Positions 1-33,988 of a stretch of 33,988 nt of DNA are shown here, piece by piece; the first letter of the stretch is position 1, and each line of letters starts with the position of its first letter. The translations under genes were made by a program, and so were the position numbers. Source of the stretch: Gammaproteobacteria bacterium (GTDB lineage: Bacteria > Pseudomonadota > Gammaproteobacteria > QNFE01); contig QNFE01000018.1 in assembly GCA_003645455.1 (NCBI GenBank), forward strand, positions 1 to 33,988, read 5' to 3'. The notes below the pieces were generated by a model. That model made no database searches, was not told the DNA's origin, and saw nothing but the letters and a program-made list of their open reading frames with translations.

Positions 1-115
1 ATAAATTCAAGACCGAGAAAATGTTTATGTTATAATAGCCCATTTGAGGTCTTTGCCAAAAAAACTGGCATAGATATTTTTTAGGTCAAGTGTTGCACTT
101 ATGATGTGAATCTAA
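1..115 (+). mobile_element. 3' end of an IS30-type insertion sequence (transposase C-terminus)
   Basis: The first frame reads from the window edge to a stop at 82-84 and gives a 27-residue tail containing RPRKCL, then a PFEVF motif. This resembles the conserved C-terminus of IS30-family transposases (NxRPRKxLxYxTPxEVF). The sequence just after the stop (about 84-115, including gttgcacttatgatgtgaat) is where the right end of such an element would lie, but I cannot define its terminal repeat. Only the 3' end is inside the window, so I cannot tell whether the element is complete. It points toward the decayed hsdS 3' end about 90 bp away. Bases 116-206 hold nothing I recognise. Confidence 0.6.
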
Positions 116-206
116 GTAATAAAATAACATCCATTGTCCGAATAATCCCAATTTGATAATCGGTGTGATTTAATGCGATATTTATTTTGAAATTTATCAG
201 TCATAA

Positions 207-1121
207 TTATTTTTTAGGTTGCATTGTGGGTTGTTGTTGTAGAGACGCACGGCCGTGCGTTGTGTCGTGGGTTGTTGTTGTGGGTTGTGTCGTGGGTTGC
301 ATTGTGGGTTGTTGTTGTAGAGACGCACGGCCGTGCGTCTCTACGTTAATGCGTGTTTCTACCATAACCTTTCCACTCATCAGTTTAGGCAATAACATGT
401 CCCGCATTTTTCCAAGTGCATTTACTTCAATCAAAGGATATGGTGTTTTATCTTTTGTGTTTGGTGGTGTTTTGCCACGATTATCCACAACTTTAACATA
501 GTTTTTAAGTTCACCATATTTCCAATTTTTATCATTATCTTCCACGAACCACTGTCTAAAAAGTGTTTCTGCCATCTGTTCCAGTGTTTTGTTCTGGCGG
601 TGGAGCAGGTCTATTTTGTCGTCTAAACTGCCAAGCACTTCGGCTATGGCTTTTTGTTCTGGCAGCGGAGGAAGTTTGATTTCAAAACTTGCAAATTGTT
701 TTGCATTAGCACCAGGCTGAGCTGAACCTCCTTTAATTCCATCGATAAATCCATTCCAATAATTTGACTTTAATATAAAATCAATAAAAAATGGGTCAGC
801 CAAAGTTTGGTCAATTTGATATCTAATCAAATAAGAAGCGAAAACAACATTCTTTGGATCATTGGTTTTAATCGTGTAAGTTGCCCCTGTTGTAGCACCA
901 GTTCTTGCAATTACAATATCGCCTGTTTTTAATGCGTATTTTTCAAAATTTACTTTTGATATGGGACAATAAGGAACTTTATCCCATTGCAATCTACCGT
1001 TTGCAATATCTGTAATTCTTAAAAACTTTGGTCCAACAGGTTTATTATTTGCACTTTCTGTATATCCGTAAGATATTTTATTGCTTATTTTACCCAAAGT
1101 TGTTTTTTTCCACTCACTCAT
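207..1121 (-). CDS. hsdS: Type I restriction-modification specificity subunit HsdS, second recognition domain deleted
   Basis: HsdS chooses the DNA target of a type I R-M enzyme through two target-recognition domains (TRDs), each followed by a conserved helix. Here residues 1-190 form an intact first half: WKKTTLGKI start, SAQPGANAKQF, then PPLPEQKAIAEVLGSLDDKI and its helix. The second TRD begins near residue 203 (KYGELKNYVKVVDNRGKTPP) but after about 35 residues jumps directly into the C-terminal conserved segment MRDMLLPKLMSGKV. More than 100 residues of TRD2 therefore appear to be missing, without loss of frame; the total is 304 residues against about 400 normally. The last 45 residues are low-complexity, encoded by the palindromic repeat at 217-344. 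The gene overlaps the 3' end of hsdM by 8 bp. Function is doubtful: a half-HsdS could in principle dimerise, but its HsdM partner is interrupted. Confidence 0.85.
   Translation of the reverse strand: MSEWKKTTLGKISNKISYGYTESANNKPVGPKFLRITDIANGRLQWDKVPYCPISKVNFEKYALKTGDIVIARTGATTGATYTIKTNDPKNVVFASYLIRYQIDQTLADPFFIDFILKSNYWNGFIDGIKGGSAQPGANAKQFASFEIKLPPLPEQKAIAEVLGSLDDKIDLLHRQNKTLEQMAETLFRQWFVEDNDKNWKYGELKNYVKVVDNRGKTPPNTKDKTPYPLIEVNALGKMRDMLLPKLMSGKVMVETRINVETHGRASLQQQPTMQPTTQPTTTTHDTTHGRASLQQQPTMQPKK
217..344. repeat. Duplicated 44-bp repeat with GC-rich palindrome
   Basis: Two identical 44-bp copies lie at 217-260 and 295-338. Each ends in the core acgcacggccgtgcgt, a perfect 16-bp palindrome. 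In the second copy this extends to a perfect 28-bp palindrome at 317-344. Between them are degenerate tandem runs of gtgggttg and ttgttg. The block is far richer in G and C than its surroundings and falls inside the 3' end of hsdS, where it encodes two copies of THGRASLQQQPTMQP. Similar agagacgcacggccgtgcg palindromes occur as dispersed repeats in other bacterial genomes (from memory). This looks like a repeat that has invaded or expanded in a coding sequence. Confidence 0.85.
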
Positions 1122-1920
1122 TGATATTTATTTTTTTAAGGTTAGCAGAAATACGTTTGTTTAATATAGTTTCTTCTTTTAACTGCTCTGCAAATTCAGC
1201 CTTTAAATTGGTAAACCGTTCAATAAAATTAAAATCATCTTTCTCATCCGCCAAACCAACATATCGCCCTGGGGTTAAAACATAATCAAGTTCTTTTATT
1301 CTATCAATACTTGCAGCATTACAAAAACCTTTTATATCTTCATAGATGCCATCAATATTTTGCCAACCGTGGTAGGTATTAACGATAAGTTTAATGTCAT
1401 CTTTTGAGAGTATGCGAGTTCTGCGATTTATCAAATGCCCCATCTTACGAGCATCGATAAAAAGTATTTCTTTGGTTTTGTCTCTGTATTTTTTGTGGCT
1501 TCGGTTACGGCTCATAAACCATAAAGATGCAGGTATTTGAGTGTTTAAAAATAATTTGGCAGGTAAATTTACAATACAATCCACCAATCCTGCTTCTATC
1601 AAATTTTTTCTAATATCTCCCTCGCCTGATGTGTTTGAGGTAAGTGAGCCTTTTGCTAACACGAAACCTGCTTGTCCGTTAGGTGCTAAGTGATAGATAA
1701 AGTGTTGAATCCAGGCATAATTGGCGTTTCCTGTTGGTGGTGTGCCATATTGCCAACGTCCATCTTTTTTGAGCAAATCGCCACTGTAATCACTGACATT
1801 AAAAGGTGGGTTAGCAATAATATAATCAGTTTTTAAATCTTTGTGGGCATTGTTTAAAAACGAACCTTCATTGTTCCACTTTACCTGTGAGCTATCGATA
1901 CCACGAATAGCAAGATTCAT
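1114..1920 (-). pseudogene. hsdM: Type I methyltransferase HsdM, C-terminal part after an in-frame stop
   Basis: This is the downstream half of HsdM, the N6-adenine methyltransferase subunit. It carries the catalytic NPPF motif (motif IV, about 36 residues after the M of MNLAIRGID) and continues to the usual C-terminus, ending 8 bp inside hsdS. It is in the same frame as the upstream half: 11 sense codons (ESNQTTWRLAK) separate the TAA at 1954-1956 from the first ATG here. With the stop read as one residue, the two halves give a 513-residue protein, normal for HsdM. Alone it lacks the SAM-binding motif I, so it should not methylate DNA unless it is made by reinitiation and reassociates with the N-terminal part. 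Confidence 0.9.
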
Positions 1921-1953
1921 TTTTGCCAGACGCCATGTGGTCTGGTTGCTTTC

Positions 1954-2655
1954 TTATCCATAAATTGAAATATCGTTTATCTTGCCCTGGTGTTCGGCTA
2001 CAAACTTCTCTGATTGCACAAACATTCCACCACTGCCACAGCAAGGATCAAAAACTCGTCCTTGGTATGGTTCTAACATTTCAACCAATAACTGGACTAC
2101 ACTGCGTGGTGTATCAAACTGTCCGCCTTTTTTACCCTCTGCCAAGGCAAACTCTCCTAAAAAATATTCAAAAGTAGTTCCCAGTATATCGGCACTTCTT
2201 GATTTAGCATCACCTAAGGCAATGTTGCCTATCATATCAATCAACTCTCCCAAACTGGTTGGGTCAAGATTTTGGCGCGCATAAACTTTTGGTAAAACAC
2301 CTTTTAATGATGGGTTTTCTTTTTCAATTGCATCCATAGCATCGTCAATTGTTTTGCCAATCGCAGGCTGTTTGGCATGATTTTGCAAAAAACTCCAGCG
2401 AGCTGATGGAGGCACAAAAAATACATTTTCTGCTTTATATTCATCTTTATCTTCTGGGTCTGCTCCTGAATATTCATCAACTCCCATTGATAGTTTTTTA
2501 AAAATCTCTTCAAAAGAGTCTGATATATATTTTAAAAATATCAAACCTAATACAACATGTTTGTATTCGGCTGCATCTATATTTTTTCTCAATGCATTGG
2601 CTGATTTCCAAAGTTGTTTTTCTAATGGCTCATCTTTTATTTTACTATTTGTCAT
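1954..2655 (-). pseudogene. hsdM: Type I methyltransferase HsdM, N-terminal part ending at a premature TAA
   Basis: The 233 residues hold the N-terminal helical domain ([23 protein letters not shown]) and the SAM-binding motif [12 protein letters not shown], near residue 207. Translation ends at ISIYG followed by TAA (1954-1956, minus strand). In this family the next residues are normally QES, so a single CAA-to-TAA change explains the break. The reading frame continues without indel into the C-terminal half. The start ATG at 2655 fits the family N-terminus. The upstream 2656-2741 region is shared with the divergent aldehyde dehydrogenase gene. No hsdR is found in the window. Confidence 0.9.
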
Positions 2656-2685
2656 ATAAATATTTTTTTAAGAATAAAGATACAG

Positions 2686-2691
2686 TATAAT
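2686..2691 (+). promoter_or_regulatory. Candidate -10 box for the aldehyde dehydrogenase gene
   Basis: A perfect tataat lies about 50 bp before the ATG at 2742. The matching -35 position (around 2663-2668) is only a T-run, so the promoter is tentative. The gap also has to hold the divergent hsdM promoter. Confidence 0.35.
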
Positions 2692-2741
2692 AGCAAAATC
2701 TAATATATATTGTGTGTAACTAATTTATTGTGGAGTTAAAA

Positions 2742-4178
2742 ATGACAACAGTATTTAAACCTATGGTAGCTAATAACTCATCATCAGATGGTGAGATTAG
2801 GGTTGTAAATCCTTATGATTTATCTGTAATTGCCCAGGTGCAAACTGTCGGTGGCGATGCGATAGAACAAGCATTAGATACCGCCCATAAATTATTTTTA
2901 AAGCGAGAATCTTGGTTGTCGGTTACCAAAAGAGTTCAAGTTTTACAACAGATTGTTAAAATTATGACCGCACAAGCGGATGATTTAACATTAGGAGCCG
3001 CTTGCGAGGGTGGCAAGCCTTTGCTTGATTCACAGGTTGAGATAACACGAGCTATTGATAGTTTTCAAATCTGTCTTGATAATTTACGCAGCCAAACCGG
3101 CCAGATGATACCGATGAATATCAATGTTGCATCTGAAAACAAACTTGCTTTTAGCATCCACGAGCCAATTGGAGTTGTCGTAGCAATTAGTGCTTTTAAT
3201 CACCCATTGAATTTAATCGCCCATCAAATAGGCCCTGCCATAGCTTGCGGATGTCCGGTTATTATCAAACCTGCCGAAGATACTCCATTATCTTGTTTTA
3301 GGTTGGTTAAAATCGTTCGCGAAGCAGGTCTGCCTGATGAATGGTGTCAAGCATTTTTACCCAGCAGTATAAATTTGGCGACAAAATTAGTAACCGATAC
3401 AAGGGTAGCTTTTTTTAGTTTTATCGGCAGCGCCAAAGTTGGTTGGTATTTAAAATCACAACTTGCCGCAGGCACCAGATGTGCTTTGGAACACGGCGGA
3501 GCAGCCCCTGTCATAATCGCCGAAGACGCCGATTTAAAAACAACGATTCCTAAAATATTAAAGGGTGGTTTTTATCATGCCGGGCAAGTCTGTGTCTCGG
3601 TGCAAAGAGTTTTTGTCCATCAATCAATCAGTGCTGAATTTGTTAAAAAATTAAAAGATGGCGCCAAAGCACAAATTATCGGCGACCCTACATTAGAGCA
3701 AACCCAGGTAGGTCCATTAATTCGTCCAGCAGAGGTTATAAGAATTAAAAAATGGCTTGATGAGGCAATAGATGAGGGAGCAGAACTTATCACAGGTGGC
3801 AATAAAATATCAGATACCTGTTTGCAATGCACAGTATTATATAATCCATCACCCAACAGCAAAGTAAGTAAAAATGAGATTTTCGGTCCGGTTATTTGTG
3901 TTTATCCATACAACGATATAAAACAAGCAATATCCCAAGCCAATGATATCCCTTATGCTTTTCAAGCGGCAGTTTTTACGAACAATATCAGAACAGCAAA
4001 CATAGCTTTTAAAAACTTAAATGCCTCGGCAGTGATGATAAACGATCACAGTGCATTTAGAGTAGATTGGATGCCGTTCGCAGGCTTAAAAGAATCAGGG
4101 CTTGGAATAGGCGGTATACCTTATACAATGGATGCTATGCAAATCAAAAAAATGTTAGTTTTAGATGCAGTTTTATAA
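2742..4178 (+). CDS. Aldehyde dehydrogenase (NAD(P)-dependent family)
   Basis: The 478-residue protein spans a whole ALDH-superfamily domain, which oxidises an aldehyde to the acid with NAD(P)+. Visible landmarks are the nucleotide-binding stretch around ISAFNHPLN and VIIKPAEDTPLS, the general-base glutamate in LEHGG (E250), the catalytic cysteine in GQVC (C284), and the late EIFGPV motif. The ATG at 2742 is preferred over an upstream in-frame GTG at 2730 because tggag (2731-2735) sits six bases ahead of it as a ribosome-binding site. The LEHGG and FNHPLN variants recall the lactaldehyde/phosphonoacetaldehyde side of the superfamily more than the betaine or acetaldehyde side, but I cannot assign a substrate. 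It has no co-directional partner before rplU, so the context gives no further clue. Confidence 0.85.
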   Translation: MTTVFKPMVANNSSSDGEIRVVNPYDLSVIAQVQTVGGDAIEQALDTAHKLFLKRESWLSVTKRVQVLQQIVKIMTAQADDLTLGAACEGGKPLLDSQVEITRAIDSFQICLDNLRSQTGQMIPMNINVASENKLAFSIHEPIGVVVAISAFNHPLNLIAHQIGPAIACGCPVIIKPAEDTPLSCFRLVKIVREAGLPDEWCQAFLPSSINLATKLVTDTRVAFFSFIGSAKVGWYLKSQLAAGTRCALEHGGAAPVIIAEDADLKTTIPKILKGGFYHAGQVCVSVQRVFVHQSISAEFVKKLKDGAKAQIIGDPTLEQTQVGPLIRPAEVIRIKKWLDEAIDEGAELITGGNKISDTCLQCTVLYNPSPNSKVSKNEIFGPVICVYPYNDIKQAISQANDIPYAFQAAVFTNNIRTANIAFKNLNASAVMINDHSAFRVDWMPFAGLKESGLGIGGIPYTMDAMQIKKMLVLDAVL

Positions 4179-4192
4179 AATTATCAAATAAT

Positions 4193-4221
4193 TTGCATAT
4201 TTAAAAATAATACTATATAAT
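4193..4221 (+). promoter_or_regulatory. Sigma-70-type promoter of rplU-rpmA
   Basis: ttgcat (4193-4198) and tataat (4216-4221) are separated by exactly 17 bp. A ribosome-binding site aggtagg (4243-4249) follows, eight bases before the ATG. This is one of the clearest promoters in the window, as expected for a ribosomal protein operon. Confidence 0.75.
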
Positions 4222-4257
4222 ATACCGTTTTTAAAAACACTAAGGTAGGTTAAAAAT

Positions 4258-4755
4258 ATGTATGCAGTTATAAAAACAGGTGGCAAACAATATCGTGTCA
4301 GCCCAGGACAGAGATTAAAAATTGAAAAGTTAGAGCAAGAGGTAGACAGCGTAGTTCAATTTGATGAAGTGTTGCTTACCTCTGATGGTGATAAGCTTGA
4401 AATTGGCACACCATTTTTAAAAGGAATCTCCGTCTCTGCAAAACTCCTGCAACAGGGTCGTGGCAAAAAAATTGAAATAATAAAATTTAAAAGACGCAAA
4501 CATCACCGCAAACAAATGGGACATCGTCAATCTTTTAGCGAAGTTGAAATAACTGCAATAGGTGGTATAAAAACAACAACAAAAACAACGACAGCAAAAA
4601 CAACAACACCAAAAAAAACTGTGGATAAAACCACCAAAGAAAAAACAGCAACAAAAATTAAAGCAACAACAAAAGTAACGCCGAAAAAAGTAGTAAAAAA
4701 AAAGACAGTAACACTAAAAAAAACCGATACAACAACCAAAAAACCAAAGGAGTGA
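4258..4755 (+). CDS. rplU: 50S ribosomal protein L21 with a long Lys/Thr-rich tail
   Basis: L21 binds 23S rRNA in the large subunit. Residues 1-103 are a standard L21: [14 protein letters not shown] at the start, then [16 protein letters not shown] and VEITAIGG at the end. Bacterial L21 usually stops here at about 103 residues. This one continues for about 60 residues composed almost only of Lys and Thr, with Pro, Val and Ala ([21 protein letters not shown]). The tail is in frame and the gene ends six bases before rpmA, so it is not a fusion with a neighbour. Basic tails on L21 are known in some bacteria. This one looks like low-complexity expansion, and its role is unknown. Transcribed with rpmA. 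Confidence 0.97.
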
Positions 4756-4761
4756 TACAAA

Positions 4762-5016
4762 ATGGCACATAAAAAAGCAGGTGGTAGCACCAGAAACGGT
4801 AGAGATTCCGTCTCAAAAAGACTCGGAGTTAAAAAATTCGGCGGTGAGCTTGTCAAGGCAGGTAACATCTTGGTCCGTCAAAAGGGAACAAAATTTCATG
4901 CAGGCTCCAATGTAGGAATTGGTAAAGACCGAACTTTGTTCGCTTTAACTCCTGGCACAGTGCAATTTAAAACAGGTGGTGTCAATAATCGCACCTTTGT
5001 TTTAATTAATTCGTAA
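4762..5016 (+). CDS. rpmA: 50S ribosomal protein L27
   Basis: The protein is 84 residues, full length for L27, which reaches the peptidyl-transferase centre with its N-terminus. The N-terminal [15 protein letters not shown], the central [21 protein letters not shown] and the basic, glycine-rich character are canonical. The start follows the rplU stop by six bases with aaggag just upstream, inside the end of rplU. The conserved rplU-rpmA order leaves no doubt. Confidence 0.98.
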
Positions 5017-5034
5017 CAAAAAACTATGCAAAAT

Positions 5035-5194
5035 CGGAAGTGGCAACAAAACATCACTTTCAAAAAACATAGGTTGCTCTAATCCTTTTTAAAAAAAACT
5101 TTTGAATGAGCTCCGAACATTGGAATTGTAATTCAATTTTATAATCTATTGTTTTTTTAAAGGAGTTATGGGCGGAGCTAAAGTAGCACTTCCG
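5035..5194. other. Intergenic region with interleaved inverted repeats between rpmA and rnfE
   Basis: The 316-bp gap 5017-5332 holds no large gene. An 8-bp arm cggaagtg (5035-5042) is matched by cacttccg (5187-5194). An inner agctccg (5109-5115) is matched by cggagct (5173-5179). A third, imperfect pair is the A/T-rich 5071-5089 with 5151-5167. The second and third pairs cross rather than nest, so they may form alternative structures. A short hairpin ttggaatt/aattcaa lies near 5120-5137. Together these suggest a structured transcript segment, perhaps a leader, terminator or small RNA. I do not recognise a known RNA family. Confidence 0.4.
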
Positions 5195-5224
5195 AAACAT
5201 ATAAGTGGTTCAGGTGCTTCTTAA
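5168..5224 (+). CDS. Possible 18-codon small ORF
   Basis: ATG at 5168 is preceded by aaaggagtt, the best Shine-Dalgarno match in this part of the window, and opens an 18-codon frame (MGGAKVALPKHISGSGAS) ending in TAA at 5222-5224. Many annotated genes here lack so good a site, which is why I list it. The frame overlaps the inverted-repeat arms at 5173-5194, so it might be a leader peptide whose translation changes RNA folding ahead of rnfE, or chance. I recognise no homologue. Confidence 0.3.
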   Translation: MGGAKVALPKHISGSGAS

Positions 5225-5332
5225 TAATTGCTATAAACTTACTCATAATAATTTCCAACAAAATAATCAACATTTGGTCTGTTCGATTATGCTATTATTG
5301 TCGCATAACTAATTTTTACTCTCTATTTTTAT

Positions 5333-5959
5333 ATGAACAATAAAACAATAGTTTTAAATGGATTATGGCATAATAACGGTGCTCTTGTGCAACTTTTGGG
5401 CTTGTGTCCACTCTTGGCAGTTTCAAGTACCTTTACTAATTCGCTGGCACTGGGGATTGCGACCATTGTAACTATTTTATCATCTAATATCCTAATCTCA
5501 TCCTTACGTCACTATATCAAACCTGAAATTAGAATTCCGATTTTTATACTTATAATTGCTTGCACTGTGACTACCGTTGAAATCCTAATGCACTCTTTAT
5601 TTTTTGAACTGTATTTATTGCTTGGTATTTTTGTTCCTTTGATAGTCACCAACTGTGTCATAATAGGTCGTGCCGAGAGTTTTGCTTCAAAAAATGGTTT
5701 ATTCAAAAGTATCTTAGACGCTCTTGCAATCGGCATAGGTTTTATGTTGATTTTGGTATTATTAGGCTCAATACGTGAAATCATAGGCTCTGGCACACTT
5801 TTTGCCCAATTAGATTTGTTATTTGGTAACTCGTTTTCAAGCACTGGTTTACAAATTATGCCAGATAAAACATTCCTGCTTGCCATTCTTCCTCCAGGTG
5901 CATTTTTTGGTCTGGCATTCATAGTTTTTTTAAAAAACCTCACATCAAATGAAAATTAA
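5333..5959 (+). CDS. rnfE: Ion-translocating oxidoreductase complex subunit E (RnfE/RsxE)
   Basis: RnfE is an integral membrane subunit of the Rnf complex, which links ferredoxin and NAD(H) electron transfer to Na+ or H+ movement. The 208-residue sequence aligns by eye along its whole length: GLWHNNGALVQLLGLCPLLAVSS at the start, EIRIPI, then FVPLIVTNCVIIGRAE (the E-type GRAE, not the A-type ending), GSIREIIGSGTLF, and LPPGAFFGLAF at the end. It has about six membrane helices. It stands alone, whereas rnfE usually follows rnfG directly. The other subunits here begin 5 kb downstream. No clear ribosome-binding site precedes the ATG. Confidence 0.95.
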   Translation: MNNKTIVLNGLWHNNGALVQLLGLCPLLAVSSTFTNSLALGIATIVTILSSNILISSLRHYIKPEIRIPIFILIIACTVTTVEILMHSLFFELYLLLGIFVPLIVTNCVIIGRAESFASKNGLFKSILDALAIGIGFMLILVLLGSIREIIGSGTLFAQLDLLFGNSFSSTGLQIMPDKTFLLAILPPGAFFGLAFIVFLKNLTSNEN

Positions 5960-6095
5960 AAACATATTTTGCTATGGCTTTGAATGTTATCAACACAAAA
6001 AATACAACAGAAAATACATAACCACTGAAAAGATCTTAACTTAATAATCAAAAATTTAAATAAATGAATTACCGTTTAATTTGCTTGATTATTGA

Positions 6096-6113
6096 TGCTT
6101 GAATTATGCAACA
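6096..6113 (+). repeat. Partial copy of the dispersed attatgcaaaggtctc motif
   Basis: atgcttgaattatgcaa is identical over 17 bases to the copy at 14427, then diverges (cag instead of agg), so the ggtctc end is absent. It lies 90-108 bp before the outer-membrane protein gene, in the otherwise featureless, very AT-rich gap 5960-6203. Confidence 0.6.
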
Positions 6114-6203
6114 GATTTTTTTATGCAAGTATGAAAAAAAGAACTTAAAAAATAAAAAATAGTGTAATATATTCTTCTTTATCTCATGTATATATACATC
6201 AAA

Positions 6204-7409
6204 ATGAAAATTATTATTTTATCAATATTATCACTATTGTCTTTTTTTGCTCTTAATGTTAGTCAAGCGGATATATCTGGCAACATAACTTATGAGTACA
6301 CATACTTTCCCCAAGATGCTTTATATGAAGATCAAGAAAATGATAATAGTTCTTTTAGTGGCGAGATTACTTATTATAAACAAATAACTGCTGGCACTTC
6401 TTTTAATATCAAGCCATTTTATCGTTTTGATGAGGTGGATAAAAACCGCAATCATGGAGATTTACGGGAGGCATATTTTTTAACCGCTTTTGCTGATTTT
6501 GAACTAAGTTATGGCATTAATAAGGTTTACTGGGGTGCCACCGAATTTAATAATGTCGTGGATATTATTAACCAAGATGATTTTGTTGAGGGTTTCGGCA
6601 CAGATGAAAAATTAGGGCAACCTATGGTGCAATTTAATTATTTATATGATATTGGTGGCATTGAGTTTTTTGTCTTGCCTTATCATCGTGCGCGAGAATT
6701 TGCAGATATTGATGGTGGCCGTCCGCAGTTTGCTCTGCCTATTGAGACCGATGAACCCTATTATGAAGACGACAAAAAAGAACAACATATAGATTATGCC
6801 ATAGCGACCACAAATACATTTGGGGACTTTGATGTGCGGTTGAGTGGATTCGTAGGCACTGACCGCTCCCCTGTTTTTTTGCCTATTAATTTTCATCCGG
6901 TGTTGGGGAAACCTACGATATTACAACCTGCTTATTATCAAATGCAACAGATTGGTTTGGATATCACAGCAGCGATTGATAGTTGGTTATTAAAGTTAGA
7001 GATGATTGATAAAAAAATTGATGAAATTGATGCTGATTATAATGCAGGCACCGCAGGTTTTGAATACACTCTTGTTGGTTTGTTTGGTAGATCCGATCTG
7101 GGGATATTGATGGAGAGAGCATATGATTCTCGCAAAAAAAATATTCCTACAACATTGTTTCAAAATGATGTTATGGCAGGTTTGCGTCTGAGCTTAAATG
7201 ATGCCTCATCGACAACTTTTTTGTTAGGATATGTGCATGACTTAGATGATGGTGCTGATATAATGTCTTTGGAATTTGAGCGAAGAATCGCCGATAGTTT
7301 TAAAATTAAATTTGAAGCCCAACATTTTAAAAATGCCGAGAACGACATAAATTTAAATCAATTCCGCCGTGATGAATCCTATCGTTTATTATTGGGTTAT
7401 TATTTTTAA
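6204..7409 (+). CDS. Predicted outer-membrane beta-barrel protein
   Basis: I do not recognise a named family. The protein opens with a signal peptide (MKIIILSILSLLSFFALNVSQA, cut near ADIS). It then alternates short hydrophobic and polar strands throughout, rich in Tyr, Phe and Asp, and ends in LLLGYYF with the terminal aromatic typical of barrels inserted by the BAM machinery. The 401-residue length would suit a barrel of about 14-18 strands, such as a porin or an exporter of the DUF1302/alginate-export type. An upstream ATG at 6186 would only add six residues (MYIYIK) before the signal, so 6204 is preferred. rmuC starts two bases after its stop, so the two are probably co-transcribed, though the functional link is unclear. 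Confidence 0.75.
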   Translation: MKIIILSILSLLSFFALNVSQADISGNITYEYTYFPQDALYEDQENDNSSFSGEITYYKQITAGTSFNIKPFYRFDEVDKNRNHGDLREAYFLTAFADFELSYGINKVYWGATEFNNVVDIINQDDFVEGFGTDEKLGQPMVQFNYLYDIGGIEFFVLPYHRAREFADIDGGRPQFALPIETDEPYYEDDKKEQHIDYAIATTNTFGDFDVRLSGFVGTDRSPVFLPINFHPVLGKPTILQPAYYQMQQIGLDITAAIDSWLLKLEMIDKKIDEIDADYNAGTAGFEYTLVGLFGRSDLGILMERAYDSRKKNIPTTLFQNDVMAGLRLSLNDASSTTFLLGYVHDLDDGADIMSLEFERRIADSFKIKFEAQHFKNAENDINLNQFRRDESYRLLLGYYF

Positions 7410-7411
7410 AA

Positions 7412-8710
7412 ATGCAAGATTTTATAATTTTTATAACTAATTTATCACCGACAATGTTTGTCGTTGTCGTTGTGTTGCTACTGCAAATTGTTTTGTTATT
7501 TGTTGTTGTTGGAAAAAATAAAAATAATAATAAATTATCTTTTTCATTGCAAAAAATTGACTTGGATTTAAAAACAAGTTTTAATTTTATAGGGGAGCAA
7601 ATCCGCAAGACAAATAGCGAGAATAGAGCCGAATCATTAAATACTTTTAATAATTTACAAAATAGCCTATTAAAGAGAATTAGCGAATATGAATTATCGC
7701 AAAATAATCAATTTAATACCCATAGCAAAACTCTTAACGAAGCTTTAAAATCGATCCAAAGCACGATTGACAAACAGTTACAAAATATAAGAGATGATAA
7801 TTCAGTTCAATTAAAAGAAATGCGAGCAACTGTTGATGAAAAACTACAAACAACTTTGGAAAAAAGACTAAGTGAATCATTTAAACAGGTCAGCGACAGG
7901 TTAGAGGCAGTACATAAGGGGTTAGGGGATATGCAAAATCTGGCAACCGGAGTCGGAGACTTACAAAAAGTTCTCTCCAATGTTAAAACTCGTGGTATCT
8001 TAGGCGAGTATATGTTGGCCAATATTTTGGAACAAATTTTAAATCCAGGACAATACTTAAAAGATGTCAGGATAAAAAAAGATAGTCGTGACCATGTAGA
8101 ATTTGCGATAAAACTCCCCGGTAAAACTGATGATGGTGACGATGAGGTTTTGATCCCCATTGATTCCAAATTTCCGCTGGCAGATTATGAAACATTACAA
8201 GATGCCTATCAAGGGACTGATAAAATTAAAATTGATTATTGCCAAAAACAACTTTTAAAAACTATTGATAAATTTGCCAAGGATATAGCAGATAAATATA
8301 TTGATCCACCGAATACAACAAATTTTGCTATAATGTTTTTGCCGATTGAAGGTTTGTATGCCGAAGTTTTGCGTCATCCTGGTTTATTTGAAAAATTACA
8401 TAGAGATTATGATGTAACCATTACAGGACCTACAACTTTATCGGCTCTATTAAATTCTTTGCAAATGGGTTATCGCACTTTGGCTATTCAAAAAAGAAGC
8501 TCTGATGTCTGGAAAACTCTATCTGCTGTTAAAACAGAATTTAATAATTTTGCCGAACAGTTAAGCAAAGTGCAAAAACAACTTAATACTGCCAGTGATT
8601 CTTTGGGTGTATTAAAAAACAGGAGAACAAATGCTATCAATAAAAAACTTATTGATGTCGAGAAAATAGATGGCACTCTTGCTACTAACATTTTAGAAAT
8701 TAAGGAATAA
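7412..8710 (+). CDS. rmuC: DNA recombination protein RmuC
   Basis: RmuC limits inversion and recombination at short inverted repeats and is predicted to be nuclease-related. Residues 8-30 form one membrane helix. Residues 45-165 are a long coiled coil (many Lys, Glu, Gln, Asn). The RmuC core follows with LSNVKTRGILGEYMLANILEQIL, then HVEFAIKLPG and LIPIDSKFPLADYETL, and later FLPIEGLYAEVLRHPG and the TGPTTLSALLNSLQMG signature. The 432-residue length is typical. It is the second gene of a close-packed run starting with the barrel protein and leading to serS (six bases away). Confidence 0.95.
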   Translation: MQDFIIFITNLSPTMFVVVVVLLLQIVLLFVVVGKNKNNNKLSFSLQKIDLDLKTSFNFIGEQIRKTNSENRAESLNTFNNLQNSLLKRISEYELSQNNQFNTHSKTLNEALKSIQSTIDKQLQNIRDDNSVQLKEMRATVDEKLQTTLEKRLSESFKQVSDRLEAVHKGLGDMQNLATGVGDLQKVLSNVKTRGILGEYMLANILEQILNPGQYLKDVRIKKDSRDHVEFAIKLPGKTDDGDDEVLIPIDSKFPLADYETLQDAYQGTDKIKIDYCQKQLLKTIDKFAKDIADKYIDPPNTTNFAIMFLPIEGLYAEVLRHPGLFEKLHRDYDVTITGPTTLSALLNSLQMGYRTLAIQKRSSDVWKTLSAVKTEFNNFAEQLSKVQKQLNTASDSLGVLKNRRTNAINKKLIDVEKIDGTLATNILEIKE

Positions 8711-8716
8711 AAAATT

Positions 8717-10021
8717 ATGCTTGACATAAAATTAGTTCGCCAAAATCCGCAAAACATAAAAGATAAACTTTTAAAAAAGAAGTTTGTGTTCTCCGTGTAT
8801 GACTTTAAAAATTTAGAACAGCAACGCAAACAATTACAAATTGAAACTCAAAATTTACAAAATGAAAAAAATAAATCTGCTAAATCAATAGGCAAAGCTA
8901 AACAACAAGGAGAAGATATTCAACCATTGTTAAAAGAAGTGGAGCACTTAAAAACACAGCTTACCAACAACGAAAATGAACTTAGCATTATTTTGAAAAA
9001 ATTACATAATTTGTTGTCAGCTGTGCCTAATATCCCAGCGGAAGATGTGCCAATAGGTGATGACGAAAATAATAATGTAGAAATTAAAAAGTGGGGCAAT
9101 ATTCCAAAATTTGATTTTAAACCCAAAGAGCACAGCGAGATAGCAACAGATGAAAATATGGATTTTGCCACCGCAGCTGCCATTTCATCCAGCAGATTTG
9201 TTATTTTAAAAAATGAAATTGCTAAGCTCCATCGGGTTTTAATCCAATTTATGATTGATGCTCATACTGATAATAATTATACCGAGCTTTATGTGCCGTA
9301 TATTGTAAATAGCAAAAGCCTCTATGGCACTGGTAATTTACCAAAATTTGCTGATGATTTGTTTAAAATAAAAAGTGATAAAGAAAATGATTTTTATCTT
9401 ATTCCCACCGCCGAGGTGCCAGTTACGAATATCTATGCTAACAAAATAATAAAAGATAGTGATTTACCACTAAAAATGGTTTGTCATACCCCTTGTTTTC
9501 GTTCCGAGGCAGGGTCATATGGTAAAGATACCAGCGGAATTATCCGCCAACATCAATTTGAAAAAGTAGAATTAGTGCAACTATCTACCCCTGATAACTC
9601 CGATGAGGAATTAGAAAATTTAACCCAAAATGCGATGAATATTTTAGAAAAATTAAATTTACCATATAGACAGGTTATTTTATGTGGGGCAGATTTAGGA
9701 TTTTCATCTAAAAAAACCTATGATCTTGAGGTTTGGATGCCATCGCAAAATACATATCGTGAAATATCATCTTGTTCTAATTTTGGTGATTTTCAAGCTC
9801 GCAGGATGATGGCAAGATTTAAAAATGAAAATGGAAATATTGAATATGTGCACACCTTAAATGGATCAGCTTTGGCAGTGGGCCGAACTCTTGCTGCTAT
9901 CATCGAAAACTATCAACAGCAAGATGGCAGTATAAAAATTCCAAAGGTTTTACAAAAGTATTTTAAAAATAACAAAAATAATGAAATTATTACAAATCCA
10001 TCCTCAAAATCCGCAAAATAG
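8717..10021 (+). CDS. serS: Seryl-tRNA synthetase
   Basis: SerS charges tRNA-Ser, and tRNA-Sec where present. The N-terminus MLDIKLVRQNP leads into the two-helix coiled-coil arm (about residues 30-100) that grips the long variable arm of tRNA-Ser. The class II core contains the motif 2 region (FRSEAGSYGKDTSGIIRQHQFEKVE, around residue 265-290) and motif 3 (LNGSALAVGRTLAAIIEN, near 385-402). ISSCSNFGDFQARR is also characteristic. The 434-residue length is standard. Its last 41 bases also encode the start of yciO. Confidence 0.98.
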   Translation: MLDIKLVRQNPQNIKDKLLKKKFVFSVYDFKNLEQQRKQLQIETQNLQNEKNKSAKSIGKAKQQGEDIQPLLKEVEHLKTQLTNNENELSIILKKLHNLLSAVPNIPAEDVPIGDDENNNVEIKKWGNIPKFDFKPKEHSEIATDENMDFATAAAISSSRFVILKNEIAKLHRVLIQFMIDAHTDNNYTELYVPYIVNSKSLYGTGNLPKFADDLFKIKSDKENDFYLIPTAEVPVTNIYANKIIKDSDLPLKMVCHTPCFRSEAGSYGKDTSGIIRQHQFEKVELVQLSTPDNSDEELENLTQNAMNILEKLNLPYRQVILCGADLGFSSKKTYDLEVWMPSQNTYREISSCSNFGDFQARRMMARFKNENGNIEYVHTLNGSALAVGRTLAAIIENYQQQDGSIKIPKVLQKYFKNNKNNEIITNPSSKSAK

Positions 10022-10592
10022 ACTCATAGAGCAGGCAGCGGATGCCATCAACCGTGGAGCAGTCGCTGTTATCCCCACAGATTCCTGTTATGCGCTCGCT
10101 TGTCATTTGGATGATAAATCTTCAGTTGATAAAATTCGTGCCATCCGCCAAAGTGATAAAAACCATAAATTTACTCTAATCTGTGAGGATTTATCCCAAA
10201 TTTCAGAATTTGCCAAGGTGGACAATGAAAGTTTTAGAATTTTAAAAAATAATACCCCAGGAGCATTTACTTTTATTTTAAAAGCCACAGGCGAAGTCCC
10301 CAAACGACTTATGCACCCCAAACGCAAACACATCGGAATCCGTGTGCCAAATAACAACATAATCCAAGCACTATTACATAAATTAGATGCGCCCTTGATG
10401 AGTTGTTCTTTTATTTTGCCAGACACAGATAGGACAATTGATGATATTGATAGTCTGCCACCTATCTATCAACCAAAAATAGATCTGATAATTGATGGTG
10501 GAATATGCCAAAAACAACCATCCACAGTTGTGCATCTGGAAAACAACGAAGTGCAAATCAGTCGCCATGGACTATCTAAATTAATTGTTTAA
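9981..10592 (+). CDS. yciO: YciO/YrdC/Sua5-family protein
   Basis: The family binds RNA and ATP; TsaC/Sua5 members make threonylcarbamoyl-AMP for the t6A modification of tRNA. The role of YciO itself is less settled. The match to YciO-type proteins runs from the first residues: IHPQNPQNRLIEQA, then AVIPTDSCYALACHL, KIRAIRQ, NNTPGAFTFILKAT, KRKHIGIRVPNN and DLIIDGG. This supports the ATG at 9981 even though it lies 41 bp inside serS, since no later in-frame ATG would preserve the IHPQNPQ segment. The long overlap implies translational coupling with serS. It is distinct enough from TsaC that another tsaC is expected elsewhere. Confidence 0.9.
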   Translation: MKLLQIHPQNPQNRLIEQAADAINRGAVAVIPTDSCYALACHLDDKSSVDKIRAIRQSDKNHKFTLICEDLSQISEFAKVDNESFRILKNNTPGAFTFILKATGEVPKRLMHPKRKHIGIRVPNNNIIQALLHKLDAPLMSCSFILPDTDRTIDDIDSLPPIYQPKIDLIIDGGICQKQPSTVVHLENNEVQISRHGLSKLIV

Positions 10593-10605
10593 TTCCAAAA
10601 TAAAT

Positions 10606-10621
10606 ATTATGCAAAGGTCTC
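10606..10621 (+). repeat. Copy of the dispersed attatgcaaaggtctc motif
   Basis: A 16-bp copy that ends 17 bp before the -35 box of the rnfB promoter and 74 bp before the rnfB ATG. The ttga found just 5' of the motif in the copies at 14427 and 16040 is absent here. Confidence 0.7.
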
Positions 10622-10638
10622 TATAAAAAATTAAAAAA

Positions 10639-10667
10639 TTGATAATTAATTTTGACTGGTGTATAAT
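10639..10667 (+). promoter_or_regulatory. Sigma-70-type promoter of rnfBCDG
   Basis: ttgata (10639-10644) and tataat (10662-10667) are exactly 17 bp apart. The predicted transcript would start about 20 bp before the rnfB ATG. No obvious ribosome-binding site follows. Confidence 0.75.
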
Positions 10668-10694
10668 TACCTATTTTGTTAAAATAATAATTTT

Positions 10695-11237
10695 ATGTTG
10701 GTAGCAATCGCCACGATTAGCCTATTGTCCCTATTGTTTGGGGTGATATTAGGCTGGTCGGCAATTTACTTTAAAGTCTCTGGTAACCCTATGATTGATA
10801 AGGTTGAAGAATTATTGCCGCAAACTCAATGTGGCCAATGCTCTCACCCTGGTTGCAGACCATATGCCACTGCCATAGTAGAAGATGGTTTTGCTATCAA
10901 CCAATGCCCCCCTGGAGGTCAGGAAACTGTTGTGGCTATTGCCGATTTATTAGGGGTTGAAGTGCAAGATGTAGCAGAGGGTAGCGACGATAGTGAAAAA
11001 GTTGCCATCATAATTGAAAAAGAATGTATAGGTTGCACTTTATGTATTCAAGCTTGCCCTGTTGATGCAATTTTGGGATCTGCCAAACATATGCATGTTG
11101 TGATTGAAAGCGAATGCACTGGATGCAAATTGTGTCTCCCTCCCTGTCCTGTTGATTGCATCATAATGAAACCTCCCATAAATATTGATAGTTTTTATCA
11201 AGCCCCATACCCTGTTGAGGTAAGATTAAATGCCTGA
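10695..11237 (+). CDS. rnfB: Rnf complex iron-sulfur subunit B
   Basis: RnfB passes electrons between ferredoxin and the membrane part of Rnf. It has one N-terminal membrane anchor (residues 2-27). A four-cysteine site for a 4Fe-4S cluster follows (C46, C49, C54, C71, in [14 protein letters not shown] and NQCPPGG). Two classical ferredoxin motifs come next (C111/114/117 with C121, and C141/144/147 with C151). At 180 residues it is of the usual gammaproteobacterial RsxB size. It opens the rnfBCDG run. rnfA, which normally precedes rnfB, is replaced here by yciO. Confidence 0.97.
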
Positions 11238-12759
11238 TTCTATCATAAAAAAACTATATAAATTCCACGGTGGTGTGCATATGGCAGATAAAAAATATCT
11301 GTCAAATAATCAGGGAATTATAGATATGCCATTGAGTAAAAAATTTATTATCCCCTTGATACAGCATCGTGGTGTCATAGCCAAAGCCACAGTTAAAATT
11401 GGTGACAAAGTCCAAAAATATCAAATTATCGCCCGCACTTTTGGCAAGCTTGGTGCTGTTATTCATGCCCCAACATCTGGCATTATTACTGATCTTAAAC
11501 AACATCGCATTGCCCATCCTGGCAACATTCAAGAGAGTTGTTTGATTCTTGAAGCGGACGGCAAGGATAAAGCCATAAAAAATGATAAACCCATCAATAC
11601 CGACCTTACAAATAAAGAAAAAATAATTAAACATTTAAAACATATGGGTTTGGTGGGTCTCGGTGGTGCTGTTTTTCCTACATATTTTAAATTGCAAGGC
11701 TCTGTTGAAAACCCTATTAAAACCTTGATAATAAATGCCGTTGAATGTGAGCCCTATATAACCTGTGATGATATGTTAATGCGTCAAAGCTCCGATGAAA
11801 TTATAGCAGGCACTATGTTTATGCAAAAATTAATAGGGGCAAAAGAATGTATAATTGCTGTTGAGGACAATAAACCAGAGGCGATAAATAGTTTGCACCA
11901 CAGCAAAAACAAAACCGAATATAGCAATATTCAAATTGTGGCAATTCCGACTATTTACCCATCAGGTGGCGAAAAACAACTAATTAAGGTTTTAAAAAAT
12001 AAAGAAATTCCAGTTGGCAAAATCCCCGCTGATTTGGGTTTTGTGTGTCAGAATGTTAGCACAGTGTATGCCTTTTGGCAGGCTATCTATAAAAACATTC
12101 CATTAGTGCAAAGAGTAGTGACCATTACAGGCGAGGCTGTTAAAAAACCTGCGAATCTTATTGTGCGGTTTGGCACGCCGATAAAAGAGGTTCTTAAATT
12201 TTGCGGTGCTTTGTTAAAAGATGAAACTACAATGGGTGGACCTATGATGGGTTTTGTTGTCCGTGATAAAAGCACTCCTGTAACCAAAGCGACAAATTGT
12301 CTTTTGGTGCGACACAAAAAACCTGAAAAAATTATAGAATCCTGCATCCGCTGTGGCAAATGTCAAGATGTTTGTCCGATGAATTTGTTGCCACAACAAC
12401 TATACTGGGCGGCCCGCGATAAAAGCCTAAATTTATTGGAAAAATATGACTTATTAAATTGCATTGAGTGTGCTTGTTGTGATTATGTTTGCCCATCTAA
12501 TATCTCATTGGTTGCCTATTTTAAATTTGGCAAGGGAATTTGGCAAAAAGATAAAATAGATAGAAAAAAAGCCGAACATGCTAAGAATCGGCATGATTTC
12601 AAGGAGCAAAGAATAATAGCAGCCAAAGCTAAACGTGCCGCATTACTGGCAGAAAAAAAAGAAAAATTAAAATTAAAAAATAAATTAGGCACAGGACAGG
12701 CAGTATTGGATGCTATGGCTCGCGTTGAGCAAAAAAAATTACAGGAGAGCAAAAAATGA
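11230..12759 (+). CDS. rnfC: Rnf complex NADH/flavin subunit C
   Basis: RnfC is the peripheral subunit that reacts with NAD(H), carrying FMN and two 4Fe-4S clusters. Near the N-terminus is FHGGVHM, followed by a barrel-sandwich segment. The nucleotide/FMN region shows [13 protein letters not shown] and [17 protein letters not shown]. The cluster motifs are [12 protein letters not shown] and [12 protein letters not shown] around residues 375-425. The tail (about 440-509) is Lys/Ala-rich and much shorter than the long repeats of E. coli RsxC. The start overlaps rnfB by 8 bp, and FHGGVHM so near the start supports the ATG at 11230. Confidence 0.97.
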
Positions 12760-13754
12760 CAAAAGATATGACACCACAAATTATGCGACAAGTAATTTAT
12801 GCTATGATTCCAGGTATAATTATCATGACTTATTTTTTTGGTATCGGAGTCTTAACTAATATTCTGCTATCAATGTTGGCAGCCTTTTTGTGGGAAATTT
12901 CAATTTTAAAAATTCGCAAAAAACAAATTATCCCTGTTATTAACAATTACAGTACCCAGGTTACTGCTATTATTTTTGCCCTTACAATTCCGCCTCTCAC
13001 CCCATGGTGGATGATAGTCCTCGCTATGTTTTTTGCAATTATTATTGCTAAACACATATATGGTGGCATGGGATTTAATATTTTTAACCCAGCGATGGTG
13101 GGATTTGCAATTTTAATGATATCCTATCCGTCTCATATGACACACTGGTTAAGTTTTGATAATAATCTTAACATAATGGAGAGTTTAAAAATAGTGGCAG
13201 GAATAGTTAATCCCCAAAATTGGGATGCACTAAGTTCGGCGACACCCCTTAGCCACATAAAAACCGCTATAAGTATGGGGCAAAATATGCCAGAGATTAT
13301 AAAATCAGAAATTTTTGGCGAAGTAGCAGGATTAGGTTGGGAAATTATAGGAGGCACATTTTTTGTCGGCGGCTTGTATTTATTATATAAAAAAACTATC
13401 AACTGGTTAATCCCTTTTTCATTGTTGGCAGGATTTTTGTTGTTAAACGTTATATTTTATTTTATTGATAACAATATTTATACGAACCCTCTGGTAAATC
13501 TACTAAGTGGTAGTGTCATTATTGCCGCCTTTTATATTGCCACAGACCCCGTAGCATCTCCTGTATCCTCTCGTGGAAAAATTCTATACGGATTTATGAT
13601 AGGATCTCTTATTTTTATTATTCGCACTTTTGGAGCATATCCAGATGGGGTAGCATTCGCTGTTTTATTGATGAATATGACAACTCCTACCATAGATTAT
13701 TATTTTAAAAACATCTCATTTGGCAACAAAATAAAAAATATAAAAAATGAATAA
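12756..13754 (+). CDS. rnfD: Rnf complex membrane subunit D
   Basis: RnfD is a membrane flavoprotein that carries covalently bound FMN and takes part in ion translocation. The 332 residues contain about eight to nine membrane helices, the family segments KHIYGGMGFNIFNPAMVGFA and FYIATDPVASPVSSRGKILYG, and the flavinylation context SSATPLSHIK. T163 is the probable FMN-bearing threonine (families usually show S/T-GATPL; here it is SSATPL). Its ATG overlaps the rnfC stop by four bases, which suggests coupled translation. Confidence 0.96.
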   Translation: MTKDMTPQIMRQVIYAMIPGIIIMTYFFGIGVLTNILLSMLAAFLWEISILKIRKKQIIPVINNYSTQVTAIIFALTIPPLTPWWMIVLAMFFAIIIAKHIYGGMGFNIFNPAMVGFAILMISYPSHMTHWLSFDNNLNIMESLKIVAGIVNPQNWDALSSATPLSHIKTAISMGQNMPEIIKSEIFGEVAGLGWEIIGGTFFVGGLYLLYKKTINWLIPFSLLAGFLLLNVIFYFIDNNIYTNPLVNLLSGSVIIAAFYIATDPVASPVSSRGKILYGFMIGSLIFIIRTFGAYPDGVAFAVLLMNMTTPTIDYYFKNISFGNKIKNIKNE

Positions 13755-14358
13755 AAATAATAAACAAATTATAAACGCAGGTTTAATGTTAGCATTATTT
13801 GCCATGGTCGGCACCTCCGTTGTTACAATTACCAACAAACTTAGCAAAGACAAAATAATTCAAAATGAAAAAAATGCCCGCCTTGCTAAGCTTTATCAAG
13901 TTTTTGACAAAAACACTGTTAATAATAATTTTTTAAATGATGCAATTGATTTAAAAAATGACTTGTTGGATTCAAAAAAACCTGCTCAAATTTATCGTCT
14001 GCGATACAACGATATTCCAGTAGGGGTAATAGTTGAATCTGCCACCTACAAGGGATATAGCGGTAAAATCTCACTCATAATCGGTATAAGGTTTGATGGC
14101 AGTATAAGTGGTGTGCGTGTCGTCCGCCACCAAGAAACCCCAGGATTAGGCGACAAGATAGATGCACGAAAATCAGATTGGATTAAAAAGTTTAACAATA
14201 AATCTTTAAAAACTAACAACACTAAACAGTGGCAAGTTCAAAAAGATGGCGGTATATTTACTCAATTTTCAGGTGCCACCATAACTCCGCGGGCGATAGT
14301 GAAAGCCGTTAAAAATTCTCTAATATTTTACGAACAAAATAAATTAACACTTTATTAG
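13747..14358 (+). CDS. rnfG: Rnf complex flavoprotein subunit G
   Basis: RnfG has one N-terminal membrane helix (residues 10-30) and a periplasmic domain with covalent FMN. The family features visible are GYSGKISLIIGI, VVRHQETPGLGDKI and the flavinylation motif SGATITPRAIVKAV (S175-G-A-T178), where T178 would bear FMN. The start overlaps rnfD by 8 bp. The expected next gene, rnfE, is absent; the DNA after the stop runs 164 bp to an unrelated aldehyde dehydrogenase. Confidence 0.96.
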   Translation: MNKNNKQIINAGLMLALFAMVGTSVVTITNKLSKDKIIQNEKNARLAKLYQVFDKNTVNNNFLNDAIDLKNDLLDSKKPAQIYRLRYNDIPVGVIVESATYKGYSGKISLIIGIRFDGSISGVRVVRHQETPGLGDKIDARKSDWIKKFNNKSLKTNNTKQWQVQKDGGIFTQFSGATITPRAIVKAVKNSLIFYEQNKLTLY

Positions 14359-14426
14359 AATCCTTTATATAAACAATTACGGTTCAGGTAATGAAAAAAG
14401 TGCAATTTATCTTTTTTTTAAAATTA

Positions 14427-14450
14427 TGCTTGAATTATGCAAAGGTCTCA
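14427..14450 (+). repeat. Copy of the dispersed attatgcaaaggtctc motif
   Basis: Contains the full 20-base form ttgaattatgcaaaggtctc (14430-14449). It ends 73 bp before the aldehyde dehydrogenase ATG, almost the same distance as the copy before rnfB. No transposase lies on either side. Confidence 0.75.
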
Positions 14451-14522
14451 TTTAGTTTCTTGGTCACTGGGAAACTTGATAACAATTGATATGGTGGCAA
14501 AACTATTATTAGGAGAAAAAAT

Positions 14523-16019
14523 ATGTCTATACAAAAACCAAACTTTAAAAGTCAATATGAAAACTTCATCGGCGGACAATGGGTAGCACCAGTTGATGGC
14601 GAATATTTTGAAAACACCTCACCGGTTGATGGTAGTCTAATCGCTAAAGTTGCCCGCTCAAACAGCAAAGATATTAATCTGGCTGTCGATGCTGCCTCCA
14701 AAGCCTTTATAAGTTGGGGCAAAACCTCGGTCACAGAACGCAGTAATTTGTTGTTTAAAATTGCTGATCGCTTGCAAGAAAATCTTGAAAAATTAGCCTT
14801 GGTAGAAACCTGGGATAATGGCAAAGCCATCAGAGAAACAATGGCAGCTGATTTGCCATTAGCTATCGATCATTTTCGTTATTTTGGTAGTGTAATTCGT
14901 GCCGAAGCAGGTGATGTTGCAGACCTTGATGCCAGCACTGTTTCAATGGAAGTGCACGAACCTCTTGGTGTGGTAGGACAAATTATTCCATGGAATTTTC
15001 CTATTTTAATGGCAACTTGGAAAATTGCTCCGGCATTAGCTGCCGGCAATTGCGTTGTTTTAAAACCTGCCGAACAAACACCAGTATCAATATTATTTGT
15101 TATTGAAGTTATTGCAGATATTCTGCCAGATGGTGTATTGAATGTTGTCAATGGTTTTGGTCCGGAGGCAGGCAAACCATTGGCCCAGCACCCTGATATT
15201 AAAAAAGTTGCCTTCACAGGAGAGACCACAACAGGACGTTTGATTATGCAGTATGCCTCTGAAAATATTATTCCTGTGACTCTTGAATTAGGTGGCAAAT
15301 CGCCTAATGTATTTTTTGAAAGTGTGATGGCAGCAGATGATAATTTTCTTGATAAAGCTATTGAAGGACTAGTTCTTTTTGCTTTTAATCAAGGAGAGGT
15401 GTGTACCTGTCCATCGCGTGCCTTGATTCAAGAAAATATTTATGATGAGTTTATGGCTCGTTGCATTAAACGCATTGAAGCCATAACTATGGGTGATACC
15501 TTAGATAGTGGCACAATGATGGGTGCCCAGGCATCAAACGATCAGTATCAAAAAATTCTTAACTATATTGATATCGGTAAACAAGAGGGAGCGGAAGTTT
15601 TGACAGGGGGTGCTAAATATGACAACAAAACTTTTCCTAATGGTTATTACATTCAACCCACCGTATTCAAAGGCAGCAACAAAATGCGTATCTTTCAAGA
15701 GGAGATATTTGGTCCTGTTTTAAGTGTTACCACTTTTAAAGATGAGGCGGAAGCCTTAGAGATTGCTAATGACACTCTGTATGGTTTAGGAGCAGGTGTA
15801 TGGACTCGAGATGTCCACCAAATGCAGTCAATGGCACGTGGAATCCAGGCAGGTCGTGTTTGGTGTAATTGTTATCATGCATATCCCGCCCATGCTTCTT
15901 TTGGTGGTTATAAGAAGTCAGGTATTGGTCGAGAAACACATAAAATGATGCTTAATCATTATCGTCATACAAAAAATATTCTGATGTCTTATGATAAAAA
16001 TAAGTTAGGTTTTTTCTAA
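14523..16019 (+). CDS. Aldehyde dehydrogenase, AldB/ExaC type
   Basis: This 498-residue NAD-dependent enzyme is likely to oxidise acetaldehyde or a similar short aldehyde to the acid. The whole ALDH fold is present: [41 protein letters not shown], the base E255 in LELGGKSP, and catalytic C294 in [11 protein letters not shown]. The GEVCTCPSR form is characteristic of AldB/ExaC-type enzymes of alcohol metabolism. aggag (14511-14515) lies seven bases before the ATG. The next gene is the DUF779 protein that commonly accompanies this ALDH type, which strengthens the subfamily call. Compared with the ALDH at 2742 it is a clearly different subfamily, not a duplicate. Confidence 0.92.
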
Positions 16020-16039
16020 ACTTATTATCTTAAATCGCA

Positions 16040-16061
16040 CTTGAATTATGCAAAGGTCTCA
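16040..16061 (+). repeat. Copy of the dispersed attatgcaaaggtctc motif
   Basis: Full 20-base form at 16041-16060, here ending only three bases before the ATG of the DUF779 gene. If that ATG is used, the repeat occupies the place of the ribosome-binding site, with aaagg as the only purine-rich stretch. Confidence 0.75.
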
Positions 16062-16063
16062 TT

Positions 16064-16426
16064 ATGAATGTTACCCGAGTATCTATAACCGATAAAGCAA
16101 AAGTTGTCATAGATAAACTGCGAGATAAACATGGTGAGCTTATATTTCATCAAAGTGGCGGTTGTTGTGATGGCTCTGCTCCGATGTGCTTTGAAAAAGG
16201 TGATTTTTTAATTGGATCTCGTGATCTTTGTTTAGGAGAGGTGCATGGTTGTCAATTTTATATGGCATCAGATCAGTTTGAATATTATAAAAATATGCAT
16301 TTATTGGTAGATATTTGCGAAGGAAGGGGTTCAAGTTTTTCTTTGGAAATACCATTAGGATTGCGTTTTATGACAATTTCAAGACTTTTTTCTGACGACG
16401 AGCTGGATAACCTAACTCCGCTATAA
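16064..16426 (+). CDS. DUF779 family protein, partner of acetaldehyde dehydrogenase
   Basis: The 120-residue protein shows the DUF779 signature: a Cys-rich FHQSGGCCDGSAPMC segment (C34, C35, C42), then GDFLIGSRDLCLGEVHGC and a GRGSSFSLEIPLGLRF end. Genes of this family usually lie next to aldB/exaC-type aldehyde dehydrogenases, as here (44 bp downstream). The molecular function is not established; the conserved cysteines suggest metal or redox chemistry supporting the dehydrogenase. A dispersed repeat sits in the short gap ahead of it. Confidence 0.9.
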   Translation: MNVTRVSITDKAKVVIDKLRDKHGELIFHQSGGCCDGSAPMCFEKGDFLIGSRDLCLGEVHGCQFYMASDQFEYYKNMHLLVDICEGRGSSFSLEIPLGLRFMTISRLFSDDELDNLTPL

Positions 16427-16429
16427 CCT

Positions 16430-16456
16430 AATAATTTTTAAAAAATAAAAATTATT
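16430..16456. terminator. AT-only stem-loop between convergent genes
   Basis: aataattttt (16430-16439) pairs perfectly with aaaaattatt (16447-16456) across a 7-base loop, between the convergent DUF779 and metH genes; it overlaps the metH stop codon. The U-rich arm would serve either strand. There is no GC core, so termination strength is uncertain. Confidence 0.45.
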
Positions 16457-19400
16457 ATTTTGGTTGTCCTGCTTTACCAACCCCAAAATAACGAGATCGG
16501 GGGTGAGAGAAATACCAACCACAGACAGATGAGGCAGGCAACATAGCCAGATTTTTAGTAAGTTTGATGCCAGTATTTTTTTTAACCTCTAACACTTGCC
16601 ATATTTGTTCTTTGTCTTCGTGTTTAGGACAAGATGGGTAACCAGGAGCTGGACGAATTCCTTGATATTTTTCTGCTATCAAGTCATCATTATTTAAATT
16701 TTCATTTTTATCATAAGCCCAATAATTTGTGCGGACTTTTTGATGTAACCTCTCAGCAAAACTCTCAGCCAACCTATCGGCAAGTGCTTTTAACATTATG
16801 GCTTGATAATCATCATTTTCTTGGTCAAAAATATCCAATTGTTGCTGGATTTTAAAACCTGATGAGACGGCGAACAATCCTAAGTAATCCACATCATTGT
16901 TTTCATTGTTTTTATTGTGTGGTTTGATAAAATCCGCCAGACATAAATTTGGCACTTTATTATTTCTTGGCATTTGTTGTCTTAGAAAATTAAAACTTGT
17001 TAGTTTGGTGGTAAGGGTTTCATCCGTATAGACAGACACACTTTCATGCTCTGATACAGCTGGATAAAATCCTACAACACAACGGGCCTCTAACCAGTTA
17101 TTGTTGATTATATCCTGCAACATTTTTTTAGCATCAATGATAAGAGATGTCGCTTGTTTGCCATTGATGGGGTTGCTTAAAATTTGGGGATATTTTCCTA
17201 ATAAACCCCATGTTTTTAAAAAAGGACTCCAATCTATCGTATCTATTAAATCATCTAAGGGGTAATTTTTAATTACTTTATTACCAACGAATTTCGGTTT
17301 TGTAAGTTTTAAATTTTGCCAGTTAGTTTTAAATTTATTATTACGAGCCTCTTCGACAGAGATTAAACTATGTTTTTTTTGTCTTTTTAATCGCTGCTCG
17401 GCAAGCTCTTTATATTCAGATTTTGTTTGTAAAATAAAATCTGGTGCATTTTTGCCTAATAACAAATTCGCTACTCCGACAGCTTTGGATGCATCTGGCA
17501 CATATATAACTGCTCCATCATATTGAGGAGATATTTTAACGGCGGTATGAATTTTTGAGGTAGTAGCCCCCCCTATCATAAGTGGAATATTTAATCTTTT
17601 CTCTTGCATAAGAGCGGCAATCGCTACCATCTCATCCAATGATGGGGTTATAAGGCCTGATAAACCGATAATATCTGCTTTTTGTTTTTTTGCTTGATCT
17701 AATATTGTCTCTCGATCTACCATAACCCCTAGATCAATTATTTTATAATTATTGCATCCTAACACCACACCGACAATATTTTTACCAATATCATGCACAT
17801 CTCCTTTGACCGTAGCTAATAAAATGATGCCATTATTGGTAGCCTCATTCGCTGATTTATTCGCTTCAATAAATGGTTGTAAATATGCCACAGATTGCTT
17901 CATAACCCGGGCTGATTTTACGACCTGGGGCAAAAACATTTTACCCTCACCGAATAAATCACCTACAATACTCATCCCATTCATGAGAGTTTTTTCAATC
18001 ACTTCAATGGGGTTTTTAGCTTTTAATCTTGCCTCTTCGGTATCTTGGATTATATATTTATTGATGCCATTTATTAGTGCATATTCAATTCTTTTTTCAA
18101 TCTCTAATTCTCGCCATTGATTGGTTTTAATTTTTTTATTACTTTGGGTTTTGTTTTGTTGATATTCTGTGGCAATTGTTATTAAATTATCGGCAGCATC
18201 TTTATTTTTGTTAAATAAAACAGTTTCAATAGCATCACATAATTTTTGTGGGATTTGATTGTAAACTTCTAAAAGTCCTGCATTAACTATCCCCATATCA
18301 AAACCTACACTTATGGCATGGTATAAAAAAACGGCATGAATGGCTTCGCGGATTTTATTATTACCACGAAAAGAAAAAGAGACGTTGGATACCCCACCTG
18401 ATGTTAAAGAGTGCGGTAGAGTTTTTTTAATAGTTTTAACGGCATTGATAAAATCCAGCCCATAATTTTGATGCTCCTCTAATCCTGTGGCAATGGCAAA
18501 AATATTAGCATCAAAAATAATATCCTCTGGTGGAAATTTTAGTTGTTTGGTTAAAATATTATAAGCACGAGCGCAAATATCAATTTTTCGCTGATAGGTG
18601 TCAGCTTGTCCATCCTCATCAAATGCCATAACTACTACTGCAGCACCGTATTTTTTTATCTTTTCTGCTTGTTTGATAAAATTTTGCTCGCCCTCTTTGA
18701 GACTGATAGAATTTACGATAGATTTGCCTTGCACACATTGCAAACCTGCCTCTATTACTTCCCATTTGGATGAATCTATCATTAGCGGCACTTTTGCACA
18801 AGAGGGCTCGGAGCTAATTAAATTTAAAAAATTTACCATCTCTTGTTTGCTATCTAACATCGCCTCATCAAGATTTATATCAATAATATTCGCTCCATCT
18901 TCTACTTGTTCGGTGGTAATATTTAATGCCTCATCATATTTTTTATCGGTAATTAGTTTTTTAAATTTGGCAGAACCTGTAACATTCGCCCGCTCGCCGA
19001 CATTAACAAACAAAGAATTTTTATCAATATTAAATGCTTCTAAACCTGATAATTTGGTGGTAATTTTGGTTTTTTTGATGGTTCTAGGCTGGGTGTTTTG
19101 AGTTTCTTTGATAATTTTAGATATATGTGCAGGGGTTGTGCCACAACAACCTCCTACAATATTTAACAAACCTTTTTGCCCCCAGTTTTGAATATGCTGT
19201 GCCATTGTTTTTGGGGATTCGTCATATTCTCCCAATTCATTAGGTAAACCTGCATTAGGGTGGCTACTGATATAAAACTCACTAATGTTTGATAGTTGAC
19301 TTAAGTATGGAGTTAACTCATTGGCGCCCAAAGCACAATTAAGCCCTATACTAATAGGTTTTAAATGTCGCAAAGAATTATAAAATGCTTCGGTTGTTTG

Positions 19401-20090
19401 CCCTGATAATGTGCGACCTGATGCATCGGTAATTGTGCCAGACACCATAATCGGGATTTTGATTTGATTGTTTTCAAAAAATTCCAAAATAGCAAAACCA
19501 CAAGCTTTGGCATTTAATGTATCAAAAATTGTTTCAACCAATAATAAGTCTGCTCCGCCATCAATCAATCCTTTGATGGACTCCTGATAGGATTTTTTGA
19601 GTTCATTAAAATCAATATTACGAGCGGCAGGGTCTTCTACATTAGGAGACATAGACAGAGTACTTGATGTAGGGCCTAAAACTCCTGCGACAAAACGAGG
19701 TTTGATGGAGTTAAATTTTAAACAAGCATCAACTGCAATTTTAGCACTTTGGTAGTTCATCTCATATACATATTTACCCATTGTGTAATCTGCCATCGAG
19801 ATCGAATTAGCATTAAAGCTATTAGTTTCAATTATATCAACTCCAACTGATAAATATTCTTGATGAATTTGTGATATTATGTCAGGCTGGGTAAGAGATA
19901 AAACATCATTATTGCCGATTATATCCTGATGATAGTTTTTAAATTTATCCCCTCGATAATCACTCTCTTTGAGTTTGCGTTGTTGAATCATGGTGCCCAT
20001 TGCCCCATCTAAGAACACTATTCTTGAAGATAGGGCATCTAATAGTGGGTTTATTTTGTGTTGATTACTGTATTGTTGCAAATCTTTCAC
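16455..20090 (-). CDS. metH: Cobalamin-dependent methionine synthase
   Basis: MetH transfers a methyl group from methyltetrahydrofolate to homocysteine through cob(I)alamin. All modules are present in 1211 residues. The homocysteine domain (1-330) has DGAMGT at 28-33 and zinc ligands C252, C315 and C316 ([16 protein letters not shown]). The pterin domain (about 360-620) has [11 protein letters not shown] and [14 protein letters not shown]. The B12 domain (about 660-890) has DVHDIGKN, where H766 would be the lower cobalt ligand. The reactivation domain ends with [10 protein letters not shown] for S-adenosylmethionine. The gene starts seven bases after the M48 protease stop, so they share a transcript. 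It implies that the cell obtains or makes cobalamin. No B12 riboswitch is seen upstream. Confidence 0.98.
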
Positions 20091-20097
20091 AAAATAT

Positions 20098-20886
20098 TTA
20101 CAGCGAGCAACGAGGTCTTTTGCCTGATTTATAGGCTTTTTGGTAAATAGGAGTAGCTTTTTTTAAAGATTTTGTAAGGTCTTCTATTCTGGTTTCATTT
20201 GATGGATGAGTTGATAGAATTTCAGGTCCACCCGAGCCTGCTTTTGCCATATTTTTCCACAATTGCACGGACTCTGAGGGTTTGAATCCTGATTTTGCCA
20301 TCAATTCCACACCTATCATATCTGCCTCGGATTCGTGTTTGCGACTAAATGGCAGCACAACACCATATTGAGCTCCCAAAGCCGCCGCTGTGACTGCCCA
20401 GTTACCTTTTTGAGTGCCACCTACGACAGCTGCAAGAATTCCTACACCTGCCTGGGTTGCAAGCTGATGAGACACACGTTCATTGCCGTGATGAGCTATA
20501 ACATGTCCTAATTCGTGCCCTATTACAGCTGCAAGCTGGTGTTGATTTACAGCATATTTTAACAAACCCTCATAAACTCCAATCTTATTGCCAGGCAACG
20601 CAAAAGCATTAGCTTCATCGCTTGCAAAAACCTGCACTTCCCATTTTTTAGGATCAGGTTGTTGTTTTACTTGGGGGATTATTGATCTTGCCACACACAG
20701 GACATAGGCTTTAATTTTTTTATTTTTGGTAGCAGGAATTTCTTTTTTTATTTTTTCAAAAGACTGCACACCCATTTTATTCAACTCACTATCAGGTAAT
20801 AAACTTAACTGAGATCTGCCAGTGGGGGATGTTGAACAGGCACTTAATCCCAGTAAAAAAAATAAAATTATTGATACATTTTTCAT
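20098..20886 (-). CDS. M48-family metallopeptidase lipoprotein
   Basis: A zinc metalloprotease anchored in the envelope, of the LoiP/YcaL type involved in envelope quality control. The 262 residues start with a lipoprotein signal ([17 protein letters not shown], lipobox LSAC, lipidated C17). The catalytic HELGH is at 124-128, and the ESEAD segment near 184-188 supplies the third zinc ligand. The ATG at 20886 is chosen because it begins the signal peptide and has agagag upstream. An in-frame ATG at 21099 would add 71 residues of antisense recQ and bury the signal. It is likely the first gene of a transcript with metH. Confidence 0.93.
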
Positions 20887-20913
20887 AAAATAAACTCTCT
20901 TTGAAATAAAAAT

Positions 20914-20942
20914 TTGCATAATAACATTTTTTAAATTATAAT
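20914..20942 (+). promoter_or_regulatory. Sigma-70-type promoter of recQ
   Basis: ttgcat (20914-20919) and tataat (20937-20942) are 17 bp apart, the same arrangement as the rplU promoter. The start codon lies 24 bp after the -10 box, so the leader is short. Confidence 0.75.
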
Positions 20943-20945
20943 CAA
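20918..20945 (-). promoter_or_regulatory. Overlapping divergent promoter for the M48 protease-metH transcript
   Basis: On the minus strand ttgatt (20945-20940) and tattat (20923-20918) are separated by 16 bp. This overlaps almost completely with the recQ promoter on the other strand, so polymerase could occupy only one at a time. Confidence 0.55.
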
Positions 20946-20965
20946 CTCTTTTTTTACTTTTAACA

Positions 20966-23077
20966 ATGATTGATAAAGCTCGTAAAATCTTAAAATCAGT
21001 ATTTGGTTTTAGTAATTTTCGCAACCCACAAGAATCAATAATAAAAAGCATATTATCTGGGAAAGATGCTCTAATATTAATGCCAACCGGAGGTGGCAAA
21101 TCTCTTTGTTATCAATTACCTGCGATAGTATTGGATGGCACAGCAGTTGTAATATCTCCTCTTATATCACTGATGCAGGATCAGGTACATGCCCTAAGAT
21201 TATTGGGAATCAATGCAGCTTTTATAAATTCATCATTAGATGTCCATCAAATAGCAGACACAGAAACACAACTTATAGACGGCAAATTAGACTTATTATA
21301 TGCAGCTCCTGAAAGAGTTGTAACCGATAATTTTATAAAATTATTGCACAAAACCAAAATTTGTCTTTTTGCGATAGATGAGGCGCATTGTGTATCACAA
21401 TGGGGGCATGATTTTCGTCCTGATTACATTCAATTGAATATTTTAAAAAAAGAATTTGCAACTGTGCCGAGAATCGCTTTAACTGCCACAGCAGATAGGC
21501 CAACAAGAGATGAGATTGTTGACAAACTATCTTTGGAAAAGGCAGATGTATATATCAGCAGCTTTGATCGTCCCAATATATTTTATCAAGTTAATCATTT
21601 TTCCGATAGAGCTAATGAGAGGTTGTATGACTTTATAACAGAACATCATCCAAAAGAGTGTGGTATCGTGTATTGTTTGTCTCGTAAAAAAACTCAAAAT
21701 ACTGCTGCCTGGCTTGCTAATAAAGGACTTCGCGCTTATGCTTATCATGCTGGAATGCCCCAAAAACTAAGATATCAAAATCAACAAAGATTTATCAAAG
21801 AAGAGGGAATAATTATAGTTGCTACCATCGCCTTTGGCATGGGAATTGACAAGCCAAATGTTCGTTTTGTCGCTCACATGAATCTTCCCAAAAGTATGGA
21901 ATCTTATTATCAAGAAACAGGAAGAGCAGGACGAGATGGCTTAAAATCTGATGCCTGGATGACATACAGCATGCAAGACATTATAACTATTCGCCAGCTT
22001 TTAAAAAATTCAAATTCCCCTGATGAAAGAAAAGAGATCGAAAACATTAAATTAGATTCAATATTAGGTTATTGTGAGTTAATATCATGCCGTCGAAAAA
22101 GCATCTTAAATTATTTTGATGAAAAATATGACAAGGCTTGTGGAAATTGTGACAATTGTTTATCTGAAATTGAAACATATGATGCCACAGTTGAGGCAAA
22201 AACTGCTTTATCTTGTGTCTACCAAACAGGACAAGAATTCGGAGTTAACTACCTGATTGATATTCTTATCGGCAAAAATGACGACCCTAGGGTCGAGGAA
22301 CATAACCACCATAAACTAAGTGTATTTGGTATAGGGAAAGATATAAGTCTAATTTTATGGCGAGATATATATCGCCAACTTTTAACCCGAGGTTTGCTTG
22401 ATGTTGATTATAAAGGGGCAGGCGGATTAAAAATGACCGATGGTGCTAAAAATATCTTAGATGGTAATGAGCAGTTGCAACTGAGAAAAACTATCAGACC
22501 TGCTCGCAAAAGTTCTAATCGTGCTAAGACTAAAAAACATGATAAGGGGTTGTGGGGGGTTCTAAAAGAAACAACTGCCCAATTAGCAAAACAAGAAAAT
22601 GTAGCCACCTATCAGATTTTTTCTGATACGACACTAATCGAAATTATAAAAAGAAAACCTCAAAGCCTAAGCGAGCTTGCGAGAATTGAGGGCATTGGTG
22701 AGCAAAAACTATCAACCTACGGCAAGCATTATATAGATGTTTTAAAAAAATATGATGCCATTAACAGTTCCAGCACTATAAGCATCACCATAGATGCCCT
22801 AAAAAACGGCCAAAGCCCAGAAGAAATTGCCCATGATAGAAAATTAAAAACAAACATAATCTACTCTCATGCTGCTTATGCCATTGTCAATGAATTGTTA
22901 GATATTCATGACTTTATTGAGATTGAAAAAGAAGAATTAGAAGATTTGAAAGAAGTATTTTTTGAATTCTCAGATGGTAATAGTTTTCCGCTGAGCCCTG
23001 TATATGAAGAGATGGATAAAGAATATAGCTATGATGTTCTAAGGTGTGTCAAGGCCGCTCTTTTCAAGCAAACATAA
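20966..23077 (+). CDS. recQ: ATP-dependent DNA helicase RecQ
   Basis: RecQ is a 3'-5' helicase in recombination and fork repair. Order of domains: helicase core with Walker A PTGGGKS (40-46), DEAH (138-141) followed by CVSQWGHDFRPDY, and QETGRAGRDG; a zinc site with cysteines in CELISCRRKSIL and CGNCDNC; the winged-helix RQC region; and an HRDC domain around 545-600 (PQSLSELARIEGIGEQKLSTYG). After HRDC there is a further ~100-residue segment with TIDALKNGQSPEEIAHDRKLKTNIIYSHA, which resembles the helix-turn-helix tail (HTH_40 type) of some RecQ proteins. The 703-residue length is therefore longer than E. coli RecQ (about 610). Transcribed away from the M48 protease. Confidence 0.96.
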   Translation: MIDKARKILKSVFGFSNFRNPQESIIKSILSGKDALILMPTGGGKSLCYQLPAIVLDGTAVVISPLISLMQDQVHALRLLGINAAFINSSLDVHQIADTETQLIDGKLDLLYAAPERVVTDNFIKLLHKTKICLFAIDEAHCVSQWGHDFRPDYIQLNILKKEFATVPRIALTATADRPTRDEIVDKLSLEKADVYISSFDRPNIFYQVNHFSDRANERLYDFITEHHPKECGIVYCLSRKKTQNTAAWLANKGLRAYAYHAGMPQKLRYQNQQRFIKEEGIIIVATIAFGMGIDKPNVRFVAHMNLPKSMESYYQETGRAGRDGLKSDAWMTYSMQDIITIRQLLKNSNSPDERKEIENIKLDSILGYCELISCRRKSILNYFDEKYDKACGNCDNCLSEIETYDATVEAKTALSCVYQTGQEFGVNYLIDILIGKNDDPRVEEHNHHKLSVFGIGKDISLILWRDIYRQLLTRGLLDVDYKGAGGLKMTDGAKNILDGNEQLQLRKTIRPARKSSNRAKTKKHDKGLWGVLKETTAQLAKQENVATYQIFSDTTLIEIIKRKPQSLSELARIEGIGEQKLSTYGKHYIDVLKKYDAINSSSTISITIDALKNGQSPEEIAHDRKLKTNIIYSHAAYAIVNELLDIHDFIEIEKEELEDLKEVFFEFSDGNSFPLSPVYEEMDKEYSYDVLRCVKAALFKQT

Positions 23078-23094
23078 AAATTTACCATTAAATT

Positions 23095-23116
23095 GAGACC
23101 TTTGCTTAATTTATGC
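23095..23116 (-). repeat. Inverted copy of the dispersed attatgcaaaggtctc motif
   Basis: gagacctttgcttaatttat reads as the motif on the minus strand, with a few differences (ttaag in place of ttatg). It sits 18 bp after the recQ stop and 88-109 bp before typA. It is the only copy in this orientation. Confidence 0.55.
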
Positions 23117-23203
23117 AAAAATTTTCTACTATAATAAAAAAATCAATATTCTAAAATAAAAACAAAGTATAATGCCTCGTTTTACTTTTCCACAAAACAT
23201 ACA

Positions 23204-25021
23204 ATGCAAGATAAAATTCGTAACATCGCAATTATAGCCCATGTAGATCATGGCAAAACTACCTTGGTTGATAAGTTGTTATTGCAAAGTGGCACCTTAT
23301 CAGACCGTAAAGAACCCCAGACTCGGGTTATGGATTCCAATGAATTAGAGCAAGAAAGAGGCATCACTATCTTAGCAAAAAACACCTCTCTTATGTGGGA
23401 CGATTACCGCATAAATATTGTAGATACCCCAGGACATGCTGATTTTGGTGGAGAAGTAGAACGAGTTTTATCGATGGTGGATTCTGTTTTATTGTTAGTT
23501 GATGCTGTGGACGGACCTATGCCCCAAACCAGATTTGTTACTCAAAAAGCATTTAATATGGGCTTTAAACCTATTGTGGTGATAAATAAGGTAGATCGTG
23601 ATGGTGCAAGAGTGGACTGGGTTTTGGAACAAACTTTTGATTTATTTGATGATTTAGATGGCACAGACGAGCAACTTGATTTTCCAGTTATCTATGCCTC
23701 TGCTATCAATGGCACAGCCTCGCTGGATGAGAGTGTCCAAGATTCTGATATGCACTGTATTTTTGATGCCATAATTGAAAATGTTCCAGCCCCAGATGTA
23801 TCCGACAAAGGCACTTTTCAGATGCAAATTAGCTCGTTGGATTATGATAATTATTTAGGGCTTATCGGTATTGGCAGAATAAATCGAGGCAGCATTTCAA
23901 CCAACACAAAAGTAAAAATAATTGACAAAAAAGATAGTATTCGTGATGGCAGATTATTAAAAATCTTAGGCTTTTCAGGTCTTATTCGCACAGAAATACC
24001 ACAGGCACATGCAGGTAATATTGTAGCCATAACTGGTATTGATAATCTTGATATATCCGACACAATTTGTGATATTGAAAATGTTGAAAAAATGCCTGCT
24101 TTGAGTGTTGATGAGCCTACAATATCGATGAGTTTTCAGGCAAATACTTCGGTTTTTTCAGGACAAGATGGCAAGTATGTAACTTCGCGTAATATCTGGG
24201 ACAGATTGCAACACGAGTTAAAACATAATGTTGCATTAAGAGTGGAGCAAACAGAAGATAAAGAAATTTATTTGGTATCAGGTCGAGGTGAATTACATTT
24301 GGGTATTTTAATTGAAAATATGCGCCGTGAAGGTTATGAGTTGGCTGTCGGACGCCCCAAAGTTGTCACCAAAGAAATTGACGGCATTACCAAAGAACCC
24401 TATGAAATTTTAACCGCCGATGTTGAACAACGTCATCAAGGAGCCGTGATGGAAGCACTTGGCAACCGTAAAGCAAAATTACAGGATATGCAACAAGAAA
24501 GTAATGGAAGGGTTAAATTAGATTTTATCGTGCCAACTCGTGGTTTAATAGGCTTTCGCACCGAATTTTTAAATATGACATCAGGATCTGGTTTGATATA
24601 TAGTATTTTTGATCACTACGGAGAGCTGGTTAAAGAAAAAATAGGGCAGAGAAATAACGGAGTTTTAATCGCTATGGCTCCTGGCAAAGCATTAGGTTAT
24701 GCTCTGTTTAACCTACAAGAACGTGGTAAGTTATTCATAGGACACGGTGAGGCTGTGTATGAGGGGATGATTATCGGCATCCACTCGCGGGAAAATGATT
24801 TGGTTGTAAATCCGCTAAAAGCTAAGCAACTAACGAACATAAGGGCGGCAGGCACTGATGAAAATATTGTGCTTACCAAACCTATTCAGATGACCTTGGA
24901 GCAGGCGATTGAATTTATTAACGATGATGAATTAGTCGAAGTGACCCCCAAAAATTTGCGAATTCGTAAAAAATTCCTAAAAGAAAATGAGAGAAAAAGA
25001 GCATCACGCACAACCAAATAA
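23204..25021 (+). CDS. typA: Translational GTPase TypA/BipA
   Basis: TypA is a ribosome-associated GTPase used in stress, cold adaptation and 50S assembly. Its G-domain motifs are complete: AHVDHGKTT (G1, residues 13-21), RGIT (G2), [15 protein letters not shown] (G3) and NKVDRDGA (G4). The EF-G-like domains follow, with [20 protein letters not shown], then the TypA-specific C-terminal domain ([33 protein letters not shown]). The 605-residue length is typical. rsmJ starts three bases after its stop, suggesting one transcript. Confidence 0.98.
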
Positions 25022-25024
25022 AAC

Positions 25025-25765
25025 ATGGAACAGGGGCAGTTGCCATTTGTTGTTTTGTCTCGCAATTGTGATAAATTATCAGATTTAATCCAAAAATATC
25101 AGATTCCAGTTATTAAAAATATTGACGAGGATTGTTTAGAGTTATTAAATATAAACGATAGATTGTCTTTGCGACTACACCAAACATCCAAAACCACAGA
25201 TTACAACATAGATTTTAACAGCGGAAAATATTCCCATCGAGCAAAATATGGTGGTGGCAAAAACCAGACCCTAATCAAAGCTTGCGGATTAAATAAAGAA
25301 AAAAACCTTAAAATTATTGACTGCACAGCAGGTTTTTTAAATGATAGTTTTGTGTTGGCTAACAATGGAGCAAATTTAATCTGCATTGAGAGGTTTTTAC
25401 CATTATATATTTTGCTTAAAAATGCCCTTAAAAAACATAATCCTTATAATATTCAACTCATCCATGGTAATGCAATAGAATATTTAAATAAACTCAAAGA
25501 ATGTGTTGATGTTATTTACTTAGATCCTATGTGGCAGAGAAGTAAAAATAATGCCGAACCACAAAAAAATATGCAACTCTTAAAACTTGCCTATGCAGAT
25601 AAAAGCGAACAACAAAATGAAAAAAATACTCTCAATTTGCTGAATCTATCATTAAAAAAAGCCTACAAAGTTGTTTTAAAAAGAAGATTAAAAAATCCTG
25701 TTCTGCAAACACCACACCATAATCTACAAAATAAAAGGACTCGTTTTGATGTTTATGTTAATTGA
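25025..25765 (+). CDS. rsmJ: 16S rRNA (guanine-1516-N2)-methyltransferase RsmJ
   Basis: RsmJ methylates G1516 of 16S rRNA using S-adenosylmethionine. The family pattern is visible: FNSGKYSHRAKYGGGKNQTLIKACG before the SAM motif IDCTAGFLNDSFVLANNG, IERFLPLYILLKNAL, then the catalytic-loop DVIYLDPMW. The C-terminus contains KVVLKRRLKNPVL. The 246-residue length fits. It is directly downstream of typA and probably co-transcribed. The start ATG has no strong ribosome-binding site, but only three bases separate it from the typA stop, so coupled initiation is likely. Confidence 0.92.
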   Translation: MEQGQLPFVVLSRNCDKLSDLIQKYQIPVIKNIDEDCLELLNINDRLSLRLHQTSKTTDYNIDFNSGKYSHRAKYGGGKNQTLIKACGLNKEKNLKIIDCTAGFLNDSFVLANNGANLICIERFLPLYILLKNALKKHNPYNIQLIHGNAIEYLNKLKECVDVIYLDPMWQRSKNNAEPQKNMQLLKLAYADKSEQQNEKNTLNLLNLSLKKAYKVVLKRRLKNPVLQTPHHNLQNKRTRFDVYVN

Positions 25766-26165
25766 AACTTTTGTAACTTCAATTCAAGTAACAAAAAAAA
25801 CCCCCCCATATGGTTTTAAAAAATTTAATGCTCCTCTCTTCAAATTCTTTTACATTTTTGCTTTATTTATGTTATTATATTCGCTGGATGTTAGCTGGAT
25901 TGTGCGAGATGAGTATTTAATTTCTTGAACTATACTTTTTAATATAAGGGATAATATTTAATCGCAGTGGTGTGCTATTTTGATTTTTATCTTAAGAAGC
26001 CTAAATTGTGTTATGAATCCCGCCTTAGAACTCTTGTTCAAGGCTCGATACTCTTAACGGCTATTTTGGTTAACATCCACTTTTTATTTTATCTTGACTA
26101 TCTAAACTATAAGGTTGAATTTATTTTTAAAACCATATACAATAAGCAACTTTTTTTATTATGTA
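25766..26165. other. Gene-free 400-bp stretch before tRNA-Leu, with a homopolymer junction and a stem-loop
   Basis: I see no convincing protein gene here. An A8 run is followed directly by a C7 run (25793-25807), the only long C tract in the window. A promoter-like tttaca (25849-25854) and tattat (25873-25878) are 18 bp apart. A stem-loop with 9-bp arms and one bulged A lies at 26022-26044 (gccttagaac with gttcaaggc, loop tctt). Near the tRNA, ttgaat (26115-26120) and tataca (26136-26141) with a 15-bp spacer could drive the tRNA. The region might produce a small RNA or be a tRNA leader, but no known RNA family is recognised. Confidence 0.4.
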
Positions 26166-26252
26166 GCCGGGGTGGCGAAATTGGTAGACGCGCTGGATTC
26201 AAAATCCAGTTGGGGTAACTCAGTGTCGGTTCGAGTCCGACCCTCGGCACCA
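26166..26252 (+). tRNA. tRNA-Leu(CAA)
   Basis: A complete class II tRNA of 87 bases including an encoded CCA end. The acceptor arm gccgggg pairs with cctcggc (one G-T wobble). The anticodon stem ctgga/tccag encloses loop ttcaaaa, giving anticodon CAA (reads UUG). A long variable arm and a T-arm with ggttcgagtcc follow. The tRNA ends 24 bp before grxD, so both may be on one primary transcript. Confidence 0.97.
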
Positions 26253-26276
26253 TTTATTTTATTTTTTAGAGAATTT

Positions 26277-26603
26277 ATGAACGATAATACATTGCAACGA
26301 ATTGACAAAATAGTCAAAGAGAATCCTATTGTAATTTTTATGAAAGGCGACCCTAAGTTTCCTATGTGCGGTTATTCAGCCCGTGCATCTGAGGCATTAA
26401 AACAAACAGGGATAGAATATTTTGCTGTCAATATTCTAATTGATGCTGATATTTTTAATACCCTACCTCAATATGCAAATTGGCCTACATTCCCCCAAAT
26501 TTATATCAATAAAGAATTAGTAGGTGGTTGTGATATTGTGGTACAAATGAGTGAATCAGGGGATTTAAAATCTCAATGTGAGAAAGCCACAATAAAAACT
26601 TAA
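26277..26603 (+). CDS. grxD: Monothiol glutaredoxin GrxD
   Basis: A 108-residue monothiol glutaredoxin that carries a glutathione-ligated 2Fe-2S cluster and delivers it or signals with BolA proteins. Visible features are VIFMKGDPKFPMCGYSARA, with the active-site C31 in CGYS (the family usually has CGFS), WPTFPQIYI and the GGCDI glutathione-binding segment. The ATG at 26277 gives the normal length. An open frame further upstream only translates the tRNA. bolA follows eight bases later, matching their known physical partnership. Confidence 0.95.
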   Translation: MNDNTLQRIDKIVKENPIVIFMKGDPKFPMCGYSARASEALKQTGIEYFAVNILIDADIFNTLPQYANWPTFPQIYINKELVGGCDIVVQMSESGDLKSQCEKATIKT

Positions 26604-26610
26604 AATAATC

Positions 26611-26883
26611 ATGATGATGACACCAGAGAAAAGATTAGAGACAATCAAAGAGTTGTTGATTAAAGAATTTAAACCAATAGACTTTAAAATAGAGGATAAT
26701 TCTGCTGCCCATCAAGGACATTCACAAAACTCTAATAGTGCTGGACACTATACAATCTATATCAAATCAGCAAAATTTACGGATAAACCTATAATAGAGC
26801 AGCACAAAATGATTTATGCTACATTAAATGCCCTCTTAAAAGAAGAGATTCATGCTATCAGTATAAATACATCTGCTCCATAA
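26611..26883 (+). CDS. bolA: BolA-family protein
   Basis: BolA proteins bind the glutaredoxin 2Fe-2S cluster and act in iron and stress regulation. The 90-residue protein has the family pattern: DNSAAHQGHSQNSNSAGHYTIYI, then IIEQHKMIYATLNALLKEEIHAISINT with H65 as the conserved helix histidine, a proposed cluster ligand. Three ATG codons in a row (26611, 26614, 26617) leave the exact start open. It could be BolA itself or the related IbaG/YrbA type; the length and SxxxSAGHY segment favour BolA. Operon with grxD. Confidence 0.92.
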   Translation: MMMTPEKRLETIKELLIKEFKPIDFKIEDNSAAHQGHSQNSNSAGHYTIYIKSAKFTDKPIIEQHKMIYATLNALLKEEIHAISINTSAP

Positions 26884-26898
26884 ATCACTGTCAATAAT

Positions 26899-26963
26899 TT
26901 TTAATCTGTGGTGCTTTGTTTGCCCCTATCGTAAAACGGTAAGGTAACAGACACAGATTAAAA
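26899..26963. terminator. 12-bp perfect stem with a tRNA-like loop between convergent genes
   Basis: ttttaatctgtg (26899-26910) is matched by cacagattaaaa (26952-26963), between bolA and the convergent outer-membrane gene, a plausible place for a two-way terminator. The 41-base loop is long for that. It contains tatcgtaaaacggtaagg, close to the D-arm region of a tRNA-Gln (typically tatcgccaagcggtaagg), preceded by gcccc. No complete tRNA can be folded, so a decayed tRNA fragment is possible. Confidence 0.45.
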
Positions 26964-26974
26964 TATAAATTCAT

Positions 26975-27607
26975 TTAGAAGTTATAACCGATAAAGCCGT
27001 GCAAATAAGGGAATGTTGAGAATGCTGAAAGATCATCTTCAAACTCATCCTCTTCTTTTTTGATGTCAGCATCGGATATTGTGTTGTTGTTAACAGACAA
27101 ATCTACTTCTGGTGCACCACCATTTATTATGCCTACACCAAAGCCACCTGATAGACCAAATTTTGCAATCCAATTCCAACCGACACCGACATTGAGAGCG
27201 GTTGATGGAAAACTAACATTCGCATCAACTCTGGCAACCACACCTGAGTCACCAATCTCTTCTGTGCCTACAGCATCAACATCCCACGAGCGATTAACCA
27301 GCCCTGCTTGCAGATAAAAAACATTACCAAATGGAGCATATCTTGCCAAAAGTATATTGGTATTAAATTTTAACTTTACTTCAACTGAGCTATTCGAGCT
27401 ATCATCATCTATTTTTGTATCATAAGAGGTGTGGTCTAACCCTACATAAAATTTATCATTTATATGATAACCGCCGTGAATTCCTGTGCCTACTGTGCTT
27501 GTCATAACTTGAAGCTGGATAGGGCGATCCTTGGCGAATGATGGGTTTATAGCCACAAATAGCATAGGTAACAATAAATATGATTTTTTAATGATATTGG
27601 TATTCAT
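26975..27607 (-). CDS. Small predicted outer-membrane beta-barrel protein
   Basis: No family name can be given with certainty. The 210 residues begin with a signal peptide (IIKKSYLLLPMLFVAINPSFA, cut before KDRP). They continue as alternating strands (GTGIHGGYHINDKFYVGLDH, NILLARYAPFGNVFYLQAGLV, NVGVGWNWIAKFGLSGGFGVGI) and end in FIGYNF with the terminal phenylalanine of barrel proteins. The size and pattern fit an eight-stranded OmpW/OmpA-like barrel. One loop near residues 165-190 is highly acidic (KKEEDEFEDD). The gene is monocistronic, convergent with bolA and divergent from argS. Confidence 0.8.
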   Translation of the reverse strand: MNTNIIKKSYLLLPMLFVAINPSFAKDRPIQLQVMTSTVGTGIHGGYHINDKFYVGLDHTSYDTKIDDDSSNSSVEVKLKFNTNILLARYAPFGNVFYLQAGLVNRSWDVDAVGTEEIGDSGVVARVDANVSFPSTALNVGVGWNWIAKFGLSGGFGVGIINGGAPEVDLSVNNNTISDADIKKEEDEFEDDLSAFSTFPYLHGFIGYNF

Positions 27608-27757
27608 AACAATTTATCCAAAAAAACTACAACTATAACATAAAGAATAATTTTTTATTATTTTGTTAGGTATGCATAATAACATCGCACCCTTAAAAGG
27701 CATATTATTATTCTATAAAAAAAGTATAATACATATTTTTTTATTCCAAAAATTATT

Positions 27758-29518
27758 GTGAAAGATGTATGTTATAATTTATTGCAACAAAGCTTAGACA
27801 TTATAATTAAAAAATATAATACTACATTGCAGAGCAGTAACATTAAAATAGTTATCAGCAATCCTGTCGACCAAAATCTCGGTGACTATTCTTGCAATGT
27901 ATCCTTACAACTTGCGAAACATCTCAAGGATTCACCTTTAAATATAGCTCATAATTTAATTGATAATTTGCCATCTCATCCGATGATTGAAAAGATAGAA
28001 ATAGGTGGCATAGGTTTTATAAATTTTTTTGTAAGCCATAATGCAAAAACAGACCTAATTGAAAGCATATTAAACTTAAAAAATGATTATGGCAGATTAA
28101 AAATTGGCGAAGGGCAAAAAATTTTATTAGAATTTGTCTCGGCAAACCCGACAGGACCTTTGCATGTCGGACACGGAAGAGGAGCAGCTTTTGGATCTTC
28201 TTTGGCAAGTGTTTTTAAGTTTGCAGGTTTTGCTGTTGAATGTGAATATTATGTCAATGATGCTGGCAGACAGATGGATATATTATCAATAAGTGTATGG
28301 TTGCGTTATTTAGACCTTTGTGGAGAAAAAAATATAAATTTCCCTAAAAATGCCTATCAAGGAGATTATATATGGGATATTGCCGCTACACTACACCGTG
28401 AATACAATGATAGATTTTCGATAGAATCAAACAAATTACCAAAATTTGATTCAAACTCTGATGATATAGAATCACAAATGGACGAGTTAATATTTTTTTG
28501 CAAAGATTTTTTGCAGACTCGTAATTTTGACATAGTTTTTCAGACGGCACTAAAAACCATATTAAACGATATCAAAAAAGATCTATCATTATTTGGTGTG
28601 GAATATAATAATTGGTTTTCTGAAAAAATTTTGTTTGCAGGAAATCATATTGATAAAATAATTAAAAAACTAAATATCAATAAAAGAACATACAAAAAAG
28701 ACGGTGCTTTATGGTTTTCATCGACAAAAATGGGAGACACCAAGGATAGAGTGTTGATAAAAGACAATAAACAACTTACTTATTTTGCTACTGATATTGC
28801 CTATCATGTCGATAAATACCAACGAGATTACGATCAAATAATTAACATATGGGGAGCAGATCATCACGGATATATGGCAAGAATGAGAGCTGCCATCGCT
28901 TCTTTGGGAGAAGACGAGAGTAAGTTCAAAATAATATTGGTGCAATTTGCCTCTCTTTATAGGGGAGAGATTCAATTACCTATGACAACTCGTGGTGGTG
29001 AATTTGTGACCCTCAAAGAATTACGCAATGAGATTGGCACAGAGGCTGCTAGGTTTTTTTATTTAATGCGAAAATGCGACCAACATATGAAATTTGATTT
29101 GAAGCTTGCCAAGCAAAAAACCCAAGATAACCCAGTTTATTATATTCAATACGCTCATGCCAGAATTTGTAGCATTTTAAAAAAAGCAAAGCAAGAAAAT
29201 AAAATATATTCATCTAATGACAATATCCAACAATATTTTCATTTATTAGAACAAAAAACAGAAAAAGACTTGATTGCAAGTTTAGAAAAATTCCCTCAAC
29301 AAATTAATATGATAGTAAATACTACCCATTTACATAAATTATGTTATTATTTGCAACAATTAGCAAAGTTATTACACATATTTTATAATAGCACTCCTAT
29401 TTTAAGCTGTGATAGAAATGATACAAGGTATGCACGTTTGGCCCTAATCTCTGCTGTGGCTATTGTCCTTAAAAATGGCTTGAAACTATTAGGATTAAAA
29501 GCCGCAGAAAAAATGTAA
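27758..29518 (+). CDS. argS: Arginyl-tRNA synthetase
   Basis: ArgS is a class I synthetase. The 586 residues include the N-terminal Add-1 domain, the catalytic FVSANPTGPLHVGHGRGAAFG with HVGH as the HIGH motif (near residue 137), WGADHHGYMARMRAA, and LPMTTRGGEFVTLKEL in the place of KMSKS, as is common in ArgRS. The anticodon-binding domain closes the protein. Translation starts at GTG 27758: no ATG lies near enough to keep the N-terminal domain. tataat at 27725-27730 may be its -10 box. Confidence 0.97.
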   Translation: MKDVCYNLLQQSLDIIIKKYNTTLQSSNIKIVISNPVDQNLGDYSCNVSLQLAKHLKDSPLNIAHNLIDNLPSHPMIEKIEIGGIGFINFFVSHNAKTDLIESILNLKNDYGRLKIGEGQKILLEFVSANPTGPLHVGHGRGAAFGSSLASVFKFAGFAVECEYYVNDAGRQMDILSISVWLRYLDLCGEKNINFPKNAYQGDYIWDIAATLHREYNDRFSIESNKLPKFDSNSDDIESQMDELIFFCKDFLQTRNFDIVFQTALKTILNDIKKDLSLFGVEYNNWFSEKILFAGNHIDKIIKKLNINKRTYKKDGALWFSSTKMGDTKDRVLIKDNKQLTYFATDIAYHVDKYQRDYDQIINIWGADHHGYMARMRAAIASLGEDESKFKIILVQFASLYRGEIQLPMTTRGGEFVTLKELRNEIGTEAARFFYLMRKCDQHMKFDLKLAKQKTQDNPVYYIQYAHARICSILKKAKQENKIYSSNDNIQQYFHLLEQKTEKDLIASLEKFPQQINMIVNTTHLHKLCYYLQQLAKLLHIFYNSTPILSCDRNDTRYARLALISAVAIVLKNGLKLLGLKAAEKM

Positions 29519-29524
29519 ATAAAT

Positions 29525-30211
29525 ATGACAACAAGAAACACAAAAAAAACTCGGATGCCACCATGGGGCATGATCATTATGGGAATGCTGGTGATAGCCT
29601 TCATAGGATTCATCATGTATCTTAGCAAAATGAAACCAGGACAAGGAGAGTTGGATCGCCTGCTTCAACCTGAGTATAATCAATCATCACCACAACAGGA
29701 TTCTGAAAAAAACATAGAAGATTCGACTCTTAATGATAGCCTTATTAACCCACCATTGCCAGATGATGTCAAAATTTTAGAAGAAGATAGTCAAAGTAAT
29801 TTTGATTTTTACAACATATTACCAGATGGAAAAATACCCAATACAACACCAAAAACTGTAAAACCTAAAAAACCAAAAAAAACCAAAAAACCCAAAATTG
29901 TAAAACCTAAAAAACCAAAAAAATCAAAGATTGTAAAGCCCGCTAAACAAAAAAAATATAAAACATCATTTGCTCCTGGTGCCACTTATTTGGTGCAAAC
30001 AGGATCTTTTAAAAACCTCAAAGATGCAGATGCGATGCGAGCTGGCATTCTATTGTTAGGGTTAAATCCTGCCATAAAAACAGTCACAATCCAAGGATTA
30101 AAATATCATCGAGTGCAATTGGGTCCTTTTGTAACTCCCAAATCCCTACATTTTGCTCAAAATAAATTAGGGCAAAATTTCAAGCCATTTTTAACTATCA
30201 AGGTCAAATAA
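29525..30211 (+). CDS. SPOR-domain cell-division protein, FtsN-like
   Basis: A bitopic membrane protein with a C-terminal SPOR domain that binds glycan strands lacking stem peptides at the division septum. It has a short cytoplasmic head with basic residues, a membrane helix (about 15-33, WGMIIMGMLVIAFIGFIMYL), an acidic linker, and a Lys/Pro-rich stretch with repeated IVKPKKPKK units (about 115-150). The SPOR domain (about 155-228) starts at YLVQTGSFKNLKDADAMRAGILLLG and contains HRVQLGPF. argS followed by an ftsN-like SPOR gene is a common gammaproteobacterial order, which supports the role. Six bases separate it from argS. Confidence 0.88.
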   Translation: MTTRNTKKTRMPPWGMIIMGMLVIAFIGFIMYLSKMKPGQGELDRLLQPEYNQSSPQQDSEKNIEDSTLNDSLINPPLPDDVKILEEDSQSNFDFYNILPDGKIPNTTPKTVKPKKPKKTKKPKIVKPKKPKKSKIVKPAKQKKYKTSFAPGATYLVQTGSFKNLKDADAMRAGILLLGLNPAIKTVTIQGLKYHRVQLGPFVTPKSLHFAQNKLGQNFKPFLTIKVK

Positions 30212-30215
30212 TTCC

Positions 30216-31220
30216 GTGCAAATCAATCAATCCTATCCTCTTGTGCGTAAAAGACGCTTGCGAGATTCATCGGCAATCTTATCTCTTGTGTGTGAGAATA
30301 AACTAACCACCGATGATTTAATTTATCCGATGTTTGTCATCGAGGGCAAAAACAAAAAACAAGATATAAAATCGATGCCAGGAATTTGTCGTTTATCTTC
30401 TGATTTGTTATTAAAAGAAATAGAGCGGTTAGTAACAATAGACATCAAAGCCATCGCACTTTTTCCTATAATATCACAAAATAAAAAATCGTTAAAAGCC
30501 AAAGAAGCTTACAATCAACAGGGTTTAATCCCCCAGACAATAAAAGAGATAAAAAAAAACTTCCCTCATATTCTGGTTATTACCGACATAGCATTAGACC
30601 CTTATACAATTCACGGACAAGACGGCATAATAGATAACAAATCATATGTTTTAAATGATGAAACGATACAAGTATTAGTGCAACAGGCCTTATGTCACAG
30701 TGAAGCAGGTGCTGATATAGTTGCCCCATCTGATATGATGGATGGCAGAATAATCTCAATCAGACGTGCCTTAGAGGCTAACAATTTTCCACTCACCAAA
30801 ATTCTATCATACAGTGCTAAATACGCCTCATCTTTTTATGGACCATTCAGAGATGCTCTAAATAATAGTGAAAATTTAGGTAAAGCGAATAAAAATACTT
30901 ATCAAATGAATCCTGCAAATTCAGATGAGGCTTTGTATGAGGCAGGAATGGACATACAAGAAGGTGCGGATATCTTAATGGTAAAACCTGCAATGATGTA
31001 TCTTGATATAGTTTATAAAATCAAGCAAAATTTTAAAACCCCTGTTTTTGCTTATAATGTAAGTGGTGAATATTCTATGATTAAAGCTGCCTCTAATGCC
31101 GGATTTCTCGATGAGAAAAAGACAGTATTAGAGACTTTATTATCAATCAAAAGAGCAGGTGCCGATGCTATTTTATCATACCATAGTAAAGATGTAGCTT
31201 TGTGGTTGAATCAACCATAA
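30216..31220 (+). CDS. hemB: Delta-aminolevulinic acid dehydratase (porphobilinogen synthase)
   Basis: HemB joins two 5-aminolevulinate molecules into porphobilinogen for heme and siroheme/B12. Both active-site lysines are seen, in SYSAKYASSFYGPFRDA and VKPAMMYLD. The metal site reads DIALDPYTIHGQDGI, lacking the cysteines of zinc enzymes such as E. coli HemB, so this should be the magnesium-type found in Pseudomonas and others. The 334-residue length is normal. The start appears to be GTG at 30216, four bases after the SPOR gene stop, because the sequence from QINQSYPLVRKRRLR matches the family N-terminus and no ATG is near. Confidence 0.96.
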   Translation: MQINQSYPLVRKRRLRDSSAILSLVCENKLTTDDLIYPMFVIEGKNKKQDIKSMPGICRLSSDLLLKEIERLVTIDIKAIALFPIISQNKKSLKAKEAYNQQGLIPQTIKEIKKNFPHILVITDIALDPYTIHGQDGIIDNKSYVLNDETIQVLVQQALCHSEAGADIVAPSDMMDGRIISIRRALEANNFPLTKILSYSAKYASSFYGPFRDALNNSENLGKANKNTYQMNPANSDEALYEAGMDIQEGADILMVKPAMMYLDIVYKIKQNFKTPVFAYNVSGEYSMIKAASNAGFLDEKKTVLETLLSIKRAGADAILSYHSKDVALWLNQP

Positions 31221-31225
31221 CATCC

Positions 31226-31315
31226 TTAAAACTTAAAACTTAATCCTTAAAACTTAATCCTTAAAACTTAATCCTTAAAACTTAATCCTTAAAACTTAAT
31301 CCTTAAAACTTAATA
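31226..31315. repeat. 14-bp tandem repeat, five full copies plus partial ends
   Basis: ttaaaacttaatcc is repeated head to tail at 31233, 31247, 31261, 31275 and 31289. A 7-base partial copy precedes it and a variant ttaaaacttaata copy follows. The five full copies are identical, which suggests recent expansion or ongoing slippage. It begins six bases after the hemB stop and marks the border between core genes and the accessory tail. Copy number is a likely strain-variable marker. Confidence 0.95.
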
Positions 31316-31355
31316 CCATTACACCATTATGACAAATGCTGATTGCCACCAAAAC

Positions 31356-31383
31356 CGTCATGCTGAACTTAGATTCAGTATCC
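31356..31383. repeat. Dispersed-type palindromic element (gtcatgctgaact...)
   Basis: gtcatgctgaacttagattc continues into an imperfect palindrome (atgctgaa with ttcagtat). Elements starting gtcatgctgaactt occur as dispersed intergenic repeats in many bacteria (recalled, not searched). Only one copy is in the window. The rest of the gap 31316-31442 holds nothing recognised. Confidence 0.45.
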
Positions 31384-31442
31384 ATTTATGTAACAGGGCA
31401 GTCTCTGTATTATGAATTGATTGTGTTAGCAACCGGAGAATA

Positions 31443-31625
31443 ATGGATAAAAGCGAATCTGTGCATGTGGATGGATGGTTGGATTTTCCGTATCGTGGCA
31501 ATTCAATGACGGATTATTGGGATTTAATCAGAACTTCCTTAAAAAATACCCATTTACAAAAAATCTCAAGCCTATTGCAAGTTTTTAATCAACTGCCGAG
31601 CCGCATCTTGCAAAGAATGTTCTAA
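31443..31625 (+). CDS. Possible 60-residue protein, unrecognised
   Basis: An ATG with ggag five bases upstream (31435-31438) opens a 60-codon frame, MDKSESVHVDGWLDFPYRGN and onward. I recognise no family. Its last 54 bases overlap the 3' end of the XRE regulator on the other strand, which counts against both being functional over their full length. The first ~35 residues have a natural composition and might be the remains of a longer gene cut by the accessory insertion. Treat as doubtful. Confidence 0.25.
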   Translation: MDKSESVHVDGWLDFPYRGNSMTDYWDLIRTSLKNTHLQKISSLLQVFNQLPSRILQRMF

Positions 31626-31964
31626 TTTGCGGTATTCCAACAAAACATCTCGCTCCTGTGGAGTAATATTGATAATTGCAATTTTATTTTTTTCATCAAT
31701 CACAACCGCCCGATCAACTAACATCTCTCCTGTGCCATCACGCAACCATGCAAGCGATACCCCCAGAGTCTCAGCAATGTTTGGCATTCGTGCTTGGTGG
31801 GGCATTGTCTCACCTGTCATCCAACGATTCAATGCTTGACGGGTTACCCCAAATCTTTTTGATATTACAGTTTTTGATGTTCTTCTTCCTGAATACATTT
31901 TTAAAGCCTGCGATAACCTATCTGCAAATTCATCACGAACATACTGTTTTTGATAATACGACAT
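31572..31964 (-). CDS. XRE-family helix-turn-helix regulator, phage-repressor-like
   Basis: A 130-residue protein with a Cro/CI-type DNA-binding domain at residues 10-80: SKRFGVTRQALNRWMTGETMP is the helix-turn-helix, followed by IAETLGVSLAWLRDGTGEM, a pattern typical of phage-derived repressors. The C-terminal ~45 residues (ITPQERDVLLEYRKLEHSLQDAARQLI) form a predicted helix rather than a LexA/CI peptidase domain. aggt lies six bases before the ATG. The perfect palindrome at 31998-32019 lies 34 bp upstream of its start and is a good candidate operator for autorepression. No other phage genes are present. Confidence 0.85.
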   Translation of the reverse strand: MSYYQKQYVRDEFADRLSQALKMYSGRRTSKTVISKRFGVTRQALNRWMTGETMPHQARMPNIAETLGVSLAWLRDGTGEMLVDRAVVIDEKNKIAIINITPQERDVLLEYRKLEHSLQDAARQLIKNLQ

Positions 31965-31997
31965 ATTTTACCTAAAAAATTAACAATCTTTCTTTTG

Positions 31998-32019
31998 ACA
32001 AGGGGACATGTCCCCTTGT
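31998..32019. promoter_or_regulatory. 22-bp perfect palindrome upstream of the XRE gene, candidate operator
   Basis: The symmetric core caaggggacatgtccccttg lies at 31999-32018, and one further base pairs on each side. It has no loop bases, so it suits a dimeric repressor better than an RNA hairpin. On the plus strand it overlaps a ttgaca (31995-32000). It could also be a dispersed repeat, since GC-rich palindromes of this kind occur genome-wide in some bacteria. Further stem-loops (32070-32092, aaaagca with tgctttt) lie in the same gap. Confidence 0.5.
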
Positions 32020-32129
32020 TAGTTCCCATATAAAGTTGAATGTATGTATTTAACTGTCAAGTTAATATAAAAAGCATTATTATGTTGCTTTTGAGGGGAT
32101 TTCCGATAGCGAAAAAAAGTGATAATAAG

Positions 32130-32158
32130 TTGCTTTTTACAAATTTATAACTTACAAT
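32130..32158 (+). promoter_or_regulatory. Promoter of the frameshifted lipoprotein gene
   Basis: ttgctt (32130-32135) and tacaat (32153-32158) are separated by 17 bp, with a leader of about 26 bp before the ATG at 32191. Confidence 0.6.
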
Positions 32159-32190
32159 AGACATCTTTTTACTTTTGAGAAATAAAATTT

Positions 32191-33175
32191 ATGAAAGACA
32201 AAATCATCAACAATATAATCAAACTTTTTATTGTTATTTTTTTGCCAACTTTATTGTTTGCTTGCGGCGGTGGTGGCGGAGGCGGTAGTAGCAGTAGCAA
32301 CACACCAACCCCAACAGAGAATAGACCAATTTTATCAGACACGACAAGTTTTTTTACCACTTGGAATATCAATGATATAACCGATGACAACCAAATCACA
32401 ATAAAAACAAGTGCAAGGTTATACTTACGATTATGAAATTGACTGGGGCGATGGCACAATAACCCATAACAACACAGATAATGCTAACCATACATACGAC
32501 TCTGCTGGTTTATATACGGTAAAAATAAGTGGCACATTCCCAGGGATAAATTCGTGTTTAGATGTTTCAAAAGTATGTCAATCAAACTACAAACATGATA
32601 ATAAAATAATTTCTGTTGAGCAATGGGGCAATCAAAAGTGGCAAACTTTCAAGTATGCTTTTGCTCGTAAATGGGATGTTGATAGTGAAGAAGATTTAAA
32701 AATCAATGCCATAGATCAGCCAGATTTATCAGAGGTTGAGGATATAAGCCGAGCATTCGCTCGTGTTGTTAATTTTAATGGTGATGTAAGCCAATGGGAT
32801 GTATCTAATGTAACTGATATAAGCCAAATGTTTAGTTATGCAAAACATTTTAACCAAGATATATCAGGCTGGGACACCTCTAATGTAACCAATATGGCAG
32901 ATGTATTTTATGGAGCTGATTCTTTTAATCAAGATATATCAAAATGGAATCTCTCTAATGTTATTTTTACAAAACTTATGTTTTATCGTGCAAAAGCATT
33001 TAACCAAGATATATCAGACTGGGATACCTCTAATGTAACTAATATGGAGAATATGTTTCGTGAAGCTGAATCTTTTAATCAAGATTTGTCAGGATGGAAT
33101 GTTGATAAGGTAACAAAACATGCTGATTTTATGAAAGATGCTGGCAGTAGCAGCATACCACCTGATTTTCCATAG
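32191..33175 (+). pseudogene. Frameshifted surface lipoprotein with PKD-like domain and BspA/DUF285 repeats
   Basis: The first frame (32191-32436) gives a lipoprotein signal ending in LLFAC, followed by a Gly7-Ser4 linker and a Thr/Pro-rich segment, then stops after ITIKTSARLYLRL. The second frame (from about 32411, +1 relative) resumes with GYTYDYEIDWGDGT, a PKD-type strand. It then carries about five ~25-residue repeats of the form FNQDISxWDTSNVTNMxxMF (DUF285/BspA-like), ending at 33175. The whole would be about 328 residues. One surplus base near 32401-32416 explains the shift; dropping one A from the A5 run at 32403-32407 would join the frames. This could be a real mutation, slippage-based variation, or a sequencing error. 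Such proteins are surface-exposed and often adhesive. Confidence 0.88.
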
Positions 33176-33243
33176 TTTAAAACTTAAATAAACCATGGCA
33201 AATAAAGTAGTAATTTTTAATTTAATTTTTTAGGAGAAATATT

Positions 33244-33819
33244 ATGACAGTAAAACAAGATGGGGAATTTGTATTATCTTTGGTAAAAGACTTTTTCAAA
33301 CAAAAAGATATTGTTGAAAAATTAAAATTATTTAACAATCTAAAAGAAGAAGATGACAGGATACGTGGTTGGGAAACTTGGTGGCAGGTTGAGTTTGCTC
33401 TTTATTTAGATAGACATAAAAAAGTGGCAGAATGGGGCAGAGAGTGTTCTTATGACTGCGACAAAAGAAAAACTGATAAAAATAGTGCAACCATTGATTT
33501 TTGGCTTAGAAAAAAAAATTGTGATACATCATCTTTTATTGGTATAGAGTTTAAGCAGGCTTGGAGTTTTAGCAAAACTATAAGAGAGATGTTAAATGAT
33601 ATTGATAAAATATGTGCTATACGAGACTCCGATGATGATTTGCGTTCATTGTGGAATGTTGGTGTTTACCTTAAAGATATTCAACATAAGACTAAAAATT
33701 TAAGCAATAAAGAAAAAATAGATTACTTAAAAGACAATAGCGGTGAGTATGAGCTGACAGAATCATGCATTGATTTATTTGACATTAAAGGCACTGAGTT
33801 TAAGGTAGTATTTTTTTAA
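33244..33819 (+). CDS. Unrecognised protein with a PD-(D/E)XK nuclease-like residue pattern
   Basis: I do not recognise a named family for these 191 residues. The start is well supported by taggagaaat a few bases before the ATG. An N-terminal helical part contains WETWWQVEFALYL, with E50. It is followed by ATIDFWL (D85) and IGIEFKQAW (E102, K104). D-x16-E-x-K after a helix glutamate is the active-site layout of PD-(D/E)XK nucleases, with the E-x-K on a predicted beta strand. The rest has no signal peptide or membrane segment. No methyltransferase or other partner follows before the window edge. It could be a nuclease of a mobile or defence system, or an inactive relative. The fold is inference. 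Confidence 0.75.
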   Translation: MTVKQDGEFVLSLVKDFFKQKDIVEKLKLFNNLKEEDDRIRGWETWWQVEFALYLDRHKKVAEWGRECSYDCDKRKTDKNSATIDFWLRKKNCDTSSFIGIEFKQAWSFSKTIREMLNDIDKICAIRDSDDDLRSLWNVGVYLKDIQHKTKNLSNKEKIDYLKDNSGEYELTESCIDLFDIKGTEFKVVFF

Positions 33820-33850
33820 ATAAAATACAACAACAATTAAAAAATAAAAT

Positions 33851-33907
33851 CCCAGTCATTGCGAGAAAAAACCCAGTCATTGCGAGCGAGCCTGCGAGCG
33901 TGGCAAT
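33851..33907. repeat. Dispersed-type repeat agtcattgcgag, two copies
   Basis: cccagtcattgcgag occurs at 33851-33865 and again at 33872-33886. The second copy continues as gcgagcctgcgagcgtggca, whose attgc and gcaat ends (33879-33883, 33903-33907) form a palindrome. Elements of the form gtcattgcgagcga...tggcaat are widespread intergenic repeats in unrelated bacteria (from memory). The remaining bases to the window end hold nothing recognised. Confidence 0.7.
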
Positions 33908-33988
33908 CTCTGATTAGTTTACGGATAATTTTCAAGAGATAACCACGGCGGTTTATTGTTCTGCACTACATCTTTATTTTCGTCCTCC

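Follow-up and report, generated by a model that had tools for sequence, protein, structure and literature searches.

The window, by which we mean the whole stretch of DNA that was analysed (33,988 nucleotides), is an entire contig and ends at position 33988. Near that end, on the forward strand, lies a single open reading frame (33244-33819) whose translation is a protein of 191 amino acids, closed by a TAA stop codon at 33817-33819. The ribosome-binding site AGGAG (33232-33236, forward strand; read from the sequence) is located 7 nt before the ATG, in line with the strong start signal noticed in the earlier sequence-only reading. The GC content by codon position is 0.39/0.28/0.25, which agrees with 0.40/0.29/0.25 for argS of the same window; therefore, the stretch is coding. 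It is a real gene, of which the genome has no second copy. Scanning its surroundings for promoters gave nothing better than shuffled sequences.

Upstream, an XRE-type regulator similar to phage repressors (31572-31964, reverse strand; best PHROG match at E 3.6e-11) lies 1.3 kb from the gene under study on the other strand, with one gene between them. At 32191-33175 (forward strand) is a gene for a lipoprotein-like product that includes a PKD-like stretch and DUF285/PARCEL repeats; a frameshift near 32411-32436 splits the gene, whose signal-peptide and repeat parts are in different frames. Downstream, about the last 130 bases (33850-33988) are part of an interspersed repeat, for which the genome contains 52 matches. 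The contig stops inside this repeat, probably because of it; the DNA fold of its first part is no better than that of shuffles.

Relatives of the window protein

The protein had been described as an orphan, and direct searches of phages and plasmids, and of viral and genome contigs, indeed give no match for it. Weak matches at E 0.03-0.09 were rejected as noise; the two of them that were read (L005 and L008) contained no convincing relative. The orphan status is nevertheless only apparent. A whole-genome search in 399 genomes of the phylum gave a first homologue at E 1e-10; a search with this homologue identified 13 carriers in its enterobacterial family, for which 295 genomes were covered, and a search with a ten-member alignment reached 43 genomic and 53 viral contigs. 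The iterated searches thus provide 92 distinct matching open reading frames, some of them fragments, or about 90 distinct relatives. Their spread is patchy and includes Pseudomonadota, Nitrospira, Campylobacterota and a metagenome-assembled genome of Deinococcales.

The statement that the protein belongs to no named family holds for the libraries searched. The window protein has no family match in Pfam, NCBIfam, PADLOC or PDB, no match among the system models of PADLOC-DB 2.0.0, and only weak ones in PHROGs (e.g., an HNH endonuclease at E 0.043). The family members gave nothing convincing in Pfam, NCBIfam, PHROGs, PADLOC or PDB; in PADLOC-DB 2.0.0, two of ten members had a weak match (0.003-0.02) to an “orphan methyltransferase”. 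A search of the open-licence literature with broad terms found no description of the family. What is new is therefore an unnamed family inside the known PD-(D/E)XK superfamily, one that appears neither in the family libraries nor in the defence databases that were searched.

Predicted fold and active site

The sequence-only reading proposed that E50, D85, E102 and K104 are arranged as in PD-(D/E)XK nucleases; the translation has all four at the positions given. A structure model from the single sequence was useless (pLDDT 35), and solved structures searched by sequence or profile returned designed proteins or nothing. The AlphaFold2 model built with a 61-sequence alignment has a pLDDT of 90.8 and a pTM of 0.88. 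Its elements are, in order, a helix (43-57), three strands (61-72, 81-90 and 97-105), a helix (109-124) and a strand (132-143); this alpha-beta-beta-beta-alpha-beta core is the PD-(D/E)XK order. The model places E50 on helix 1, D85 on strand 2, and E102 and K104 on strand 3, so that the core and the proposed arrangement of the residues are both present in it.

In a Foldseek comparison of the model with PDB, the leading matches include MGME1, Can2, Cdn1, AddAB, Cas4, EcoRV and cap-snatching endonucleases; nearly all assignable ones are nucleases of the PD-(D/E)XK superfamily. Their scores are weak (best E-value 0.009, TM-scores near 0.3), and the fold assignment consequently rests on the topology, the consistency of the matches and the residues. 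The comparison with the viral models of BFVD gave phage PD-(D/E)XK proteins (best E 3.3e-5); three matches are below E 0.001, namely, two named PD-(D/E)XK nucleases and one exonuclease.

Conservation was assessed in 62 family representatives less than 90% identical to each other, with a mean column identity of about 35% in the family alignment. The predicted metal-binding aspartate D85 (33496-33498, forward strand; strand 81-90) is found in all 62. In the E102-F-K104 motif of core strand 3 (33547-33555, forward strand), which forms the E-x-K, the glutamate is present in 61 of 62 and the lysine in 62 of 62. Both D119 and K122 of the D119-x-x-K122 motif on core helix 2 (33598-33609, forward strand) are invariant (62/62 each), as is E67, and E50 is found in 61 representatives. 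Core helix 1 (residues 43-57 by DSSP of the model; 33370-33414, forward strand) carries the signature W43-E44-x-W46-x-Q48-x-E50, in which W43, E44, W46 and Q48 occur in all 62. These four positions were part of the search seed: the collection scan was seeded with the stretch around residues 40-48, so the conservation of W43-Q48 is circular and by itself proves nothing. E50 is just outside the seed; D85, E102, K104, D119 and K122 are well outside it and independent of the search pattern.

The family thus has both the core order of the superfamily and, on neighbouring strands of that core, a D and a (D/E)-x-K that are conserved. Judging from the model and the conservation, the nuclease fold and the active site are close to certain, and the nuclease interpretation of the earlier reader is supported on both points that could have refuted it. 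The core topology, the helix glutamate, the D on strand 2 and the E-x-K on strand 3 are shared with the superfamily, whereas the W-E-x-W-x-Q-x-E on helix 1, the R-E after it and the D-x-x-K on helix 2 are the family's own. Separately, the enterobacterial members L012, L013 and L014 have a cysteine-rich C-terminal tail (CDCGDDxxCxC-like), possibly metal-binding, which the window protein lacks.

Below the Pfam threshold, the family matched by the most members is PF08722 (TnsA-like endonuclease N-terminal), with 9 of 61 and a best E of 0.0022; its curated cut-off is 26.5 bits, and the first member tried reached 18. A profile comparison with TnsA-like proteins brings the catalytic residues into register (pairwise E 0.0046). 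Tn7 TnsA has Q-x-K where the present family has E-x-K. Among the neighbour families listed, no recurrent cluster of Tn7-type genes (TnsB, TnsC) accompanies the family. As far as sequence comparison can tell, the resemblance is superfamily kinship rather than membership.

Settings of the family genes

Of the 53 proviral loci, 45 have the large terminase gene nearby on the other strand; with two exceptions among these 45, it lies within about 440-750 bp. As for the other eight, L119 and L129 have the small-terminase cluster alone, in L094, L107 and L115 the sequence on the terminase side is short or missing, and L084, L123 and L124 have no terminase there. The neighbouring terminases fall into two groups that BLAST does not connect, and the tree of the family splits its proviral members into two distinct clades with good support; hence, the position beside the terminase was reached at least twice. 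The nuclease gene is transcribed away from the terminase genes, against the late operon.

The contents of this position can be compared in three sister prophages. The copy in E. coli AREA_C483 is the RefSeq “hypothetical protein” WP_109536602.1, which lies beside the small terminase gene and is followed by a DUF3800 gene. Sister E. coli prophages with a related terminase (L178, 2068-3888, and L179, 1721-3541) have in the same slot beside terS, in the same orientation, the OLD-type ATP-dependent nuclease WP_073508409.1, an AAA/TOPRIM-like protein of 606 aa unrelated in sequence to the family. Another sister E. coli prophage carries a small hypothetical protein in the slot, again in the same orientation. 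The small slot protein of E. coli NMBU-W10C18 does not belong to the family. The phage-immunity family Tai of lambdoid prophages, which blocks tail assembly, is likewise a prophage cargo, found in phages mostly upstream of the packaging module (PMC11364771); this likeness concerns position alone. Considering that the sister prophages carry different genes there and that Tai has such a location, the simplest reading of the terminase-side slot is that of an exchange site, and of our gene that of exchangeable cargo.

Chromosomal copies are solitary and occur at many scattered, dissimilar sites, most of them adjoining housekeeping genes. One such site in Acinetobacter follows what we take to be acnD; another, in Pasteurellaceae, is between genes that are presumably pgl and gnd, and one enterobacterium has the copy between the presumed yccX and rlmI (all five names are our reading of the sequences). 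Two diverged family copies, L082 and L083, face each other in Aliivibrio (about 8955-11180).

Some neighbours are related to defence: SIR2 and HerA directly downstream of the family gene in L058, a CBASS cyclase two genes away in L078, a WYL regulator immediately ahead of one of the copies in the pair L082/L083, and a YhcG-type candidate defence gene nearby in L051. This handful of loci, counted without a matched background, is at most suggestive of defence. XRE regulators are near only two relatives (both in Xenorhabdus), and their association as a family trait was rejected. The mobile-element or defence setting assumed earlier is supported by the loci of the homologues more than by the window itself, and the proximity of a phage-type regulator, which had been part of that argument, is incidental.

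In the clustering of neighbour genes, in the first 25 families of their Pfam tally and in the portion of the gene lists that was read, no partner such as a cognate methyltransferase recurs beside the family; a classical restriction-modification system is therefore unlikely.

Proposed role and its alternatives

We believe, with some confidence, that the gene encodes a solitary nuclease, which travels as exchangeable cargo and serves in defence or in competition between phages. The product would be a single-domain metal-dependent enzyme with the chemistry of its superfamily: D85 and E102 would bind Mg2+, K104 would activate the attacking water, and two further glutamates, E50 of helix 1 and E67 of strand 1, would contribute to the site. 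D119 and K122, for which we infer a supporting role, would complete it. In proviruses the gene occupies a variable slot and, as it is transcribed away from the terminase and against the late operon, could be expressed in the lysogen. We presume that the enzyme destroys the nucleic acid of incoming or competing phages. Since no recurrent partner such as a methyltransferase is seen among the neighbours listed, recognition may be expected to depend on the form of the DNA or on an infection-specific state.

The fixed place beside the terminase could also reflect a packaging-related role. It is tempting to propose a single-gene phage-exclusion nuclease that senses a packaging- or terminase-related state of the DNA and so distinguishes self from non-self without a methyltransferase. 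Such sensing would explain the repeated placement beside unrelated terminase genes; we regard this narrower proposal as rather doubtful.

The broader reading, a nuclease carried as exchangeable cargo, is of interest, as an uncatalogued and widely spread nuclease family enlarges the pool of cargo genes in prophages and chromosomes. Should it give protection from phages, it would be a compact system of one gene, for which E. coli already offers a representative (WP_109536602.1).

A free-standing homing endonuclease would cut cognate sites, either next to terminase genes or in chromosomes, and spread by repair with no gain to the carrier. PD-(D/E)XK homing enzymes are known, and the family has much of what such an element would show: a mobile, solitary unit of one gene, the fixed place beside the terminase in 45 of 53 proviral loci, and several broken copies (L046, L080, L081 and L111, with frameshifts or stops), although broken copies are common for cargo genes as well. 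However, two dissimilar kinds of terminase and dissimilar chromosomal sites offer no common target, the slot of sister prophages is filled by non-homologous genes, as in a cargo slot, and the adjacency to SIR2-HerA and a CBASS cyclase also speaks against homing. We consider this explanation unlikely.

Protection might come from suicide rather than from cutting the DNA of the invader, the nuclease being toxin-like and degrading host nucleic acid, perhaps RNA, once triggered. The Foldseek matches to the CRISPR ancillary nucleases Can2 and Cdn1 and to the RNA-cutting cap-snatching endonucleases are compatible with abortive infection, as are the SIR2-HerA and CBASS parts among the neighbours; yet the protein has no sensor domain and no consistent adjacent sensor gene, and we give this version little credence.

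If the product were a phage nuclease with a part in packaging the DNA or maturing it at cos, it would naturally be found next to the terminase, and beside terS is indeed where most proviral copies are. Such a function is hardly compatible with transcription against the late operon, with absence from sister phages that have a related terminase, or with the many chromosomal copies outside phages; moreover, three different queries gave no match in 50,697 phage records. This possibility is accordingly a poor one.

Finally, it is very improbable that we are dealing with a housekeeping protein, or an inactive relative, that lacks any nuclease role: such a protein could account for the replacement of E102 by G in L077 (Actinobacillus) and of E50 by K in the proviral L136, but the distribution is patchy and the active-site residues are otherwise invariant at the low mean column identity given above.
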